A stretch of DNA of 64,000 nt from Bdellovibrionales bacterium (GTDB lineage: Bacteria; Bdellovibrionota; UBA1018): assembly GCA_016786465.1 (NCBI GenBank), contig JAEUWC010000024.1, positions 62,001 to 126,000 of the forward strand. Direction: 5' to 3'. Shown here piece after piece: positions 1 through 64,000 of this stretch. Within the stretch, counting starts at the first letter, position 1; every line of letters begins with the position of its first letter. The translations under genes and the position numbers were made by a program. The notes beneath the pieces were generated by a model, which was not told where the DNA came from, did no database searches, and saw nothing but the letters and a program-made list of their open reading frames with translations.

Positions 1-1135
1 TTCGAGCCGTCGGTTTGACGTCGTCAAAAATCGTAGGTTCTAGGAACCAGCCTTTTTCAAACTGTGCGCCGCTTGGGCGCTTTCCGCCGCAAAGAAGCTT
101 GCCTTCTTTCTTTCCGATTTCGATGTAGCTTTCGACCTTTTCGCGGTGGGCCTTTGAAACCAAAGGCCCCATTTTCACGCCTGCACCCAGCCCATGTCCT
201 AGCTTGATATTGGGGATCTTCTTCAAGATGGCTTCGACCAGTGGTTTATGAATGGAACGTTCGACCAGCAAACGTGATCCCGCAGAACAGACTTCGCCTT
301 GGTTGGCGAATGCTCCGAAAAGGGCGCCGTCGACGGCCGATTCGAAATCCGCGTCGGCGAAAACGATGTTGGGGTTTTTTCCACCCAGTTCCAGGGTCAC
401 GCGCTTCAGGTTTTCAGTCGCGGCAATGGCGATTCGTCGCCCCGTTGCGGTTCCGCCAGTAAACGCGACTTTATCGACCTTGTGGTTCACGGCCATTTCT
501 TCGCCGCAACCTGCGCCGGGCCCGGTGATCACGTTGACGACGCCGGCAGGGAATCCGACTTCTTCACACATCTTGGCCAGTTCAAGTGCAGTCAGTGGCG
601 TAAATTCAGATGGCTTCAGTACCAAAGTGTTGCCGGCCGCCAGCGCTGGCGCCAGCTTCCAAGCCGCCATTAGAAGCGGGAAGTTCCATGGAATGATCTG
701 GGTGCAAACGCCAATGGGTTCGCGGACCACAAATGAAAGTGAATTGGCCGGCACCGACATCGTTTCGCCATGAATCTTGGTAGCTAGACCGCCGTAAAAT
801 TCAAAACAATTCGCCGCATCGGCGACGTCGAATTCGGCTTCGGCCAAAGGCTTTCCGTTATTGCGTGTTTCAAGTTCGGCCATTTCTTTGGCTTTGGCGC
901 GCAGGGCGTCGCCCAGTTTGAAAAGAAGTTTGCCGCGGTCAATAGCCATGGTTTTACGCCAAGGGCCGTGGTCGAAAGCAGCGCGGGCTGCTTCAATGGC
1001 AGCAATCGCGTCTTCTTTCCCACCTTCTTGAACGACAGCTAAAACTTCGCCATTTCCTGGGTCGATGATCTCGCGGGTTTTTCCGCTTTTGGCTTTAACC
1101 CATTTTCCATTGATCAGCATTTCGTACTTTTTCAT
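1..1135 (-). CDS. Aldehyde dehydrogenase, NAD(P)-dependent (3' end cut by window edge)
   Basis: Reading leftward from an ATG at 1135, the frame stays open to the window edge, giving about 378 of the usual 490 residues. It starts MKKYEMLINGKWVKA, typical of the betaine-aldehyde dehydrogenase branch. The substrate-pocket segment IIPWNFPLLMAAWKLAPALA, the general base in LELGGKNP and the nucleophile in NQGEVCSAGSRL are all present, so the visible part is intact. The family oxidises aldehydes to acids with NAD(P)+. It is the most upstream-facing gene of a leftward group that also holds an EamA transporter and a flavin amine oxidase, which suggests it oxidises an aldehyde made by that oxidase. The exact substrate is not readable. 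Confidence 0.93.
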   Translation of the reverse strand, partial: MKKYEMLINGKWVKAKSGKTREIIDPGNGEVLAVVQEGGKEDAIAAIEAARAAFDHGPWRKTMAIDRGKLLFKLGDALRAKAKEMAELETRNNGKPLAEAEFDVADAANCFEFYGGLATKIHGETMSVPANSLSFVVREPIGVCTQIIPWNFPLLMAAWKLAPALAAGNTLVLKPSEFTPLTALELAKMCEEVGFPAGVVNVITGPGAGCGEEMAVNHKVDKVAFTGGTATGRRIAIAATENLKRVTLELGGKNPNIVFADADFESAVDGALFGAFANQGEVCSAGSRLLVERSIHKPLVEAILKKIPNIKLGHGLGAGVKMGPLVSKAHREKVESYIEIGKKEGKLLCGGKRPSGAQFEKGWFLEPTIFDDVKPTAR

Positions 1136-1193
1136 TACAGTCCTTCGGACAATCTCGGACCGCCTTCGGCTGTCCTGGTCATCCATTCCTTTC

Positions 1194-2078
1194 TTAGCTA
1201 GCCCCGGGGCTCATCACGATCCCGGCCAAAATCAAAATCACGGATACCCACTGAAGCTTGGATACTTTTTCTTTCAAAGCGACGTAAGCAAATCCCAAAG
1301 TGACCAGCGGGTAAGCGCCGGTTAGCGGGGTGACAATCGATGCCGGTCCTGTTCGAAGCGCCAGAATGACGCCCAAGTCGCCTGCGGCCATCATCGCCAT
1401 CGGGAAAAAGGAAATCGCCCAACCGTGCATCGTGTGCTTGCCGGGAAGGCCACGAATCAAGCCAAAAAGCCCTAAAGTTAAAAAGCCGCCAATGGTGTTG
1501 AAAAGGGCCAGATTCGCGTCGTTGGCTTCAGGCATTTTGTACGAATACTTCACTAAGGTTTGTGAAGCGCCCCAGATTAAAAGCGCGCCAAAGGCCATCG
1601 GAACCCAGGACGCCTTGGTCTTCTTCGTCGCTTTTTCCGGTGGCGTATACGAAAGCCCCAAGCATCCGGCGATGACCAGAAAAACGCCCAAGTACTGGAT
1701 CCAAGAAAGCTGTTCGCCCAAAAAGAATTTCGCAAACAAAACCGTCAGTGCAGGGTAGGCGGCGGACAGGGTTCCGACGATAGCGATTGGACCTGCGACG
1801 ATGGATTGAAAATAAAGAATCCAACCGATCCCGTCCAGGATGTAGGCACCGGTTCCAACCATTAGAAAATCACGACCCCCGGCTGCAAACGGATCCGGGT
1901 GTGCGGTCGTTGCAAAGTACCAAAGATTGACGAACGCTTTGGCGACGACAAAGTAAAGGCAGAACCGCGCAGGTGGGACTTCAGAAATGTATTTCTTAAC
2001 CAGCCCTTGGCCGATTCCGTAAAGAACCAAGGTGAAAAGCGCCGGGGTCATCCAAGTCCACATCGATGCAGCAGTCAT
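1194..2078 (-). CDS. EamA/DMT-superfamily transporter
   Basis: A 294-residue protein with about ten hydrophobic segments arranged as two five-helix halves, as in EamA (drug/metabolite transporter) proteins. The conserved end of each half is visible: AAYPALTVLFAKFFLGEQLSW in the first, and TGAYPLVTLGFAYVALKEKVS in the second. The family exports or imports small metabolites and amino acids in the inner membrane. The start at 2078 has an AAGGA ribosome site 5-6 bases upstream (AAAGGACCTC). It lies between the amine oxidase and ALDH genes on the same strand with short gaps, so it may move the substrate or product of that oxidation pathway. The substrate is unknown. Confidence 0.9.
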   Translation of the reverse strand: MTAASMWTWMTPALFTLVLYGIGQGLVKKYISEVPPARFCLYFVVAKAFVNLWYFATTAHPDPFAAGGRDFLMVGTGAYILDGIGWILYFQSIVAGPIAIVGTLSAAYPALTVLFAKFFLGEQLSWIQYLGVFLVIAGCLGLSYTPPEKATKKTKASWVPMAFGALLIWGASQTLVKYSYKMPEANDANLALFNTIGGFLTLGLFGLIRGLPGKHTMHGWAISFFPMAMMAAGDLGVILALRTGPASIVTPLTGAYPLVTLGFAYVALKEKVSKLQWVSVILILAGIVMSPGAS

Positions 2079-2099
2079 GAGGTCCTTTCGGTGTCGGTT

Positions 2100-3587
2100 C
2101 TATTTGGTCTTTCGAGCCTGTAAAATCTGACGTACGGCCCGTTTGGCAGATAGGAATGCCCCGTCTGAATGGGATGTTTCCGTAAAGTCACCTGCCAAGT
2201 GGATTCCACCTTCTGGGCGGCGAAGTTCATTGGACATTTCATCAAAGCGCGAACGCCCCACGGGCCAAGCGCCAATGGCTCGAGGGTGCAGTCGAAAAAA
2301 TTCCATTCCTTTGATTTCTTTCGAAACCCCTGGCCAAAGTTGATCCAGTTTCGCTGTCAGCTGCGCGCGCGTCACATCCATCGGCATCAGATTGTAGCGT
2401 TCGGCGTGATCGCCGGTGATCAAAAGCGAAATGATCTTGGTCTTTGCGTTTTCCTGGCCACGGTTCCCGTCGTAAATCACGCCCAATTCGGAATCAGAAA
2501 GTATAGGAAGTATCGAATTCTTTCCGCGCGTCCAAAATTTTTGTGCCGAAAGCGGCAAGAAGATGTGGGCTTTGAAATACGAACCCCAAGTCTGCGACTG
2601 AATCGCCGCCAGTTTTTTCGCGGACAAAGGCGGGTCAAACTGCATTTCGATTACGGCACGAAATGGAGGGATCGTGGTGATCACGTGGGCTGCGTCGATT
2701 TGGCCAGCCTTATGGATGGCTTGATCGACGTAAAAAACTGAAACCTTGCCTTTCCTTGAAACCACGCGCTGAACCCTGGAATTCAACGAAATATTTCCGC
2801 GACCGATCGCATCGGCAAAGGTATTCACGAACTTTTCGTTGCCAGCGACCACGCGATAGGCTTCTTCACCTTTTCCGCCGTTTGCAGCAAAAATATGGAA
2901 TTCTGCCAAGCCATCCAGTGCGGAAATGCGGTCCCAGGCGGTTCCGATTTCGCATTCGACTGAAACGCGAATCCACTGGGCCACTTTTTCAGGCATGGAT
3001 TTTTTCTTCACCCAGTCGGCGAACGAAATATCTTTCAATTTTAGAAGATCAGCCGGCATCGCTTCTTCCGGCATTTTCTTCCAAGCGTTCATCATTTTTT
3101 CGATCATCGGCGCGACTTCTTTTTTGAAGCCTTCTAACTTTTCAAGTTCCGATTTTGAAAAAATTCGGCCGTAGAATTGCGCCTGATCTTCGTCACCTAG
3201 TTCGTAAATCTTTCCACCCAGCGCCAGGCTTGAAATCGCGACGTCATGCAAAGTGGGAAGCTTCAGTTCCTTTAGGACTTGAACGGCAGGATTGGATTCC
3301 CAGTATTCTTCCATTCCGCTGTCGGCAAAGGTCGCAGGTTCACCAGGGAAGTCGTACTTCACGGTTCGAACACGCCCGCCGACCCGGGGGGTCAATTCCA
3401 AAATATGGTACTTTAGGCCGGCTTTTTTCAGTTCGTAAGCAGCTGCCAAACCGCTCAGGCCGGCGCCCACGATCACGACGTCGGTCGATTTGGGAACCGC
3501 CGCAGCAGCCGACTGTGAAGTCGCGAAAGTTGAAATCACTGCAAAGCCAAGAGCCAGTGAAAGTCCGAGAGAGAAGCGTGGAGTCAT
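2100..3587 (-). CDS. Exported flavin-containing amine oxidase
   Basis: A 495-residue protein with a Sec-type signal peptide (hydrophobic residues 7-28, cleavage likely near the AAA run) followed directly by the FAD dinucleotide fold VIVGAGLSGLAAAYELKKAG and the family sequence GGRVRT. The C-terminal FAD-binding signature HLAGDFTETSHSDGAFLSAKRA is present. Flavin amine oxidases convert amines or amino acids to aldehydes or keto acids plus ammonia and peroxide. It is divergent from the ALDH at 3651 and in line with the ALDH at 1135. It probably works in the periplasm, and peroxide would be released there. The substrate (polyamine, lysine, other amine) is inferred only from context. Confidence 0.9.
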   Translation of the reverse strand: MTPRFSLGLSLALGFAVISTFATSQSAAAAVPKSTDVVIVGAGLSGLAAAYELKKAGLKYHILELTPRVGGRVRTVKYDFPGEPATFADSGMEEYWESNPAVQVLKELKLPTLHDVAISSLALGGKIYELGDEDQAQFYGRIFSKSELEKLEGFKKEVAPMIEKMMNAWKKMPEEAMPADLLKLKDISFADWVKKKSMPEKVAQWIRVSVECEIGTAWDRISALDGLAEFHIFAANGGKGEEAYRVVAGNEKFVNTFADAIGRGNISLNSRVQRVVSRKGKVSVFYVDQAIHKAGQIDAAHVITTIPPFRAVIEMQFDPPLSAKKLAAIQSQTWGSYFKAHIFLPLSAQKFWTRGKNSILPILSDSELGVIYDGNRGQENAKTKIISLLITGDHAERYNLMPMDVTRAQLTAKLDQLWPGVSKEIKGMEFFRLHPRAIGAWPVGRSRFDEMSNELRRPEGGIHLAGDFTETSHSDGAFLSAKRAVRQILQARKTK

Positions 3588-3650
3588 GTTGGGCGACCTA
3601 TTGACGTGAGGGTTGAGTCCTTATTTAATGATGAATTCAAGGGGAAATCA

Positions 3651-5132
3651 ATGGATCAAAAGCGGATTCTGATCGGCGGACAGTGGGTTGCATCGCATTC
3701 AAAAACAGCGCGGGACATCCTGAATCCTGCCACGTTGGAAGTCGTCGGACGCGTTCCTGATTGTGACGAAAAAGACGTTGATGCAGCGGTAAAAGCCGCG
3801 AAATCTGCGCAGATTCAATGGTGGAAAATTCCTGGCGCCGAAAAAGCAAAACTTCTTCGCGAAGTCGGGACAAAGATCCGCGCGCGCGAAAAAGAACTGG
3901 CTCAGCTTCTGACGCTCGAAACCGGAAAAGCCTTCTGCGAATCCATGGATTGCATGGAATGGATCGCAGCGTGTTACGAATATTATTCGGAAGTCGCGCG
4001 CTCATCGCGCGGAAATTCTATCCCTCCGGTGGCGCCTCACCAGGTCAATTTCACGATTAAAGAACCTTACGGCGTTGTCGCTGCGATCGCTCCGTTCAAT
4101 TTCCCGCTTCTTTTGATGACCTGGAAGGTCGCGCCTGCAATTGCGGCGGGCAACACGGTGGTCTGCAAGCCACCGCACCAAAATCCGCTATCGAATCTGA
4201 TGCTAGGTGAACTTTTCAGTCACTTGCCACCGGGAGTAGTCAATATCGTGACGGGCGCAGTGGAAACGGGTGAAGCCTTGATTCGTCACCCCGATGTGGA
4301 TTTGATCGCGTTCACGGGATCGACTGAAACCGGAAAGCACATCGCTTCGACTGCTGGGTCCATGTTGAAAAAAGTGAACTTGGAATTGGGCGGTATCGAT
4401 CCTTTCATCGTCTTTGGCGATGCGGATTTGGATGTGGCTGTTCCGGGCGTCGTTTGGGCCCGCCTTCTGAACACGGGTCAGGTTTGTACTTCTTCAAAGC
4501 GTATTTACCTGGTGAAGGAAATTGCGGAAGAATTCACCACGCGTGCGATTGAATTGGTGAAGACATTGAAACTAGGTGATCCGTCCAAGGCGGACACCGA
4601 CATCGGACCTTTGATTTCGCAGCAGGCATTGGAAAAAGTCGAAAAGCAGGTCAAAGCCGCCATTGGAGAAGGCGCAAAGCTTGCGATCGGTGGGAAGCGT
4701 TGCAGTCCGAATGGCTTGAAGGGTTATTATTATGAACCCACCATTTTGACGAACGTTCGTCACGGTTCGCTTCCAACGACCGAAGAAATTTTCGGACCGG
4801 TGATTTCTTTGATCACCGTGAAGGACGCCGACGAAGCGATCAGGCTAGCCAACGATTCGAAGTACGGATTGGGCGCATGCATTTACACCAAGAGCCTAGA
4901 ACTTTCGATGAAGGCGATGGAAAACATCAAGGCAGGAACTTTCTGGGTGAACGATCCTTTGACCGACAACGAAGCTGGACCTTTCGGCGGAATGCGCTGG
5001 TCAGGTGTGGGGCGTGAATTGGGTGAAGAAGGCCTGGATGCTTTCCGCGAACCCAAGCACGTGCACATCGATTATGTGATGGAAAAGAAATCGTATTGGT
5101 ATCCGTACAAGAACCGCAACGTAGGGCACTGA
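3651..5132 (+). CDS. Aldehyde dehydrogenase, NAD(P)-dependent
   Basis: Full-length ALDH of 493 residues. I chose the ATG at 3651 because AAGGGG lies 7 bases upstream and the protein then begins MDQKRILIGGQWVAS, the usual ALDH opening; an in-frame GTG at 3606 would add 15 residues that do not look like the family. Signature elements are AIAPFNFPLLLMTWKVAPAI, the NAD-binding FTGSTETGKHI, the general base in ELGGIDP and the catalytic cysteine in NTGQVCTSSK. It differs clearly from the ALDH at 1-1135, so the cluster carries two distinct enzymes. A saccharopine-dehydrogenase-like gene follows after 21 bases, and the amine oxidase is divergent. A role in amine or lysine-type catabolism is inferred. 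Confidence 0.93.
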   Translation: MDQKRILIGGQWVASHSKTARDILNPATLEVVGRVPDCDEKDVDAAVKAAKSAQIQWWKIPGAEKAKLLREVGTKIRAREKELAQLLTLETGKAFCESMDCMEWIAACYEYYSEVARSSRGNSIPPVAPHQVNFTIKEPYGVVAAIAPFNFPLLLMTWKVAPAIAAGNTVVCKPPHQNPLSNLMLGELFSHLPPGVVNIVTGAVETGEALIRHPDVDLIAFTGSTETGKHIASTAGSMLKKVNLELGGIDPFIVFGDADLDVAVPGVVWARLLNTGQVCTSSKRIYLVKEIAEEFTTRAIELVKTLKLGDPSKADTDIGPLISQQALEKVEKQVKAAIGEGAKLAIGGKRCSPNGLKGYYYEPTILTNVRHGSLPTTEEIFGPVISLITVKDADEAIRLANDSKYGLGACIYTKSLELSMKAMENIKAGTFWVNDPLTDNEAGPFGGMRWSGVGRELGEEGLDAFREPKHVHIDYVMEKKSYWYPYKNRNVGH

Positions 5133-5153
5133 TTTTTACAGTAAAGGACAACC

Positions 5154-6380
5154 ATGGGAAATCGTTTTGTCGTGATGGGTGGAGCAGGCGCAATGGGTCG
5201 AATCACCGTGACGGACTTGGTCCGCACGGGAAAGGCCGAAGACGAAGTCGTCATCGCGGATTTTGATTTAAAGAAGGCGCAAGCCCTAGTGGATGCGCTG
5301 AAGCCTGTGGCCAAAACCCAGGTTCGTGCGGAATTTGTCGATGTGACAAGCGCCGCAGCGATGGACAAGGTTTTGAATCAAGCCCACACCGTCGTGAACG
5401 CAGTTCAGTACCAGCGAAACATTGACGTGATGGAAGCTGCGCTTCGCGCAAAATGCAATTACGTGGATCTGGGTGGATTGTTTCACGTCACAAGAAAGCA
5501 AATGGAATTGGATGGAAAATTCAAAGCCATCGGACGCACGGCGGTTCTTGGGATGGGTGCAGCGCCGGGAATTACAAATCTTCTGGCACAGTATGCAGCC
5601 AACGAAATGGATCAGGTCACGGAAATTCACTGCCGAGTCGGATCCATGGATCAAAGCAAGTATGCTCCGGTACCTGCGCTTGCCGTTTCCTATTCACTGA
5701 AAACGATTCTTGAAGAATTTTCCTTCGAACCCGCTGTGTACACCAAAGGCGAATTCACTTTCGTGAAGCCGATGTCGGGCGATTATCCGCACGCGTTTCC
5801 AAAACCCGTCGGCGTTCAGAAGCCGATGTTCACGATTCATTCCGAAGTGGCCACGCTGCCTTTAAGTTACAAGGATCGCGGCTGCAAAGAATGCAGTTTC
5901 AAGATCGCGTTTGATCCGCATTTCGTGGCGTCGGTGAAATTTCTTCGCGACCTAGGAATGGCGTCGCACGAACCGCTCGAAGTCGAAGGTGGAAAAGTGA
6001 AGCCGATCGACGTGGTCAACAAGGTCGCAATGTCGCAGCCTCAGGCGAAGCTGATTGGAAAGCTGAAACAATATGAAGTCGTCCGAACGATTGTGAAGGG
6101 GACGGCAAAGCCTAAGGGAAAATCCAAGACCAAGCAGAAAATCACCTATGTGATGGAATGCCATACCCAGGGGATGCCTGAATGGGGGATTGGCCTGGAC
6201 ATCGATACGGGTTCACCACCAGCCGTCGCAGCCCAAATGCTGGCTGACGGAGAAATCACTTTAAAGGGTGCGTTGGCGCCGGAAATCTGTGTGCCGTCGA
6301 AATCCTTCTTCGAGCGTTTAAAGAAGCGGAAGATGCGCCTGGTGATTTCGAAGAAATCAGGCTGGGGCTTTAAAACTTAA
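5154..6380 (+). CDS. Saccharopine dehydrogenase-family oxidoreductase
   Basis: A 408-residue protein opening with a Rossmann nucleotide-binding loop, VVMGGAGAMGRITVTDL. It continues with the family region around VVNAVQYQRNIDVMEAALRA, NYVDLGGLFH and GMGAAPGITNLLAQY, as in saccharopine dehydrogenase and lysine-6-dehydrogenase-like proteins. A good AAGGA site sits 6 bases before the ATG. Members oxidise or reduce C-N bonds next to amino-acid semialdehydes. Placed 21 bases after an ALDH, it could pair with it to take lysine (or a related diamine) to an aminoadipate-type acid. This pathway assignment is inference; carboxynorspermidine-type enzymes are an alternative. The last 80 residues are Lys/Arg-rich. 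Confidence 0.85.
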   Translation: MGNRFVVMGGAGAMGRITVTDLVRTGKAEDEVVIADFDLKKAQALVDALKPVAKTQVRAEFVDVTSAAAMDKVLNQAHTVVNAVQYQRNIDVMEAALRAKCNYVDLGGLFHVTRKQMELDGKFKAIGRTAVLGMGAAPGITNLLAQYAANEMDQVTEIHCRVGSMDQSKYAPVPALAVSYSLKTILEEFSFEPAVYTKGEFTFVKPMSGDYPHAFPKPVGVQKPMFTIHSEVATLPLSYKDRGCKECSFKIAFDPHFVASVKFLRDLGMASHEPLEVEGGKVKPIDVVNKVAMSQPQAKLIGKLKQYEVVRTIVKGTAKPKGKSKTKQKITYVMECHTQGMPEWGIGLDIDTGSPPAVAAQMLADGEITLKGALAPEICVPSKSFFERLKKRKMRLVISKKSGWGFKT

Positions 6381-6497
6381 CGCACCCGGCAGTAAAGTTT
6401 TGACTTTTAGCGTTAACTGACAGAAGGATTCCCTATCATTCACCATTACCGGGCCCTGCGCATTTCGGCTGGGTCGGTCGTAGCGCTAGGGGTATCT

Positions 6498-8507
6498 ATG
6501 TTTAAAGTATTGGTTTCATTGGTTTTTTTGGCTTCAAGTACCCAAGTTTGGGCGGTCCTACCGATCGAACAAGAGGCGCTGGAAATCGCAAATGTCATTG
6601 AAATCAATTACGGACCGCTGGATCTGAAAAAGACCACTGTCGGCTTGGACTGGGCGACTCGCAAGGCCGCCTTCATTCAAGAAATGAAATCTGCGAAGAA
6701 TTCTCGCGAAGTCTACGAAACGATTCAAAAGCTTTTTGCGTCCCTTCAAGATGCGCACGTGTCGACGATCGTTCCTGAAACACAGGCCATCCAATTCGGC
6801 ATCCAGTTCCGCGCTGTTGCAAACAAGACGTTGTTGAACTTCATTGGTAAGGGATACGCAAAATTGAATTGCATTTGGGCCATTGGCGACGAACTGATCG
6901 CGATCGACGGAACCCCGATTGCTGACATCTATGCTTCGATGTCCAAATTTGTGAATGTAGGTAACGCGCGCAGCACCCAGGCTTTACAGGCCTATCAGCT
7001 TTCCAAGTGGAACGCGCGCAACCAACTGATTCGTCGCAAGAAGCTGACAGGATCTTTGATCCCAGCCACCTTCACCTTTAGATCACAGGCCTCTCAGGCG
7101 CGCTTTGACTGTGACGTGCCAGGCGTTCTAACCGGGTCTCCGGTCTTGGAATTCCCAATTGATCCTTCGGCTTCTTCAGCAGTGGTGGCCGCAGCCGCAC
7201 GTGCTGAACTTCTGAAGTTCTTGGAAAAGCAGACGATGTCGAAGAAAGCTAACGCAAATCGCGTCGCGGACGCCGACCAAGAAATTAACCAGCTGGCGCT
7301 TTCGAAAGAAGGCAAAGCCCTTTTGAAATCCGCCGCCCGGATCTTGAACGCCCAAGACCGGATGATTCACCCCGTTTTGCCTGAATTTGAAGAAGAACTG
7401 GCTTTGGAAACTGAAGTCGACGCAGAAGCTGCCGATGGCAAGTTATTGAAGATCGGGCAGAAGAAGCCGTTCTTCGCACTTCCGAGGAACTTCAAACGCA
7501 AGAACAACGGTTGGCAAAGCCTTCCGATCATCGGAAAACCGTTCAATCGAATTTCGGGCGTCTATGCTGGCGTCTTTAAGCGCGGAAATCAGAAGATCGG
7601 TTTTGTTCGCATTCCTTCTTACATTCCGAACCTAGGTGGCGCAGGAATCATTTTCACGGACCTAAGCCTTCGAGCACTTTTTGGTCAGCTGGAAAAGCAA
7701 ACGGATCTATTGATCATCGACCAAACCCATAACCCAGGCGGCGCCGTGGTTTATTCAGACTGGTTGACGTCGATTCTGGTTGGCGACTTGGATTCTTCAA
7801 AGCACATGAAGTTTTCGATCCGCCCTCGCGGCGACTGGATGAACAATTACGCCAGCATCGCAGGTGAATTGGTCAAGGTGACGATGAAGGAATTGATCGC
7901 AAAATCTGGGCAATCCAAAATGCCTAAAGCCAGCGAGCTTTTCTTGCGCGATAGCTACATCCAAGACGCCTTTGCTGAATACGAGCGTGTTTACGCCGCG
8001 TATACCAAGGGGGAATTCCTGTCTCAACCTGTGGCTCTTTCGACGATCAGCGAATACACTCGCGATTTGATCGCTTCGGCCTTCATGAAGATTGAAGACG
8101 GCAATAAGCGTAAGCTTTTGGGCGCGGTCTTGAACGGCCTTTACCCTGTTCATGGTGGCAAGGCATTTACCCGCGGGCAGGTTTACACCAAGCCTGTGTA
8201 CATGATGATCGACGAACTGGATTTTTCAGGCGGCGACGCAACCCCAGCGCTTTTGCAAGACTACGGACGCGTGAAGCTGGTCGGCGTGAACACCGCTGGC
8301 GCAGGCGGAACGGTCGAACAGTTTGAACACGGCGGAATCTTCCCTTTCAATTTCAGCCTGACCACCAGCTTGATGGTTCGTCCGGGCGGAAGAACGGTTG
8401 AAAACGTCGGCGTGAAGCCTGACCTGGCGTTTGAACTGACGGAAGCGGATGTTTCCGATAGCTACGCGACGGTTTTTGAACGATTCCTAACGACGATCGG
8501 CCTGTAA
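6498..8507 (+). CDS. Exported S41-family (tail-specific-protease-like) peptidase
   Basis: A 669-residue protein with a clear signal peptide (MFKVLVSLVFLASSTQVWA, cleavage after residue 19) and an AGGGG ribosome site before the ATG. The C-terminal half holds the S41 crotonase-like core: LLIIDQTHNPGGAVVY and then the nucleophile region YMMIDELDFSGGDATPALLQ followed by GVNTAGAGGTVEQ, where the serine of DFSGGD is the probable catalytic residue. The N-terminal third resembles the S41 helical region (LFASLQDAHVSTIVPE). A middle segment (about residues 200-330) is Ala/Lys/Glu-rich and not recognised. It probably cleaves periplasmic or secreted proteins. It converges on the giant lipoprotein gene with 12 bases between stops. 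Confidence 0.85.
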   Translation: MFKVLVSLVFLASSTQVWAVLPIEQEALEIANVIEINYGPLDLKKTTVGLDWATRKAAFIQEMKSAKNSREVYETIQKLFASLQDAHVSTIVPETQAIQFGIQFRAVANKTLLNFIGKGYAKLNCIWAIGDELIAIDGTPIADIYASMSKFVNVGNARSTQALQAYQLSKWNARNQLIRRKKLTGSLIPATFTFRSQASQARFDCDVPGVLTGSPVLEFPIDPSASSAVVAAAARAELLKFLEKQTMSKKANANRVADADQEINQLALSKEGKALLKSAARILNAQDRMIHPVLPEFEEELALETEVDAEAADGKLLKIGQKKPFFALPRNFKRKNNGWQSLPIIGKPFNRISGVYAGVFKRGNQKIGFVRIPSYIPNLGGAGIIFTDLSLRALFGQLEKQTDLLIIDQTHNPGGAVVYSDWLTSILVGDLDSSKHMKFSIRPRGDWMNNYASIAGELVKVTMKELIAKSGQSKMPKASELFLRDSYIQDAFAEYERVYAAYTKGEFLSQPVALSTISEYTRDLIASAFMKIEDGNKRKLLGAVLNGLYPVHGGKAFTRGQVYTKPVYMMIDELDFSGGDATPALLQDYGRVKLVGVNTAGAGGTVEQFEHGGIFPFNFSLTTSLMVRPGGRTVENVGVKPDLAFELTEADVSDSYATVFERFLTTIGL

Positions 8508-8519
8508 GGGCTGGATCCA

Positions 8520-11500
8520 TTACGGATCAATTCGATTGATCCGGTAGTTAGAATAATCGCCCGTGTAAACGGCGGTCGAAGTCGTTGTGATCATCGCTGG
8601 ATTATTGAATGCGCCGTTGCCGTTACTGGTTCCGGACGTTCCGCCCGTACACCAAGTTGGGGTCACGGTTCCCGACTGCGCGCCTGCGCAGCCTGCACCA
8701 CCGCCCGTAGGCGATGTGACAATGCTGCCTTGCCAGCCCAAGAAATTTCCATAAAGGCCGGGTGCAAATCGGTACTTCGAAACGCGATGGTTCGTCGTGT
8801 CGGCCACATAGAAATAGCCGCCCGTGCTGTCAAAGGCGACGCCTTGGGGCGTGTTCAAGACGCCATCAAAGCTAGTCGCGCCGACGCTGGACTGCGAAGT
8901 CCCGCCTGAACAGAAGGATCCCGTGAAAAGGCCAGCGCCAGCAGTACAGCCGCCGCCGGTGGCGTTGATTCGGCCAATCCAGCCCTGGAACGCGCCGCTG
9001 GAATTGTACCAGCTGACGCGGTGAAGGGTGGTGTCCGTCACCAATAGGTTTCCGCTTGAATCGACCGCAATTCCGTACGGCGTGGTCATTGAACCATCGC
9101 CAGCGGTTCCGGTTTGGGTCGTGGTTGAACCCGTGCCCGTACACCATGCGCCGGTAAAGTTTCCGCTTCCCGCAGCCGCGCAGCTTGCTCCTGTGGTGAC
9201 GTTCAGGCGACCGATGAATGCCGAAAAAGCCCCAGTCGAACGGTTGAAGCGGTAGACGCGACCGTTGGTGGTATCGGTGACATAAAGGTAAGTTCCGCCT
9301 GGGTCGACGGCGATTCCGCGTGGGCCCGTCATGCGGCCCGATGGTGTCGTGAAAGCACCCGTCGTCGAAGTCGGAGCGCCACCCGAACACCATCCGGAAG
9401 TCACGCCAGTTGCCGAGCAGGTCCCACCCGTTGTCTGAACGTTTCCAATCCAGCCGACAAAAGCACCTGTCGTTCCGTTGTATTGAGCAATCCGGTTATT
9501 CAACGTATCCGCCACGTACAAATAAGGTGTTCCGGCTGAAGTATACAGGGCAATGCCGGTCGGAGTGTTCATCCCGCCGCCTCCGCTTGACGCCAAGGCT
9601 TGAGCAGTTCCGCCCGTGCACCATCCGGGTGTAAAGTTTCCAGCCGTCGTAGTCGAACAGCCCGCAGCGCCACCAGTGGGTTGCGCATTCACGTTTCCGA
9701 TCCAACCCAAGTACGCGCCGGTTGATACGTCGAATTTTTGGATTCGGTGATTGGTCGTATCGGTGACCCACATATAGGTTCCATCCGTGACCATTTGGGC
9801 GGGGTTTCCAAACACTCCGTCACCATTACCCGTAATCGGAACGCCGTTTGCGATCCAGGTTGGCGAAACGTTTCGAACAGCGCCCAGCGAACCGTTAGGC
9901 TGACCTGTGCTTAGGAAATAGCGGTTAATTCGGCCGTTGCTATCGTCAGAAACGTACAAATAGACGCGACCTGTATCCATCGAAAGCTGAGCCGCGCGCC
10001 CCAATTGCCCGATTCCGGTACCCGATTGTGACATTCCGCCTGTGCACCATCCCGGCGTCATTGTCCCAACCGCTGCAGTCGTGCAACCTGCATCGCCGCC
10101 GGTCGGTGTCGTACCGACAAATCCAATCCAACCCGTGAATGCGCCGGTGGTCAGATTAAATCTTTCGATTCGAGCATTCGTGTAGTCGCCGATGAAAAGA
10201 TTGTTTCCGATGCTGTCGGCCAAAACGCCTCGGGAAGCGCCACTGATAAAGCCGTCGCCGTTACCCGTTTGTGAAGTCCCGCCGGTGCACCATCCGCCGG
10301 TAAAGTTTCCGCTGCCCGCCGCCGAACAGCTTGCGCCCGTCACTGAATTCAAGCGACCGATCCATCCTGCAAAAGCGCCAGTTGCAAGTTCGTAGCGGCC
10401 GACTTTGAAACCATTGGTCTCCATTTCGTAAAGGTAGGTCGACGTTCCGTCGATTGAAAGGCCGCGCGGAGAATTCATCGTTCCGTCGCCGTTCATCGAA
10501 CTGGTGGTGTCGGCAGTGCCGCCCGTGCACCAAGAAGGGGTAGGCGAACCTACGACTGCAGTACCGCTTTGACAGCTGGTGGGCAGGGTGGCCACGCGAC
10601 CAATCCAACCCAAGAACGCGCCCGTGGTGGCATTGAATTTTTGAATGCGGTTGTTGTCGCGGTCAGCGGCGTACAAAATGTTGGTCGCAGGGTCTACGCG
10701 AACGGCCCGCGCGCCCGCAAACATTCCGTCACCTGTACCCGATTGTGAAGTGCCGCCTGTGCACCAGCCGCCGGTAAAGTTTCCGGTGCCAGCCGCCGCA
10801 CAGCTTGCGCCCGTGACCGAATTCAATCGACCAATCCAACCGATGTAAGCGCCGGTTGAAGCATTGAACTTATGGATACGGTGGCCGTTGACGTCAGCCA
10901 CATACAAGTAGCCGTTGGTGTCAGTCGTGGATTCGTTCGGGTTATTGAACATCGCATCGCCAGATCCCGCTTGTGAACTTCCACCCGTGCACCATCCTGG
11001 TGTCGCGGTTCCGTTTCCAGCCGTATCACATCCCGCTGCGCCGCCTGTGGGTGAAAGGTTTACAGCGCCGATCCAACCGATAAAGGTACCCGCTGTTGCA
11101 TCAAATTTCGCCACGCGATGTCCAGTGTTGTCGACCACGTACAAGTACCCGTCGGGCGACATATAGTTTGAAAGCGTGCTGGCTAGCATTCCGTCACCTG
11201 AACCCGTTGCTGGAAGTCCGGAATTGTACCAGGCGTTAGCGGACTGGGCTGCGCCACCTAGCCAAAGCATGGTCGAATACAAGTAAGCATTCGTCAGCGT
11301 GCCTGCCTGCGAATCCACGTTGGTGACGACGATGCTCTTCATTCCCGAAGTATTTGCGCCGCTGGTACAAGTCAGCTGCGTACCTGATACGACGTTAGGC
11401 GACGTGCAGGCCACCCCGCCGATGGTCACTGTTGCGCCAGGTTGAAAATAGTTTCCAGTGATCGTGATGGGCGTTCCACCGGCGGTGGATCCACCTTTGG

Positions 11501-14500
11501 GGAAAATCGACGACACGGAAGGCGGCAAGGCCGACACAGCAATGGTCAGGACCTTTGTCGTCGATCCGCCCGCGTTCGATGCGGTGACGGTGTAATTCGT
11601 GGATGATGATCCGACAACAGGGGTGCCGCTGATGATTCCGGTGGTGGCGTTGATCGAAAGGCCGCTAGGAAGGGACGGACTGATGGAATAACCCGTGACC
11701 GCGCCGCCGGTATAGCTGGGGATGTTGTTGATGATCGCAACGTTAATCGGATAGGTGATCGAAACGTTGGAATAATTCAAGTTCGCTGGCGGTTCTTCTA
11801 GGACCGTGATCGAAACGCCCACGGTCGTTGATCCACCGCTGTTGGTTGCAGTGACCGTATAGGTTGCTGTTGCCGTAATGGCCGTTGCCGTGCCCGTGAT
11901 CACGCCGGTGGTGGGGTGAATCGAAAGCCCTGTTGGAAGCGAAGGGCTGACCGAATAGCCCGTAACCGTGCCGCCGGAACTGGACGGAGTATTCGAAGCA
12001 ATTGCGATGTTCTTATTGTAGGTCGCTGGGTTGCTGGAATAGGTCAAGGTAGTTGGCGGAATATCGTTCACCGTGATCTGCACGCCGACGGTCGTGCTAC
12101 CGCCCGTGTTGGTTGCAGTCACCGTGTAAGTCGCATTAGCTGCGACAACCGTTGGAGTTCCTGTGATCACACCAGTCGAAGTGTTCAGACTCAGTCCTGT
12201 GGGCAATGGAGGACTGACGGAATAACTGACGATTGGGCCACCGCTAGCCGACGGATTGTTTGCGGTGATCGCGCTTCCCTTAGTGTAAGTTGCAGGGTTG
12301 GTTGAATACGTCAGACTAGAAGGTGGGATGTCGTTGACGGTAATGTTGACGGTTGCAGTGGAAGATCCGCCGGTGTTGGTTCCGGTGACCGTGTAAGTCG
12401 TCAATCCTTGGATCACCGTGGGTGTTCCAGAAATTCGGCCCGTTGAAGGGTTTAGGCTTAGGCCCGCAGAAAGTGCAGGGCTAATCGAATAGCTGACAAT
12501 CGTACCCCCGGTGTTGATCGGGTCATTGTTCGCAATCGCACTGCCGCGCGTGTAAGTCGGTGCGGTAAAATTGTAGCTCAATGCAGGCGCGACGTCGACG
12601 ACCGTCAAGGTGACTGTCGTGGTCGCTGATCCGCCGCTGTTGGTGGCAGTCACGGTGTAAGAAGCTGATGCGGTCACTGCGCTTGGGGTTCCTGAAATGG
12701 CACCCGTCGAAGTATTCAACAAAACGCCGGCAGGGAAAGATGGGCTAACTGAATAAGATGTCGGCGTACCACCGGTGTTGATCGGCAAGTTCGATGGGCT
12801 GATCGCAACCGTGCGAGTGTAAGTCGGTGATGCATCCGTATAGGTAAAGACGGGCGCAATGTCGTTGACGGTAATGACTAGGCCAACGTTTGCGGTACCC
12901 CCCGTGTTGGTCGCCGTAACTGTATAAGTGGCGGTACCTGCAACGACTGTCGGTGTACCCGTCACCGCGCCGGTCGTCGTGTTCAGTGAAAGGCCCGTGG
13001 GTAGCGCTGGGCTGACGCTGAAAGAAACGATGGTTCCGCCTGTGCTAGTCACGGTGTTCGCGGTGATGGCCGAACCTTTGACATAAATCGCGGGATTCAG
13101 CGAATAAGTGAAAGCCGGAGCCACATCATTAACCGTAATGACCAGCCCCACGTTGGTCGATCCGCCGGTGTTGGTTGCGGTCACCGTATAAGTCGCCATG
13201 CCCGTGATGGCTGAAGGCGTACCCGTAACGGTACCCGTAGAAGTGTTTAGGCTAAGCCCGGCAGGAAGTGCGGGGCTAACGCTAAAGGAAAGAATAGCGC
13301 CACCAGTGCTGGTGACGGTGTTGGCCGCAATCGCCGTTCCCAAAGTATACGTGGCGGGGTTGACGGCATAGCTAAACGCAGGCGCAGCGTCGTTCACAGT
13401 GATCGATAATCCAACGGTCGCGCTTCCACCGCTATTGGTTCCAGTGACCGTGTACGTGGCTGTGGGTGAAACAGCGGTGGGCGTTCCCGTGATCGTGCCG
13501 TTAGATGGATTCAGACTTAGGCCCGTTGGAAGGGGTGGGGTCACACTAAATGAAACAATCGTTCCACCTGTGCTGTTGACCGTATTCGCAGTGATTGCCG
13601 AACCTTTGGTATAAGTCGCAGGATTGACCAAGTAACTAAACGCAGGCGTGACGTCGTTTACGGCAATGGTGACGTTCGTGGTGGTTGATCCACCCGCCGT
13701 ATTCAAGGTGACTGTATAGCTGGCTGAAGCCGTGATTGCAGTGGGCGTACCCGAAATTCGTCCAGTCGAAGTATTTAGACTTAAGCCCGTTGGAAGCGAT
13801 GGGCTGACAGAATAGCTGATCGGCGTACCGCCCGTGTTCACCGGGTCGTTATTCGGAATCGCTGAATTGATCGTGTAGATTCCAGGGTTGGTCGGATAAT
13901 AAAAGCTTCCAGGAATATCGTTGATAGTGATGTTCACCGCAACGTTTGCGGATCCGCCCGTATTCGTGGCCGTGACTGTATAGTTTGCGGCCGCCGTCAC
14001 GGTGGTGGGCGTTCCGCTGATCACGCCCGTGGATGTGTTTAGCGAAAGTCCTGCCGGTAAAGCAGGGCTGACCGAATACGATACGACTGAACCACCGGTG
14101 TTGATCGGGCTGTTGTTGGTGATTGCTGAATCTTTCACATAAACGGCTGGATTGGTCGTGTAGCTGAAAACCGGTGGTTGATCATTGACCGTGATATTCA
14201 CGGTCGCCGTTGCGCTGCCCCCTGAATTCGTTGCCGTGACAGTATAGTTCGCAGTGGGCGCAACTGCAGTGGGTGTCCCGCTGATCACGCCGGTAGAAGT
14301 GTTCAGGGACAGGCCCGAAGGCAGCAAAGGGCTAACCGAATAACTGATGACCGTTCCACCAGTGTTGATCGGGTTGTTTGCAGAAATCGCAACCCCGACC
14401 GTGTAGGTGACCGGGGTCGAAGTGTACGTGAATGCCGGAGCCTGGTCATTGACCGTGATGACTAGTCCCACGCTACCCGTGCCACCACTGTTGGTTCCAG

Positions 14501-15602
14501 TGACCGTATAAGTCGCCGTGGGTGAAACGGCTGTGGGCGTTCCAGTGATCTGTCCGGTGACCACGTTTAAACTTAGACCCGCAGGAAGCGAAGGCGAAAC
14601 ACTAAACGAACTGATCGCGCCACCGGTGCTGATGACGTTGTTGGCCGTGATGGCGGTGCCCCGAGTGTAAGTCACGGGGTTCGTCGTATAGTTGAATGCA
14701 GGTGGAGCATCAAAGACCGTGATGGTCAGAATGCGGTTAGCTGATCCCCCAGAATTGGTCGCCGTGACGGTGTAGTTCGCGGTGGCTGTGATTGCTGTCG
14801 GCGTTCCACTGACAATGCCGGTGCCGGTGTCTAGGCTTAGTCCGGTGGGAAGGGAAGGACTGACTGAATAGCTTGTGGGCGTGCCCCCAGTATTGATCGG
14901 AACATCCGGCGTGATCGCAACAGTCCGCTGCGCGTTCAAAGGATTGGTCGTGTAAGTGAATGCCGGCGGAATGTCATTCACTTGAATGTTTTGCGTGAAC
15001 GTCGTTGATCCACCGGTATTGGTCGCAGTGATCACGTAGGCCGTCAAAGCCGAAATCGCTGTTGGTGTGCCGCTGATCACACCGGTTGATGAAGACAGCG
15101 CAAGCCCCGCAGGAAGCGCAGGGCTGACGGAATAACTGACGACGGCACCGCCTGTGGATGACGGAGAGCTTGGCGTCATGGCCTGGTTAATCGTCAAAAT
15201 CAGTGGATCCGTGTAAGTCAGGTTCGCTGGCGGTTGATCGTTGACCGTAATGTTGATCGTTGCGGATTCCGTAACACCGTTCAAAAGTACGTTGATGGTG
15301 TAACTGGCGCTTGCTGAAATCACAGTGGGAGTTCCACTGATGACTCCGGTCGTAGAGTTCAACGTTAGGCCTGTTGGCAAAGTCCCCGATGCGACCGTCC
15401 AAGTCATTCCCGGGTCCAATGTGATCACCGGTGTCGCGCCCGAAGAATAGATTCCGCGGGTGAAAACGATGGGGTCGATGTCGTAAACGAAGTCAGACGG
15501 GGTCGAAAGCTTGATCGCCTCTTGGGGGTTGATCAAGTAGGGGCGGGTGCACGAGCTGGCTAGCGCCAGGACGCCTGCGATCCACAAAATAGGAGTCTTC
15601 AT
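8520..15602 (-). CDS. Giant lipoprotein with Ig-like, IPT/TIG and NHL-type repeats
   Basis: I start it at 15602, where GGAGG lies 5 bases upstream and the protein begins with a lipoprotein signal (MKTPILWIAGVLALASSC, Cys18); an upstream in-frame start would add 8 residues. The 2360-residue product has three parts. Residues about 40-1360 hold 15 tandem putative-Ig (He_PIG-like) repeats of about 88 residues, each with a variant of LPxGLSLNxxTGxISGTPTA and TYTVTATNxGGS. Residues about 1360-1445 form an IPT/TIG domain (FPKGGSTAGGTPITITG). The remainder has about 11 NHL-like beta-propeller repeats (YLYVADxxxHRIxKFxxxTGAxxGWIG), most followed by a paired-cysteine insert ending in GxWCTGG. It is probably a long surface fibre carrying a propeller head, used for adhesion or recognition; the ligand is unknown. 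Confidence 0.9.
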   Translation of the reverse strand: MKTPILWIAGVLALASSCTRPYLINPQEAIKLSTPSDFVYDIDPIVFTRGIYSSGATPVITLDPGMTWTVASGTLPTGLTLNSTTGVISGTPTVISASASYTINVLLNGVTESATINITVNDQPPANLTYTDPLILTINQAMTPSSPSSTGGAVVSYSVSPALPAGLALSSSTGVISGTPTAISALTAYVITATNTGGSTTFTQNIQVNDIPPAFTYTTNPLNAQRTVAITPDVPINTGGTPTSYSVSPSLPTGLSLDTGTGIVSGTPTAITATANYTVTATNSGGSANRILTITVFDAPPAFNYTTNPVTYTRGTAITANNVISTGGAISSFSVSPSLPAGLSLNVVTGQITGTPTAVSPTATYTVTGTNSGGTGSVGLVITVNDQAPAFTYTSTPVTYTVGVAISANNPINTGGTVISYSVSPLLPSGLSLNTSTGVISGTPTAVAPTANYTVTATNSGGSATATVNITVNDQPPVFSYTTNPAVYVKDSAITNNSPINTGGSVVSYSVSPALPAGLSLNTSTGVISGTPTTVTAAANYTVTATNTGGSANVAVNITINDIPGSFYYPTNPGIYTINSAIPNNDPVNTGGTPISYSVSPSLPTGLSLNTSTGRISGTPTAITASASYTVTLNTAGGSTTTNVTIAVNDVTPAFSYLVNPATYTKGSAITANTVNSTGGTIVSFSVTPPLPTGLSLNPSNGTITGTPTAVSPTATYTVTGTNSGGSATVGLSITVNDAAPAFSYAVNPATYTLGTAIAANTVTSTGGAILSFSVSPALPAGLSLNTSTGTVTGTPSAITGMATYTVTATNTGGSTNVGLVITVNDVAPAFTYSLNPAIYVKGSAITANTVTSTGGTIVSFSVSPALPTGLSLNTTTGAVTGTPTVVAGTATYTVTATNTGGTANVGLVITVNDIAPVFTYTDASPTYTRTVAISPSNLPINTGGTPTSYSVSPSFPAGVLLNTSTGAISGTPSAVTASASYTVTATNSGGSATTTVTLTVVDVAPALSYNFTAPTYTRGSAIANNDPINTGGTIVSYSISPALSAGLSLNPSTGRISGTPTVIQGLTTYTVTGTNTGGSSTATVNITVNDIPPSSLTYSTNPATYTKGSAITANNPSASGGPIVSYSVSPPLPTGLSLNTSTGVITGTPTVVAANATYTVTATNTGGSTTVGVQITVNDIPPTTLTYSSNPATYNKNIAIASNTPSSSGGTVTGYSVSPSLPTGLSIHPTTGVITGTATAITATATYTVTATNSGGSTTVGVSITVLEEPPANLNYSNVSITYPINVAIINNIPSYTGGAVTGYSISPSLPSGLSINATTGIISGTPVVGSSSTNYTVTASNAGGSTTKVLTIAVSALPPSVSSIFPKGGSTAGGTPITITGNYFQPGATVTIGGVACTSPNVVSGTQLTCTSGANTSGMKSIVVTNVDSQAGTLTNAYLYSTMLWLGGAAQSANAWYNSGLPATGSGDGMLASTLSNYMSPDGYLYVVDNTGHRVAKFDATAGTFIGWIGAVNLSPTGGAAGCDTAGNGTATPGWCTGGSSQAGSGDAMFNNPNESTTDTNGYLYVADVNGHRIHKFNASTGAYIGWIGRLNSVTGASCAAAGTGNFTGGWCTGGTSQSGTGDGMFAGARAVRVDPATNILYAADRDNNRIQKFNATTGAFLGWIGRVATLPTSCQSGTAVVGSPTPSWCTGGTADTTSSMNGDGTMNSPRGLSIDGTSTYLYEMETNGFKVGRYELATGAFAGWIGRLNSVTGASCSAAGSGNFTGGWCTGGTSQTGNGDGFISGASRGVLADSIGNNLFIGDYTNARIERFNLTTGAFTGWIGFVGTTPTGGDAGCTTAAVGTMTPGWCTGGMSQSGTGIGQLGRAAQLSMDTGRVYLYVSDDSNGRINRYFLSTGQPNGSLGAVRNVSPTWIANGVPITGNGDGVFGNPAQMVTDGTYMWVTDTTNHRIQKFDVSTGAYLGWIGNVNAQPTGGAAGCSTTTAGNFTPGWCTGGTAQALASSGGGGMNTPTGIALYTSAGTPYLYVADTLNNRIAQYNGTTGAFVGWIGNVQTTGGTCSATGVTSGWCSGGAPTSTTGAFTTPSGRMTGPRGIAVDPGGTYLYVTDTTNGRVYRFNRSTGAFSAFIGRLNVTTGASCAAAGSGNFTGAWCTGTGSTTTQTGTAGDGSMTTPYGIAVDSSGNLLVTDTTLHRVSWYNSSGAFQGWIGRINATGGGCTAGAGLFTGSFCSGGTSQSSVGATSFDGVLNTPQGVAFDSTGGYFYVADTTNHRVSKYRFAPGLYGNFLGWQGSIVTSPTGGGAGCAGAQSGTVTPTWCTGGTSGTSNGNGAFNNPAMITTTSTAVYTGDYSNYRINRIDP
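8523..8543. terminator. 9-bp perfect hairpin between convergent genes
   Basis: CGGATCAAT and ATTGATCCG flank a TCG loop, overlapping the last codons of the giant lipoprotein gene and lying just past the S41 gene stop. It has no U-run on either side, so factor-independent termination is uncertain. It may instead protect 3' ends. Confidence 0.4.
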
Positions 15603-15684
15603 CCGCCCTCCAAAAGTTAACCCCAACTTTTAGTTTACCCCTTATTTTCGGCAGTTTCCGGGCATTTATGAAATTGTTAAGGCC

Positions 15685-15704
15685 AAATGACGGAAGCGTC
15701 ATTT
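15685..15704. terminator. Hairpin with T-run downstream of acyltransferase gene
   Basis: An 8-bp stem (AAATGACG/CGTCATTT) with a 4-base loop lies between the acyltransferase stop and the giant lipoprotein start. Five T follow on the + strand and three on the - strand. It could separate the two leftward genes. A weaker second stem is at 15714-15737. Confidence 0.4.
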
Positions 15705-15713
15705 TTGACCAAA

Positions 15714-15737
15714 AACTAGACAAAAAAGTGCCTAGTT
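15714..15737 (-). terminator. Candidate terminator for the acyltransferase gene
   Basis: On the leftward strand AACTAG and CTAGTT form a 6-bp stem with a T-rich loop, followed by a run of T. It starts 11 bases after the acyltransferase stop, the right place for an intrinsic terminator, but the stem is short and AT-rich. Confidence 0.35.
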
Positions 15738-15747
15738 CTTAGTCAAT

Positions 15748-16566
15748 TCAAGCGAATTCCTTGAGTTTCGAATCGATCAGCGAAACCGTTTTCTTGTAAA
15801 CTTCGTCCTCGGAAAGTTCGGATACATCAAAAGGCTTCATGAAAAAGATTCGGACTTTGGCGGGAAAAATCGGATTCAATGGGGTCAAAAGCAAAATCGC
15901 GATCGTTGCAGATGCGCTGAAACTAGGATGGATCTGCCCCCAAGTTTGCCAAAGAAATACGGTGATCCAAAAAATCTGGCTCACGGTGATAGGAAACCAC
16001 TTCAGGCCGAACGCCCTTTCTAGAAAAAGGAATTTGGACAACCAGCGACTTCGAAAAAGGACCGGGTTGATTCCATGACTGCCGACAACGGCAATCGGAA
16101 GGACGCGCTTTTTTGCCCCTTGGGCGATCTTGACCCATCCACGTCTTCCTGAAAATTCGACGTGGTGCCGATCTTTGTAGGGGCGGCAGACTTCAGAATT
16201 TCCTCCGGGAAAAATAATCAAGGGAAACCCCGATTCCAAAACTTTCTTCGCCGACGCATATTCGGCCGGAACCGTTCCAAGCTTTTTGACCAAGGTCGCC
16301 AGGCCTGGTGTTCGAAACGCAAAGCGATGTCCAAGCCCATAGACGGGGTGGTCAAACTTAAACCTAAAGCGCTTTTCCCACGCATAGGCCAATGCGAAAA
16401 TTTCGACCGGGGCACCGATGTTGTGGTTTGAAATCAATACGACGGGGCCTTCAGGTATGTTTTCTAGCCCGTGAATTTCAACCCTCCAGATGGCTCTCAG
16501 AATCGGAAAAATGCCGACGATTGCTTGGATCCATTTAGGGTCTCGGTGATGAAGTTCTGCGGCCAT
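15748..16566 (-). CDS. PlsC-like lysophospholipid acyltransferase-family protein
   Basis: A 272-residue protein with an AAGGG ribosome site 6 bases before the ATG. It has the general shape of the glycerol-phosphate acyltransferase family: IPEGPVVLISNHNIGAPVEI near residue 45 and the acceptor-pocket segment PLIIFPGGNSEVCRPYKDRHH near residue 120. The usual NHxxxxD catalytic box is altered: the His is kept in SNHNIGAPVE but no Asp follows four residues later, the acidic residue being a Glu further on. Such variants occur in diacylglycerol/wax-ester-type relatives. It probably acts at the inner membrane on a lipid acceptor that cannot be named. It is divergent from the histidine kinase gene. Confidence 0.75.
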   Translation of the reverse strand: MAAELHHRDPKWIQAIVGIFPILRAIWRVEIHGLENIPEGPVVLISNHNIGAPVEIFALAYAWEKRFRFKFDHPVYGLGHRFAFRTPGLATLVKKLGTVPAEYASAKKVLESGFPLIIFPGGNSEVCRPYKDRHHVEFSGRRGWVKIAQGAKKRVLPIAVVGSHGINPVLFRSRWLSKFLFLERAFGLKWFPITVSQIFWITVFLWQTWGQIHPSFSASATIAILLLTPLNPIFPAKVRIFFMKPFDVSELSEDEVYKKTVSLIDSKLKEFA

Positions 16567-16609
16567 GAATCCCTTTCGCGAAAACCGATCTTACGATAGG
16601 GTTTTTCCC

Positions 16610-17746
16610 ATGTCGAATCCAAGCCCTAGGAACTTACAGAAGCAGGTTGAAGACTTACAAATGGCGCTGGATCAGTCTTCGATCGTCGCGTTTACCGACG
16701 CTCGGGGCGTCATTACCTATGTGAACGACCGCTTTTGTGAAATTTCAAAGTATTCGCGCGAAGAACTTTTGGGAAAGACACACCAGCTGATCAATTCTGG
16801 CCATCATCCGCGTTCATTTTTTTCGGACCTTTGGAAGACGATTTCGTCGGGAAGGGTTTGGAAAGGCGAAGTCAAGAACCGTGCAAAGGATGGATCCGAA
16901 TATTGGGTTTTGACCACGATCGTGCCGTTCAGGGGTTCGGATGGCTTGCCTGAAAGATACGTGGCGATTCGTACGGACATCACGTCGTTTAAAAAAGATC
17001 AAGAACAAGCCGAAAACCAAAGAGCCGCCCTAGTGCATGCGGAAAAAATGGCAAGCCTGGGCGAATTGGCTGCAGGGATTGGGCACGAACTGGGAAACCC
17101 TTTGGCAGCGCTTCGCGGACGGGTTGAATTGGTCGAAAATCAAATTCGTTCTGGAAAAGTCGGAGTATCTGAAGTCTTAAAAACGACGGAAATTCTAAAG
17201 AATTTGGCGGATCGAATGGCAGCGATCATCCGAGGAATGAAGGCCCTTTCTCGAGATGGAACCGGGGACCCATTTCAGTCGGCACCGCTGGGTCGAATCC
17301 TGAAAGACGTTTTGGAATTTGCGTCCGAACCCTTGAAGCGAAACGGAATCGAAGTTCGGCGTGGACTGATCGACGAATCCATTCAGATTCGGTGTCAGGA
17401 AACCCAGATCAGCCAGGTCTTTGTCAACCTGATCAACAACGCTCGAGACGCGGCTTTAGAACAGCCTGAAGGCAAGCGCTGGATTCAGGTTGACGTAAAA
17501 GACCTGGGGAATCGGGTCGAAATTTCAGTCACAGACAGCGGAAAAGGGATTCGACCCGAAATCCGCGAACGGATCATGGTCCCATTCTTCACCACGAAGC
17601 CTGCGGGTAAAGGGTCAGGCCTGGGACTGAGCGTATCGACAGCGATTATTGAAAATCACGGTGGGCGGCTGCTTTTGGATTTGGAATCGCCCCAGACTCG
17701 GTTCGTGTTTTCGCTTCCCAAACAGGAAGCGTTGCCAGGTAACTGA
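16610..17746 (+). CDS. Soluble PAS-domain sensor histidine kinase
   Basis: Taking the ATG at 16610 (AGGG 8-10 bases upstream; the alternative ATG at 16565 overlaps the divergent gene's start) gives 378 residues. A PAS domain (about 15-130, FTDARGVITYVNDRFCEISKYSREELLGKTH) is followed by the HisKA helix with the phospho-acceptor in AAGIGHELGNPLAALRG. Next comes an HATPase domain with N-box NLINNARDAA, G1 DSGKGI and G2 GKGSGLGLSVS. There are no membrane segments, so it senses a cytoplasmic signal such as redox or a ligand in the PAS pocket. The NtrC-type regulator at 17989-19398 on the other strand is the obvious candidate partner, since no other response regulator is in the window. Confidence 0.93.
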   Translation: MSNPSPRNLQKQVEDLQMALDQSSIVAFTDARGVITYVNDRFCEISKYSREELLGKTHQLINSGHHPRSFFSDLWKTISSGRVWKGEVKNRAKDGSEYWVLTTIVPFRGSDGLPERYVAIRTDITSFKKDQEQAENQRAALVHAEKMASLGELAAGIGHELGNPLAALRGRVELVENQIRSGKVGVSEVLKTTEILKNLADRMAAIIRGMKALSRDGTGDPFQSAPLGRILKDVLEFASEPLKRNGIEVRRGLIDESIQIRCQETQISQVFVNLINNARDAALEQPEGKRWIQVDVKDLGNRVEISVTDSGKGIRPEIRERIMVPFFTTKPAGKGSGLGLSVSTAIIENHGGRLLLDLESPQTRFVFSLPKQEALPGN

Positions 17747-17870
17747 CTGCAGCGGTCATCATCAATACGATGCCCAAGCCTGCCATTCCATTTTGCTGGC
17801 TTAGCGCCCAAATAAAGAATCCGACGCTACCGACGGCCTGTACAGCGACAAACGGTTTAAGAATATTCAT
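17646..17870 (-). CDS. Small two-helix membrane protein, unknown
   Basis: A 74-residue protein starting at the ATG at 17870, which has GGAG 7 bases upstream. It has two hydrophobic stretches (about residues 5-24 and 29-47) and a polar Arg/Thr-rich tail. The last 101 bases are antisense to the 3' end of the histidine kinase gene. It follows the regulator gene by 118 bases on the same strand. The good ribosome site and membrane-like composition favour a real gene, but the overlap means the tail could be partly a shadow of the kinase frame. Confidence 0.5.
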   Translation of the reverse strand: MNILKPFVAVQAVGSVGFFIWALSQQNGMAGLGIVLMMTAAVSYLATLPVWEAKTRTESGAIPNPKAAAHRDFQ

Positions 17871-17988
17871 GGGTTTCTCCTTGAAGCCATGAATTGCAGG
17901 CACTGTGCCGGGTGCGTAGATGGGTTAATTTGCGTATTAAGCCAAGAAAGCGTTTCTAGCGGGACTATTTGTCGTTTTTGCGGGGCGC

Positions 17989-19398
17989 TTAGTCCCGGCC
18001 GTCGTCTTCGACCCAGCCGTATTCGCGTTCTTTTCGATACAAAGTTCGGCGATTGATCCCAAGAATCTGGGCCGCTTGATCTTTGCGTCCGCCCGTTTTT
18101 TCCAAAACGTTTCGGATGTATCGCTTTTCAAGCTCCATGATCGTCATCAATTCGTTGGGAGTTTCTTGGTTCGTGACTTCGGCAGGGATGGGTTCCTGCA
18201 GGGGAATGTCCTTTTCATCGATGGTAGTCGAAGATGACAGCACCACTGCGCGTTCAATGACGTTCTCAAGTTCGCGGACGTTCCCGTGCCAAGAATGGTC
18301 CAAAAGTTTTCTCATCGCCCGTTGGGTCAGTGCGCGCGGTTGCAATTGGTTTGCTGCAGAAAACTTCTTGATAAAGTTTTCTGCTAGTAGGGGGATGTCT
18401 TCTTTTCGTTGCCTAAGTGGAGGAATCACGACGGGAATCACGCTGAGCCGGTAAAAAAGGTCTTCGCGAAAATGCCCCGCTTGAACGGCGGTCTTTAGAT
18501 CTTTGTGTGTGGCGGCAATGATTCGCAGATCGATGTCTTTGCTTTGGGTTTCGCCGACAGGACGGATCTTCCGTTCCTGAATCACCCGAAGAAGTTTCGC
18601 TTGAAGCTGGATATTCATGTCGCCGATTTCGTCTAAGAAAAGGGTTCCTCCGGCAGCTTCTTCAAAAAGACCCTTCTTTTTCTGGGTGGCCCCGGTGAAG
18701 GACCCTTTGGCGTGTCCAAATAATTCAGATTCCAGCAGGCCATCCGGAATCGCCGAACAATTGATTGCGACAAACGGCTTTTTGGCCCTGGGTCCCGATT
18801 CGTGAATGCCTCGCGCGACCATTTCCTTTCCCGTGCCGCTTTCACCGGTGATCAAGACGTTGGCCTGGGTCTGTGCGACGCGACGAACCAGGTCGTAAAT
18901 CTGGGTCATGGCCTGGCTTTTTCCAATCATGCCCATCTGGTTCCAGGACTTCTGAATTTCCTGGCGAAGCACTGAATTGTCTCGCTTGAGCCGACGGTGT
19001 TCCATCGCACGATCCAGATTCACGGACATTTCAACCAGCTTGAAAGGCTTTACAACATAATGAAACGCGCCCTTGCGCATGGCTTCGATGGCTGTTTCGA
19101 TGCTTCCAAATGCGGTGATCAAAATGACCGGGACTTCGGGGCGCAAAGTCTGAAGGCGCTCGGTGAATTCTAGCCCATCGATTCCGGGCATCTTAATGTC
19201 GGAAATAATGACATCGATATCCCCATCCTTTTCGTTCAAGGCCAGGCGTCCGTCTGGGGAAAGGTCTTTCAAGGCGTCCGCTGCCGATCCATAGGCAAAG
19301 ACCTTGAATCCTTCATTGATCAAAAAGTCTTCGACCATTGAACGCATTTCACGGTCGTCGTCGACGACCAAGATCCGGGCTTTGGGTATTGCGTTCAT
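17989..19398 (-). CDS. NtrC-family sigma54-dependent response regulator
   Basis: A 469-residue regulator. The receiver domain (residues 1-125) has the acidic pair in VVDDDREM, the phospho-acceptor Asp in VIISDIKMPGIDG and the Lys in HYVVKPFKL. The AAA+ domain (about 150-385) has Walker A GESGTGKE, the sigma54 contact loop GSFTGA (Ser in place of the commoner Ala) and Walker B GGTLFLDEIGDM. A Fis-type HTH ends the protein (QAAQILGINRRTLYRK). Its ATG overlaps the stop of the upstream heme-protein gene (ATGA), so it is translated with the operon 20998-17989. That operon carries a candidate sigma54 promoter, implying autoregulation. The probable kinase partner is at 16610-17746. Confidence 0.95.
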   Translation of the reverse strand: MNAIPKARILVVDDDREMRSMVEDFLINEGFKVFAYGSAADALKDLSPDGRLALNEKDGDIDVIISDIKMPGIDGLEFTERLQTLRPEVPVILITAFGSIETAIEAMRKGAFHYVVKPFKLVEMSVNLDRAMEHRRLKRDNSVLRQEIQKSWNQMGMIGKSQAMTQIYDLVRRVAQTQANVLITGESGTGKEMVARGIHESGPRAKKPFVAINCSAIPDGLLESELFGHAKGSFTGATQKKKGLFEEAAGGTLFLDEIGDMNIQLQAKLLRVIQERKIRPVGETQSKDIDLRIIAATHKDLKTAVQAGHFREDLFYRLSVIPVVIPPLRQRKEDIPLLAENFIKKFSAANQLQPRALTQRAMRKLLDHSWHGNVRELENVIERAVVLSSSTTIDEKDIPLQEPIPAEVTNQETPNELMTIMELEKRYIRNVLEKTGGRKDQAAQILGINRRTLYRKEREYGWVEDDGRD

Positions 19399-20591
19399 GG
19401 TTTCACTTTCTTCCGGTTTTCAGACTGGCCCTCGGGGTTGGCCAGCTTTTCAAGCTGCTTCAATTTTTCCATCACTTCACCGGGAATCAAAGTTCCCGAG
19501 CTTCCCGTGAAAGCAAACTGGACGCTTTCTTGGTAACGCCCGAAACAGACTTTAGCGATTTCCGAATGGGGAGATTTCAGGATGCAGGCTAGGTAGTAAA
19601 AGTCGTGAATTTCACCCAAATTCAAATCCCTAAGGACTTCATAGTTGAAGCCAGCCAGATAAAGGGCTTCGGCGCCTCGGGTTGGATCGCTGGGTTGTCC
19701 TAAAAGTTCATGGATGACCGAACTTGCACGCAGATACAAGACATCAGCAGATCGATCGGCTGGGAATCGTTGTTGTGCCTTGGCTTCAGCAGTCAGTCGA
19801 ACTGCGGTCGCGTAAAGGCCTTCTGCGGTTACTGGGGTTTGGACGCCTTCTTTCTTCCAATCTAAAATATTTTTCTTCCAGACTTCAGCCTTTTGAACGG
19901 TGAAGAAGGGGGCTCGCGGTTCCTTTAAGACTTGTTCAACAATCTTCAGGGACTGCTCGGGGTCTTTCTTGACTCGAATGGAAATGGAAAGTGCGGTTCG
20001 GATTGCCTTTTCCCATTCGAAGGGACGACTTTCAGCGGCTTTTCCTTCTTGAATCTGGCGCTGGTATTCTTCCAGTGCGCGATCGAACTGTCGGGTCGAC
20101 GTATAGAAGTCCGCCAATGCCATGCCCTTTAGGCCTGCTGGTGCTTCCGCTTTGGAAAGAACTGAAAACTGCGGTCCGCTTCCGTTTCGGGTGTGGCAGG
20201 AAATGCAGTAACCCGGAATCGTTCGAAGCACTTCCCTGGCGTATTCCCTGCTTCCTGTCATCAAGGCTCGGTAGGCGTGCTTGGTTTCGGAAGCGAATTG
20301 CCCCGCAATGATTCCAAGCGTTGGATCAGTGTCCGGTTTTTGCGCGACCTTGACGTCGTGGGCTAGTTTCGAAATCCTTTCAGCTTGGTCTTCGATTCGT
20401 TTTCGGTTGGCGCGATCGTTGAAGCGCTCATCGCTGCTTAGATCCACCAATAGGGTTTGAAAGGTGCGCTCCAGTTCGCGCATCTTTTCAGCCCACTTGG
20501 GTGCCGGCTTTTTTTCTGACGTCCCCGCGGCCGTTGCCGACTGTGGGAACGCCAGAAAAATCAAAAGCGGAATCAGAAGACCGGATTTCAC
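19395..20591 (-). CDS. Exported mono-heme c-type protein with helical repeat region
   Basis: A 398-residue protein with a GTG start that overlaps the CBS gene stop (GTGA). The signal peptide is residues 1-22 (MKSGLLIPLLIFLAFPQSATAA). One CxxCH heme motif, GYCISCHTR, lies near residue 130. The preceding segment is charged and helical. The C-terminal two thirds is helical with TPR-like character (ALADFYTSTRQFDRALEEYQRQ). It should be a periplasmic heme protein. The overlap with both a cytoplasmic CBS protein and a sigma54 regulator suggests a sensing or electron-transfer function tied to gene control. No named cytochrome family is evident, so the role is inferred. Confidence 0.8.
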   Translation of the reverse strand: MKSGLLIPLLIFLAFPQSATAAGTSEKKPAPKWAEKMRELERTFQTLLVDLSSDERFNDRANRKRIEDQAERISKLAHDVKVAQKPDTDPTLGIIAGQFASETKHAYRALMTGSREYAREVLRTIPGYCISCHTRNGSGPQFSVLSKAEAPAGLKGMALADFYTSTRQFDRALEEYQRQIQEGKAAESRPFEWEKAIRTALSISIRVKKDPEQSLKIVEQVLKEPRAPFFTVQKAEVWKKNILDWKKEGVQTPVTAEGLYATAVRLTAEAKAQQRFPADRSADVLYLRASSVIHELLGQPSDPTRGAEALYLAGFNYEVLRDLNLGEIHDFYYLACILKSPHSEIAKVCFGRYQESVQFAFTGSSGTLIPGEVMEKLKQLEKLANPEGQSENRKKVKP

Positions 20592-20998
20592 TCGCGACCC
20601 CGGTAGAAGGATTGAAGGGTTTCGCCAAGAAAATGAAGACCGTCGACTGCGGTAAAGATTCCGACGACTTTTCCATTTTCCTGCTGGACGACTGCGCTTC
20701 CGTACTTGCGCGAAGCCATTTCGTTCACAACGCGGTCAACTGGGCTGTCCGGAGTCACCGTGAACACTTCTGGGCTCATCACTTCTTCGACCTTGAGGTT
20801 TGAAGAATCCGAAAAAGATCCTGCAAGCTTGATGTCGCGATCCGTAAGCATTCCCACAAGCTTTCCACCGTTTTGGACCGGAAGGTGGCGAATGCGATGC
20901 TCACGCATCAGTGACAATGCCGTACGAAGGGGTAGGTCGTGTCCGATGGTATGCGGATTAGGGGTCATAAATTTTTGAATCTGAGGCATGGCTTTCAT
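20588..20998 (-). CDS. Tandem CBS-domain protein
   Basis: A 136-residue protein made of a pair of CBS domains: the first around MTPNPHTIGHDLPLRTALSLM and RHLPVQNGGKLVGMLTDRDI, the second around VMSPEVFTVTPDSPVDRVV and GSAVVQQENGKVVGIFTAVD. CBS pairs bind adenosine nucleotides and act as energy or ligand sensors. GGAG lies 6 bases before the ATG at 20998. It is the first gene of the operon with the heme protein and the NtrC-type regulator, directly behind the candidate sigma54 promoter. Confidence 0.93.
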   Translation of the reverse strand: MKAMPQIQKFMTPNPHTIGHDLPLRTALSLMREHRIRHLPVQNGGKLVGMLTDRDIKLAGSFSDSSNLKVEEVMSPEVFTVTPDSPVDRVVNEMASRKYGSAVVQQENGKVVGIFTAVDGLHFLGETLQSFYRGRE

Positions 20999-21029
20999 AA
21001 GTTTCTCCGTTTCGTTACCTGGCTATTAA

Positions 21030-21044
21030 GCAGGGAATGGGCCA
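21030..21044 (-). promoter_or_regulatory. Candidate sigma54 (-24/-12) promoter
   Basis: On the leftward strand the sequence TGGCCCATTCCCTGC matches the sigma54 pattern TGGCACG-N4-TTGC at 8 of 11 fixed positions, including both invariant doublets (GG and GC) at exact spacing. Transcription would start near 21018, 20 bases before the CBS gene ATG. It fits a regulon member controlled by the sigma54 activator encoded third in the same operon. Confidence 0.6.
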
Positions 21045-21118
21045 AGTTCGAGCTCGCGGAGCCACTGTTTTTATTCTTAAATTACAGATACTTAAATTTT
21101 ATCAGCTTGGGGCGCCGC

Positions 21119-21167
21119 CCCATGATGGGACAATATAACCCATGATAGCGTCTCAAAATGTCCCATG
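21119..21167. promoter_or_regulatory. Cluster of CCCATGAT repeats, candidate activator-binding sites
   Basis: CCCATGAT occurs at 21119-21126 and again at 21139-21146, exactly 20 bases apart, and CCCATG again at 21162-21167. The first copy is part of the palindrome CCCAT-G-ATGGG (21119-21129). ATGGGACA (21125-21132) and TGTCCCAT (21159-21166) form an 8-bp inverted repeat. The cluster is about 100-150 bases upstream of the predicted sigma54 start site, the usual distance for enhancer-binding activators. It also directly follows the mtnN stop, so a role in termination is an alternative. Confidence 0.45.
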
Positions 21168-21872
21168 TCAAGACCGGTCTGAAAGGTATTCGCGGATGAT
21201 TCCATAGGAATACTGGCTTGCGACTTCTTCGATGAATTTCTGAAAGCTCATCGGGGCGTGTTCGTCGGCAGTATCAGAAAGGGTACGAACGATGGAAAAG
21301 GGAATCCCAAATTCATGGCAGATCTGGGCGACGGCTGCGCCTTCCATTTCCACGCAAAGAAGATCCGGGTGGCTTTGGCGAAAGCTTCGGATTGTTTCGG
21401 TGTCTGCAATGAATCGGTCACCGCTTGCGATGTTCCCGCGCACGACCTTGGCTTTTCCCTTTAGGAAATTTTCAGCTGCGGTTTGAAGCTTCTGCGCTAG
21501 ATGGGCGTCCGTTTTGAATCGTGAAATGCCCAGAAGCGGAACTTCGTACTTTGGAAAAATCGGGCTGGCGTCCATGTCATGTTGAAAAAGCTCGGTACCG
21601 ATGACGACGTCGCCGGGATGCAAACCAGCTTGGACGCCGCCGGCAACTCCGGTGAAAAGAACTTCTTGAACCTTAAAATTCTGAATCAAGGTCGTCGCAG
21701 TCGAAGCGGCAGCGACTTTGCCGATTCTGGAAAAAACCAAGACACAGTCTTGGCCCCAAAGTTTTCCTTCGTGATACTGACGTTTTCCAATTTCTGAAAT
21801 CTGGTCGGATTTCATTTCTCTCAAAAGAGCATCAATTTCTTCTTGAAGTGCGGCCAGAATTCCGATTTTCAT
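21168..21872 (-). CDS. mtnN: 5'-methylthioadenosine/S-adenosylhomocysteine nucleosidase
   Basis: A 234-residue protein from the ATG at 21872 (a TTG three codons upstream is less likely). It cleaves adenine from methylthioadenosine and S-adenosylhomocysteine in the methyl cycle and methionine salvage. Family landmarks are the N-terminal ILAALQEEIDALL with the catalytic Glu, TGVAGGVQAGLHPGDVVIG, the substrate-binding CVEMEGAAVAQICH and the catalytic Asp in VRTLSDTADE. The length is normal for MtnN. No strong ribosome site is seen. It precedes the sigma54-type operon on the same strand but is separated by the repeat cluster. Confidence 0.93.
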   Translation of the reverse strand: MKIGILAALQEEIDALLREMKSDQISEIGKRQYHEGKLWGQDCVLVFSRIGKVAAASTATTLIQNFKVQEVLFTGVAGGVQAGLHPGDVVIGTELFQHDMDASPIFPKYEVPLLGISRFKTDAHLAQKLQTAAENFLKGKAKVVRGNIASGDRFIADTETIRSFRQSHPDLLCVEMEGAAVAQICHEFGIPFSIVRTLSDTADEHAPMSFQKFIEEVASQYSYGIIREYLSDRS

Positions 21873-21962
21873 CGCATTCAACGCTATTCGTGGCCGCAGG
21901 GATTCGCAAGCAGCAAACGGTTTAATGCCCGTGATCGTTGACCCAAATGCGCAAAGGAATCT

Positions 21963-22307
21963 ATGAATGGATTCATGATGAATCCAATCTTGTTTCAGAT
22001 TTGCGCAATTTCGATGATTTTTCTAAGTGAAGTCGCTAGCGCCGACTATGCCACTAGCACATACGGCACGGCTCGGGGAGACCGGCAGTCAGTCTGCACG
22101 TGGGCCAAAAACCTTGCCCTTCAAGACGCTATGGCAATCTGTGCTCGGTCTCAGGAAAACATCGCCGCCTGGATTCCGTTGGTATCCAACCATGCGTGTT
22201 CGACAGGGCCTGCGGGTTCAGCTACGAACTGCAGTTGCACCGTGGAAGTGCGATTCAACTGTGAAAACATCGTGCCCCCAGATTTGGACGGCACGTTTCA
22301 CGATTGA
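21963..22307 (+). CDS. Small exported cysteine-containing protein, unknown
   Basis: A 114-residue protein with AAGGA 5 bases before the ATG and a signal peptide (hydrophobic residues 8-20, cleavage probably after SADA or SEVASA near residue 27). The mature part is about 87 residues with six cysteines (CTWAK, AICAR, HACST, NCSCTV, FNCEN), probably disulphide-bonded in the periplasm or outside. The stop overlaps the 3' end of the convergent nucleotidyltransferase-like gene by 10 bases. I do not recognise a family. Confidence 0.75.
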   Translation: MNGFMMNPILFQICAISMIFLSEVASADYATSTYGTARGDRQSVCTWAKNLALQDAMAICARSQENIAAWIPLVSNHACSTGPAGSATNCSCTVEVRFNCENIVPPDLDGTFHD

Positions 22308-22849
22308 ACTGAAGACTTCCGGCAGCGCACAATCGTTGTGTCTGAAAACCCGGGGCTAGGCGATTTAAAGACTAGGCCTTCGACTTCGTCGGACGGATCA
22401 GCCAAAACTTCTAAGCACTTTTCCGCAGTCCCGATCAGCGGCAATGTTTGAAAATGCGGCGAAAGGTACGCGCGTGGTAAATTCTTGTAACGATCCAGAA
22501 AATTCAGGCGTTCCAAGCTTCGATCGTCCTTTTTTAAGAAGTCAAAAAGATAAATCCGGTCCTTGGGTTTGATCCATTCGCCTTCGACAACGTTCCAACC
22601 TACAGTCGGCGACAAAAGGCGGCGGGCTTCCGCTTCCATCGCAGGCGGCAATATCTTTTGATGAAGCTGTCCCTGACGATTATAGGCTAAAATCGCTTCG
22701 TCCGCGTCGGCAGGGATGTGAAGCTGCACGCGATGGCCGTGGATCTTGGTTTGTCCCGTCCATCCTTTTGCCAAAACCTTCGCAACCGATTCAGCCGTCG
22801 GTGCGATTTCAGTCTTTGGATGTGGCGCGCGAATAAAACGTGATGGCAT
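22298..22849 (-). CDS. Stand-alone DNA/RNA-ligase-like nucleotidyltransferase
   Basis: From the ATG at 22849 (GAGG 5 bases upstream) this is 183 residues; an upstream start at 22915 lacks a ribosome site. The order of motifs is that of the covalent nucleotidyltransferase fold. Motif I is K35-I-H-G with R40, a His replacing the usual Asp of KxDG. Then come YNRQG (Ia-like), VVEGEW (III), IYLFDFL (IIIa), E157-G-L-V-F-K162 (IV) and VRCRK (V-like). No OB-fold domain follows. It is third in the LigD operon, and its core residues are better kept than in LigD's own ligase domain, so it may supply adenylation or ligation in trans. Activity is inferred, not shown. Confidence 0.65.
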   Translation of the reverse strand: MPSRFIRAPHPKTEIAPTAESVAKVLAKGWTGQTKIHGHRVQLHIPADADEAILAYNRQGQLHQKILPPAMEAEARRLLSPTVGWNVVEGEWIKPKDRIYLFDFLKKDDRSLERLNFLDRYKNLPRAYLSPHFQTLPLIGTAEKCLEVLADPSDEVEGLVFKSPSPGFSDTTIVRCRKSSVQS

Positions 22850-22966
22850 GAGCCTCACTGCTCTTGAAAAAATGACGGGCTCGAAAATCGAGCGTCCCCC
22901 GACCGCCGTTTGCATATGCGAAAGGGTTAGAAAAGATGCCCCTTCCTGGCAAGCGCGAAAACCGCG

Positions 22967-23578
22967 TTAGCGAATGTAATTCTTGATTCGAAGCTGCTTC
23001 AGAAGTTCGCGTAGATCCTCAGGATTTTTCGCATACTTTTTTGCAGCTTCGGCCGCGCCACTTCGAGCTTTCATCAGCATGGGTTTGAACAAATTCTCCA
23101 AGACCTCGGCTGGTAGCCCTTGAAGGGCTTCTACGACCGCGTCATAGTGCGCTTCTAGGACTTTTCCGTCAAAACGGATGCTGGAATAATCGCGAACAAT
23201 CAATTCTTCTGCCGCGTTCTTTCCCCAGCGCTTGGCAAAGTCTTCGGCGTCTTCGTCCGTCAGGCCAGCGCCTGCATCCATAACGACGTAAGTGACCATG
23301 GTTTCTTCGCCTAGGATCTTAAACGAATCGCCCATGCCGTTTAAAAGGCGTTTTGTGTATTCCTGTTCCGAGTAATTCAATATCACGTCCTTGTGGATCG
23401 TGGCTTCGCCTTCAAAGTGTTTCGCCTGGTCCTGGCATTCGCGGAATTGGTCGATGGCTTTTGCGATTTCTTCCGGAGGCGTCAGCGTGTCGTTTTGCTG
23501 CGTGGTTTCGACCTTCGTTTTGCGAGTCTTGAAGGGGTCTACTTTTTTCGCGCTTTTCGCGGCACTTGCTTTTCCCAT
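22967..23578 (-). CDS. Unknown protein encoded inside the LigD operon
   Basis: A 203-residue, Lys/Glu/Ala-rich, mostly helical protein with no signal peptide or membrane segment. The first 30 residues are basic and look disordered. The middle contains an acidic turn (DAGAGLTDEDAEDFAKRWG) and the C-terminus is amphipathic helix. Its start overlaps the ligD 3' end by 40 bases, indicating translational coupling. It is not Ku: it lacks the Ku core and its length and composition differ. A DNA-end-binding or LigD-partner role is only an inference from gene order. Confidence 0.75.
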   Translation of the reverse strand: MGKASAAKSAKKVDPFKTRKTKVETTQQNDTLTPPEEIAKAIDQFRECQDQAKHFEGEATIHKDVILNYSEQEYTKRLLNGMGDSFKILGEETMVTYVVMDAGAGLTDEDAEDFAKRWGKNAAEELIVRDYSSIRFDGKVLEAHYDAVVEALQGLPAEVLENLFKPMLMKARSGAAEAAKKYAKNPEDLRELLKQLRIKNYIR

Positions 23579-25845
23579 GGTCCTGATTTTTCGTCGGATT
23601 CGGCTAAAAACTTTATGATTTTATCGGGATGCGCGGGTTTCAAAAGCGGTGCCCAAAGATCCCCCTGTTTTTCAATGCGACGCAGTAAATTCATCATATG
23701 AAAGCCTGAAGGATCAAGACCACGGCCCATTTCAGACCATTTTAGGGGAGTAGAAACGGGCGCGCCGGGGCGAGGGCGAACCGAATAAACCGATGCTAAA
23801 GTTTGGCCCGTTCGGTTTTGCATGAAGTCAAGATACAGACGCCCGCCTCGCTTGGCGGGGTTTCTTTCAAGTGTTGTGGACTTGGGGTGCAGCAATTGTA
23901 CCTGTGCACAAATCCTTTCGCTGAAGATCCGCGCTTGATCGTAAGTCAGCTTTGCGCCCAAGGGCACGCAGATATGAAGACCCGTGGCACCGGAAGTTTT
24001 GACCCAACATTCGATGTCCAATTTTTCCAAAACCTTTCGCACCGTCTTCGCGATTTCGATCACTTCTTCAAAACTTTGGCGATCCGGATCCAGATCGATC
24101 ACCAAGTGATCCGGGTTTTCAATCGTCGACACGCGCGAAAGCCAGGGATTCATTTCGATGCAACCTAGATTTGCCAGGTAAAGAAGCGACGATTCGTTAT
24201 TGCAAATCACATAGTCGACGGACTTTTTTGCTGATTCAGAATAGATCCGTGTGGTTTCCAAAAACTTGGGTTTATAGCCTGTGAAATCCTTTTGATAAAA
24301 ACCGCCTTGATCGATTCCGCCCGGGAACCGATGCAACGACATCGGTCGGTCGCGAAGATGGGGTAGGATCACGTCCGCAACCGAACGATAGTATTCAATC
24401 AGGTCACCTTTGGTATACCCGTCGTCCTTCCAATAAACTTTGGTCAGGTGGGTTAAGGCGGGACCGCGTTCGCCCGAATCTTTTTTCCCTTCGACAGCTC
24501 GATCTTCGCCCGCTTCCAGTTCGAATTCATGCCAGTCGCGTGAAACACCGCCCTGATAGGTCGAATCGCGGTGGCGCGCTAAAAAAGTACCGCCCGTTTT
24601 CGCAGCTTCTTCGTGGGTGAACGTTTTTGAAAGCCTGATCCCGTCATTCCGAAAAATCGAAAGCTTCGAAAGTTTTTCCAAGCGTTCTGAAAGGGCCAGA
24701 CCTCGGTAATCCATCCCATCGAAAAAGATCAGATCCAAGACCTGAAACGATTTTCCGTCGGGCGAAATTTCTCCGTCCAAAACCATCGGCGTTCGGATTT
24801 TTGAAAGCGCATCAATCAGGTGGGGGAATTTGGGCTTGAAGCTTAAGAATCGTTTTGAATAAAGCGCGACTCGTGACCCATCGATTTCGGCCACCGCGCG
24901 GTGTCCTCCTGATAGCTTTGTGATCTGCCAGGTCTTTTCGTCCCATTCTTTTTTTGTGCGTTCCAAAAGCGGAAGTTCAAGGGCGACGCGTCTTGGGATG
25001 GGTGAAGCTTTGGGTTTTGGATCGGCTTTTTTGGTGGCCAATACCGCTTTTGGCTTTTCGTTTCTAGGCGGTTTGCGGTCGGCAGATGATTCTGTTTTTG
25101 ATTTCTTTCCGGCTTCTGATTTAGCTACCATATCCAGCCGGGGTGCGACCGTCGTTTTCTTGGGAATCCAGACCTGTCCCTTTTTCTGCGCTTCAGCGGC
25201 AATTTCAGCCATCGTGCGACCCGTGGCTGCGGAAACATCGCCGGGCCATCCCGGTTCTTGACCGCGTTTGATTTTGTAAGTGGAATGCTCATCGCGCTTT
25301 TTGACCAGGATCCAAGTCTTGTTGCTGGCGTCCTTTTCGCCGGGATTTAGGCGAATCAAGGCGAACTCTCCGCGAAGTTTTTGTCCTTCCAGAATAAAAG
25401 TCATGTGGCCTTCGGCTAGGCCTTCCAACATCGCTTTTTCACCCAGGCCTGGATCGCTGTTTCCGCGTTCTTCGTAAGTTCCGTAGTCCCAGATCATGAC
25501 GGTGCCAGCGCCATAATTTCCTTTGGGGATGATGCCTTCGAATGAACCATAAGCGATCGGGTGATCTTCGACAAAAACGGCAAGGCGCTGATCGGCCGGA
25601 TTCAACGATGGGCCACGGGGAACGGCCCAGCTTTTAAACGACCCGCCCATTTCCAGGCGCACGTCAAAGTGAAGGCGCGTGGCGCGATGAAGCTGGATGA
25701 CAAACCGAAGCTTCCCGCTTCGATCCGCTAGTTTCCCTTGGGGTTCCGGTGTCTGATCAAACTTCCGTTTGCGGTTGTATTCGCTCAGAGTGCTCTGAGC
25801 ACCTTTTGATGCTTGGCGCGTCATATTCGTCCGGAATCCGTTCAT
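23539..25845 (-). CDS. ligD: LigD-type NHEJ protein: phosphoesterase, degenerate ligase, polymerase
   Basis: A 768-residue protein in the order PE - Lig - Pol. The 3'-phosphoesterase domain (about 20-195) keeps HRATRLHFDVRLE and EDHPIAYGSFEG. A basic low-complexity linker spans about 240-285. The ligase-like region (290-445) is eroded: motif I reads K310-L-S-G instead of KxDG, motif IV lacks its EG and has Arg for Lys (FLAR), and motif V reads WHEFE instead of WLKVK. No OB-fold follows. The primase-polymerase domain (about 460-735) is intact, with the metal-binding D584-L-D586, VKTSGATGLHICVPL and QTLASVYSVRPRPGAPVSTPL. It therefore looks able to process and fill ends but not ligate. The start could be the ATG at 25845 or at 25824. 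Confidence 0.9.
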   Translation of the reverse strand: MNGFRTNMTRQASKGAQSTLSEYNRKRKFDQTPEPQGKLADRSGKLRFVIQLHRATRLHFDVRLEMGGSFKSWAVPRGPSLNPADQRLAVFVEDHPIAYGSFEGIIPKGNYGAGTVMIWDYGTYEERGNSDPGLGEKAMLEGLAEGHMTFILEGQKLRGEFALIRLNPGEKDASNKTWILVKKRDEHSTYKIKRGQEPGWPGDVSAATGRTMAEIAAEAQKKGQVWIPKKTTVAPRLDMVAKSEAGKKSKTESSADRKPPRNEKPKAVLATKKADPKPKASPIPRRVALELPLLERTKKEWDEKTWQITKLSGGHRAVAEIDGSRVALYSKRFLSFKPKFPHLIDALSKIRTPMVLDGEISPDGKSFQVLDLIFFDGMDYRGLALSERLEKLSKLSIFRNDGIRLSKTFTHEEAAKTGGTFLARHRDSTYQGGVSRDWHEFELEAGEDRAVEGKKDSGERGPALTHLTKVYWKDDGYTKGDLIEYYRSVADVILPHLRDRPMSLHRFPGGIDQGGFYQKDFTGYKPKFLETTRIYSESAKKSVDYVICNNESSLLYLANLGCIEMNPWLSRVSTIENPDHLVIDLDPDRQSFEEVIEIAKTVRKVLEKLDIECWVKTSGATGLHICVPLGAKLTYDQARIFSERICAQVQLLHPKSTTLERNPAKRGGRLYLDFMQNRTGQTLASVYSVRPRPGAPVSTPLKWSEMGRGLDPSGFHMMNLLRRIEKQGDLWAPLLKPAHPDKIIKFLAESDEKSGPWEKQVPRKARKK

Positions 25846-25886
25846 TTCCAGTTTAAGGCCATCGGGAATTTTGACGAAAAGGAATT

Positions 25887-26252
25887 ATGCAAAAACGATT
25901 CATTTTGGGTGCTACTTTGGCTTCGTTGGCTTTCTCGCTTTTCTCGGCTTCCTCGCTGGCCCAGATCTACGACAAGCAGGGCAAGGAAATGTCGGATCAA
26001 GATCTGAAGGCGCGCCTTTTGGATGCGAAAACCATTAAGGGGTCAACGAGCAAGAAATTTCGAAACGGTAAGACCAAGCTTCACAGCGAAGAGACCACGA
26101 CGATCAACCGTGACGAAAACGGAAATCTTTTGGGAATGCCCAGCGAAGGCACCACAACTCGCTTTCGTCGAAATGGCTCAAAAAAGTGGACGAAGACTTT
26201 CAAGAACGGTGTTGAAACCGGTCACGAAAAGCATCCGCGCAAAGCCAAGTAA
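25887..26252 (+). CDS. Small exported basic protein, unknown
   Basis: A 121-residue protein with AAGGA 5 bases before the ATG and a signal peptide (residues 1-25, FSASSLAQ). The mature part is hydrophilic, rich in Lys, Thr, Gly and Arg. It has a KFRNGKTKLHSEETTTINRDENGN-type pattern reminiscent of toxin/antitoxin-like MORN or FNGK repeats, but too few to assign. It is divergent from ligD. The final codons are followed by a 25-base direct repeat. No family recognised. Confidence 0.75.
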   Translation: MQKRFILGATLASLAFSLFSASSLAQIYDKQGKEMSDQDLKARLLDAKTIKGSTSKKFRNGKTKLHSEETTTINRDENGNLLGMPSEGTTTRFRRNGSKKWTKTFKNGVETGHEKHPRKAK

Positions 26253-26311
26253 TCGCCGCAGATTACTTCTCGGCTTCTTGGCAAGCTCGCCGCAGATTAC
26301 TTCTCGGCTTC
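26253..26311. repeat. 25-bp perfect direct repeat, 34-bp period
   Basis: The 25 bases at 26253-26277 recur exactly at 26287-26311, separated by 9 bases. The right copy contains the last codons and stop of the SRPBCC gene (encoding EAEK-stop on the leftward strand), so the left copy is a duplicated gene end lying in the gap between convergent genes. It looks like a recent tandem duplication. Confidence 0.9.
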
Positions 26312-26830
26312 GACTACAGCTTTTAGGCTTTGAATGCCTTGGGTGAACTGATCGCCGACCATTTTTTCACAGTCGATCAGTAGGGTCATTAGTTTGCCCA
26401 TAAAGCCGCCATCACCGCTCATCGCCCAGGTGAAGCGAGTTCCTGCGCCATCCGGGCTCAGGCGGTATTCAATCGTGTTGTCGGCGTACAGGGGCTTGGT
26501 CATAATCAGGCGGATTTCCACCATTTCATTGGGAACCATCTTGGTGATTTCCAACTTGCCTGATCCTGCTTCCATATTGCCGTCGAATTCCATCATCGAA
26601 CCGACCTGGGCATCTGGTCCGACGAAGTTCTTCTTCATGTTTGGGTCGACTTTTTCATACGGCGACCAAAGTGATCCCATCTTGAAGTTGCTGATGTAGG
26701 GAAAAATTTTTGCGGCCGGAGCGTTGATGACACCGCTGCGCTCGTAGCGAAACTTGCTTTCACGTGTGGCGACATAGCCCATGAAAGCGATGGTGACTAC
26801 AACCAAGCCCAGTAGAATCTTCTTCAACAT
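26297..26830 (-). CDS. Membrane-anchored SRPBCC (START-like) protein
   Basis: A 177-residue protein with a strong AAGGAG ribosome site. Residues 5-22 form a single N-terminal membrane anchor or uncleaved signal. The rest is a polyketide-cyclase/SRPBCC-type fold: RSGVINAPAAKIFPYISNFKMGSLWSPYEKVDPNM, then DGNMEAGSGKLEITKMVPNE and IEYRLSPDGAGTRFTWAMSG. Such folds bind a hydrophobic ligand. Being anchored on the outer face of the inner membrane, it may bind a lipid or hydrophobic compound. Its last codons are duplicated downstream. Confidence 0.85.
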   Translation of the reverse strand: MLKKILLGLVVVTIAFMGYVATRESKFRYERSGVINAPAAKIFPYISNFKMGSLWSPYEKVDPNMKKNFVGPDAQVGSMMEFDGNMEAGSGKLEITKMVPNEMVEIRLIMTKPLYADNTIEYRLSPDGAGTRFTWAMSGDGGFMGKLMTLLIDCEKMVGDQFTQGIQSLKAVVEAEK

Positions 26831-26903
26831 ATTTCTCCTTAAGTGTGAGTAGAATCAAAGCCTGTAACTTTCAGAAATTCAATATCTAAGTTAGGGTTCA
26901 AAA

Positions 26904-27353
26904 ATGCTCCAGTATTTGACGCTTTTTCGAAGCTTTATCCAAACGCATCGTCATCGGATTTTCATGGCGCTGGCCAAGTTTACCTTTTTTGGACCTATGA
27001 CGGCGATGCTTGTTCTTACTCGTGGCAACATCATGGGCGCGGGTGGTGGGGTTGGGTTTCTGATGCTTCTTCCCACGTTTCTGTTCTGGACTTCGTTCAT
27101 CGCGACGCCACCTAAATACCAGGCACGCATTTGGTTAGAAAACTTCTACGGCGCGGGCCTGATCGGAATTCTGATCTTGATGGCAGCGAATACGGCCTTG
27201 ATGAAATCTCAAAGCGCATCAGGGAACGCAGATGCAGGTGTCAACTTCCTGATCTTGAACGGGATCATTTACCTAGTTGGCACGGTTTACTCGGTGATCG
27301 GAGTTGTGATCGTGTGGCTAAAACGAATGAGCGAAAAACAATTTGGGACCTAA
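26904..27353 (+). CDS. Polytopic membrane protein, unknown
   Basis: A 149-residue protein with about four hydrophobic segments (around residues 25-40, 48-65, 82-98 and 117-140), a basic N-terminus (RSFIQTHRHRIF) and a basic C-terminus. AGGG lies about 8 bases before the ATG. It converges with the VOC gene after 5 bases. It has no motif I can tie to a family. Confidence 0.7.
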   Translation: MLQYLTLFRSFIQTHRHRIFMALAKFTFFGPMTAMLVLTRGNIMGAGGGVGFLMLLPTFLFWTSFIATPPKYQARIWLENFYGAGLIGILILMAANTALMKSQSASGNADAGVNFLILNGIIYLVGTVYSVIGVVIVWLKRMSEKQFGT

Positions 27354-27358
27354 AAAAA

Positions 27359-27745
27359 TCAGCCCATGGGTGAACAGATTTCGACCAAGAATCCGTTTGG
27401 GTCGCGAACGTAAGATACGACCTGACCCCAGGGTTTTTCCTTGGGTTTGCTAACAGACGCAGCGCCCGCAGCAATGGCGCGATCAAAGGCCCCGGCTACA
27501 TCTTTTGTGACTAAACCAATTTCGCAGGCGGCCGGCTTTTTCTGCGCGCTCGAGCGCTCGTACTCAAAGCCGTGGGATTCGGCGGTTTCGTGATGAACAA
27601 AGCCCAGCTTGGTTTCTCCGGTTTCTAATTCGCCATACTGACCGCTTTCGTGAAGGAAGGCGGTCTTTAGGCCGAAGGCCTTTTCGTAAAAACTTAAAGC
27701 CGCGGCAACATCATCAACATAGAAAAGCGTGTAACCCAGTTTCAT
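27359..27745 (-). CDS. VOC (glyoxalase/bleomycin-resistance) family protein
   Basis: From the ATG at 27745 (AAGGA upstream) this is 128 residues, the usual size of a single VOC protein. It starts MKLGYTLFYVDDVAAALSFYEKAFGL and ends with VVSYVRDPNGFLVEICSPMG, the two halves of the paired beta-alpha-beta fold. The metal-ligand positions include the Glu of VEICS. The frame is open further upstream, but that extension overlaps the neighbouring gene and looks unrelated. Function within the superfamily (lyase, dioxygenase or binding protein) cannot be told. Confidence 0.88.
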   Translation of the reverse strand: MKLGYTLFYVDDVAAALSFYEKAFGLKTAFLHESGQYGELETGETKLGFVHHETAESHGFEYERSSAQKKPAACEIGLVTKDVAGAFDRAIAAGAASVSKPKEKPWGQVVSYVRDPNGFLVEICSPMG

Positions 27746-27755
27746 AGATCCTTCC

Positions 27756-28943
27756 TTACAGAACCCGAAAAAGCGGGAACCCCACCGAAAGCCCGACACT
27801 TCGCGAATGAAATGCAGGCGAAGGTTCAGTCCAGTCAATGTAATTAAATTCCAGAAAAAACTGCGGCGAACCATAGCGGATCCAAGTATTGACGTAGGAT
27901 CGTTCGTTGATCTTGGGATAAAAAAATCCGCCAAAGGTGAAGTTCATTCTGTCCAAAAAAAGATCCCGAAAAATCAGTTCGACACCCTGTGGACCACTGA
28001 CGGAATTGGCTCGTGTACCTACGGCGGGGACGTAAGAAAGCAGATGCGCTCCTAAAAGAAGATTCAAGCTGATCCGTTCATCAATCCCGCGGAATTGTTC
28101 CATGACCAGATACATGCCCCAGTCGATTTCGGGGTTTCCGCGCACCGGGAATGCTCCAAAGGTCGCTACTTTAAAAGCGTCATTCAAAAAGTAGGATCCG
28201 TAGATGGTCACAAAAGCCTTGGTTAGCCCCCGGTTGTCGTACGGGCCCACGCCAGCGGATACGCCCAGGTGGTGAAAAGTCGGTTGAATCGGGACTTCAA
28301 TTTCAAAGGAATCTTGGCTGACTTTACAATCGGGGCGAGCACATTTCTGCTCGCCCGATCCGAAGACCTGTTTCCGGTTTTCAGAATCAAAGGTGGCTTG
28401 AATCAGCTTTCCTTCGACTTCGTTTTCCCAAAGAACGGTGACAAGAACCGCAGGCTTGGTCCCGGCTTCGTTGGTGTTGTTTTGACTGTGGCAGGTAATC
28501 ATGACCCAGGAATGCGAAAGCTGGGTTTCATTTACGCGAACACGGTAAGGCGAACACGACGAATCCAAAAAGAAATGGCTTTTCAAACTTGCCCTAGGAC
28601 GAAACTTAAGGCGGACCGGATTGTCCGGGCTTTGGGTTAAAGCGACTTCGTGCTCTTTTCCGTTTTCCAAAAAACGCGCACGCGGGATCAGAATCCCAGC
28701 TTCATCTTTTCCGTTGCCCACGCGAACCCACTGCATGCTTTCGGGAATCCATTTGCCTTTTTCCAAGACAAAATCTTCAGGGGCCAGGTCCACCGAAGGG
28801 TTAAACTTGATGAAAGCAAAAGGATTGGATTCGCGGATCACTTTTTCCGTTAGGTTTTGAAACGGTAGCTGCGCATTCGCCACTGGCGTCCAAAACGCCA
28901 GGATTCCAAGGCTTGTGATGGCTACCTTTAAATGATGGATCAT
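27756..28943 (-). CDS. Exported protein with probable C-terminal barrel, unknown
   Basis: A 395-residue protein with a signal peptide (cleavage at VANA-Q, residue 24). The N-terminal half looks like a soluble beta domain with several cysteines (SSCSPYRV, ITCHSQ, QKCARPDCKVS). The C-terminal half alternates aromatic and polar residues (FVTIYGSYFLNDAFKVATFG, WIRYGSPQFFLEFNYIDW) and ends in hydrophobic strand-like sequence, as in outer-membrane barrel proteins. It sits between the GNAT and VOC genes on the same strand with gaps of 18 and 10 bases, so the three probably form an operon. Confidence 0.7.
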   Translation of the reverse strand: MIHHLKVAITSLGILAFWTPVANAQLPFQNLTEKVIRESNPFAFIKFNPSVDLAPEDFVLEKGKWIPESMQWVRVGNGKDEAGILIPRARFLENGKEHEVALTQSPDNPVRLKFRPRASLKSHFFLDSSCSPYRVRVNETQLSHSWVMITCHSQNNTNEAGTKPAVLVTVLWENEVEGKLIQATFDSENRKQVFGSGEQKCARPDCKVSQDSFEIEVPIQPTFHHLGVSAGVGPYDNRGLTKAFVTIYGSYFLNDAFKVATFGAFPVRGNPEIDWGMYLVMEQFRGIDERISLNLLLGAHLLSYVPAVGTRANSVSGPQGVELIFRDLFLDRMNFTFGGFFYPKINERSYVNTWIRYGSPQFFLEFNYIDWTEPSPAFHSRSVGLSVGFPLFRVL

Positions 28944-28961
28944 GGGTTTTGCTGGGATCCA

Positions 28962-30101
28962 CTATTGAAGCTGTTTTTCGTAAATCCGCCAACGGCGATA
29001 AAGCGGCGCGCCTAGGTCTTTCCAGGGCTTGTTCATCGGTTCGTTGTCTTCCAAGATCCAAGATGCTTCGCCGGCCAGGTAGCCAAACTTCGCCGCGCGT
29101 TCGAAGGCTTCAAAAGTGAAAAGCGCAAAGATTCCCGTGCCGCGGAATTCAGGCTTCACGCCCAAAGTGATGATGCGAACGGATTTCAAAAGATGCTTAC
29201 CCAAAAGAAGCTTGAAAAGTCCGGTTGGGAAAAGCTTGCCGTTGGGGATGCGCTTCAAGATGTGGTTAAAGTCGGGAAGGGCAAGCATGAAGCCAGCCGG
29301 CTTGCCGTCGACTTCGGCCATAAACGCCATCTTGGGGTCCAAAAACATTTTCATGTCCTTGGCCGCGAATTTGAATTCTTCGTGGGTCATCGGGAAAAAT
29401 CCCCAGTTCTTTTCCCAAGCCGAATTGTAAATTTCAAAGCACTTGTCGACTTCGGCGGCGAAGTTCTTCACGTCAAAGTCGCGAAACTTCACGTTCGAAT
29501 TTTCGGCGCGAAGTTTCTTCACGTGGTTCTTCACTTTTTCTGGAAGTTCAGCGCCTTTTTCGCGGGCGATAATATAGGCAACCAAGTCCTTTGCCTGTTT
29601 CAGTCCATACTTGTCGTGCTGTTCTTCGTAGTATTTCGGATTCCACGTCGTCATCGCCGTTGGGTGCTGGCTATGACCGCGAACCAAAAGGCCGCATTCG
29701 TGGTTGGTGGATGGGTTCATCGGACCCATCATGGACTTTAGACCGCGTGCACGGACCCAGTCTTCGGCGGCTTTGAATAGGGCGTTGGCGACGTCCTGAT
29801 TTTCGATGCATTCGTAGAATCCGTAGAATCCAATCTTGTCGCCGTGAAATTCGTTGTGCGCGGGGTTTTCAATAGCAGCGATTCGACCCACGGGTTTTCC
29901 GTCCAGGTCGGCAATAAACATTTGAATCGTCGCGCGTTTGTAGAATGGGTTTTTGACCGTGTCTAAAAGTTCGTAAACTGACATCCGAAGCGGAGGAACC
30001 CACTGCGGAAACTTCTTTTGGTCGTAAATCTTCCACATGACATCAATGAATTCATCGGTGCCCTTTTTGCCCGAAACTTCGCGGATCTGAATTTTGCTCA
30101 T
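28962..30101 (-). CDS. GNAT-fold acyltransferase-like protein
   Basis: A 379-residue protein of a conserved long GNAT-like family. The characteristic middle segment MMGPMNPSTNHECGLLVRG is followed by the region WNPKYYEEQHDKYGLKQAKDLVAYI. The second half has a GNAT-type acyl-CoA core with RIITLGVKPEFRGTGIFALF, where GVKPEFRGTGI is the pyrophosphate-binding loop. The substrate is unknown. It is the first gene of the leftward trio ending with the VOC protein, and is divergent from lpxL across a 137-base gap in which I saw no clear promoter. Confidence 0.8.
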   Translation of the reverse strand: MSKIQIREVSGKKGTDEFIDVMWKIYDQKKFPQWVPPLRMSVYELLDTVKNPFYKRATIQMFIADLDGKPVGRIAAIENPAHNEFHGDKIGFYGFYECIENQDVANALFKAAEDWVRARGLKSMMGPMNPSTNHECGLLVRGHSQHPTAMTTWNPKYYEEQHDKYGLKQAKDLVAYIIAREKGAELPEKVKNHVKKLRAENSNVKFRDFDVKNFAAEVDKCFEIYNSAWEKNWGFFPMTHEEFKFAAKDMKMFLDPKMAFMAEVDGKPAGFMLALPDFNHILKRIPNGKLFPTGLFKLLLGKHLLKSVRIITLGVKPEFRGTGIFALFTFEAFERAAKFGYLAGEASWILEDNEPMNKPWKDLGAPLYRRWRIYEKQLQ

Positions 30102-30238
30102 GACGGTGGTCTAGTCCCCGGGTAGCTGAATTGGCAACTGAAATGATCAGGACATGGGTTAACTTAGGATCATTAGTAACGCAGTAGGTCATAACCCGGA
30201 CGACTTACTTTCGTCCAAACATCCTGTACATTGGCACC

Positions 30239-31120
30239 ATGTTCACCCGGTTGATCTACTACTGCGTTATCATCCCGATTTCGCTTTTGCCGATGTGGAT
30301 TTTGTATCGGTTTTCGGATGGGCTTTTTCTGCTTTTTCGGTTTTTGAAACCGTATCGAAATCGCCTGGTTCTGGAAAACTTACGGCGCGCGTTTCCTGAA
30401 AAGTCGCAGGCTGAAATCCAGGAAATCGCGTGGGGGTTTTACCGCCATTTCTGCGACTTGATTGTCGAAAGCATCAAGTCGTTCACCATCAGCGGTGCGG
30501 AAATCAAAAGAAGGATGGCCGCGACCGGAATTGATTTTCTAGATCCCTTCAAAAAGCCAGGAACGACTTTTCTTTTAGGGGCGGGACATTATGGCAATTG
30601 GGAATGGTATGCGGTTTCCAGTCAGCTGCATTCCGGCTTTCAGGGTACGGGGATCTACAAGCCACTTTCAAACAAGTTCCTAGATGGAAAGATGCGCGAA
30701 ACCCGCTGCCGGTTTGGATTTCAGATGATTCCAATGAAAGAAGCGAAAGACTGGCTGGCCCAAAGAAAACCTTCGGATGCGCCCGGGATTCTAGTTTATG
30801 CATCGGATCAGTCACCCACAGACCCACGCAAAGCCCACTGGGGAAAGTTTTTTGGAATGGATACCGCAATGCTTTACGGAATTGAAAAGCACGCACGCGA
30901 AACCGGGCTTCCCGTTCTTTTCGGCAGAATTCGACGTCTGAAACGCGGCCATTACCAGTACCAATATGAAATGTTGACTTCAAATCCACGCGAAACCCCG
31001 GAAGGGTGGATCATCGAAGAAATCCACAGACGCGTTGAAAAACAGATTCGCGAAGACCCACGCTATTGGCTTTGGACCCATCGTCGCTGGAAGCACGCAA
31101 AGCCTGCGGATCTAACTTGA
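30239..31120 (+). CDS. lpxL: Lipid A biosynthesis acyltransferase (LpxL/HtrB family)
   Basis: A 293-residue inner-membrane protein with an N-terminal membrane segment. It carries the family catalytic box GHYGNWEW (HX4D/E) near residue 117, the YRNRLVLENLRRAFPEKS opening, and the C-terminal YWLWTHRRWKHAKP. It adds a secondary acyl chain to the lipid A precursor at the inner face of the inner membrane, which shows the organism has an LPS-type outer membrane. LpxL versus LpxM cannot be decided from this alone. Its 3' end overlaps the convergent membrane-protein gene by 9 bases. Confidence 0.9.
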   Translation: MFTRLIYYCVIIPISLLPMWILYRFSDGLFLLFRFLKPYRNRLVLENLRRAFPEKSQAEIQEIAWGFYRHFCDLIVESIKSFTISGAEIKRRMAATGIDFLDPFKKPGTTFLLGAGHYGNWEWYAVSSQLHSGFQGTGIYKPLSNKFLDGKMRETRCRFGFQMIPMKEAKDWLAQRKPSDAPGILVYASDQSPTDPRKAHWGKFFGMDTAMLYGIEKHARETGLPVLFGRIRRLKRGHYQYQYEMLTSNPRETPEGWIIEEIHRRVEKQIREDPRYWLWTHRRWKHAKPADLT

Positions 31121-32911
31121 ACCCGTCACCTGGCTAGATCGCGGAATCAATTTCAATCCGACGATTTGTCCATCTTCAAGCTGTGCAGAAACGGTGTGGG
31201 ATTTTAAACGAACCCGGGTTTCGACGCCTGCATCCAAACTGCGATAAATGCGTCTTCTTTCAAAGTCATCCGTCAAAACAGTTTGAAGCTGGTTGCCTTG
31301 ATCGATGTGAAAATCGGGGTCGATGGGAACTGCGGGCAAAATCGTTGGCACGGGAACTGTTCGAATCGTGTGGATCAGGCCCGCAAGCTTTTGGACGATC
31401 CGGGACGCGTCGTCTGCGTCGTTGACCAAGACTGTGTAGGTGGTTCCGGCGTTGGTATCCGGATTTTTGGTCCAGGGGCGATCGATCAAACGGTTTAAGC
31501 CGGCATGAAAGTTTTTGGCGGGGTGATCTTCACGGGTTTGCCAAGAAGTTTCCCACTGAAGCCATTTCCCAGTCCCGTTCTTCGATGCGTCTAAAGATAG
31601 GCGGTAAAATGAAGCAAAAGGAAGCCCTCCCTGTTGGACCAGGACTTCGGGCTTAGGGCGTCGCAGGGTTATCAGAAATGCGACCGTTGGGATCAGCCGA
31701 CTGGCCAGTAAAATTCCAAAATAATCTGACCTTGCCGGATCCTGGGCCAGCGAAAAAATCACGTACCCGGACACTAGGGCAGTGCCCAGAATCCGCAGGG
31801 GTTGCCTTGCCGTAAAAGTCACCATCACCACCCAAGAAAGAACTCCCTGCGACAGACAAAGCAACAGAACCTGCGCCCAGGACCCTAGGCCAAGCCATTC
31901 TTTTTGAACGATCACAATCGACAAAACCGCAACCAAGCTTGCGTAAAAAGAAGGTAGGAATCCAAAAGCCAAGCCCAGCAAGGCAAAACGTTTTCGAATG
32001 TACCCCCAGCTGCTGTCGCGAAGGCGGGCGAAATCGAAATGAAAAAGCTGGGTCCAGGAATTTGCTGCCTTCAAAGCAGGTGAAGCCAGGATCATTAGAA
32101 AGCTCAGACGCATCAGATCTGCAGACTGGAAAGAATGCGTCGGAATCGTTGCGCTGAAAGCCAAAACTGCCGGCATCGCCATTCGAATCATCAATTGAGC
32201 AAGCCCCAGGGTCAGCTTGGAAAAAGTGAAATCCGTGAAAGCGGACTTCAGATGTCGAATCTGAAAAACCGGGGGGGCCTGAATTCTTCGATAGATCCAA
32301 TATCCGGTGATCGCTCGAAACAGGGTCGAAGCCAATTGCGCAAACGCAAAGGCCCAGATGTTGAAGGCTTCCCACCCAATCCAAAGTGAAAGCCCGTGAA
32401 ACATGGGCGTACCCAGGGTCAAAAGCAAAGGGCGGTAGATTCTAGACCTAGAAAAAATCTTGGATTGCCAGGCCTGCAAGGGCATTTCGAAAACCAGGCG
32501 AATCGAGACCGCCAAAATGAAACTGGACTGAACGGTCCAGACACCCAGTTTTGAAAACTGCGAAAACGCGAAAGCGGCGAACCCTGCGCCCAAGAACATT
32601 CCATTTGCGACGGATCTAGAAAAAATACGGTCCCAGTGCAGGGTTTCCTGCTGGTGATTTTGATTCTGCCGGGTCCATGCCCGATCAACTTCTAGTGACC
32701 CCCAGTGAAAGCCCAAAATTCCGTCAAAAAGAAACTGATAAAAGGCAAATGAAAGAATGCCTTTCTGGTCCATCACGTTTGAAAGTAAGAAAAGTTCCGC
32801 GATGTGGACCGCCTGGGTCACCGGAAACCAGATCCAGAAGTACCGGATGCGATGAAAAAAGTACTTCAGCGATCGACCGCATAAAACGGAATCTTCCAGC
32901 AATGGGGTCAT
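31112..32911 (-). CDS. Polytopic membrane protein with soluble C-terminal domain, coupled to reverse transcriptase
   Basis: I start it at the ATG at 32911, which overlaps the reverse transcriptase stop as ATGA; this gives 599 residues. An upstream in-frame start would overlap that gene by 140 bases. Residues about 15-420 contain roughly ten to twelve hydrophobic helices, loosely like MATE/Wzx-type flippases or polysaccharide transporters (WIWFPVTQAVHIAELFLLS, PLLLTLGTPMFHGLSLWIGW). The last 180 residues are soluble and polar, containing TTYTVLVNDADDASRIVQKLAGL, ILPAVPIDPDFHIDQGN and QTVLTDDFERRRIYRSL. I do not recognise the C-terminal domain. Tight coupling to the reverse transcriptase suggests a joint function, possibly as membrane effector or partner. 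Confidence 0.85.
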   Translation of the reverse strand: MTPLLEDSVLCGRSLKYFFHRIRYFWIWFPVTQAVHIAELFLLSNVMDQKGILSFAFYQFLFDGILGFHWGSLEVDRAWTRQNQNHQQETLHWDRIFSRSVANGMFLGAGFAAFAFSQFSKLGVWTVQSSFILAVSIRLVFEMPLQAWQSKIFSRSRIYRPLLLTLGTPMFHGLSLWIGWEAFNIWAFAFAQLASTLFRAITGYWIYRRIQAPPVFQIRHLKSAFTDFTFSKLTLGLAQLMIRMAMPAVLAFSATIPTHSFQSADLMRLSFLMILASPALKAANSWTQLFHFDFARLRDSSWGYIRKRFALLGLAFGFLPSFYASLVAVLSIVIVQKEWLGLGSWAQVLLLCLSQGVLSWVVMVTFTARQPLRILGTALVSGYVIFSLAQDPARSDYFGILLASRLIPTVAFLITLRRPKPEVLVQQGGLPFASFYRLSLDASKNGTGKWLQWETSWQTREDHPAKNFHAGLNRLIDRPWTKNPDTNAGTTYTVLVNDADDASRIVQKLAGLIHTIRTVPVPTILPAVPIDPDFHIDQGNQLQTVLTDDFERRRIYRSLDAGVETRVRLKSHTVSAQLEDGQIVGLKLIPRSSQVTGSS

Positions 32912-34245
32912 GGCAGGGGCGCTTCCGTTGGCCAGCGTGCCAGGATCTTGGGTCGAAAGGGGCGTCCCAAGGACTTTGACAGAGCCCAGATTCGGACCCA
33001 TCGGCGCATACCTGCGATCCAAATTTCGTCGCGATCGGGTCGCTTCCACAAAACGGCCTGGGGACTTGAAAAAGGGTGGGTTGGATCCAGAAAATTTTTA
33101 GCGGCGTTGATCAAGAATACTAAAGTCTGCAATGGCGCTAAATTTTGAAAGCGCGCTGACAAGAACGCCGACGTTAGGCGGCGTTTCAGCAGCCGCTTCA
33201 TTCGAGCTTGTTTTTCCTTTGTCGGAGAAATCCTTCCTTGAAACGAAATCCGCGAACCCAATAGTTCGATCCACTGAGTCCCTTGGGCGCTCACCGATTT
33301 TTCAGGCGCACGACCGCAGCCGGTCCAGTAGTAAGAATTCTTTTCCGAAACAGAAAGGCCCAGTTGCTGAATTTCAGATTCCAATTCATTCACGGCTTTC
33401 TTGAAAGAATCCAAGCGCGTGGAAGCGACACAAAGGTCGTCGCCGTACCGAAGGTAAAAGACGTCAGCAATTCCTGAAATCTTTCGATCCAGATCCAAAA
33501 GGAACAGATTGTTGAAAACGGGAACCAAGGCGGACCCTGTTGGAACACCGGTCTTGACGCGCGAATCAGTTGGGGGGCTGGTAAAAAATCGAAGGGAAGG
33601 GTCGACCGCTGCTTGAAGCTTGGGCAGCCAGTGGATCGATTCATTTCCTAGTTCTTTTGCCAAAACTTTCCAGATCCGGGCGTCAGGTAGGACCGAAATG
33701 GATTCACCGTAGGCAGAAATATCGGCGCGATATACGAAAATGCCGCGGTCTTTTGGGTTCAAGACGGATTTTCGGTGTCGGTGAAGAAACCGACACAGGG
33801 ATCGAATAGCGCGTTCGGGCCCAAGACCCTTACGGTATGAAAAAAGACGCGAACCCAAACGCGGTTCTAGGCGACGCGCCAGCTCGAATGCGAAAACCGA
33901 ATGAACGATTCGGTCGCTCCAGCACATTCGAAAAAGTGTGCGGTCTTTTCCCGATATTCTTTGAACCACCGCGCGCGATTGGGAAAACAGATAAGTCCCA
34001 GATGAAATCGCTTTTGCGATTTCGCGTGAAAATTTTCTTGCCTGAAAATGAAGCTGACGAAGGGATAGTCCCGTGTCGTCCTCGCGAAAAAATTCCGAAG
34101 TACCTTGAAACTTGTCGACAAGTCGTTGAATCGCCCGTTGAACCGTTTTTTGATCCACAAGAAAAAGGGCCCAGGGGTGTTTAGCGTTGACTGGTCGCGC
34201 TGTTCCGGCCAGAAGACCGCAGTCTTTCTGTCGCGGAAAACCCAC
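32908..34245 (-). CDS. Orphan bacterial reverse transcriptase
   Basis: A 445-residue protein from the GTG at 34245; another GTG at 34158 is possible, and no ATG is available. It has a full reverse-transcriptase core. The finger region runs through KDRTLFRMCWSDRIVHSVFAF and YRKGLGPERAI. Motif A is RADISAYGES with Asp175, motif B GVPTGSALVPVFNN (233-246) and motif C YLRYGDDLCVAS with D269-D270. Motif D is around GLSVSEKNS and motif E ELLGSRISF. A thumb-like basic C-terminal region (340-445) follows. There is no maturase, Cas1, HNH or Avd feature. Motif B is not the QG-SP form of group II introns or retrons, nor the SQ form of DGR enzymes. It resembles the unknown-group class, many of which act in phage defence. 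Confidence 0.92.
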   Translation of the reverse strand: MGFPRQKDCGLLAGTARPVNAKHPWALFLVDQKTVQRAIQRLVDKFQGTSEFFREDDTGLSLRQLHFQARKFSREIAKAISSGTYLFSQSRAVVQRISGKDRTLFRMCWSDRIVHSVFAFELARRLEPRLGSRLFSYRKGLGPERAIRSLCRFLHRHRKSVLNPKDRGIFVYRADISAYGESISVLPDARIWKVLAKELGNESIHWLPKLQAAVDPSLRFFTSPPTDSRVKTGVPTGSALVPVFNNLFLLDLDRKISGIADVFYLRYGDDLCVASTRLDSFKKAVNELESEIQQLGLSVSEKNSYYWTGCGRAPEKSVSAQGTQWIELLGSRISFQGRISPTKEKQARMKRLLKRRLTSAFLSARFQNLAPLQTLVFLINAAKNFLDPTHPFSSPQAVLWKRPDRDEIWIAGMRRWVRIWALSKSLGRPFRPKILARWPTEAPLP

Positions 34246-34260
34246 GGGGTCAAAGACCCC
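34246..34260. promoter_or_regulatory. Perfect hairpin directly before the reverse transcriptase start
   Basis: GGGGTC and GACCCC form a 6-bp GC-rich stem with a 3-base loop that ends immediately before the GTG at 34245. It would hide the translation start if that GTG is used, since no Shine-Dalgarno sequence is visible. It could be a translational control element or part of a structured RNA. Confidence 0.45.
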
Positions 34261-34282
34261 GAAATCCCCTGGGCTTACTTTT

Positions 34283-34311
34283 AGAATAGGGTTTCAAGAC
34301 GGGTCGTACAA
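34283..34311 (-). promoter_or_regulatory. Weak candidate sigma70-type promoter before the reverse transcriptase
   Basis: On the leftward strand TTGTAC (-35-like, 3 of 6) and TATTCT (-10-like, 4 of 6) are 17 bases apart in the 69-base gap after the lipoprotein stop. Transcription would begin near 34276 and include the GGGGTC hairpin. Read-through from the lipoprotein gene is the alternative. Confidence 0.25.
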
Positions 34312-34314
34312 CCG

Positions 34315-36276
34315 TTAAAAGTCGTATAATTCGATCCCGCTCCAGTTGCGAGGAATCGTCAGTGGGTTTGAGACTTCGGTCGTCGTACCTTTGACTTTGA
34401 AAGGATAGGTGAACGTGGATCCGGAACGGTAACCGTTGCCAATTCGGAAAGAACCAAATGCTTTGACCAAGCCCAAACTGTTATCCAAGCAAACCGCACG
34501 ACCGTCGGAATCCACGACCATCGCATCGCAGTTGTAATGATGAATTTGGTTTCCTAGCCCTCCGTTCAAGTTGATTCCTGAACCTTGGGTCACAAAACGC
34601 ATCGCGCAGCCCAAACCCGAATCCGCGTAATAGGTGCGTCGAATCACCAAATAGCTTCGGTCCGCAGACTGTGCCATCCGCTTTCTCAAAGTCCGTGCTT
34701 CGCTGAACTGAACGTAACCGCTTCGGTTGCGGGTATAGTTCATGATTGGACCGTTGAGCTGAGTGCCTGGGTCCATCGTCGAATTGGGTAGCCCCAAAAT
34801 CTGCTTGGCCTTGTCCATGAACTGCTGATCGCTTGGGCCCGCTGTGCACCCGACTCGGTTCGCCAGAGAAGAATGCATGTAATAAACCTTCTTGATGACA
34901 CCAATGGGTGATGAAGCTGCGAACGGAAGCACCCCGGCTTCGAATTCGAAAAGCCCTTCGTTGGATGTTCCTGGGTTAGTCCTGGTAAAGGTCGTTCCCA
35001 TCCCCGTCGAACCATCACATGGCGTGAAAGCCGTAGAACCGTCCGAAGGCTTCTTCAGACGGCAAACCAAAGTGTCTCCGCCCGTCAAGGTTCCTTGAAG
35101 ACTTAAGCTGACTTGAAAAGCACCTGCCGCGGCCGTGGTCCACCAGGTCGTTTGCGGAGGTCCGCTTGTGATTTGTACGCGTGAAACGGTGAAAGAAGGT
35201 TGGGTTGCGATGATGGGGAATCCCGGCACCTGGCAAACGATGGTGTTAGGTGTTCCCTGGGTTGTTCCATAGGCATTCAAAGTGTAGACGCCGCCGCCTT
35301 GGTCCACGGGGGTGGCGTCGAACGTGGCTCGAGAAATTCCAGGAGTCGAAGTGTCGCCTTCCGTACAATTGAGTCCGGCAACAGAGATGGGGTTATTCCC
35401 GGTGTCGCGCGCATAAAGTGTGACGACCGCGGCACCCGTGTAGGGCACGTGGCCATTACTGATATGAATCGTCGAAGTCGTCGACGAAAAAGTATTTGGA
35501 GTCACCGTAATGTTCGCGGTGGATTGCAAGGTTCCAGTTCCGCCAATCACGACTTCAATCGTGTTCGCAGCGCCTGCCGCCATACCCACGACGTCTACCG
35601 TGTACACGCCGCCGCCCGTATCCACCTGATTCGTAAAGTACACGCGCGAATATCCGGTTGAAAAAAGGGCCTGCCGGGTCCGAACACGCATATTGTTCCA
35701 AGGTTCGTAAGTGGTGATCGGCGCATTGCTAGAATCGCGCATGTACACCGTCAAGGTCACGGTATTGCCGGCGGTGACGGTCGGTGAACTGATCGTGACG
35801 TATGAATTGTTCAAATCGACAGTCGAAGAAATGACATTTAACGTGCCCGGTAGGGTGTCCCAATCGGATGCGACACCGTAAAGTTCGTAATTCCACGAAC
35901 CCCAGGGTTGGTAATACAAAGTGACGCTGCTTTGCCCTTCAAGGAAACTGACTTGGTCCAGCCAGCCCGTGCAGTCGGCATTGGTGTAGAAGTACCCGCC
36001 TTTGGACGACTGAAGGTAGACCAAGCCGGCCGGCAATGTCTGCGCAGTATCCTTCATGGCGCGGGTTAAGGTCAAAGCACTGCTACAAGCACCTTTCAGC
36101 AGCGTTCCAGGTAGCGACGAAAAGGTGAGTGTGCCCACGGCGGTTCCGCTAAAGGCCAGCCAGTTCAACTTGCTTCTGCAGGCCGTGAAGGGGATCAAAA
36201 CAAAAAAGGAGACCCAAAGCCTTGCGGCCGCTTGGCTGAAAATCCAGTGGTGCCTGAGTCCCTTTTTAATCCCCAT
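34315..36276 (-). CDS. Lipoprotein with Ig-like (invasin/Big_1-type) repeats
   Basis: A 653-residue protein with a lipoprotein-type signal (hydrophobic residues 19-31, lipobox FTAC, Cys33). The central region holds two to three bacterial Ig-like repeats with patterns such as STVDLNNSYVTISSPTVTAGNTVTLTVYMRDSSNAP, and again VTLYARDTGNNPIS, each closing with DxGGGVYTxxxxG. The C-terminal 250 residues form a distinct domain with cysteines and a pattern like type IV pilin-associated or adhesin tips (RTYYADSGLGCAMRFVTQG, HHYNCDAMVVDSDGRAVCLD). It is probably a surface adhesin or structural protein. It lies 69 bases upstream of the reverse transcriptase on the same strand, so co-transcription is possible. 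Confidence 0.8.
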   Translation of the reverse strand: MGIKKGLRHHWIFSQAAARLWVSFFVLIPFTACRSKLNWLAFSGTAVGTLTFSSLPGTLLKGACSSALTLTRAMKDTAQTLPAGLVYLQSSKGGYFYTNADCTGWLDQVSFLEGQSSVTLYYQPWGSWNYELYGVASDWDTLPGTLNVISSTVDLNNSYVTISSPTVTAGNTVTLTVYMRDSSNAPITTYEPWNNMRVRTRQALFSTGYSRVYFTNQVDTGGGVYTVDVVGMAAGAANTIEVVIGGTGTLQSTANITVTPNTFSSTTSTIHISNGHVPYTGAAVVTLYARDTGNNPISVAGLNCTEGDTSTPGISRATFDATPVDQGGGVYTLNAYGTTQGTPNTIVCQVPGFPIIATQPSFTVSRVQITSGPPQTTWWTTAAAGAFQVSLSLQGTLTGGDTLVCRLKKPSDGSTAFTPCDGSTGMGTTFTRTNPGTSNEGLFEFEAGVLPFAASSPIGVIKKVYYMHSSLANRVGCTAGPSDQQFMDKAKQILGLPNSTMDPGTQLNGPIMNYTRNRSGYVQFSEARTLRKRMAQSADRSYLVIRRTYYADSGLGCAMRFVTQGSGINLNGGLGNQIHHYNCDAMVVDSDGRAVCLDNSLGLVKAFGSFRIGNGYRSGSTFTYPFKVKGTTTEVSNPLTIPRNWSGIELYDF

Positions 36277-36399
36277 GGGTATGCTTCATTATAGTCCCGG
36301 GAAGTCGCCTCATAAATAGTGGACTAATTTAATTTAAATCTTTAAATACAAGTAGTTGCGTTCAAATGTAAAGATCAAGGAATCGCGAGTCGCCAATAT

Positions 36400-36415
36400 T
36401 CAACCAAACGGTTGA
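36400..36415. promoter_or_regulatory. ArsR-type operator 1
   Basis: The palindrome TCAACC-AAAC-GGTTGA lies within a longer stretch (AATATTCAACCAAA-GGTT) that recurs 41 bases downstream. It overlaps the -35 element TTGACA of the arsR promoter, so bound regulator would block RNA polymerase. Confidence 0.7.
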
Positions 36416-36440
36416 CAATAGTTCCGGATTCCCCTAATAT
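36412..36440 (+). promoter_or_regulatory. Sigma70-type promoter of the ArsR/AHSA1 operon
   Basis: A perfect -35 (TTGACA, 36412-36417) is followed after 17 bases by TAATAT (36435-36440). The start site would fall near 36447, only about two bases before the ATG at 36449, so the message is probably leaderless. Confidence 0.7.
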
Positions 36441-36456
36441 TCAACCAAATGGTTAA
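36441..36456. promoter_or_regulatory. ArsR-type operator 2, overlapping the start codon
   Basis: TCAACC-AAAT-GGTTAA repeats operator 1 with two changes and covers the ATG of arsR at 36449. Two sites 41 bases apart on the same face of the helix bracket the promoter, which fits autorepression by the encoded regulator. Confidence 0.65.
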
Positions 36457-36799
36457 CATTCTTTCTTCTGAACTGGACCTGCTTTTTTACGCGCTTTCAG
36501 ATCCCACGCGTCGCCAGATTCTCAGTCTGATTGGTGATCGCTCGAAAACGATCACGGAACTAGCGGACCCGTTCAAGATGTCACTTGCCGCCGTTTCAAA
36601 GCACGTGAAGATCTTGGAAAAGGCGCGCCTTTTGACCCGAACGAAGAAGGGTCGGATCCACGAATGCATGCTGAATGCAGCAGCCTTGAAATCGGCTGAA
36701 CAGTGCATTCAGTTTTACACCCGTTTTTGGGAACACCGTTTGGAACTATTTGCGAAAAATTTGGAAGCAGAAACGAAATCAAAACCGAAAGGAAAGTAG
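36449..36799 (+). CDS. ArsR-family transcriptional regulator
   Basis: A 116-residue winged-helix regulator of the ArsR subfamily that pairs with AHSA1 proteins: LDLLFYALSDPTRRQILSLI, recognition helix SLAAVSKHVKILEKARLL, then the wing TRTKKGRIHECML. It lacks the CxC metal site of arsenic sensors. There is no Shine-Dalgarno sequence because the promoter lies directly upstream, so translation is probably leaderless. It should repress its own operon through the two operators. The AHSA1-type gene follows after one base. Confidence 0.93.
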   Translation: MVNILSSELDLLFYALSDPTRRQILSLIGDRSKTITELADPFKMSLAAVSKHVKILEKARLLTRTKKGRIHECMLNAAALKSAEQCIQFYTRFWEHRLELFAKNLEAETKSKPKGK

Positions 36800-36800
36800 T

Positions 36801-37505
36801 ATGCGTCACGCTGGAAGTTTGGAACTGAAGTCTGAAAAACAAATCAAGAAACCTGTGAAAGAAGTCTTTCAGGCGCTTTCAGAAGGTCTATTGTTCATGA
36901 ATTGCGGGGCCGATTCCGAATCCATTGAATTGGATTTTCGTGTCGGTGGAAAGTACAAGGTACAGTTCAAAAGCTACGGACTGACGAATCTGGGTGAATT
37001 TCTGGAAATCGTTCCGGAAAAAAAGATCGTTTTCACCTGGTGTACTTCATTTGAACATCAGATTCCCGATTCGACCGTCACGATCGAACTTTTGGCCGAA
37101 GGAAATCAGACGCGTCTTCTTTTGAAGCATGTCGGCTTTGCAGACGAAGAAAGTCGTGCGGCTCACCAAGGCGGCTGGGATGGCGGCATTGCGGACATGG
37201 CCAAGCAGATGCAAGAAGGGACCCTTCGTATGGTGCGTGTTTATTCGTCGCCGATCGAAAAGCTTTTTGCAACTTGCCAAGAAAAACTGGTGATCGGCAA
37301 GGCCCTAGAACTGGTGCCAAATAAAAAGATCGTTTTTGATGCAGAAACGACACGGGTAACATTGACCTTCGATCAAGAAGACGATGGTGGATCGTCTTTC
37401 GAATTGGTTCAAAGCAATCTGCCCAGTCCTGGGCTTCAAAAGTCCTTCCGAAAAAACTGGGAAAGAATTTCGGAATCCATGGCGTTGACATTGGGCCGAG
37501 GCTAA
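36801..37505 (+). CDS. Tandem AHSA1/SRPBCC-domain protein
   Basis: From the ATG at 36801 (AAAGGAAAG upstream) this is 234 residues, about twice a single AHSA1 domain. The first domain runs from KSEKQIKKPVKEVFQALSEG through VGGKYKVQFKSYG and GEFLEIVPEKKIVFTW to TRLLLKHVGF. A second, shorter half starts near residue 150 (SSPIEKLFATCQEKLV), repeats the pattern ALELVPNKKIVFD and ends with a helix. The domain binds hydrophobic ligands and often sits beside an ArsR regulator, as here. The ligand is unknown. Confidence 0.85.
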   Translation: MRHAGSLELKSEKQIKKPVKEVFQALSEGLLFMNCGADSESIELDFRVGGKYKVQFKSYGLTNLGEFLEIVPEKKIVFTWCTSFEHQIPDSTVTIELLAEGNQTRLLLKHVGFADEESRAAHQGGWDGGIADMAKQMQEGTLRMVRVYSSPIEKLFATCQEKLVIGKALELVPNKKIVFDAETTRVTLTFDQEDDGGSSFELVQSNLPSPGLQKSFRKNWERISESMALTLGRG

Positions 37506-37516
37506 AGCGACGGCGG

Positions 37517-37542
37517 GCCCGGTGGGGCTATTCCCACTGGGC
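37517..37542. terminator. GC-rich hairpin between convergent genes
   Basis: GCCCGGTGGG pairs with CCCACTGGGC (10 bp with one G-U wobble, 6-base loop). It lies at the ends of the AHSA1 gene and the convergent protease gene. No U-run follows, so it may be a 3' end stabiliser or a weak two-way terminator. Confidence 0.45.
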
Positions 37543-38919
37543 TACGCGTTCTTCCAAAAGCTTTTGAAAGTTTTCGCGGGCGCGGTCCAAAACCCCGTGT
37601 CCCTTGCCGTCGTGCCCCAATCCCTGATTAAAGCAGCTAAAAGCTTCAGTCCGCAGAATCTTCAGAACTTGGTCGATTCGCATGCGCGTGTAGGCAGGGA
37701 CGAATTGCGCACGCGGATACGAAAATTCTTCCTTCATTAGAATTGAAAATACGGCATCGCCCTGAATGTATTTGCCGGGCTTCGAAACAGGGTAAAGCGC
37801 TCGGCCTTTGATCACGGCGTCTCCGCGCTTGTAGCTTTCAAATTCTTCCTGAATGTTTAGCTGAATCGGTTTCAGGTCTTTTAGGAACTTCACGTAGCCC
37901 TTCAGTTCGCGTTTTTTGTAAAACTGGCGGTAATCTGAAACGCAGTTGGCAAGATCGCCCATCATCCCTGGAAGTTCGGTGTAAAGTTCAAAAGGTGCCA
38001 CAAATTCATCCAAAGGCGGATTGGCACTTCCGGGAATCTTGCGTTCGCCGGTGTGTTTTGCCGTCAACGGAACCTGGGTCTGAACAAAGTCAATCCAACG
38101 ACGGTTGGTGTTGAAAGAAGTCGGCGCAAAGCCGCTGATTCGCGTTTTTCCAACCGGCAGCTTTGGGTTTGCGTTGGATCCGACGCTGGTGACGCCCACC
38201 AAATATGGAACCCCTTTGCTGTTTTCGCAGACCAAAGTCCCGCCCGAATCGCCTGGGGCGACGTTGTTTTTTCCGCTGATAAAAGTCAGGAAGCTGTTTC
38301 GGACGTCGAATCGATCGGCCGTGATGCCGTGTAGCGTTCCAAATTGTTTGTTATTGTCCGTACCGTATCCAAAAATTCGGCAGTGTTTCGGATTTCTTAG
38401 CAACGAAATCGTTTGATAGTAATCCTTGGAAACAGCAACGGGTTTGAAACTAAAGGCCTTCGGTGCGCGTAAAACGTTGACATCAAAAGATTCGGCGCCG
38501 CGAAGGTAGTCTGGATTTGGGAATCCTTGGCTCCAAAAAATTTTCTGCGATTCTGTGGCTCCGGCTTTTGCGCCACATGTAGCGATTGCAGATCCGAATG
38601 CGATTTGAACTTGATAAAGTTGCCCTTGATCGTTTTCGCGAAAGCTTCCCGCAGTGGTAATCGGTCCATAGCAGTGGCTGGCGGTTAGAAGTTCTTGGGG
38701 TCCGATCAGTGTCGCTGAACATAGCGGTTCATCAGGCAGTGCAACGGTTTGTGCCGCGCCGATGGGTTTTCCCTTTGCGTTGATGGGGGTTCGGATGGCG
38801 ACGACATCGCTTGCGACCAGCTTACAAGCGTAGTCAGGATGTTCCGATGGATCGACATATTCGCCCATGATGGCGTGAGCATGTGACGAGACAAAAAGGC
38901 CGATGAAAGTCGCAAACAT
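37528..38919 (-). CDS. Exported trypsin-like (S1) serine protease
   Basis: I start it at the ATG at 38919 because AGGGG is 6 bases upstream; an upstream GTG would add six residues. The 463-residue protein has a signal peptide (MFATFIGLFVSSHAHA) and a chymotrypsin-fold domain. The triad is visible: His in LLTASHCYG, Asp in FDVNVL and Ser in VAPGDSGGTLVC. Cysteine pairs typical of secreted S1 enzymes are present. A C-terminal extension of about 170 residues (from PLDEFVAPFELY) is helical and not recognised. It may be a secreted or periplasmic prey- or nutrient-degrading protease. Confidence 0.9.
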   Translation of the reverse strand: MFATFIGLFVSSHAHAIMGEYVDPSEHPDYACKLVASDVVAIRTPINAKGKPIGAAQTVALPDEPLCSATLIGPQELLTASHCYGPITTAGSFRENDQGQLYQVQIAFGSAIATCGAKAGATESQKIFWSQGFPNPDYLRGAESFDVNVLRAPKAFSFKPVAVSKDYYQTISLLRNPKHCRIFGYGTDNNKQFGTLHGITADRFDVRNSFLTFISGKNNVAPGDSGGTLVCENSKGVPYLVGVTSVGSNANPKLPVGKTRISGFAPTSFNTNRRWIDFVQTQVPLTAKHTGERKIPGSANPPLDEFVAPFELYTELPGMMGDLANCVSDYRQFYKKRELKGYVKFLKDLKPIQLNIQEEFESYKRGDAVIKGRALYPVSKPGKYIQGDAVFSILMKEEFSYPRAQFVPAYTRMRIDQVLKILRTEAFSCFNQGLGHDGKGHGVLDRARENFQKLLEERVAQWE

Positions 38920-39040
38920 AATTACCCCTGGATTCACCCTGTCCTGGGTCCTATCTTTATTCGACGTGATGCGTCAATGTTTTATCTAAGGCATTGAGAT
39001 TCATAGTGAAATTTCGCTTAAACAAGCCCACAATAAAGGA

Positions 39041-39478
39041 ATGAACGGTGCTCACTTCCATTTGGTGGTCAATCACATTTCACTTTTCTCACTGCTTTTT
39101 GGAATCGTTGCCTACGGGCTTTCGCTTCGAAAAAAGTCAGCCGACCTGCGAACCCTGGCAGTGGGTTTGTTTGTTTTGACCGGTGTCTTTGCAGTCGTTG
39201 CGTTTGAATCCGGTGAAAAGGCCGAAGATTTTTTGAAGACCTTGGGCGGAGGGTTTGAAAGTTTCGTTGAGCCCCACGAACAGGCGGCCGTTTGGGCGCT
39301 CAGGTCCGGAATCTTGATTGCGCTGCTTTCAGTTGCGTACGAATGGGCGGTTCGTTCAAAGAAAAAAGCAGCCAAAGTTTTGCAATGGGCGCTTTTGGTT
39401 TTTGCGATCCATGGCTTTACCGTTTTTTCGGTGACCGCATTCTTGGGCGGCAAAGTTCGCCACACGGAAGCACGCTAA
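39041..39478 (+). CDS. Four-helix membrane protein with N-terminal His motif
   Basis: A 145-residue protein with AAGGA before the ATG and four membrane helices. It begins MNGAHFHLVVNHISLFSLLFG. This HxHxxxNH opening is shared with a widespread DUF2231-like group in which the histidines may bind metal or heme. A loop contains EPHEQAA with further acid and His residues. The C-terminus is GGKVRHTEAR. No biochemical function is known to me. It converges on the outer-membrane protein gene after 3 bases. Confidence 0.75.
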   Translation: MNGAHFHLVVNHISLFSLLFGIVAYGLSLRKKSADLRTLAVGLFVLTGVFAVVAFESGEKAEDFLKTLGGGFESFVEPHEQAAVWALRSGILIALLSVAYEWAVRSKKKAAKVLQWALLVFAIHGFTVFSVTAFLGGKVRHTEAR

Positions 39479-39481
39479 GGC

Positions 39482-40300
39482 TTAGAAAAAGAATTGCAGC
39501 TGAATTTCGGGGTGCAAGACCCCCACGGGACGAATCTGCGTTTCGTTAACATAAAGGACTTCCGGAAAAAAAACGCTACGAACCTGATAGTCAGAATAAG
39601 TCAGCGCATCTTTGTTCGGGTCAAAAGGAACCAGGTGGCGGGTTAACTGCATCGAATACGATGCGCCCAATTGGGCGTAACCCGACTTCCACCGGTAGGC
39701 CACAGAAACGCCGGTATGGAAATAGGGGTTGGGATAGTTCACACCCAGAATTCCGGATTCAACGCCCAAAATAAATTTTTCGCTGATTTCTGCCATCAAA
39801 AGTCCGGAAACGGATGATGTAATCGGGGTGCGATTCGTGGGCGGAGGCCGCAAGGAAAAGGCGACCCGGCTATCGGTGAAATGTTGCATGCTTGCGGCCA
39901 AGAAAAATTGCACGCGTTCATTGATTCGATTTTCAAAAGTCAGCCGCGCCATGTTGGACCTTTGACTGTAACGCGCAAAGCGCCGCCATTGAAGAAAGGT
40001 CAAAGTATTGAACGATCCAAATTCGAAAGACGCCGAACGAATCGGTCCAAGGTCCAGGGCCCGAGCATATTTTGCTCCGATCAAAGGAATGCTGTAGCCG
40101 ATGATCATCCACGGGCTGGTAAATACCATCCATTGATCCGTGATTCCGTAGCCCGTAACGCCCCATCCGGCGGTCACTTCGCCGGCTTTCAGTGTCCTAG
40201 TCGTGGGCGTCAGATTGTGTCCTAATGTTTCCTGGGCAAGCGCTGGTAAAGCATGGGTAAGAAAGGCCGCAAGCAAGATGAGTGTTCCAGGTGTCGACAT
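39482..40300 (-). CDS. Outer-membrane beta-barrel-like protein, unknown
   Basis: A 272-residue protein with a signal peptide (cleavage at ALA-Q, residue 22). The mature part alternates short amphipathic strands and turns (GWGVTGYGITDQWMVF, YAQLGASYSMQLTRH) and ends in an aromatic terminal residue (PEIQLQFFF), the usual outer-membrane insertion signal. It resembles small transporters or porin-like proteins of unknown role. No ribosome site is evident before the ATG. Confidence 0.75.
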   Translation of the reverse strand: MSTPGTLILLAAFLTHALPALAQETLGHNLTPTTRTLKAGEVTAGWGVTGYGITDQWMVFTSPWMIIGYSIPLIGAKYARALDLGPIRSASFEFGSFNTLTFLQWRRFARYSQRSNMARLTFENRINERVQFFLAASMQHFTDSRVAFSLRPPPTNRTPITSSVSGLLMAEISEKFILGVESGILGVNYPNPYFHTGVSVAYRWKSGYAQLGASYSMQLTRHLVPFDPNKDALTYSDYQVRSVFFPEVLYVNETQIRPVGVLHPEIQLQFFF

Positions 40301-40320
40301 GGTGAATGGAACATTCTAAT

Positions 40321-40509
40321 CTAGTCTTCTGCATTGGCCATCTTTTTGAGGACGATCGCAATGGTTTTGGAATCGATCTTGGCGCGCTTCATCAGGGCCC
40401 TAGCTTGATCAAAATCATCCGCGTCGACGGCATCTAAAAACGCGTCAAGCCGATCGATCTGGGCAAGTTTTTCCAGCACCACAGTTCCTTCAAAATCGAC
40501 TTCGCTCAT
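40321..40509 (-). CDS. Small acidic protein, unknown
   Basis: A 62-residue soluble helical protein (MSEVDFEGTVVLEKLAQIDRL, then DAVDADDFDQARALMKRA) with a net acidic N-terminal half and a basic end. It is divergent from the PhnA-type gene and downstream in line of the outer-membrane gene. There is no clear ribosome site. The composition looks like a real small protein, perhaps a partner or regulator, but no family is recognised. Confidence 0.5.
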   Translation of the reverse strand: MSEVDFEGTVVLEKLAQIDRLDAFLDAVDADDFDQARALMKRAKIDSKTIAIVLKKMANAED

Positions 40510-40534
40510 CGATCTATTGTAAGCTGATTTCAGA

Positions 40535-40897
40535 ATGCCGCAAAATCATCCCATCTGTCCCAAGTGCAATTCAACCCATGCGTATCCCGACGGCGCCCTA
40601 TGGACTTGTCCGGAATGTTTTCATGAATGGAATCCAGAAGCCGGGGCGACCCCTGCGGCCGATTTGGAAGAAGCGACTGCAAAATTCTTAGATTCAAACG
40701 GCGTGCAGCTTCAAGACGGGGACACCGTAGTGACCATTAAGGATCTTAAGGTCGGTAAAGACACCTTGAAGTCCGGAACGAAAGTGAAGGGGATTCGACT
40801 TTTGGATGAACCGGTGAATGGTCACGATATTTCGTGCAAGGTCGGCGAATTCGGATCCATTTACCTGAAGTGTTCAGTCGTGAAGAAGGCCAACTAG
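40535..40897 (+). CDS. yjdM: PhnA/YjdM-family zinc-ribbon protein
   Basis: A 120-residue protein with an N-terminal zinc ribbon (CPKCNSTHAYPDGALWTCPEC) and the C-terminal PhnA domain (LQDGDTVVTIKDLKVGKDTLKSGTKVKGIRL, and IYLKCSVVKKAN). This is the size and order of the YjdM/PhnA family. Despite the old name, a role in phosphonate use is not established for the family. There is no neighbouring phosphonate gene, so the function stays open. Confidence 0.9.
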   Translation: MPQNHPICPKCNSTHAYPDGALWTCPECFHEWNPEAGATPAADLEEATAKFLDSNGVQLQDGDTVVTIKDLKVGKDTLKSGTKVKGIRLLDEPVNGHDISCKVGEFGSIYLKCSVVKKAN

Positions 40898-40978
40898 TCA
40901 TTCTGGCGCAGGTTTTTGGCTTTCTTATGGGTTCGAGTCATGCCTTGGCCCATGCTTAAAATCATGGTACAGCGCCGT

Positions 40979-43534
40979 ATGCTAAAAAAAGCCTTGTTTT
41001 TCGTGGCCTTGATCGGTCTGACGCTTCCGGTAAATCCTGGCCACGCCTGCGTGGTTTTCGACAGTGAATCCATCGATGATCCGAATTCAATTGCGTACAA
41101 GAACATGGAAGCCGTTCGCGACTACTTGGTTAAGGTCGGCGAGTTAGAGCTGGGCGGCTGGGTCGCTAATCTTTTAAGCCGCGGCAAGATTTATCAGTCT
41201 GAAAAACTGGACCATTGGTTTCACGGGACACTGCAAGGCTGCGCGACCTTGCCCCTAAACGTCACCTTGCGGTCCGACTTTGTGCACCCCGGTGATCTGC
41301 TTAGCTTTGATTTGACAGCGACCGATCAGCAATTCCGAGGCGCAGCCGATCTGCTTCGCTTGATGGTGCACGAATTCATTCACATCATTGATCTGAACAA
41401 AACATCCGTTTCATTCGAGCAAGACACCTATGCTCGAAGCTTCACAGTGCTGAGTTCTATTTTGAAAAAACACCTTTTGGATCAGGCAGCAGCCTTTGCG
41501 ACGTCAGATCCGGCGCGTTCGGCAAACTATCGCCGTCAGGCCATGATTTTCGCAAGCGTGCTTTCCATGGAAATCGCAACCTATGACGTCGATGAATACG
41601 GCGAAATCAGTGACGGGTACTTTCCGCTTTTGGACCACCAGGGCTGCGTTCGAACGATGAATCGCAAAGAATACCCAGTTTACTTGAACATTCTTTCGTC
41701 GACGGGAAATTTGCCTACCTGGGATGATTACGTTGCGCGCGTGGATTCAATGGCAAAATCACACTTGCCCCCAGCTGTCGCAGGAAATTGCAGCAAGCCC
41801 GTAAAAATCGCGGCGCCATTGCCCGATCAAGCTTGGACGGTGGGGCACGAAAGTGTTCGCCATCGCTTTAAGGTCTATGAAGTCGACATCAGTCAAACGG
41901 GCCGGATGCTTCGAATGACCAAGAAAGGTCCCGCAGCGGACCTGAACAAAATCCAACTGACAGCCTACGAACAGCCTGACTTTTCGAATCCAAGAAAGTT
42001 GAAGGAAATCGGTCGAATTCCAAGCCACTGGACTTCGATGCGCTACGTGGTTTCCGGAAATGGAAATGGGATCAAGATCTTTGTGGAAGAAAACAATCCC
42101 GGAGAATTTCCAGGCACGATTTCAATCGAAGCCTTTGAAGAATGGTATGGAACCGATGGGGCAGCTTATCAGGCGCCTTTGACGCTCAGAGAAGTGTCAG
42201 TGGCCGCCGTGGGAATGATGGGCTACTATCCTCCGGCGGGAATCGAAAAAGACGCCAAACTGAATTTCTTTTCACGCGTCTTTTTCGAAGATGCGCGGGA
42301 TCAGATGGTGGCTTTTGAAATGGAACTGAAAAAGGGTGACGTGATTGATACGCACCTTTCGCTTCCACCGGCTGGCCAGTTTGACCAAGCCCGGGAAGGG
42401 CGCTGGTACCGAGTTCCTTCAGCAGGAACGGGCACTGGACCAACCGCGGCACCCCTGGTTTTGGAAGGGGTCATGCAGCGAACCGACGCCGTTCGCGAAT
42501 TTCGAGCCTATCAAGACGGGCGTTATCTTTTCGTGGTCAGAAGGATGGGGCGGACGCAAACGTTAGCGCACTATTCGGTACGCTTTGATGTGATGCATAC
42601 GGGACAACGCGACCATAACCCACAGTTCATCCAGATCGACGAAATCGGTCCAAACGATTATTACCGAATTCGTTCGACGCTTCCGATGGAATTCACCGTC
42701 GAAGGGTCGATGGACGCGGGTGTTTCCTATGTCGGCTATCGGCAGTGGTATTCGGCGCTTACCGGGCCCGCCGTTTACAAACCCTTTCAAGTTTATAAGT
42801 TAAACACACAAGAAAAAGACGTGATTCGAATCAACCGTTTTTCTGCGACAGAAATGGCAGAATCACAGTGCTTCATTTCCGAAGGCGCTGCTTTGACGTC
42901 AGTCTTTTCGTACACGGTTTCTTGTGAATCCTTTGAATTTCAAGTTCCCGACAACAAAGACTATTACTGGGTTGTTTTGGGTTCGGCTACGCCTGGGATT
43001 TCTCAGAATTACAGCGCCCAAATTCAGCTGAATCGAATTTCGGATCAGCCATCGTGGAATTGGTCACCAACTTGGATTCAGGATCCCGCGTTCTTCAAGA
43101 AGCTGGGAGTAGCGCCGCTTCAAGAATACCGCTTGGAAAGTCAGCAGATCACGGCCCTGCATCCAAAAGGGTTTTTGGTTCCCGATTCACGCTATTTGGC
43201 TTACCGAATTCAAACGACGAAAGATTCTTACTTTGCCATGAGCCACCCCGCATTCGGGATTCAGCGAAGGATCTATCTTGCTGAATTTGACCCAACGAAA
43301 TGGGCGGCCGGACAGCCAGCGCTGAAGAACCTTTATAACGGAACGCAAGGGTCATGGACGCACCATCGAGAATTGCCGGCGGGCGAATACATTTTGGTGA
43401 TCGAAGGCGGTTACAAAATTGACGCGGGCGAAGTTCCCGCGCTTTTGCGTTTCACCGGCGTGGACCTAGGCGTGAAGGTCGATCCGGTCAGCTACACGGA
43501 TCTGACGAACCCTGCGTTTAAGCTGTTTTTCTGA
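40979..43534 (+). CDS. Large exported HEXXH protein, putative metallopeptidase
   Basis: I start it at 40979 because a typical signal peptide begins there (MLKKALFFVALIGLTLPVNPGHA); other ATG codons are 15-63 bases upstream and none has a clear ribosome site. The 851-residue protein carries a zinc-binding HEXXH box in LMVHEFIHIIDLN near residue 130, preceded by a hydrophobic helix, as in zincins. The third ligand is not obvious; Asp and Glu residues in DVDEYGEISDG are candidates. The C-terminal 500 residues look like several beta-sandwich modules. It is probably a secreted or periplasmic enzyme of unknown target. Confidence 0.75.
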   Translation: MLKKALFFVALIGLTLPVNPGHACVVFDSESIDDPNSIAYKNMEAVRDYLVKVGELELGGWVANLLSRGKIYQSEKLDHWFHGTLQGCATLPLNVTLRSDFVHPGDLLSFDLTATDQQFRGAADLLRLMVHEFIHIIDLNKTSVSFEQDTYARSFTVLSSILKKHLLDQAAAFATSDPARSANYRRQAMIFASVLSMEIATYDVDEYGEISDGYFPLLDHQGCVRTMNRKEYPVYLNILSSTGNLPTWDDYVARVDSMAKSHLPPAVAGNCSKPVKIAAPLPDQAWTVGHESVRHRFKVYEVDISQTGRMLRMTKKGPAADLNKIQLTAYEQPDFSNPRKLKEIGRIPSHWTSMRYVVSGNGNGIKIFVEENNPGEFPGTISIEAFEEWYGTDGAAYQAPLTLREVSVAAVGMMGYYPPAGIEKDAKLNFFSRVFFEDARDQMVAFEMELKKGDVIDTHLSLPPAGQFDQAREGRWYRVPSAGTGTGPTAAPLVLEGVMQRTDAVREFRAYQDGRYLFVVRRMGRTQTLAHYSVRFDVMHTGQRDHNPQFIQIDEIGPNDYYRIRSTLPMEFTVEGSMDAGVSYVGYRQWYSALTGPAVYKPFQVYKLNTQEKDVIRINRFSATEMAESQCFISEGAALTSVFSYTVSCESFEFQVPDNKDYYWVVLGSATPGISQNYSAQIQLNRISDQPSWNWSPTWIQDPAFFKKLGVAPLQEYRLESQQITALHPKGFLVPDSRYLAYRIQTTKDSYFAMSHPAFGIQRRIYLAEFDPTKWAAGQPALKNLYNGTQGSWTHHRELPAGEYILVIEGGYKIDAGEVPALLRFTGVDLGVKVDPVSYTDLTNPAFKLFF

Positions 43535-43537
43535 ACC

Positions 43538-44680
43538 TTATTCAAATTCGGTAAACACAAAAGGGACGCGGGCGCAGCAACCAGCGGAATTCGGAATCGC
43601 ATCCAAGACCGCTTGGGTTTCAGCAGCGCTGCTTGGTGTGAATTTTCCGTCTAAGCTGACCCTGCCGATGGCTTGAGACACTTCATCCTGAAAGCGGCAG
43701 CCCAGCAGGAACGTCTGGCTATTTTGTTTGAAAAGGCAAAGCCCTGGATTGGCTTCGTCACCATCTTTGAACTTCAGATCAAAGGGTAGGTCTTTGAATC
43801 GAATTCCGGCTGGGGTTTCTAAGGCAAAGCTGGGTTTTTGAGCTTCTGCACTTTTTAGGTCCTTGAAGAACACGAAAACCTTCTGGGGACCCTTGATCCA
43901 ATCGGGGCGGGCAAGCACGGTAAATTCGTACACCGCGTTCTGTTTTGCTTTAGGGGAAATGAAGGGAACCCAATTTGGGAACTTCTTTTGGACCGTCTGA
44001 ATCCATTCTTTGGGAATCTTTGTTTCAAGTTCAGTTTTTCTTAGATTCGCGGCCGATTGGTACGCTTCAAGCCGTTTTTCTTGAGTCAGTTTGGGTGTTT
44101 CAAGAATTTCCAATGCGCATTCTGATACCGGACAGACCGTTGTTTCAGATCCAGATCCCCTAAGAACCCGGCAGCTGCCGACTTGGTCGTGGACTTCGCA
44201 GTCCTTTCCTAGAAGCGTGCCGGCGGTCATGGTTTTCTGATGTGCAGACGGGTAGTCGTGAAAAGAATGAACCATGATTCCGCATTCGCAATTTTTCTTC
44301 ACGGTCAAAGTTTGATGGGACTTGGATTTAGGACCCTGTGTTTGGGCATCCAAGGTTCCCAGGCGATCCCACTTTAGAAGTTCAGAAAAAGAAAGATTCA
44401 ATAGATTCTTCTTATGAATCCAGCCTTGGATTTGATTTTCTTCGTTGATCGCTTCGTCTGTCGTGATCGAACAACCGATTCGTCCCTTTTCAAAATATCC
44501 GTGAACGCGCTGCCAGTCGCCCTTCTTTTCCGGGTCCAAAGTCAGGGTTGAACCTTTTGGGATTTCTCGAAGTATTTTTCCGTTTGGGGCTTCGCGAACG
44601 TTGGCGGGGCCATCGATGGCGACGCAGGTGGAACCCAAAGAATAGGAAACTGAAAAAATGGAAACGAGCGCGATCAGCAT
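43538..44680 (-). CDS. Exported SH3-domain protein, unknown
   Basis: A 380-residue protein with an N-terminal signal (hydrophobic residues 2-15). A bacterial SH3 domain follows: DGPANVREAPNGKILREIPKGSTL, with WQRVHGYFE and IQGWIHKKNLL. The middle is cysteine-rich (KKNCECGIMVHSFHD, LGKDCEVHDQVGSC) and the C-terminal part looks like a beta domain. SH3b domains usually bind peptidoglycan or proline-rich peptides. The start overlaps the stop of the P-loop kinase gene by 7 bases, so it belongs to the TetR - kinase - SH3 unit. Confidence 0.75.
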   Translation of the reverse strand: MLIALVSIFSVSYSLGSTCVAIDGPANVREAPNGKILREIPKGSTLTLDPEKKGDWQRVHGYFEKGRIGCSITTDEAINEENQIQGWIHKKNLLNLSFSELLKWDRLGTLDAQTQGPKSKSHQTLTVKKNCECGIMVHSFHDYPSAHQKTMTAGTLLGKDCEVHDQVGSCRVLRGSGSETTVCPVSECALEILETPKLTQEKRLEAYQSAANLRKTELETKIPKEWIQTVQKKFPNWVPFISPKAKQNAVYEFTVLARPDWIKGPQKVFVFFKDLKSAEAQKPSFALETPAGIRFKDLPFDLKFKDGDEANPGLCLFKQNSQTFLLGCRFQDEVSQAIGRVSLDGKFTPSSAAETQAVLDAIPNSAGCCARVPFVFTEFE

Positions 44681-45213
44681 CGAAGGAACTCCAGAGCCTT
44701 TCTCAAGACTGTAGCAGGGCTAGAAGCCATGTCGATTTCAAAGTGCTGAAGCGGATTCAATTCGCCCAGGCGATCTGTTTTTCTAAATTTCTTCCAACCC
44801 TTCGAGCTGAGTCGAAACTGATCGCGCTTCAAGCCGCGCTTTTTCAGCCGCGCTCGATGTTGGGTTTCATCCAAAGTGCATTCAATGATACTGAGCTTGG
44901 CTTTTTTCCTTCGAACTAATTCGTGAATCCGTGTCACCCAAACGGGCGTGTTTAAAAGGATGTGCGTCCAAGGCACATCTAAGATCACGGAGTGTCCAGG
45001 GCGAAGATTCAGGGCTGCTAGTTCCAGAAGCGCAGAAAGGACCTTGGGTTCCACCACCCGTGTATAGCGGTCGCCCCGATCACCTGGGCTAAAGGATTCG
45101 TCAATCGCGTCTTTGTCCAAAAGGGTTGCGTGAAGTTTTGCGGCTAGCTTCTGGCTTAAAGTGCTTTTGCCGACGCCCGGCGGTCCGCTGACTAGAATCA
45201 GGTGGGGTTTCAT
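44674..45213 (-). CDS. Small P-loop kinase-like ATPase
   Basis: From the ATG at 45213, one base after the TetR stop, this is 179 residues. It opens MKPHLILVSGPPGVGKSTLS with Walker A GPPGVGKS, followed by ATLLDKDAIDESF and HSVILDVPWTH (Walker B-like) and the lid region CTLDETQHRARLKKRGLKRDQF. That is the layout of small nucleoside/sugar/aminoglycoside-type kinases (AAA_33-like). The substrate is unknown. It is translationally coupled to the TetR gene upstream and the SH3 gene downstream. Confidence 0.8.
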   Translation of the reverse strand: MKPHLILVSGPPGVGKSTLSQKLAAKLHATLLDKDAIDESFSPGDRGDRYTRVVEPKVLSALLELAALNLRPGHSVILDVPWTHILLNTPVWVTRIHELVRRKKAKLSIIECTLDETQHRARLKKRGLKRDQFRLSSKGWKKFRKTDRLGELNPLQHFEIDMASSPATVLRKALEFLRC

Positions 45214-45214
45214 C

Positions 45215-45964
45215 CTAGGGAATGACATCGATCATTTGTTCGATGGCGACTTCCGCCATCTTTAGCCTTTCTAAGCTTCCTTCAGCTTCCGTCGTCGAAA
45301 ACACTTTGAAGTTCGAATGGGCGGGTAGGGGTGACTGATTTCCAGAAATGAACTGATCAATAAAAACGCGAAGCGCGGTTTGTGCGTTGTCGTCGTTGAC
45401 GCCAAGCCAATCCAGGCGACCTTCGACGTAAAGGGTAGTGAAACCATTGACCACGGCCCAGCAGTGCATGGACTTGTGATACGGATCGCCTGGCCCAATC
45501 ACGCCCGCCTTTTGGGATGCTTCGACCACCTTTTTTAAAAGCGCGAAAGTCATGGCAGCCGTTTTTTCAAGTTCCGGGTATTCGGGGCTTGGGCAAACGG
45601 TCGAAGTCAGCATCAGTTTGAAGTGCTGCGGATGAAGCAGTCCCATTTTGAAATAGGCTTGTGCGCAGCCATGAAGAAGTTCTTTAGGATTGGAACGATT
45701 CTTCAAAAAGGATTCCATCATGTACTTCATCTTGATTTCAAAGCCTTGCTGGCTGATGGCGGCTAGAAGTTCGTTTCGATTTTTGAAGTGCCTATAAGGA
45801 GCAGCCTGGCTGACCCCCGCACGCGTGGCCAGCGTATTTAAGGAAAGACTTTCCAATGGGTTTTTTTCCAAAAACTTAAGCGCTCCCCGAATCAGCGTTT
45901 CGCGCAAGTTGCCGTGGTGGTAACTTTCCGAGCTTTTGCTTGCAGGTTTTGCCTTTCGTTTCAT
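45215..45964 (-). CDS. TetR/AcrR-family transcriptional regulator
   Basis: A 249-residue regulator with the N-terminal YHHGNLRETLIRGALKFLEK opening and the HTH LSLNTLATRAGVSQAAPYRHFKNR. The C-terminal ligand domain is of the WHG type. It is divergent from the RND exporter gene across 64 AT-rich bases that contain a 17-base palindrome and a related repeat. It most likely represses the exporter and itself, with release by the exporter's substrate. Confidence 0.92.
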   Translation of the reverse strand: MKRKAKPASKSSESYHHGNLRETLIRGALKFLEKNPLESLSLNTLATRAGVSQAAPYRHFKNRNELLAAISQQGFEIKMKYMMESFLKNRSNPKELLHGCAQAYFKMGLLHPQHFKLMLTSTVCPSPEYPELEKTAAMTFALLKKVVEASQKAGVIGPGDPYHKSMHCWAVVNGFTTLYVEGRLDWLGVNDDNAQTALRVFIDQFISGNQSPLPAHSNFKVFSTTEAEGSLERLKMAEVAIEQMIDVIP

Positions 45965-45984
45965 GGACTCAGTGTAGCATAAAT

Positions 45985-46009
45985 TTTATGTTGTAATCTA
46001 ATACATAAA
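45985..46009. promoter_or_regulatory. Inverted repeat in the TetR/RND intergenic region
   Basis: TTTATGT (45985-45991) and ACATAAA (46003-46009) form a 7-bp inverted repeat that encloses TGTAATCTAATACA (45992-46005), a degenerate copy of the better palindrome at 46011. It is probably a second operator site. Confidence 0.5.
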
Positions 46010-46010
46010 A

Positions 46011-46027
46011 TGTAATAGTCTATTACA
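46011..46027. promoter_or_regulatory. TetR-type operator palindrome
   Basis: TGTAATAG-T-CTATTACA is a perfect 17-base palindrome ending one base before the ATG of the RND gene, in the place a Shine-Dalgarno sequence would occupy. It should bind the divergent TetR regulator and repress the exporter. Confidence 0.7.
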
Positions 46028-46028
46028 T

Positions 46029-49000
46029 ATGAAAAAGTACCTATCTTGGATCGTAAAACACCGCAAATCAGTCATTTTTGGGACATTCATCGTGACTTTG
46101 GGGCTTTTGGCCCAGCTTCGTTCGCTGCATGTGATCATCGATCCGGATAGCGCTTTACCCCAGACCCACCCGTATATTGCGACTGGCCGAATCATTGAAA
46201 ATGTCTTTGGCAATAAGTTTACGGTGATCGTCGGCGTTAGCCCCAAGGAAGGCACGGTGTATCAGCCGTCTGTCCTGAACAAAGTATCGCGAATCACGGA
46301 CCGAATTTTGAAGGATCCCGCTTCCATTAAAAGCAACGTGATGAGCCTTTCGGCCCGCAAAGCAAAAGACATTACCGGAAACGACGACGGGATGACGGTT
46401 CGTCCGATGATGGAAAAGGTTCCGACGACCCCCGAAGATTTGCTTCGGCTTCAGCAGGCGGTTGAAAAGAATCCCGCTTATACGAACCTTTTGGTTTCAA
46501 AAGATCTGAAAACCACACAGATCGTGGCTGAATTTAAAAAGATCGACGGGGGCTTCCAAGCCATCGCCGCGATCGTTAAGGAAGCGGTCAAGCCGGAATT
46601 GGATGCTAGCGTCGATATCCAAGTTTCAGGACTTCCGATTTTCCTGGGGCTTTTGGAAAAGTATTCGCAGCGGATGGGCTTTTTGTTCCCGATCGCTTTG
46701 TTGATCATTGGATTGATTCATTACGAAGCTTTTCGAACCCTACAGGCTTTGATTCTTCCCCTGGTCACTGCGCTTTTAGCGGTGGCTTGGTCGATGGGGA
46801 TCTTGGGTCTTTTGAAGGAACCTTTTGACGTTTTCAATTCTTCAACGCCGATTCTGATCTTAGCCATCGCGGCGGGGCACGCGGTTCAGATTCTGAAGCG
46901 CTATTACGAAGAATATGGAATTTTGTTTCGCGCTAGCCCCAATGGCGACAAGGGCGAAATGAGCCGTTTGGCCGTACTGAAGTCTTTGGAAAAGGTTGGC
47001 CCCGTGATGGTGGTCGCCTGCACGGTCGCTTCCTTGGGCTTCTTTTCGCTGATGATTTTTGAAATCAAATCGATTCGAACTTTCGGCATCTTTACCGGTG
47101 CAGGGGTCCTTTCGGCCTTGGTTTTGGAACTGACCTTCATCCCAGCCCTTCGGGCGATGCTTCGACCACCGAATGAAAAAGAAGTTCATCGTGAACAGTC
47201 CAGAAGCATTTGGGATCGAATCACAGAAGGCTTTTATCGACTGGCTTCGCAGCGGCAAAAACAGGTGTACATTTTCACAGGTCTTTTGATTCTGGTGCTT
47301 TCACTAGGTGGCTTTTTCCTAAAGGTTGAAAACAGCCAGAAAGGCTATTTTTACGGAAAGATTGCAGAACGCCTGGACGACGACGCCATGAATTCAAAAA
47401 TGGCGGGCACGAACCCGTTTTATGTCCTGATCGATGGAAAGACCGAAGACGCCTTAAAGCGTCCGGACGTCCTTCGCGCCATGGAAGGCTTGCAGCTTGA
47501 ACTTGAAAAGTCGCCCTGGGTGGGAAAAACGATTTCGTTGGTCGATTTCCTAAAGAAAATGAATCAGTCGCTGAACAGCGATCGTAAGGAATTTTTCAAG
47601 CTTCCGACGGATCAAAACTTGGTCGCGCAGTACCTTCTTTTGTATTCCAATTCCGGAGAACCCGGCGACTTTGATTCGTACGTCGATTACACCTACCAGC
47701 GAGGTGTGGTGACGGCATTTTTGAAAACCGATAGTTCGACGGTGCTAACGACCTTGGCCAATCAGGTCAAGGAATACACCAAGGACCACTTCCCGGCAGA
47801 TGTTGATGTCAAAGCGGGTGGGGGATCGCTTGGGGGTGTTGCCTTGAACGAAATCATGATTCGCGAAAAGGTTCTGAACATCCTTCAGATTCTGGGCGCG
47901 GTTTTCGTGGTTACTTCGTTGGTTTTCCGTTCTCTGACAGCTGGAATGCTGATCTTGGTTCCACTTTTGGCCGCAGTTGCCGTGAATTTTGGTGTCATGG
48001 GACTTTTCGGAATCCCGCTTCAAATTGCAACTGCACTGGTATCTGCCATGGCAGTTGGAATTGGCGCCGACTACGGAATTTACATGAGCTACCGGATGCG
48101 TGAGGAACTTCGCACGCATTCAGACGAAAAAGAAGCTTTAGCCCGTGCCTTTGGTTCGGCGGGTAAGGCGACCCTTTTCGTTTCAACCGCAGTGGCAGGC
48201 GGATTTGGTGTTCTGATGCTGTCTTGGGGATTCATGATTCACCTATGGATGGGATTCCTGATCGCAGTGGCCATGTTGGTCAGCTCGGTCACCACATTGA
48301 CCTTGTTTCCTGCTCTGATTTTTTCACTTCGACCTAAATTCATCTTTGAAGAAAGGAAAACACAAACCATGAAGAATCTAAAATCTGTCCCCGCGCTTTT
48401 GATCTTGGTGTTTCTTGCCGGTTCGGCACAAGCCGGGGCACCATTGACCGCCGTCGAAATCGCCAAGAAGTCTTTTTCGGCTTCGAAAGTCGCGGATTCC
48501 AAAAGCGATTCGACGTTTCGTCTGATCAATGCTTCGGGTCAGGAAAGGGTTCGCAAGACGACCGGATCCACCAAGCTGATTCCGGGAACGACCGACAACC
48601 AACGCCTGGTGATTTTTGAATCCCCAGCAGACGTCAAAGGGACCAAGACCTTGTTGATCGAACATTCAAAAGGTGACGACGACATTTGGATTTATCTTCC
48701 TGCGATGAAAAAAGTTCGTCGATTGGTTTCAAGCAACAAGAAGGATTCTTTCGTGGGAACTGATTTTTCATACGGCGACGTGATTGGACACCGGGTGGAA
48801 GACTGGAACCATAAACTTTTGAAAGAAGAGAAAGTGGATGGCCGCGATTGCTATGTCACAGAATCCACCCCTGCGCGCCCAGAAGTGGGCGAAAATTCGG
48901 GATATTCCAAGCGCACGGGCTGCATCGATAAGGAAAGCTTCATTGCCTTAAGGGGCGAAGCCTTCGATCTGAATGGTGCGCTTTTGAAAAAGTTCGCTGC

Positions 49001-49169
49001 GCGAAAGATCCAGAAGGTGGATGACAAAAATCAAAAGTGGCAGCCCATGGAAATCGAAAGCGAAAACGTCCAGACGGGCCACAGAACTGTGATTGAATTT
49101 CAAAATTACAAAGCCAACACAGGAGTAAGCAGTGATCTCTTTACGGCACGTACGCTTGAAAAGCAGTAA
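46029..49169 (+). CDS. RND/MMPL-family exporter fused to LolA-like periplasmic protein
   Basis: A 1046-residue protein. Residues 1-775 are an MMPL/HpnN-type RND pump with two blocks of six helices and large periplasmic loops (PDSALPQTHPYIATGRIIENVFG; AIAAGHAVQILKRYYEEYG; AMAVGIGADYGIYMSYRMREEL). Residues 781-1046 start with a full signal-peptide-like sequence (MKNLKSVPALLILVFLAGSAQA) and continue as an outer-membrane lipoprotein-sorting-like domain (DDDIWIYLPAMKKVRRLVSSNKKDSFVGTDFSYGD region). No stop separates them. The two are usually neighbouring genes, so this is a fusion. It probably moves lipids or hydrophobic compounds from the inner membrane to the envelope. There is no Shine-Dalgarno sequence, the operator being directly upstream. 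Confidence 0.9.
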   Translation: MKKYLSWIVKHRKSVIFGTFIVTLGLLAQLRSLHVIIDPDSALPQTHPYIATGRIIENVFGNKFTVIVGVSPKEGTVYQPSVLNKVSRITDRILKDPASIKSNVMSLSARKAKDITGNDDGMTVRPMMEKVPTTPEDLLRLQQAVEKNPAYTNLLVSKDLKTTQIVAEFKKIDGGFQAIAAIVKEAVKPELDASVDIQVSGLPIFLGLLEKYSQRMGFLFPIALLIIGLIHYEAFRTLQALILPLVTALLAVAWSMGILGLLKEPFDVFNSSTPILILAIAAGHAVQILKRYYEEYGILFRASPNGDKGEMSRLAVLKSLEKVGPVMVVACTVASLGFFSLMIFEIKSIRTFGIFTGAGVLSALVLELTFIPALRAMLRPPNEKEVHREQSRSIWDRITEGFYRLASQRQKQVYIFTGLLILVLSLGGFFLKVENSQKGYFYGKIAERLDDDAMNSKMAGTNPFYVLIDGKTEDALKRPDVLRAMEGLQLELEKSPWVGKTISLVDFLKKMNQSLNSDRKEFFKLPTDQNLVAQYLLLYSNSGEPGDFDSYVDYTYQRGVVTAFLKTDSSTVLTTLANQVKEYTKDHFPADVDVKAGGGSLGGVALNEIMIREKVLNILQILGAVFVVTSLVFRSLTAGMLILVPLLAAVAVNFGVMGLFGIPLQIATALVSAMAVGIGADYGIYMSYRMREELRTHSDEKEALARAFGSAGKATLFVSTAVAGGFGVLMLSWGFMIHLWMGFLIAVAMLVSSVTTLTLFPALIFSLRPKFIFEERKTQTMKNLKSVPALLILVFLAGSAQAGAPLTAVEIAKKSFSASKVADSKSDSTFRLINASGQERVRKTTGSTKLIPGTTDNQRLVIFESPADVKGTKTLLIEHSKGDDDIWIYLPAMKKVRRLVSSNKKDSFVGTDFSYGDVIGHRVEDWNHKLLKEEKVDGRDCYVTESTPARPEVGENSGYSKRTGCIDKESFIALRGEAFDLNGALLKKFAARKIQKVDDKNQKWQPMEIESENVQTGHRTVIEFQNYKANTGVSSDLFTARTLEKQ

Positions 49170-50436
49170 TTGGCTGATTGTCGGGGCAATCGCGTTCGCG
49201 GCCTTGGCGGCCCTTTCGGTCCAGGCATCCGAAGAAGGGGCGCCTTCCCCGATTTTGGAAAAGCTGGGGCCCTCGATTTCTTTGAGGGGGGCTTTCTGGG
49301 ATCGCGACAAGTCTTACAGCAGTCGGCGTGGATACCTAGCTTCTTCGGCTTGGCTCACGCTTCGTCCAAAGGAAGTCCTGTCATCGAAGCTTTTCTTTGA
49401 TGGGTATCTTGCCAAGAACGATACGATAGGTTCCCCAAAGTACTTTGCCGAAGCACGTGAAGCGTATTTAGAACGTTCCATGGGCAGTCTGGATCTTCGA
49501 ATTGGACGCCAAGTGATTGTTTGGGGGCGCGGAGATAAGGTCAATCCGACCGATCAATGGAGTTCCAAGAACTTCACACTTTTGACCACCGACGACGAAG
49601 ACAGTCGTTTAGGTGCGGGCGCGCTGAATTTGGCTTTGAACTTGGATCGCTACCGGTTGATCGCCATTTGGCAACCGGAATGGAGAATGCCCAATTATCC
49701 GATCCCGCCCATCAGTGGGATTAGTCTAAGTTATGTAGATCCGGGAAAAGCCGCCTACCGGCAGTTTGGGTTGAAGTTGGACCAAACCGGGGGTGATTTT
49801 GACGGATCGCTGAGCTTTTTCAATGGCCCGTCCAGAACTCCAAATCTGTCCGTTCTTTCGGCAGGTCCCACAGGTGTGAACGTGGGACTGAATTTTGAAA
49901 CTGTTCAAGTCTATGGCGGGGATATCGCCTTTAACTTGGGAAGCTATGGATTTCGCGCCGAAGCAGCGTACACCGCGTCTGCGGATTCCGCAGGCACGGA
50001 TCCTTTAAAGTTCAACCCAGAATTCTATGGTGTTTTGGGTGCGGACCGAACGCTTTTTGAAAACCTGAATCTGAATTTTCAGTTTCTTTATAAGCATGTC
50101 TTCAAGTTTCAAAACGTAAGGGAAATTGCAGATCCCAACACCCAATCGATGGCGGTTCAACAAAATCTGATTTCAAACCAGCTTCGGAACAACCAATTGG
50201 GGATTTCCTTTCGTCCAAGCTACAAATTCTTTAACGAAACCTTGGAAGTAGAAGCAGCCTATGTGCAGTGGTTTTACAACCCAGGCGGATTGCTTCGCCC
50301 CAAAGCGACTTATGCGGTCAACGATCACTTGAAGGCGATCGCAGGCGGAGAAGTCTACTTCGGACAAAGAGATAGCTTCTTTGGCCGACTTCAAGACGTT
50401 TCGTCAGTGTTTACGGAACTTCGATACAGTTTCTAA
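49132..50436 (+). CDS. Outer-membrane barrel protein of the RND operon
   Basis: A 434-residue protein starting at a GTG (49132) with AGGAG 7 bases upstream, overlapping the exporter gene by 38 bases. A signal peptide or anchor (NWLIVGAIAFAALAALSVQA) is followed by beta-barrel strands of the DUF1302-like kind (SLRGAFWDRDKSYSSRRGYLASSAWLTL region, LRIGRQVIVWGRGDKVNPTDQW, FRAEAAYTASADS), ending in VFTELRYSF with terminal Phe. It is likely the outer-membrane partner in an envelope-spanning export path with the RND-LolA fusion. Confidence 0.85.
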   Translation: MISLRHVRLKSSNWLIVGAIAFAALAALSVQASEEGAPSPILEKLGPSISLRGAFWDRDKSYSSRRGYLASSAWLTLRPKEVLSSKLFFDGYLAKNDTIGSPKYFAEAREAYLERSMGSLDLRIGRQVIVWGRGDKVNPTDQWSSKNFTLLTTDDEDSRLGAGALNLALNLDRYRLIAIWQPEWRMPNYPIPPISGISLSYVDPGKAAYRQFGLKLDQTGGDFDGSLSFFNGPSRTPNLSVLSAGPTGVNVGLNFETVQVYGGDIAFNLGSYGFRAEAAYTASADSAGTDPLKFNPEFYGVLGADRTLFENLNLNFQFLYKHVFKFQNVREIADPNTQSMAVQQNLISNQLRNNQLGISFRPSYKFFNETLEVEAAYVQWFYNPGGLLRPKATYAVNDHLKAIAGGEVYFGQRDSFFGRLQDVSSVFTELRYSF

Positions 50437-50451
50437 CCCTGGGAATCATTC

Positions 50452-51180
50452 ATGAAGCCCTTGTTTTACTTCGGACTGGTGAACTTTGTCTTGGCGATTG
50501 CCTTTGGAATCGCGGCTTGGATTCAGCCGACGCAATTCATGGGGGTGAACGCTTGGTATAAGCCCATCAAGTTTGCTTTATCCATTGGGATTTACGTTTG
50601 GACATTGGCCTTTTTTTCACGCTACCTGGAATCTCGAGTGAATCTTGACGCTTTCAACGCGGCGGTCATTCTTTCGCTGGGCTTTGAAATCGTTTACATC
50701 GCCTATCAGGCCGCCCAGGGAAAAGGTTCTCATTTCAACGTCGCGACTTCGCTTCATTCTTTTTTGTATTCGATGATGGCAGTCGGGGCGACGGTAGCCG
50801 CACTGGCTGGGGCTTGGTTGGGGTATCATTTTTTCACAAAAGATTTTCCACAACTGGATCCGGCTTACCTTTGGTCGATCCGCTTGGGGTTTGTGATCTT
50901 TGTGATTTTTGCATTTCAAGGGTTTGCGATGGGTTCGCGTCTAGCGCACACAGTGGGTGCGCCCGATGGTGGACCCGGTTTACCTTTTGTGAACTGGAGC
51001 AGGTCAGCGGGCGATCTGCGGATCGCGCATTTCATGGGGATGCACGCGCTTCAGGTCATTCCGTTTTTGACTTACTGGCTGATTCGGGATGTTCGGTGGG
51101 TTTTCGCTAGCGCGGGCGTTTATTTGCTGACCGTGTTTGCCGTTTTCTTTCGGGCCTTAGCCGGTAGGCCGCTTTTTTAA
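50452..51180 (+). CDS. Seven-helix membrane protein, unknown
   Basis: A 242-residue protein with about seven hydrophobic segments, starting 16 bases after the barrel gene and so probably in the same operon. Recognisable stretches are QPTQFMGVNAWYKPIKFALSIG, LESRVNLDAFNAAVILSLGFE and GDLRIAHFMGMHALQVIPFL, with conserved-looking His residues inside helices. I know similar unnamed proteins but no function. It may modify or assist the exporter's substrate. Confidence 0.75.
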   Translation: MKPLFYFGLVNFVLAIAFGIAAWIQPTQFMGVNAWYKPIKFALSIGIYVWTLAFFSRYLESRVNLDAFNAAVILSLGFEIVYIAYQAAQGKGSHFNVATSLHSFLYSMMAVGATVAALAGAWLGYHFFTKDFPQLDPAYLWSIRLGFVIFVIFAFQGFAMGSRLAHTVGAPDGGPGLPFVNWSRSAGDLRIAHFMGMHALQVIPFLTYWLIRDVRWVFASAGVYLLTVFAVFFRALAGRPLF

Positions 51181-51185
51181 AAGGA

Positions 51186-51665
51186 CTACGCGTTTTTGAA
51201 AGCCGCCTTCAGCTGGGCATAATCCAACTTCACCATCTTCCACATCGCGTGCATGACGGCTTCTTTCTTTTTCTTGTTGGTACTGGTGTTCCATTTGTCG
51301 AATTCGGCTGGCGTAATCTGCCAATGCACGCCGTACTTGTCGATCAGCCATCCACACTGAACGGCTTTTCCACCGCCGGCGGTCAGCTTTTTCCAGTAAT
51401 AATCGATTTCTTTTTGGTTCTTGCAGGGCACCACAAACGAAATGGATTCGTTAAACGGCATTTTGATGAAGCCGTTCAGCAGCATGATTTTCTGGCCAAG
51501 GATCGTGATGTGCGTGGTCAGCACACTTCCTTCTTTGACCCCCATAGGGTTGCTTCCCCAATAGGCAGACTTTCCAATCTTCGCACCCGGGAAAACCGAT
51601 TTATAAAACTTGGCCATTTCTGCGGCTTTGTCATTGGACCAAACGGATGCGTAGATTTTGTTCAT
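51186..51665 (-). CDS. VOC-family protein (PhnB/3-demethylubiquinone-type)
   Basis: A 159-residue protein of the VOC subgroup that carries the misleading methyltransferase name: KIYASVWSNDKAAEMAKFYKSVFPGAKIG, then VLTTHITILGQKIMLLNGF, FNESISFVVPCKNQKEIDYYWKKL and CGWLIDKYGVHWQITP. A C-terminal helical tail is added (KKKKEAVMHAMWKMVKLDY), found in a branch of the family. The reaction is unknown. It converges on the membrane protein gene after 5 bases. Confidence 0.85.
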   Translation of the reverse strand: MNKIYASVWSNDKAAEMAKFYKSVFPGAKIGKSAYWGSNPMGVKEGSVLTTHITILGQKIMLLNGFIKMPFNESISFVVPCKNQKEIDYYWKKLTAGGGKAVQCGWLIDKYGVHWQITPAEFDKWNTSTNKKKKEAVMHAMWKMVKLDYAQLKAAFKNA

Positions 51666-51755
51666 GCAGCTATCCTAGCGGCATCCGTGGCCAGTGCAAG
51701 TTCCGCGAAGCTTACACATTGCGTCGGCGGCATTTTCCATGCATGATCGCGGGAC

Positions 51756-53501
51756 ATGTACCAGCTTCGCGACTACCAGCAAGCCGCGGCCGAACAGGTC
51801 ATTCGCTATTTCAAACGAAAGCGTGAACCCGCAGTCGTGGTTTTGCCCACTGGGGCTGGCAAAAGTTTAGTGATTGCCGAATTGGCACGACTTGCCAAAG
51901 GCCGAGTCCTGATTCTGGCCCACGTTAAAGAATTGGTGGAACAGAATTACCAAAAGTACGTTGCCCATGGACTGCCGGCCGGGATTTTTTCAGCAAGTCT
52001 AGGGAAGAAAGACTGGAATCAAAAAGCCATCTTCGGAAGCGTGCAATCGATCGCGCGTGCACCGGCTGAATTTTTCGAAGACTTTTCGCTTTTGATCATC
52101 GATGAATGCCATCGCGTCGCCGACGAAGGGGAAACCCAGTATCAAGAAGTCATGAAAAAACTGCGCGAAAAGAACCCAACCCTTTGTGTCCTGGGTTTGA
52201 CGGCAACCCCGTACCGCCTGGGCCTGGGTTGGATCTATGAATATTCGCAAGCGGGCGAACTGAAAACCGAACAGCCTAGGTTCTTTAAGCAGTGCGTTTA
52301 TGAACTGCCGCTTTCTTACATGATCAAGAATCGGTACCTGACGCCGCCGGTGAAAATCGATCATCCGGTGACCAGCTACGATTTTTCAGAACTGACCGAA
52401 AAAGGCCGAATGTACACGGCCGCAGAAGTTGAAGAAATCTTAAAAACCCAGAAGCGCTTAACCCCATTGATCATCAACAACATCGTCGATATCGCTGAAC
52501 GCTTTCATCGCCAGGGTGTCATGATCTTTAGCGCATCAGTCCGGCACGCTGAAGAAATCATGACTTATTTGCCCAAAGATCAGGCCAGGCTTGTGGTGGG
52601 TGGAACCGAAATCAGCGAAAGGGATCGCACGGTCGAAGATTTCAAGCAAAAGAAGTTCAAGTACGTGGTCAACGTTTCGGTCTTGACGACCGGTTTTGAT
52701 GCACCTCACGTGGACATGATCGCAATTCTTAGACCCACCGAATCCAATAGTTTGTATCAGCAGATCATCGGCCGGGGACTTCGTTTGTCCGAAGGCAAAA
52801 AGGAATGTTACGTCTTGGATTACACGGGGATGGGACATGACATTTACGCTCCAGAAATCAGCGATCGCCGCCCCAAAAAAGACACCGTTCCCGTTTTCGT
52901 ACCCTGTCCCCAATGTGGTTTTGAAAATTCTTTTTGGGGTTACACCAACGAAGATGGCGAAGTTTTGGAACATTTCGGACGCAAGTGCCGAGGCGCCGTC
53001 GAAGATCCTGCAACCTTGGAAATCAAGAAATGCGGATTTCGGTTTCGTCTGAAGCTTTGTCACAGCTGTGGCGCCGAAAATGATCTGACCGCGCAGGCTT
53101 GCACAGAATGCCATGCGACGCTGGTTGACGCCGAAGCGAAATTGAAACAGGCGCGACTGTCCAAAGACGCGCATGTGATGACCCCCGACCGCATCACCTT
53201 TGAAGAACGAACCGATAAGAACGGTAAGCCGTTTCTAGAAATTCGATATTACGATTATGACGGGCAATACATCAGCGAAGCCCATTTCTTTGGAAGCCCG
53301 GCTTCGATCAAGAAGTTCAACGTGAACTTTCTGCGATCGCATTTAAAAAAGCCCGAATTAGCACCCGGTTTCCAGAATCCCTTTGACGTGATCCAGTACA
53401 AAGTTCTTTTCCGCCTTCCTGCGTTTGTGATTGCGCGCAAGAAGGACAAGTACTGGCAAGTCACTGAAAAAGTTTTTTCGGAAGAACTGACTCGCGGCTA
53501 G
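51756..53501 (+). CDS. radD: RadD-type superfamily 2 DNA helicase
   Basis: A 581-residue helicase, close to the 586 residues of E. coli RadD (YejH). The motifs are in order: Q-motif region YQLRDYQQAAAEQ, Walker A LPTGAGKS, DEAH-type box IIDECH, TATPYR (motif III), VVNVSVLTTGFDAPHVD (V) and QIIGRGLRLSEG (VI). A cysteine cluster follows (CPQCGF, KCRG, KCGFRF, CHSCGAEN, CTEC), as in RadD. RadD takes part in DNA double-strand break and recombination-intermediate repair with RecA. It stands alone between convergent neighbours. Confidence 0.9.
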   Translation: MYQLRDYQQAAAEQVIRYFKRKREPAVVVLPTGAGKSLVIAELARLAKGRVLILAHVKELVEQNYQKYVAHGLPAGIFSASLGKKDWNQKAIFGSVQSIARAPAEFFEDFSLLIIDECHRVADEGETQYQEVMKKLREKNPTLCVLGLTATPYRLGLGWIYEYSQAGELKTEQPRFFKQCVYELPLSYMIKNRYLTPPVKIDHPVTSYDFSELTEKGRMYTAAEVEEILKTQKRLTPLIINNIVDIAERFHRQGVMIFSASVRHAEEIMTYLPKDQARLVVGGTEISERDRTVEDFKQKKFKYVVNVSVLTTGFDAPHVDMIAILRPTESNSLYQQIIGRGLRLSEGKKECYVLDYTGMGHDIYAPEISDRRPKKDTVPVFVPCPQCGFENSFWGYTNEDGEVLEHFGRKCRGAVEDPATLEIKKCGFRFRLKLCHSCGAENDLTAQACTECHATLVDAEAKLKQARLSKDAHVMTPDRITFEERTDKNGKPFLEIRYYDYDGQYISEAHFFGSPASIKKFNVNFLRSHLKKPELAPGFQNPFDVIQYKVLFRLPAFVIARKKDKYWQVTEKVFSEELTRG

Positions 53502-53872
53502 GCGAAACGAAATCCAGCCTGGATCAAAAGATCCCTGGCTTTGGAATAGCTTCCTTGCTTGATCAGCAAATAGTCGGTGTTGAAGGTTGAAACTGCAAAG
53601 ATGCTGATCTTGCCGTCGGCTAGGGGGGCTGCGATTGAAAAAAGAACCCCGGTCAAAGAAAAGTCCAGTGGGCCAACCACCTGGATGCATTTCCATCCGT
53701 CTTCGCGCTTGAAGTCGCCCATCGGAACTTGATCCGTTTCGCAAACAATTGAAACTTCTTCGGGGGTTCGGGTGACGGAAAAAAATCCTCGAATTCCAGA
53801 AAAGTCGGGAAGCGGGGAATCTGGATGTAGCTGAAAAACGGTCAAGGCCGTGCCAAGTTCTTTTAGGTCCAA
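53498..53872 (-). CDS. ACT-domain protein
   Basis: A 124-residue protein with tandem ACT-like halves: GFFSVTRTPEEVSIVCETDQVP, then GWKCIQVVGPLDFSLTGVLFSIAAPLADGKISIFAVSTFNTDYLLI. These are typical of the amino-acid-binding CASTOR-type ACT group. It likely binds a small ligand, perhaps an amino acid. The start overlaps the zincin gene stop, and the 3' end overlaps radD by 4 bases. Confidence 0.88.
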   Translation of the reverse strand: MDLKELGTALTVFQLHPDSPLPDFSGIRGFFSVTRTPEEVSIVCETDQVPMGDFKREDGWKCIQVVGPLDFSLTGVLFSIAAPLADGKISIFAVSTFNTDYLLIKQGSYSKARDLLIQAGFRFA

Positions 53873-54654
53873 GAAAAAGCCCCCGTCGGAAGTTCATGCA
53901 TTTGGCGAAGGCTTAGGGATTTCGCATGGGGCATTTGCGCGATTTCGTGCGCAGCCCAATAGTAATGAGTCCGCGACGGACTGCCGCGGGCGACGCGTGA
54001 TGGGCTGTAGAAGGACCAAACATCCTGATCTGTTTGAAGACATTGCCGAAGGGATGTGTCTATCGCCGGGTGATTCTTTAGGCACCAATCCCATTCGTCT
54101 TCTTCATAAAAATGATGGATTCTAGGTTCGATTTCCGGAAATACCTTTTGAGAAAACCAGGTCGCCAAACCTTCACTGGCCAGGTGTTCTTCAGCCGTGG
54201 ATGCGTTGAGGTATTCTTTTCGCGTGACTTCTTTTAAGGGTTTTCCCAAGTGCCCCCAAACCGCTGGCGCATGATCGCGGTAGACATGCGAAAGTTCATG
54301 CGCGGTCAAAGCCCGCAGGTAATTGATATCGGCATCAGGAAAATCGATTCCCAAAAGAACATGGTGGTGCCCCCGGTCATAGCGCGCAAAGCCGTCAAAG
54401 TCCCCAAAACTGGGCATCAGAACCAGGGTTCCCGTTAACGACGCCTGCAAATGGCCTTCAACTTTTGCCAAAATGGATGGAGCTTCTTGAAGAAGTTTTT
54501 CGGCAGTCGTTTGATTGGCTTTTGCGGGCTTTGAAGTCAGCCAGCGAGCTACTGACTTTTGCGTAATTCCCCAGCTTTCGGCCAAATCGGGATAGCCTTC
54601 TAGGGTGGGGATCTGTCCATTTTGCATGGGACTGTATAGGTCGATGATGTTCAT
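53863..54654 (-). CDS. Putative zinc-dependent peptidase (HELSH, DUF2268-like)
   Basis: A 263-residue cytoplasmic-looking protein with a zinc-binding box H119-E-L-S-H123 and a Glu161 in LASEGLAT, an HEXXH plus downstream EGLA arrangement seen in DUF2268-type gluzincin-like peptidases. The N-terminal 45 residues resemble a small HTH (LAESWGITQKSVARWLT). The C-terminal 100 residues are Trp/His-rich. It overlaps the ACT gene, so the two are probably expressed together. The substrate is unknown. Confidence 0.7.
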   Translation of the reverse strand: MNIIDLYSPMQNGQIPTLEGYPDLAESWGITQKSVARWLTSKPAKANQTTAEKLLQEAPSILAKVEGHLQASLTGTLVLMPSFGDFDGFARYDRGHHHVLLGIDFPDADINYLRALTAHELSHVYRDHAPAVWGHLGKPLKEVTRKEYLNASTAEEHLASEGLATWFSQKVFPEIEPRIHHFYEEDEWDWCLKNHPAIDTSLRQCLQTDQDVWSFYSPSRVARGSPSRTHYYWAAHEIAQMPHAKSLSLRQMHELPTGAFSWT

Positions 54655-54682
54655 CTGGGTTTAGGGTACCATTTTTCTGGTC

Positions 54683-55726
54683 ATGAAAGAACGGAACGAA
54701 GCATTTGATTTGCTGCGCGGTGTAGCCATCGCGATGGTGATGATTCATCACCTGCATCTGGGGGCTTTACCCAGTTGGCTTCGTGAATCTTGGACGGGGG
54801 TGGATCTTTTCTTCGTCCTTTCCGGCTATTTTGTGACGAAGTCCTTTTCCGGGTGGATAGACAACCCAGGCGCCGGCGCAACTTGGCGCACCCGGTTGGG
54901 GGCTGCGTTTCGGTACATCCTTAGACGGATGATGCGAATCTTGCCCCCTGCTTTTTTGTGGGCCGCCCTTTCGGTTTTGGCGGCTGGATTTTTCAACCGT
55001 GGCGCAGGATTTGGGAACCCCGATCAAGTTTGGCAGGAATTTCTGGCCGTTCTTCGTTTGGATTACAATTACTTTTCAGTCAAAACGGGTTTCGACAAGC
55101 TGGGCTATTACTGGAGCCTAGCTGTCGAAGAACATGTGTACGTCGTTTTGCCTTTTTTCTTGATCGCGGTTCGTCGACCTGCATTTCGGGTCATCGGCTT
55201 TGCCTTAGTGATCGTGACTTGTTTTGCCTTGCGGTGGATTGCGGTCGATCAGGGCGCTTCGTTTTCGTCGCTTTGGTACCTGACGCATTATCGGGCTGAA
55301 ACCATTGCGTGGGGATCGTTGCTGGCCATCTGGAATTTTCGGGGTCCAAAAATTCCAGCCCTGTTTCGTCCGGGCCTGGGTCTGATTTGCCTAGGTTATC
55401 TTTGGACCGCGCCTTCATTTCTTTCAAAGAATCAGTTGGGTTATTTTGGATTCACGACTTTCGCCGTTGTTTCCGCGCTTCTGATGACTTTGGGTGCGAA
55501 TTCAGAAATCGGGATGCGGAGCCGTTTTGTGGGTGCGTGGGCGACGCTTGGGCGAAGGTCTTATTCACTGTACCTGATGCACATTCCGGTTTGGACGCTT
55601 GTCACCGAAATTCTAGGTCATGGGAATTTGGCGCTGTCGTTTTTGGCGCTTGGGGTTTTATCTGAAATTCATTACCGCTGGGTGGAACTGCCCTTGATTC
55701 GACTAGGTCAACGTTGGTTTTTTTGA
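54683..55726 (+). CDS. Acyltransferase-3 (OafA/YrhL-type) membrane protein
   Basis: A 347-residue integral membrane protein with the family opening EAFDLLRGVAIAMVMIHHLHLG, GVDLFFVLSGYFVTKSF and RMMRILPPAF, followed by about nine more helices. It has the internal LGYYWSLAVEEHVYVVLPFF, where WSLAVEEH is the family signature. Such enzymes acylate sugars of LPS, peptidoglycan or surface polymers from the cytoplasmic side. It has no linked glycan gene here. The 3' end overlaps the VOC gene. Confidence 0.92.
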   Translation: MKERNEAFDLLRGVAIAMVMIHHLHLGALPSWLRESWTGVDLFFVLSGYFVTKSFSGWIDNPGAGATWRTRLGAAFRYILRRMMRILPPAFLWAALSVLAAGFFNRGAGFGNPDQVWQEFLAVLRLDYNYFSVKTGFDKLGYYWSLAVEEHVYVVLPFFLIAVRRPAFRVIGFALVIVTCFALRWIAVDQGASFSSLWYLTHYRAETIAWGSLLAIWNFRGPKIPALFRPGLGLICLGYLWTAPSFLSKNQLGYFGFTTFAVVSALLMTLGANSEIGMRSRFVGAWATLGRRSYSLYLMHIPVWTLVTEILGHGNLALSFLALGVLSEIHYRWVELPLIRLGQRWFF

Positions 55727-56256
55727 AATTCAGATTGATGAAGCCAAGCTGCGTCTCGCGGTGGACGTTTTGTGACGCTCCATTCAGCAAGCATTTTCGG
55801 AGCGATTTCTTTCAGCTGCGCCAGCTGACTAGGCGACCCGGTCGCGCAGGTCAGTTCAACCCGATGTCCGTCCGGATCAAAGAAATAGATCGAACGTATG
55901 ATTCCATGATCCGTTATTCCGACGACTTCAAGTCCGTCGGCTTCAAGCTGTTTTTTGGCCTGATCCAAAGCCTGGGAATCAGCGACCTGAAAGGCGATGT
56001 GTTGAACCCACTTAGGGGTGTTTCGATCGCGGTCCATCGGAGGGCTTCCCGTGATTTCAAAAAAAGCCAGAATATTGCCATGCCCGGCATCTAAAAACAC
56101 GTGCATGTAGGGATCGGGTTCCTTGGTTGAAGGAACGCGGTCTTCGGCAATGCAGACCATCAGATCCATGTTCAGGTGCTTTTTATAAAAATCGACCGTT
56201 CTTTTGGCATCCGAACACCGGTAAGCCACGTGATGAATTTGTTGGATCTGAATCAT
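55708..56256 (-). CDS. VOC-family dioxygenase/glyoxalase-like protein
   Basis: A 182-residue protein opening IQQIHHVAYRCSDAKRTVDFYKKHLNM, with WVQHIAFQVADSQAL and SIYFFDPDGHRVELTCA, where the first His, the second His and the Glu fit VOC metal ligands. AAGG precedes the ATG. A short C-terminal tail extends beyond the usual length. The exact reaction is not determinable. It is next to and in line with the CoA-transferase gene (35-base gap), which may suggest a linked catabolic step. Confidence 0.85.
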   Translation of the reverse strand: MIQIQQIHHVAYRCSDAKRTVDFYKKHLNMDLMVCIAEDRVPSTKEPDPYMHVFLDAGHGNILAFFEITGSPPMDRDRNTPKWVQHIAFQVADSQALDQAKKQLEADGLEVVGITDHGIIRSIYFFDPDGHRVELTCATGSPSQLAQLKEIAPKMLAEWSVTKRPPRDAAWLHQSEFQKNQR

Positions 56257-56291
56257 AAGGGGACCTTTCTAATTGCCGTTGAATATTCGGT

Positions 56292-57557
56292 TTAATGAAA
56301 AAGCTGATGCCAGCTTCGGGCTAGCATTTCGCGGTCATCCGGATGCGAAATCCCAATCAGGGCCTTTGCTCTTTGTTCTAACGTCTTTCCATACAAGTCC
56401 ACGGCCCCGTATTCGGTGATCACGTGGTGAACATGGGCGCGCGTCGTGACCACCCCGGCGCCAGCCTGCAAGGTGGGAACAATTCGCGCAGTGCCGTGAC
56501 GGGTTCGACTGGTCAGGGCAATGATCGGTTTTCCGCCCGGGGATAAAGAAGCGCCGCGAATGAAGTCCATTTGCCCACCCGCGCCCGAAATAATTTTATG
56601 GCCGATCGAATCCGCGCAGACTTGGCCGGTTAGATCAATTTCCACTGCCGAATTGATGGCCACCACTTTTGGGTTTCTGGCGATGTTCACTGGGTTATTG
56701 ACGTACGCAATGTCTAGGCAAACGGTCATCGGGTTATCGTCAACAAACCGATAAAGGTCTTTTGATCCCATCATGAAGCCGGCAACGGTTTTTCCGGGAT
56801 GGATCTTTTTTCTGGAATTGTCGACGACCCCAAGGCGCATCAATTCAAGCGCACCATTGGTCCACATTTCAGTGTGAATTCCCAGGTGTCTGCGGTCTTT
56901 CAAAGCACCCAAGACCGCATCTGGAATCGACCCGATGCCCATCTGCAAAGTGGATCCGTCTTCGATCAGGTTTGCGGTCAAGCGCGCTATGGACTTTTCT
57001 TCTTCACTGGCCTGACTGGGTTTGCTTTCTGGAAGTTCCGCGTCGACTTCGACGGCAAAGTGAATCCGATCGCGGTGAATGAATCCATCCCCGTGAACGC
57101 GGGGCATCTTGGGGTTGATTTGCGCGATAATCAGCGGGGCTGAATCCAGGGCCGCCAGGGTGATGTCCACACTGGTTCCAAGCGAACAAAAGCCGTTTGC
57201 ATCAGGCGGCGAAACATGAATCATCGCCACGTCAATGGGATAGCGGCCCGAACGAAGCAGCGCGGGAATTTCTGATAGGAAGCAGGGGATGTAGTCCACC
57301 TGACCGGGGCGAAATTTTGAACGCATGTTCTGGCCGACAAAAAAGGCAGAAACCCGGAAGTTCTTCTGAAACCTAGGTTCTGCGTACTTGGCCGGCCCGA
57401 AAGTATGAAGATGAGTGATTTCAACATCCGAAAGGCGGTCTGCCTGTAAAACCAGTTCGTCAATCAAGGTTCCCGGTGTCGCAGCCGCCCCCTGAATAAA
57501 GACGCGCTGGTGGGATTGAATTTTCGAAATGGCTTCTTTTGCAGACTGGATTTTCAT
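56292..57557 (-). CDS. Acetyl-CoA hydrolase/transferase-family CoA-transferase
   Basis: From the ATG at 57557 this is 421 residues, the normal family length. Longer readings that continue upstream are antisense to the CBS gene and look spurious; a GTG start inside 57558-57720 cannot be excluded. Family landmarks are VFIQGAAATPGTLIDEL, DVAMIHVSPPDANGFCSLGTSVD, TLQMGIGSIPDAVL, the catalytic Glu region GIHTEMWTNGA and SGAGGQMDFIRGASLSPGGKP. These enzymes move CoA between acetate and other acids such as 4-hydroxybutyrate or propionate. The acceptor is not known. Confidence 0.92.
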   Translation of the reverse strand: MKIQSAKEAISKIQSHQRVFIQGAAATPGTLIDELVLQADRLSDVEITHLHTFGPAKYAEPRFQKNFRVSAFFVGQNMRSKFRPGQVDYIPCFLSEIPALLRSGRYPIDVAMIHVSPPDANGFCSLGTSVDITLAALDSAPLIIAQINPKMPRVHGDGFIHRDRIHFAVEVDAELPESKPSQASEEEKSIARLTANLIEDGSTLQMGIGSIPDAVLGALKDRRHLGIHTEMWTNGALELMRLGVVDNSRKKIHPGKTVAGFMMGSKDLYRFVDDNPMTVCLDIAYVNNPVNIARNPKVVAINSAVEIDLTGQVCADSIGHKIISGAGGQMDFIRGASLSPGGKPIIALTSRTRHGTARIVPTLQAGAGVVTTRAHVHHVITEYGAVDLYGKTLEQRAKALIGISHPDDREMLARSWHQLFH

Positions 57558-57743
57558 TTGTTCTGAATTGAACCCGATCGCTTCCGGATCGCAAGCAAAG
57601 TCTTGGATAGGATTTTCGGCTTGGGACGAATCGACCCGTTCGGATTGGACTTTTTGACCACCACGCAGGCCCAAGTCGAATCCATCGGCCAAGGACCCAG
57701 GCACGGTGATTGCTTTGCCTAAGGAAAGAACAAAGGGGAGTCT

Positions 57744-58226
57744 ATGGAACATCCGAATGCAAATGAAGTCATGAGCAAGCATTTGATCACGATCGGGTAC
57801 GAAGACGCGCTGGAAGCGGCGTACGAAAAAATGCAGAATAAACGAATTCGGCATCTGGCTGTGGCAGACGAATTTGGCGCTGTGATTGGTGTGATCAGTG
57901 ATCGCGACATTCAACGCGCGATGAAGCCCAAGAAGAACAAGTACGACATGGAATACACCTTTGATTCCAAACACCGCGTCAAGGACTACATGAGCTTTCC
58001 TGCGCTTCAGGTCCGGGCGGATGTTCAAGTGGCTGAAATCGTCGAACGCATGCTGAAAGAAAAAGTTTCTGCGTTCTTGGTCACGGAACGCCACACTCCG
58101 GTTGGGATTGTCACCACAGACGATCTGTTGAAACTTTTAGGACGCATTTTGCAAGAAGACGGTCCAAGCGGAAAAATGAAGTTTTCGCTGGGCGAACTGA
58201 TTTTTGGGGATTACGGCGGCGTCTAG
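57744..58226 (+). CDS. Tandem CBS-domain protein
   Basis: A 160-residue protein with AAGGGGAGTCT before the ATG. The first CBS domain includes VMSKHLITIGYEDALEAAYEKM and VIGVISDRDIQRAM; the second includes VKDYMSFPALQVRADVQVAEI and PVGIVTTDDLLKLLGRIL. A charged insert separates them. It likely senses adenylate nucleotides. It differs from the CBS protein at 20588 and is not in an operon with a known effector; it is divergent from the CoA-transferase gene. Confidence 0.92.
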   Translation: MEHPNANEVMSKHLITIGYEDALEAAYEKMQNKRIRHLAVADEFGAVIGVISDRDIQRAMKPKKNKYDMEYTFDSKHRVKDYMSFPALQVRADVQVAEIVERMLKEKVSAFLVTERHTPVGIVTTDDLLKLLGRILQEDGPSGKMKFSLGELIFGDYGGV

Positions 58227-59164
58227 GCCGCAACGACGTGCTGAAAAAAGGTCGACTTCTTGTCTTCCAAAACGGCTTGGAAAAGGTTCAAATCCGTTTC
58301 GGGCGTCTTCAGCCAGCGTTCCAGGTTTTCAGGCTTTAAGATAATCGGGGTTCGGTCATGGCCGGCGGCCGCGACTTCTGGATTGGGTTCGTCCGTGATC
58401 AAGGCAAAAGACCAAAGGGGAAACTTTCCTTCGGTGTTCAGGTCAAAGATGCACGGAACGATCATCCGATCTGAATCCTGCGGATCAAACCGCAAAACGA
58501 CGTTTTTGGATTCAGTCCCGTCGACGGTCCGCTTGACGTTTTCCCAAAAGCTTTTCATTTGGAACACGCCGTGGTTACGGCCGAAAATGGGCTTCCAAAA
58601 AGATCCGCCCAAATTGTCGCGTCTAGCGTTGTAACAACCGCTGTATTTCTTATCGAAGTCTTCTTGAAACCCCTTGGGTCGAAGCAAGTATCGAAAAGGA
58701 GCAACCCAGCGTTGACCGTCTTTTTGGTAAACCAAGCTGGCGTAATGTCCTGGATAAATTCTAGAATCTGTTTCCGAAATCGATCCTGATCGTAGGACAT
58801 CGATTTTGACCTTAAGTCGTTCCATTTTTCCCAGGGCAATTCGTTGGTCGTTCTGAGCTTTTTTGGTGACCTTAGCCATCAACGACCGTTCCGCACCGGC
58901 CAAGCGATCTTCGTTTTCAAGCAGTTCTTTTTCTAATTGGGCCAGTTCCAGTTGATGGTAGGCGCGAATGTTTTTTGCAATATTCAATTCAACCAGGGAC
59001 GTCGGCCGTTCAAGAAAAGATGCTTCAATCCCGCGCGGAATCTTCGCGCCATAGCCGTTTAGGCGCGCTGTGAAAAGGTCGTCAAATTGTTGAAGCTGGA
59101 TTCGCGCATCAAATGCCAAGCCTAGATCTTTTGCGTTCTGGGTGACCAATGCGGAATAGCACAT
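58223..59164 (-). CDS. SRAP/HMCES-family protein (SOS-associated peptidase fold)
   Basis: A 313-residue member of the longer SRAP branch. The catalytic Cys2 is exposed after removal of Met (MCYSALV). A helical, charged insert (about 60-125) is followed by the core: CYNARRDNLGGSFWKPIFGRNHG, the Glu in FWENV and the His in AAAGHDRTPIILKPENLERWL. Family enzymes form a DNA-protein crosslink with abasic sites to shield them during replication. The AAAGHDR and NARRDN elements match the long variant. No SOS box was identified upstream. It overlaps the CBS gene end by 4 bases. Confidence 0.85.
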   Translation of the reverse strand: MCYSALVTQNAKDLGLAFDARIQLQQFDDLFTARLNGYGAKIPRGIEASFLERPTSLVELNIAKNIRAYHQLELAQLEKELLENEDRLAGAERSLMAKVTKKAQNDQRIALGKMERLKVKIDVLRSGSISETDSRIYPGHYASLVYQKDGQRWVAPFRYLLRPKGFQEDFDKKYSGCYNARRDNLGGSFWKPIFGRNHGVFQMKSFWENVKRTVDGTESKNVVLRFDPQDSDRMIVPCIFDLNTEGKFPLWSFALITDEPNPEVAAAGHDRTPIILKPENLERWLKTPETDLNLFQAVLEDKKSTFFQHVVAA

Positions 59165-59174
59165 GGGGCAGTGA

Positions 59175-60518
59175 CTAGGCCTTTCGCCGAAAGAAGAAAT
59201 AGACGGGCAACCCCGCCATGATAAAAACTAGACCGATTAGGGTCGATTTCGGAGAAGTGTAAATCGTATTGACCAAAAGCAGAAGACCCATGGCGATGAA
59301 AATGCCAGGCAAGACCGGATAACCCAAGACCCGATACGGCCTGGGCAGGTTGGGTTTCTGCCGTCTGAGCTTAAATACGACGCTGGTCACCATGGCGTAA
59401 AAGATCCACGACGAAAAGACGACGTAATCCGTCAGCTGGTCAAAAGTCCCAGAAAGTGCAAGCGCCGACGCAACCCCGGCCTGAATCAATACGGCATTCA
59501 TAGGAACATGGGTTTTTGGATGAAGCTTGGCTAGGCCCTTTAGAAAAAGTCCATCTTGTGCCATCGCAAAAGGCACACGGGCATTGGTCATGATGGATCC
59601 ATTCATGGCCCCGATCGCAGAAAAAACAAAAGCGATCGACAGAATCTGGGTTCCTTGATTTCCAAGAAAAGTCACGGCTGCCAAAGTCGCAACCGGCAAC
59701 GCATCCGGGTGCGCGGTCGAATTTGCCTGAAGGATTTCAGAAAACGGCAGTGCGTAGAAATACGAAAGGTTGGAAAGGCCATAAATCAAAAGAACCAAGG
59801 CCAATCCGATGCCAAAGGACTTTGGAATGTTTCGGTTGGGATCTTTCATTTCTCCGGCCACCATGGCCAGATTGTTCCAGCCATCAAACGCCCAAAGGGC
59901 GGCCAGGACCGCACTGCCGAATGCCGAAAAAAATTCCGGCGTCTTTGTCGGCGTTAGGCTGGCTGGCGTTGAAAGGTGGGCCCAGCTTCCGGTTTTTGAA
60001 AAAATAAAAATTCCGATGACCAGGCCCAAGATGATCGTGAACTTGACGGCGGTCATGATCGAATTCAGCGTTCCACCAAAAGCGACGCTTAAACAGTTCA
60101 CCAGTGAAAACCAAAGAATCAAAAAAACCGCAACGTAAGGCAGGTATGCGGTTCCAAAATTCAAAGCCGCTGAAAGAAAAGTAGCAGCGCCGACCGCATA
60201 GGCAGCAATGGAACCAGGCGATCCGATCCAAAAGCGCATCCAGCCGTACATGAAGGCAAAAAGTTCGCCGTGTCCCTCCTTCAAATAGACGTACTCGCCA
60301 CCGGCTTTTGGAAAAATGGCGCCCAGTTCCGCATACGCAAGCGCTCCCATCAGCGAAAGCGCGCCGGCCACGACCCAAGCCAAAAGCACCCAGGTGGGGC
60401 TTCCCACGGCCTGCGACATCGTGGAAGTTTTCAAAAAGATTCCTGTCCCGACGATTCCGCCGACGACTAGACTGATTGAATCGGTTAGACCTAGGTCGCG
60501 TTTAAGTTCAGTTGCCAT
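59175..60518 (-). CDS. Amino-acid permease (APC superfamily)
   Basis: A 447-residue transporter with twelve helices and the APC signature LVVGGIVGTGIFLKTSTMS in helix 1, FPKAGGEYVYLKEGHGELF in helix 3 and FDGWNNLAMVAGEMKDPNRNIPKS in the helix 6 loop, which resemble the LAT subgroup. It moves amino acids across the inner membrane, by exchange or proton symport. The start is the ATG at 60518; the divergent hydrolase gene begins 50 bases away. Confidence 0.92.
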   Translation of the reverse strand: MATELKRDLGLTDSISLVVGGIVGTGIFLKTSTMSQAVGSPTWVLLAWVVAGALSLMGALAYAELGAIFPKAGGEYVYLKEGHGELFAFMYGWMRFWIGSPGSIAAYAVGAATFLSAALNFGTAYLPYVAVFLILWFSLVNCLSVAFGGTLNSIMTAVKFTIILGLVIGIFIFSKTGSWAHLSTPASLTPTKTPEFFSAFGSAVLAALWAFDGWNNLAMVAGEMKDPNRNIPKSFGIGLALVLLIYGLSNLSYFYALPFSEILQANSTAHPDALPVATLAAVTFLGNQGTQILSIAFVFSAIGAMNGSIMTNARVPFAMAQDGLFLKGLAKLHPKTHVPMNAVLIQAGVASALALSGTFDQLTDYVVFSSWIFYAMVTSVVFKLRRQKPNLPRPYRVLGYPVLPGIFIAMGLLLLVNTIYTSPKSTLIGLVFIMAGLPVYFFFRRKA

Positions 60519-60567
60519 ATCGAGTAGACGTTTAATTCAGTCTGTAACAATGGTACTGGATTCGAAC

Positions 60568-61497
60568 ATGAAGGTCACGTGGATGATTTCGTTAGGTTTA
60601 TTAGTCGCCGTATTTGTCCTTTCGATTCCGCTAGCGATCCTGATTTTGGGTCGAATCGGACCCGTGGCTCCGGCCATTGAAAAGAACGACCAAGCCCAGG
60701 TCATGCAGCTAGACGGGGGTCAGATTCGCTACCAGGACGAAGGCCAGGGTCCCGAAGCAACGCTAATGATTCATGGATTCAATCATCAGATGATTGCGTG
60801 GGAATCGGTTTGGCCCAAGGTCCAATGCGGTCGAAAGATTCGCATCGACGTACCCGGATATGGAGAATCGATTTGGCCCGCAAGTTCGTATTCGGTCCCC
60901 GAACAAGCCAAGCGAATCATTCAATTTATGGATGCGATGGGGCTGAAAAAAGTGAACCTGCTTGGGGTTTCCATGGGCGGATCGATTTCGGCCTGGCTGG
61001 CTTCGCAGTATCCGGACCGGGTCAAGGGCTTGGTGCTTTTGGCGCCGTCGGGTTACCCAGGATCTTTGCAATATTACGGAGCCTTTGGTCGCCTGGTTGG
61101 GCCAGGATTTTTCAATCAAGTCGCAAGTACCCTTGCAGACCTTGGGCCCTATCGATGGAAATTTCCAAACAGCCGCGCGCTTCACGCGCTGACGGTCACA
61201 TCGTCCTATGGTGACGCTTGGGTTGATGCTTTGAAAAAGATTCCACAACACGCTTGGGTGATTTGGTCACACGGCGACACGGGCGTCCCGTTTCGCTTTG
61301 CCTTAGGGGTCGCAAAATTGATCCCATCAGCGACCTTGATGGGTCTGGACGAAAAAGTAGGACACGATATTCCCGCGAATCGTTCGGACTTGGTGGCGGG
61401 TTTAGCATGCGCCGTGGCTCGGGGCGGGGATCGCGGGCAGGTTGAAGCCCAAGTGAAAAAGCTTTTTCAGGGTGCAGACCGAATCGAAGCGCTTTGA
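60568..61497 (+). CDS. Membrane-anchored alpha/beta hydrolase
   Basis: From the ATG at 60568 (GGA about 8 bases upstream; 60550 is an alternative adding six residues) this is 309 residues. An N-terminal anchor (residues 4-27) is followed by the alpha/beta-hydrolase fold: oxyanion LMIHGFNHQ, nucleophile elbow GVSMGGS, then the acid in IWSHGDTG and the terminal His in KVGHDIP. The extension far upstream in this frame is antisense to the permease gene and was not used. The substrate is unknown, probably an ester or lipid. The 3' end overlaps the SDR gene by 31 bases. Confidence 0.85.
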   Translation: MKVTWMISLGLLVAVFVLSIPLAILILGRIGPVAPAIEKNDQAQVMQLDGGQIRYQDEGQGPEATLMIHGFNHQMIAWESVWPKVQCGRKIRIDVPGYGESIWPASSYSVPEQAKRIIQFMDAMGLKKVNLLGVSMGGSISAWLASQYPDRVKGLVLLAPSGYPGSLQYYGAFGRLVGPGFFNQVASTLADLGPYRWKFPNSRALHALTVTSSYGDAWVDALKKIPQHAWVIWSHGDTGVPFRFALGVAKLIPSATLMGLDEKVGHDIPANRSDLVAGLACAVARGGDRGQVEAQVKKLFQGADRIEAL

Positions 61498-62891
61498 GAA
61501 ATCCAGTTTCCGAATCGATTCATGACCCAAAGATGAATCACGGCCTGAGTCCATCGGTAGACCGGCCAGGGAAGACTGGGGACAAAGTCCTGAACGATCG
61601 ACAGCACACAGTTTTCAGAAGGAATGGGCCGAAATTCCAGAATTCCACCGGTTCCCTTTTTCTTCAATAGGCCGCCTTGGATCTGAAAAATTTCATTCAC
61701 TTTTCCCGATTCGGAAAGGGATTTTAGTTCAAGAAGAACAATGGAAGTCAACCGAATCAGAAACCGGATTCGAGTATTCGAAGCGTCCTGGTCTTTCTGA
61801 ACGGTCAGGATCTTGAAAAGGAATCGGGGCAGCCATTCAAAGTACCGTTCTGCGATGGATCCGATGGATTTCAGTTTTTCGGAATCGATGTTGGGAATTC
61901 TTTGAATCGATCGTACGGTCCGTGCCCCCAAGATTTCTACCTTGGGGCGATAGGCCGTGGGTACGCTGGATGGGGCTGAAGCCATACGTCGAAGGCTTTC
62001 ATGAATCGACGTGGGTTTCTTTGAAAGCAAAGGCAAAATTCGACGATCTGGCCTAGAAATCATTTCGTAAGTTAGGCTTTTGACCAGGGGATAAACCAAA
62101 GCTCGCGGGGCACCGCTGACGGTACTGACCCAAAGTTTTGAAACGCCTGGGGACAAGACCGGAACGGGAATGATGGATCGTCGAAGCCCCAAAAGTTTCG
62201 CAGTTTCCTGCATCAGCCAGCGGTAACTGACGACTTCTTCGGCCGTTAGGTCCCAAGACTGATTTTGCAAATCAGGCCGAAAAAGCGTCTGGTGTATCGC
62301 GTAAACCACGTCTTGAAGGTCAACGGGTTCAGAACGGGTTTGCGTCCAAGTCGGTGCCAGCATCACAGGCAGCCTTCGCACCAGCCGGATCAGCATTTCG
62401 CTGGAAGACCCGCCGTTACCAATGACCAACCCCGCACGAAAAGAAGTCGTGATGGCCCCATAGGTTCCCAGAACGCGTTCGACTTCTAGGCGGCTTCGAA
62501 GGTGGGCAGACCATTTGGATTCATTTTGTGAAGAAGCTGGGATGATTCCGCCCAGGTAAAAAATGCGTTCGACATTTTCTAATGCGCAGGCGCGTGCAAA
62601 GTTATCGGCTTGGTGAAGATCGAAATCATCAAAGCGACCTTGATCCAATCGGGCCTGCGGTGACATCGAATGAACCAGATAGATCGCAGCCGTCGAACCG
62701 CGAACCCCCTTTCGAACACTTTCAAGGTCGGCTAGGTCTGATCTTCTGGGAACGATTTTGGGTTCATTGGCATTGGCTGGGCGGGGACTGCGGGATAACG
62801 CAAAGATCGCTTCGATTCTTGGGTCCTGATTCAGGCTAGCAATCAGGCTTTTTCCGATGAAACCGGTTGAACCTGCGATGACGACTTTCAT
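61467..62891 (-). CDS. Atypical SDR with C-terminal domain, last gene of the folE unit
   Basis: A 474-residue protein. The N-terminal 260 residues are an NAD(P)-binding atypical short-chain dehydrogenase (VVIAGSTGFIGKSLIASL; YLVHSMSPQ; IFYLGGIIPAS; RAGLVIGNG), lacking a plain YxxxK pair in the expected place. The remaining 210 residues look like an alpha/beta helix-grip domain (RYFEWLPRFLFKIL, GGILEFRPIPSE, VYRWTQAVIHLWVM), as in SDR-SRPBCC fusions. Its ATG overlaps the upstream gene's stop (ATGA). The substrate is unknown. Confidence 0.8.
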   Translation of the reverse strand: MKVVIAGSTGFIGKSLIASLNQDPRIEAIFALSRSPRPANANEPKIVPRRSDLADLESVRKGVRGSTAAIYLVHSMSPQARLDQGRFDDFDLHQADNFARACALENVERIFYLGGIIPASSQNESKWSAHLRSRLEVERVLGTYGAITTSFRAGLVIGNGGSSSEMLIRLVRRLPVMLAPTWTQTRSEPVDLQDVVYAIHQTLFRPDLQNQSWDLTAEEVVSYRWLMQETAKLLGLRRSIIPVPVLSPGVSKLWVSTVSGAPRALVYPLVKSLTYEMISRPDRRILPLLSKKPTSIHESLRRMASAPSSVPTAYRPKVEILGARTVRSIQRIPNIDSEKLKSIGSIAERYFEWLPRFLFKILTVQKDQDASNTRIRFLIRLTSIVLLELKSLSESGKVNEIFQIQGGLLKKKGTGGILEFRPIPSENCVLSIVQDFVPSLPWPVYRWTQAVIHLWVMNRFGNWISQSASIRSAP

Positions 62892-63667
62892 AGTCTTGCG
62901 ACGCTGTGAAAGCTTTTTGCGACATTCAATGGCGTTCCGATTTTTTCAAGCGTGACATAAAGCCCAGCCAGTGCCGTACCGATGAAAGTCAGTTCGGGAT
63001 GCAGACGCGAACGGTTTCGAATGGTTTCTTCAAATAATAAAGTAAACGTCGATTTAAAGTGGGAAATGGAAAATTCGACCTCTTTGGAATTTGCGTCGCC
63101 AAAGTGCTGATTCAACAGTGCGTTCACCCGGGAAAAATAGCCATCCGAAACCAGGGCTTCCCACGCATACAGTTCAAGACCGGCCCTGGTTTTTTCAGAA
63201 TCCCATCGAAAAAAACCCTGATAAAGATTTCGAACACGTTCACGAAAACCGTCTGATCGTTCAAACCAAAGGCGCGAAGGGGTCCAGATCAAAGTGTTTG
63301 ATTGGGGTTCCCACCGAAAATTCTGCGGCCTAAGGTCCAAGAAAAACGGAACAGGGTATTCCACCATCAGAAAGTACAGTTGAAGGATCGTTTCTCCGAT
63401 AACTTTTCGGTTTTCCGGGGTCGCTGTTTGTAAATGCGCCGCCAGTTCAATCCCGTCTTTTGGATCAACCGCGACACGAACGGGTAGGTTCAATGCCGAC
63501 GCTTCAACTTGCTTTCGAATCAAGTCGATGGCTTCCAAGTATCTGCTGTCGTTCAAAGTCTGGGCGGCCGACTTTAACGCAATGGCCAGCACCCTTTCCT
63601 TGTGAATGACCTTCAGGGCGGAAGTTGAAACAAAGGGCAGGAATTCTCGAAAAGCTGCCGGAACCAT
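62888..63667 (-). CDS. Unknown protein between folE and an SDR gene
   Basis: A 259-residue soluble helical protein with no signal peptide or membrane segment. It starts directly after the folE stop (TAA then ATG) and its stop overlaps the SDR start, so it is locked into a three-gene unit. Distinct features are the charged start FREFLPFVSTSALKVIHKERVL, the centre YPVPFFLDLRPQNFRWEPQSNTLIWTPSRLWFE and the helical C-terminus. I do not recognise a family. It resembles ABC1/kinase-like proteins only superficially. Confidence 0.75.
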   Translation of the reverse strand: MVPAAFREFLPFVSTSALKVIHKERVLAIALKSAAQTLNDSRYLEAIDLIRKQVEASALNLPVRVAVDPKDGIELAAHLQTATPENRKVIGETILQLYFLMVEYPVPFFLDLRPQNFRWEPQSNTLIWTPSRLWFERSDGFRERVRNLYQGFFRWDSEKTRAGLELYAWEALVSDGYFSRVNALLNQHFGDANSKEVEFSISHFKSTFTLLFEETIRNRSRLHPELTFIGTALAGLYVTLEKIGTPLNVAKSFHSVARL

Positions 63668-64000
63668 TTAAGCGGGCTCCACGGCTTTCCAGATTCGTTG
63701 AAGCTCGGTGGGGTTAAGTTGATCCGTTCCGATGGAAAATTCGGTCACGGTATCGGAACTTTGTTTTTCGACCCCTCTCATCATCATGCAAAGGTGGCAG
63801 GCCTGGACACGAACCACGATTGCTCGCGGCTTCAGTGCGGATGAAAGGCTTTCGGCCACTTGTCGGGTCAGGCGTTCTTGCACCTGAAACCGTCGGGCGA
63901 AAACGTCGATCACGCGCGGAATCTTTGAAAGTCCAAGAATCTTTTCGTTTGGGAAATAGGCGACCGAAGCCTTGCCCCAAAAAGGCAGAAGGTGATGTTC
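63668..64000 (-). CDS. folE: GTP cyclohydrolase I (5' part beyond window edge)
   Basis: The frame enters at the right edge and gives the C-terminal 110 residues. EHHLLPFWGKASVAYFPNEKILGLSKIPRVI, FARRFQVQERLT and the zinc and active-site segment CHLCMMMRGVEKQSSDT match GTP cyclohydrolase I closely. It makes dihydroneopterin triphosphate, the first step of folate or pterin synthesis. The stop is immediately followed by the ATG of the next gene, so folE heads or belongs to an operon with the unknown 259-residue protein and the SDR. The N-terminal part is outside the window. Confidence 0.93.
   Translation of the reverse strand, partial: EHHLLPFWGKASVAYFPNEKILGLSKIPRVIDVFARRFQVQERLTRQVAESLSSALKPRAIVVRVQACHLCMMMRGVEKQSSDTVTEFSIGTDQLNPTELQRIWKAVEPA

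Follow-up and report, generated by a model that had tools for sequence, protein, structure and literature searches.

A LigD operon with a degenerate ligase domain, an RNA-ligase-like nucleotidyltransferase and a conserved orphan protein: a candidate variant of prokaryotic NHEJ

Bacterial NHEJ is usually described as a two-component machine of Ku and LigD, as in M. tuberculosis, P. aeruginosa and B. subtilis. LigD without Ku has nevertheless been counted in 619 organisms, 10.3% of the bacteria surveyed (PMC7719229), and the passage that gives this count says nothing on how such bacteria work. In Methanocella paludicola, the phosphoesterase (PE), polymerase (Pol) and ligase activities reside on separate operon-encoded proteins, with Ku and the DNA ligase in complex (PMC4797286). 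LigD PE and Pol leave a single 3' ribonucleotide, which known LigD ligase domains prefer at nicks (PMC8656161). Among RNA ligases, TbREL1 has no OB fold and is completed in trans by KREPA2 (PMC4366279), while DpRNL is a 203-aa RNA ligase 2 with a short C-terminal region, which was only modelled in that study (PMC4599027).

The window analyzed here, a stretch of 64,000 nucleotides, carries three genes that run in one direction in the order LigD, MID (a conserved orphan) and NT (a stand-alone minimal nucleotidyltransferase, or NTase), which we refer to as the module. With Ku+LigD NHEJ it shares the PE and Pol catalytic motifs and the end-processing steps expected from them. It differs in that the LigD ligase domain is dead or deleted and a separate minimal ligase-like protein is present, in that eight of the nine genomes carrying the module lack Ku, and in the orphan MID within the operon. 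Because Ku and an active LigD ligase are both missing, we do not class it as Ku+LigD NHEJ. As in M. paludicola, activities are spread over separate operon-encoded proteins, whereas here there is no Ku, and an OB-less RNA-ligase-like NTase is found instead of a DNA ligase. With T4 Rnl2 and the kinetoplastid editing ligases (TbREL1 with KREPA2, and DpRNL), NT shares a KxHG motif I, motifs III, IIIa and IV and a catalytic domain without an OB fold, and a partner in trans, as for TbREL1, is also possible for NT.

A literature search, in which subscription journals were thinly covered, returned no paper linking LigD to an RNA ligase, no dead-ligase LigD that occurs together with an orphan and an RNA-ligase-like enzyme, and no named module of this kind. 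We file the module as a new variant of prokaryotic NHEJ; separate NHEJ genes in an operon and Ku-less LigD were already known. With a ligase-like enzyme of its own and, in Ku's place, a conserved partner, the module is a defined candidate for Ku-less NHEJ that is open to testing.

Gene order and the degenerate ligase domain of LigD

The three genes form an operon-like unit, since they are co-directional, with an overlap of 40 bp between LigD and MID and a gap of 51 bp between MID and NT, the last gene (Table 1). A promoter and terminator scan of the locus added nothing to this picture.

Table 1. Positions of the module genes, their domains and motifs in the window, and of the parallel loci in other genomes.
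Feature	Position	Strand	Remark
LigD: PE, dead ligase domain, Pol; 768 aa	23539..25845	(-)	
LigD 3'-phosphoesterase (PE) domain	25288..25788	(-)	H/H/D/R and EDHP..YG motifs present
LigD degenerate ligase NTase domain	24466..25092	(-)	without motif I Lys, motif IV/V and OB
LigD dead motif I, KLSGGHR	24898..24918	(-)	L-S-G-G aligned to KxDG
LigD primase-polymerase (Pol) domain	23653..24414	(-)	DxD (VIDLDPD) present
MID (MID-A), conserved orphan; 203 aa	22967..23578	(-)	occurs in exactly the nine NT genomes
NT, stand-alone minimal nucleotidyltransferase, RNA-ligase-like; 205 aa	22298..22915	(-)	start set by upstream conservation
NT motif I, KIHGHR	22730..22747	(-)	K57 predicted AMP-accepting lysine; K57, H59, G60, R62 invariant
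NT motif III, VVEGEW (E113)	22574..22591	(-)	E113 invariant
NT motif IIIa, IYLFDF (F124, D125)	22538..22555	(-)	
NT motif IV, EGLVFK (E179, K184; residues 179-184)	22364..22381	(-)	E, G, K invariant where reached
NT motif V, IVRCRK (residues 195-200)	22316..22333	(-)	R-x-R instead of K-x-K; R-C-R where reached
KYDD/Pol/MID-B loci	L030:4230-6859, L032:4444-7798, L077:5875-8379, L078:4556-7003, L083:7157-9130		

The Pol and PE domains of the window LigD were recognized with high significance (PF21686, E 1.7e-88; PF13298, E 1.8e-39), and the match of LigD to a DRT model of PADLOC was only weak (E 0.014). The first-pass annotation had described a degenerate LigD two genes upstream of NT. This description holds, with L-S-G-G in place of KxDG and with motifs IV and V and the OB fold gone. 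Across the module, the motif I lysine, motifs IV and V and the OB fold have been lost from eight of the nine LigDs, and the whole domain from the ninth (G333); at the KxDG position we read L-S-G-G, LTDG, DRQG, APNG, DQGG, FGSG, -SNG and FWRG. By comparison, KxDGxR was kept in all 22 LigDs checked outside the module. For these controls, 30 Pol loci were examined, 25 of them from module-free genomes; the frame reaches motif I in 21 of the 25, the remaining four being cut short or stand-alone Pols, and the 22nd control is the second LigD of G304 (L084).

Measured as identity to the window among the module genomes, conservation within the operon is lowest in the dead domain (31-43%), against 62-81% for PE, 65-76% for MID, 51-67% for Pol and 52-65% for NT; MID is thus better conserved than either NT or Pol. 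The DGE of motif III and the core of the dead domain are still present in eight of the nine LigDs (the window, L004, L006, L026-L029 and L085). Having been retained rather than deleted, the domain may play a structural role. An intact ATP-dependent DNA ligase (PF01068 above cut-off, besides the LigD remnant) was found in none of the window genome (G000), G001, G012 and G333. NAD-dependent LigA is present in eight of the nine module genomes and could seal nicks there.

The nucleotidyltransferase NT and the orphan MID

The first-pass annotation starts NT at 22849, but this ATG is internal. Because homologues conserve residues upstream of it (IF.ETIFS), we moved the start to the ATG at 22915, where the frame begins. 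The residues listed in the same annotation, namely the motif I lysine, EGLVFK as motif IV and a basic motif V, with no OB fold, were all found as described. The histidine it had taken as a departure from KxDG is not damage; it gives the KxHG form of motif I, which is typical of Rnl2-type RNA ligases. All homologues have K-[IV]-H-G at this position. K57, H59, G60, R62, E113, F124 and D125 are invariant in eight of eight aligned homologues, as are EG...K of motif IV and R-x-R of motif V in every homologue reaching them (NT is cut off at a contig end in G305 and interrupted by a run of N in G369). This invariance spans four families despite an overall identity of about 50%, orthologues in distant genomes being 49-68% identical. 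With motifs I, III, IIIa, IV and V all present in this order, NT has the motif set of the covalent nucleotidyltransferase (ligase/capping) superfamily. The chain stops within about 10 residues of motif V, and because the protein ends directly after this motif, we conclude that it has no OB fold.

In profile searches, NT matched the Pfam family RNA_ligase (PF09414) at 31 bits against a 27-bit cut-off (E 3.5e-7; 30.5 bits for the full-length protein) and scored 21.8 bits against PF01068 (DNA_ligase_A_M), below the cut-off of 26.2 bits. Both families were matched at E<=1 by all eight NT members scanned, and TIGR02779 gave no match with NT. The better matches of a PDB profile search were weak and almost all ligases, the best being 3qwu, annotated as a DNA ligase (E 0.0027). 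The AlphaFold model of NT, built on an alignment of three rows, is poor (pLDDT 44), so its top Foldseek match, T4 Rnl2 at E 0.075, is a hint only; the Pnkp/Rnl/Hen1 complex was also among the weak matches of this model. Sequence profiles and the weak fold match thus agree with the nucleotidyltransferase fold proposed in the first-pass annotation, of the ligase/RNA-ligase kind.

The C-terminal domain of T4 Rnl2 comprises residues 244-329 (PMC4599027). We looked for such a domain after motif V of NT and found none, and the K-x-K of Rnl2 motif V is R-C-R in all NT members that reach it. Nor is there an OB-fold domain with motif VI, as in the ATP-dependent DNA ligases LigD Lig, LigC and LigB, the NT sequence ending after motif V. 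NT differs from the Rnl2 family in these two respects, the missing C-terminal domain and the R-x-R of motif V, as well as in its LigD setting, and no sequence match to Rnl2 itself was detected beyond the Pfam family and the weak fold match. Judged by its sequence, NT is therefore not classed as an Rnl2 member, since the C-terminal domain and K-x-K are both missing. For an enzyme with R-x-R in motif V and neither motif VI with an OB fold nor the Rnl2 C-terminal domain, activity could also be weak or different.

MID, which the first-pass annotation does not mention, belongs to no family in Pfam, NCBIfam, PHROG, PADLOC or PDB. Its matches to Phage_TAC_15 (E 0.04-0.15) fall under the cut-off and were taken as chance. 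Profile comparison of MID with Ku found no similarity, and the structure model of MID (pLDDT 40, alignment of three rows) is unusable for a comparison with the Ku fold.

Occurrence of the module, of Ku and of a parallel gene set

A profile search of 369 genomes of the phylum gave clear NT homologues in nine, which span four families and form a small sample from one phylum, mostly of draft assemblies. MID, searched independently, occurs in precisely these nine genomes. LigD is present in all nine. The first-pass annotation had named homologues lying only away from LigD as evidence against its proposal, and we found no clear NT homologue in such a place. LigD, MID and NT are adjacent in eight of the nine; in G335, LigD ends one contig and MID and NT open another. 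Four weaker profile matches comprise three NTases with a KYDD motif I and one ordinary-looking stand-alone ligase. Other phyla were searched with a single NT sequence, which detects close relatives only. The first-pass proposal that NT replaces the dead LigD domain gains from this distribution, as all nine LigDs are without the lysine or the entire domain, and replacement of LigD ligase activity by NT is a good reading of these sequences. Its further suggestion, a splitting-off of this activity from LigD, is one of several possible origins, on which two trees disagree (see below).

We also considered other settings for these genes. Phage records and viral contigs contained neither NT nor MID, PADLOC had no match for either as a defence system, and plasmids contained no MID and only weak matches to NT (26-29% identity). 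One such match lies on the Rhodanobacter thiooxydans plasmid NZ_CP088924.1 (13731-14165; 28.6% identity, E 0.4, possibly chance), under a gene annotated as a WGR domain protein. In G001, NT is followed in the same direction by a gene (L004:6550-7368) whose product presumably resembles DUF72/YecE-type proteins.

Eight of the nine module genomes, including that of the window, lack Ku (PF02735), which could have been missed in some of them, most being drafts. The ninth, G304, has Ku beside a second, intact LigD. Within the genus of G304, G305 carries the module only, while G306 and G307 carry Ku and LigD. Across the phylum, we counted 81 genomes with LigD Pol and 61 with Ku. Both are present in 59; the two other genomes with Ku, G072 and G117, gave no LigD Pol at the chosen threshold. 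MID or a second orphan, MID-B, is present in 15 of 22 Ku-less genomes with LigD Pol and in one of 59 Ku-bearing ones (Fisher p 3e-10, a value that ignores shared ancestry). The first-pass annotation had not noted this near-exclusion.

MID-B, an orphan of 260-280 aa, is part of a gene set parallel to the module. Five Ku-less genomes of the window's family encode a stand-alone NTase with a KYDD motif I, a stand-alone Pol and MID-B. The orphan lies between Pol and the KYDD NTase in four of the five, while in G020 about 15 kb of the same contig separate the NTase from Pol and MID-B. MID-B occurs in seven genomes in all, each of which has Pol and lacks Ku; in the other two carriers, G030 and G021, we found no KYDD NTase. 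Like the module, this set combines a minimal NTase and an orphan with a LigD Pol in Ku-less genomes, and its NTase forms one clade with NT (support 100/100). It differs in the KYDD motif I, in a motif III with DGG where ligases have DGE, in its stand-alone Pol and in a longer orphan doubtfully related to MID. In hhalign comparisons, MID-A and MID-B reached E 0.007-0.013 (z 3.2), and one of 300 shuffles scored as well, so that by sequence the two are at most distantly alike. MID-B, too, shows no resemblance to Ku in sequence comparison.

Proposed mechanism, alternatives and origin of NT

We consider it probable, though by no means assured, that the operon encodes a variant prokaryotic end-joining machine which in most hosts does without Ku. 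In this scheme, PE and Pol would heal DNA ends, NT would seal them, and MID would hold the ends or complete the ligase. PE would clean 3' ends and trim ribonucleotides, and Pol would align the ends and add ribonucleotides, LigD thus contributing its end-processing halves only and its own ligase domain being a dead remnant. NT would take AMP from ATP onto K57 and seal the remaining nick, whose 3' end would typically be a ribonucleotide. An Rnl2-like NT would be a natural substitute sealer here, because the 3'-ribonucleotide ends left by LigD PE and Pol are a substrate suiting Rnl2-type ligases. With no substrate-binding C-terminal or OB domain of its own, NT probably acts in a complex. MID is its likely partner, and may bind and hold DNA ends as Ku does, complete the ligase in trans as KREPA2 does, or both. 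If this is true, the ligase module of NHEJ would be replaceable by an RNA-ligase-type enzyme suited to LigD's ribonucleotide-ended intermediates.

Some of the same features could also fit a role in RNA repair, in which the substrates of PE, Pol and NT would be broken RNA or RNA/DNA hybrids rather than chromosomal breaks, with 3' ends healed by PE and NT serving as a true RNA ligase. RNA_ligase is the best family of NT, its motif I is KxHG, T4 Rnl2 and the Pnkp/Rnl/Hen1 complex are among its weak fold matches, and LigD PE and Pol handle ribonucleotides (PMC8656161). However, LigD Pol is an end-joining polymerase where studied, neither a 5' kinase or phosphatase nor a Hen1-like gene was seen in the operon, and the module's near-exclusion with Ku points to DNA end-joining, which makes RNA repair an unlikely role. 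We regard as quite unlikely a scheme that leaves nick closure to LigA and has NT form or remove an adenylate on a protein or on DNA ends, in end protection or AMP transfer. The presence of LigA would allow this, as would an NT with an altered motif V and neither an OB nor a C-terminal domain to hold a nick, but in every module genome the LigD of the module has completely lost its ligase, and motifs III, IIIa and IV of NT are of the ligase type. Its small size alone is no bar to sealing, given the 203 aa of DpRNL (itself modelled only; PMC4599027).

That the operon is simply decaying, with NT a functionless remnant, would suit the decayed ligase domain of LigD and the patchy distribution of the module. 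This seems very improbable for a protein whose motif residues are invariant at about 50% identity across four families, next to a MID that is 65-76% identical and in a gene order kept in all nine genomes.

Where NT came from is a separate matter; it may have arisen by fission, by duplication or by recruitment from outside. One route, compatible with the end-joining mechanism we favor, is that NT is LigD's own ligase domain, which would have diverged after duplication or fission, with decay of the copy in LigD. NT and the dead domain share one operon, and a tree without the KYDD family places NT beside the dead domains (support 81/77, unstarred). With the KYDD family included, however, NT and KYDD form their clade without joining the dead domains, and hhalign ranks KYDD (E 3e-13) as nearer to NT than the ligase domains of LigD, whether live (1e-8) or dead (4e-5). 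Both trees are unsafe because of long branches, and we consider descent from LigD doubtful.

MID-A and MID-B constitute two orphan families of candidate DNA-end-binding or ligase-completing proteins. We tentatively entertain, as a possibility short of an even chance, that both are replacements of Ku, that is, unrelated or very distantly related end-holders in a Ku-independent bacterial NHEJ that would use LigD Pol/PE and minimal RNA-ligase-like NTases, would have arisen at the loss of the LigD ligase and would join through ribonucleotide ends. G304 offers a natural chance to compare both systems within one cell, its module (L026) and its conventional Ku+LigD operon (L084) lying about 575 kb apart.
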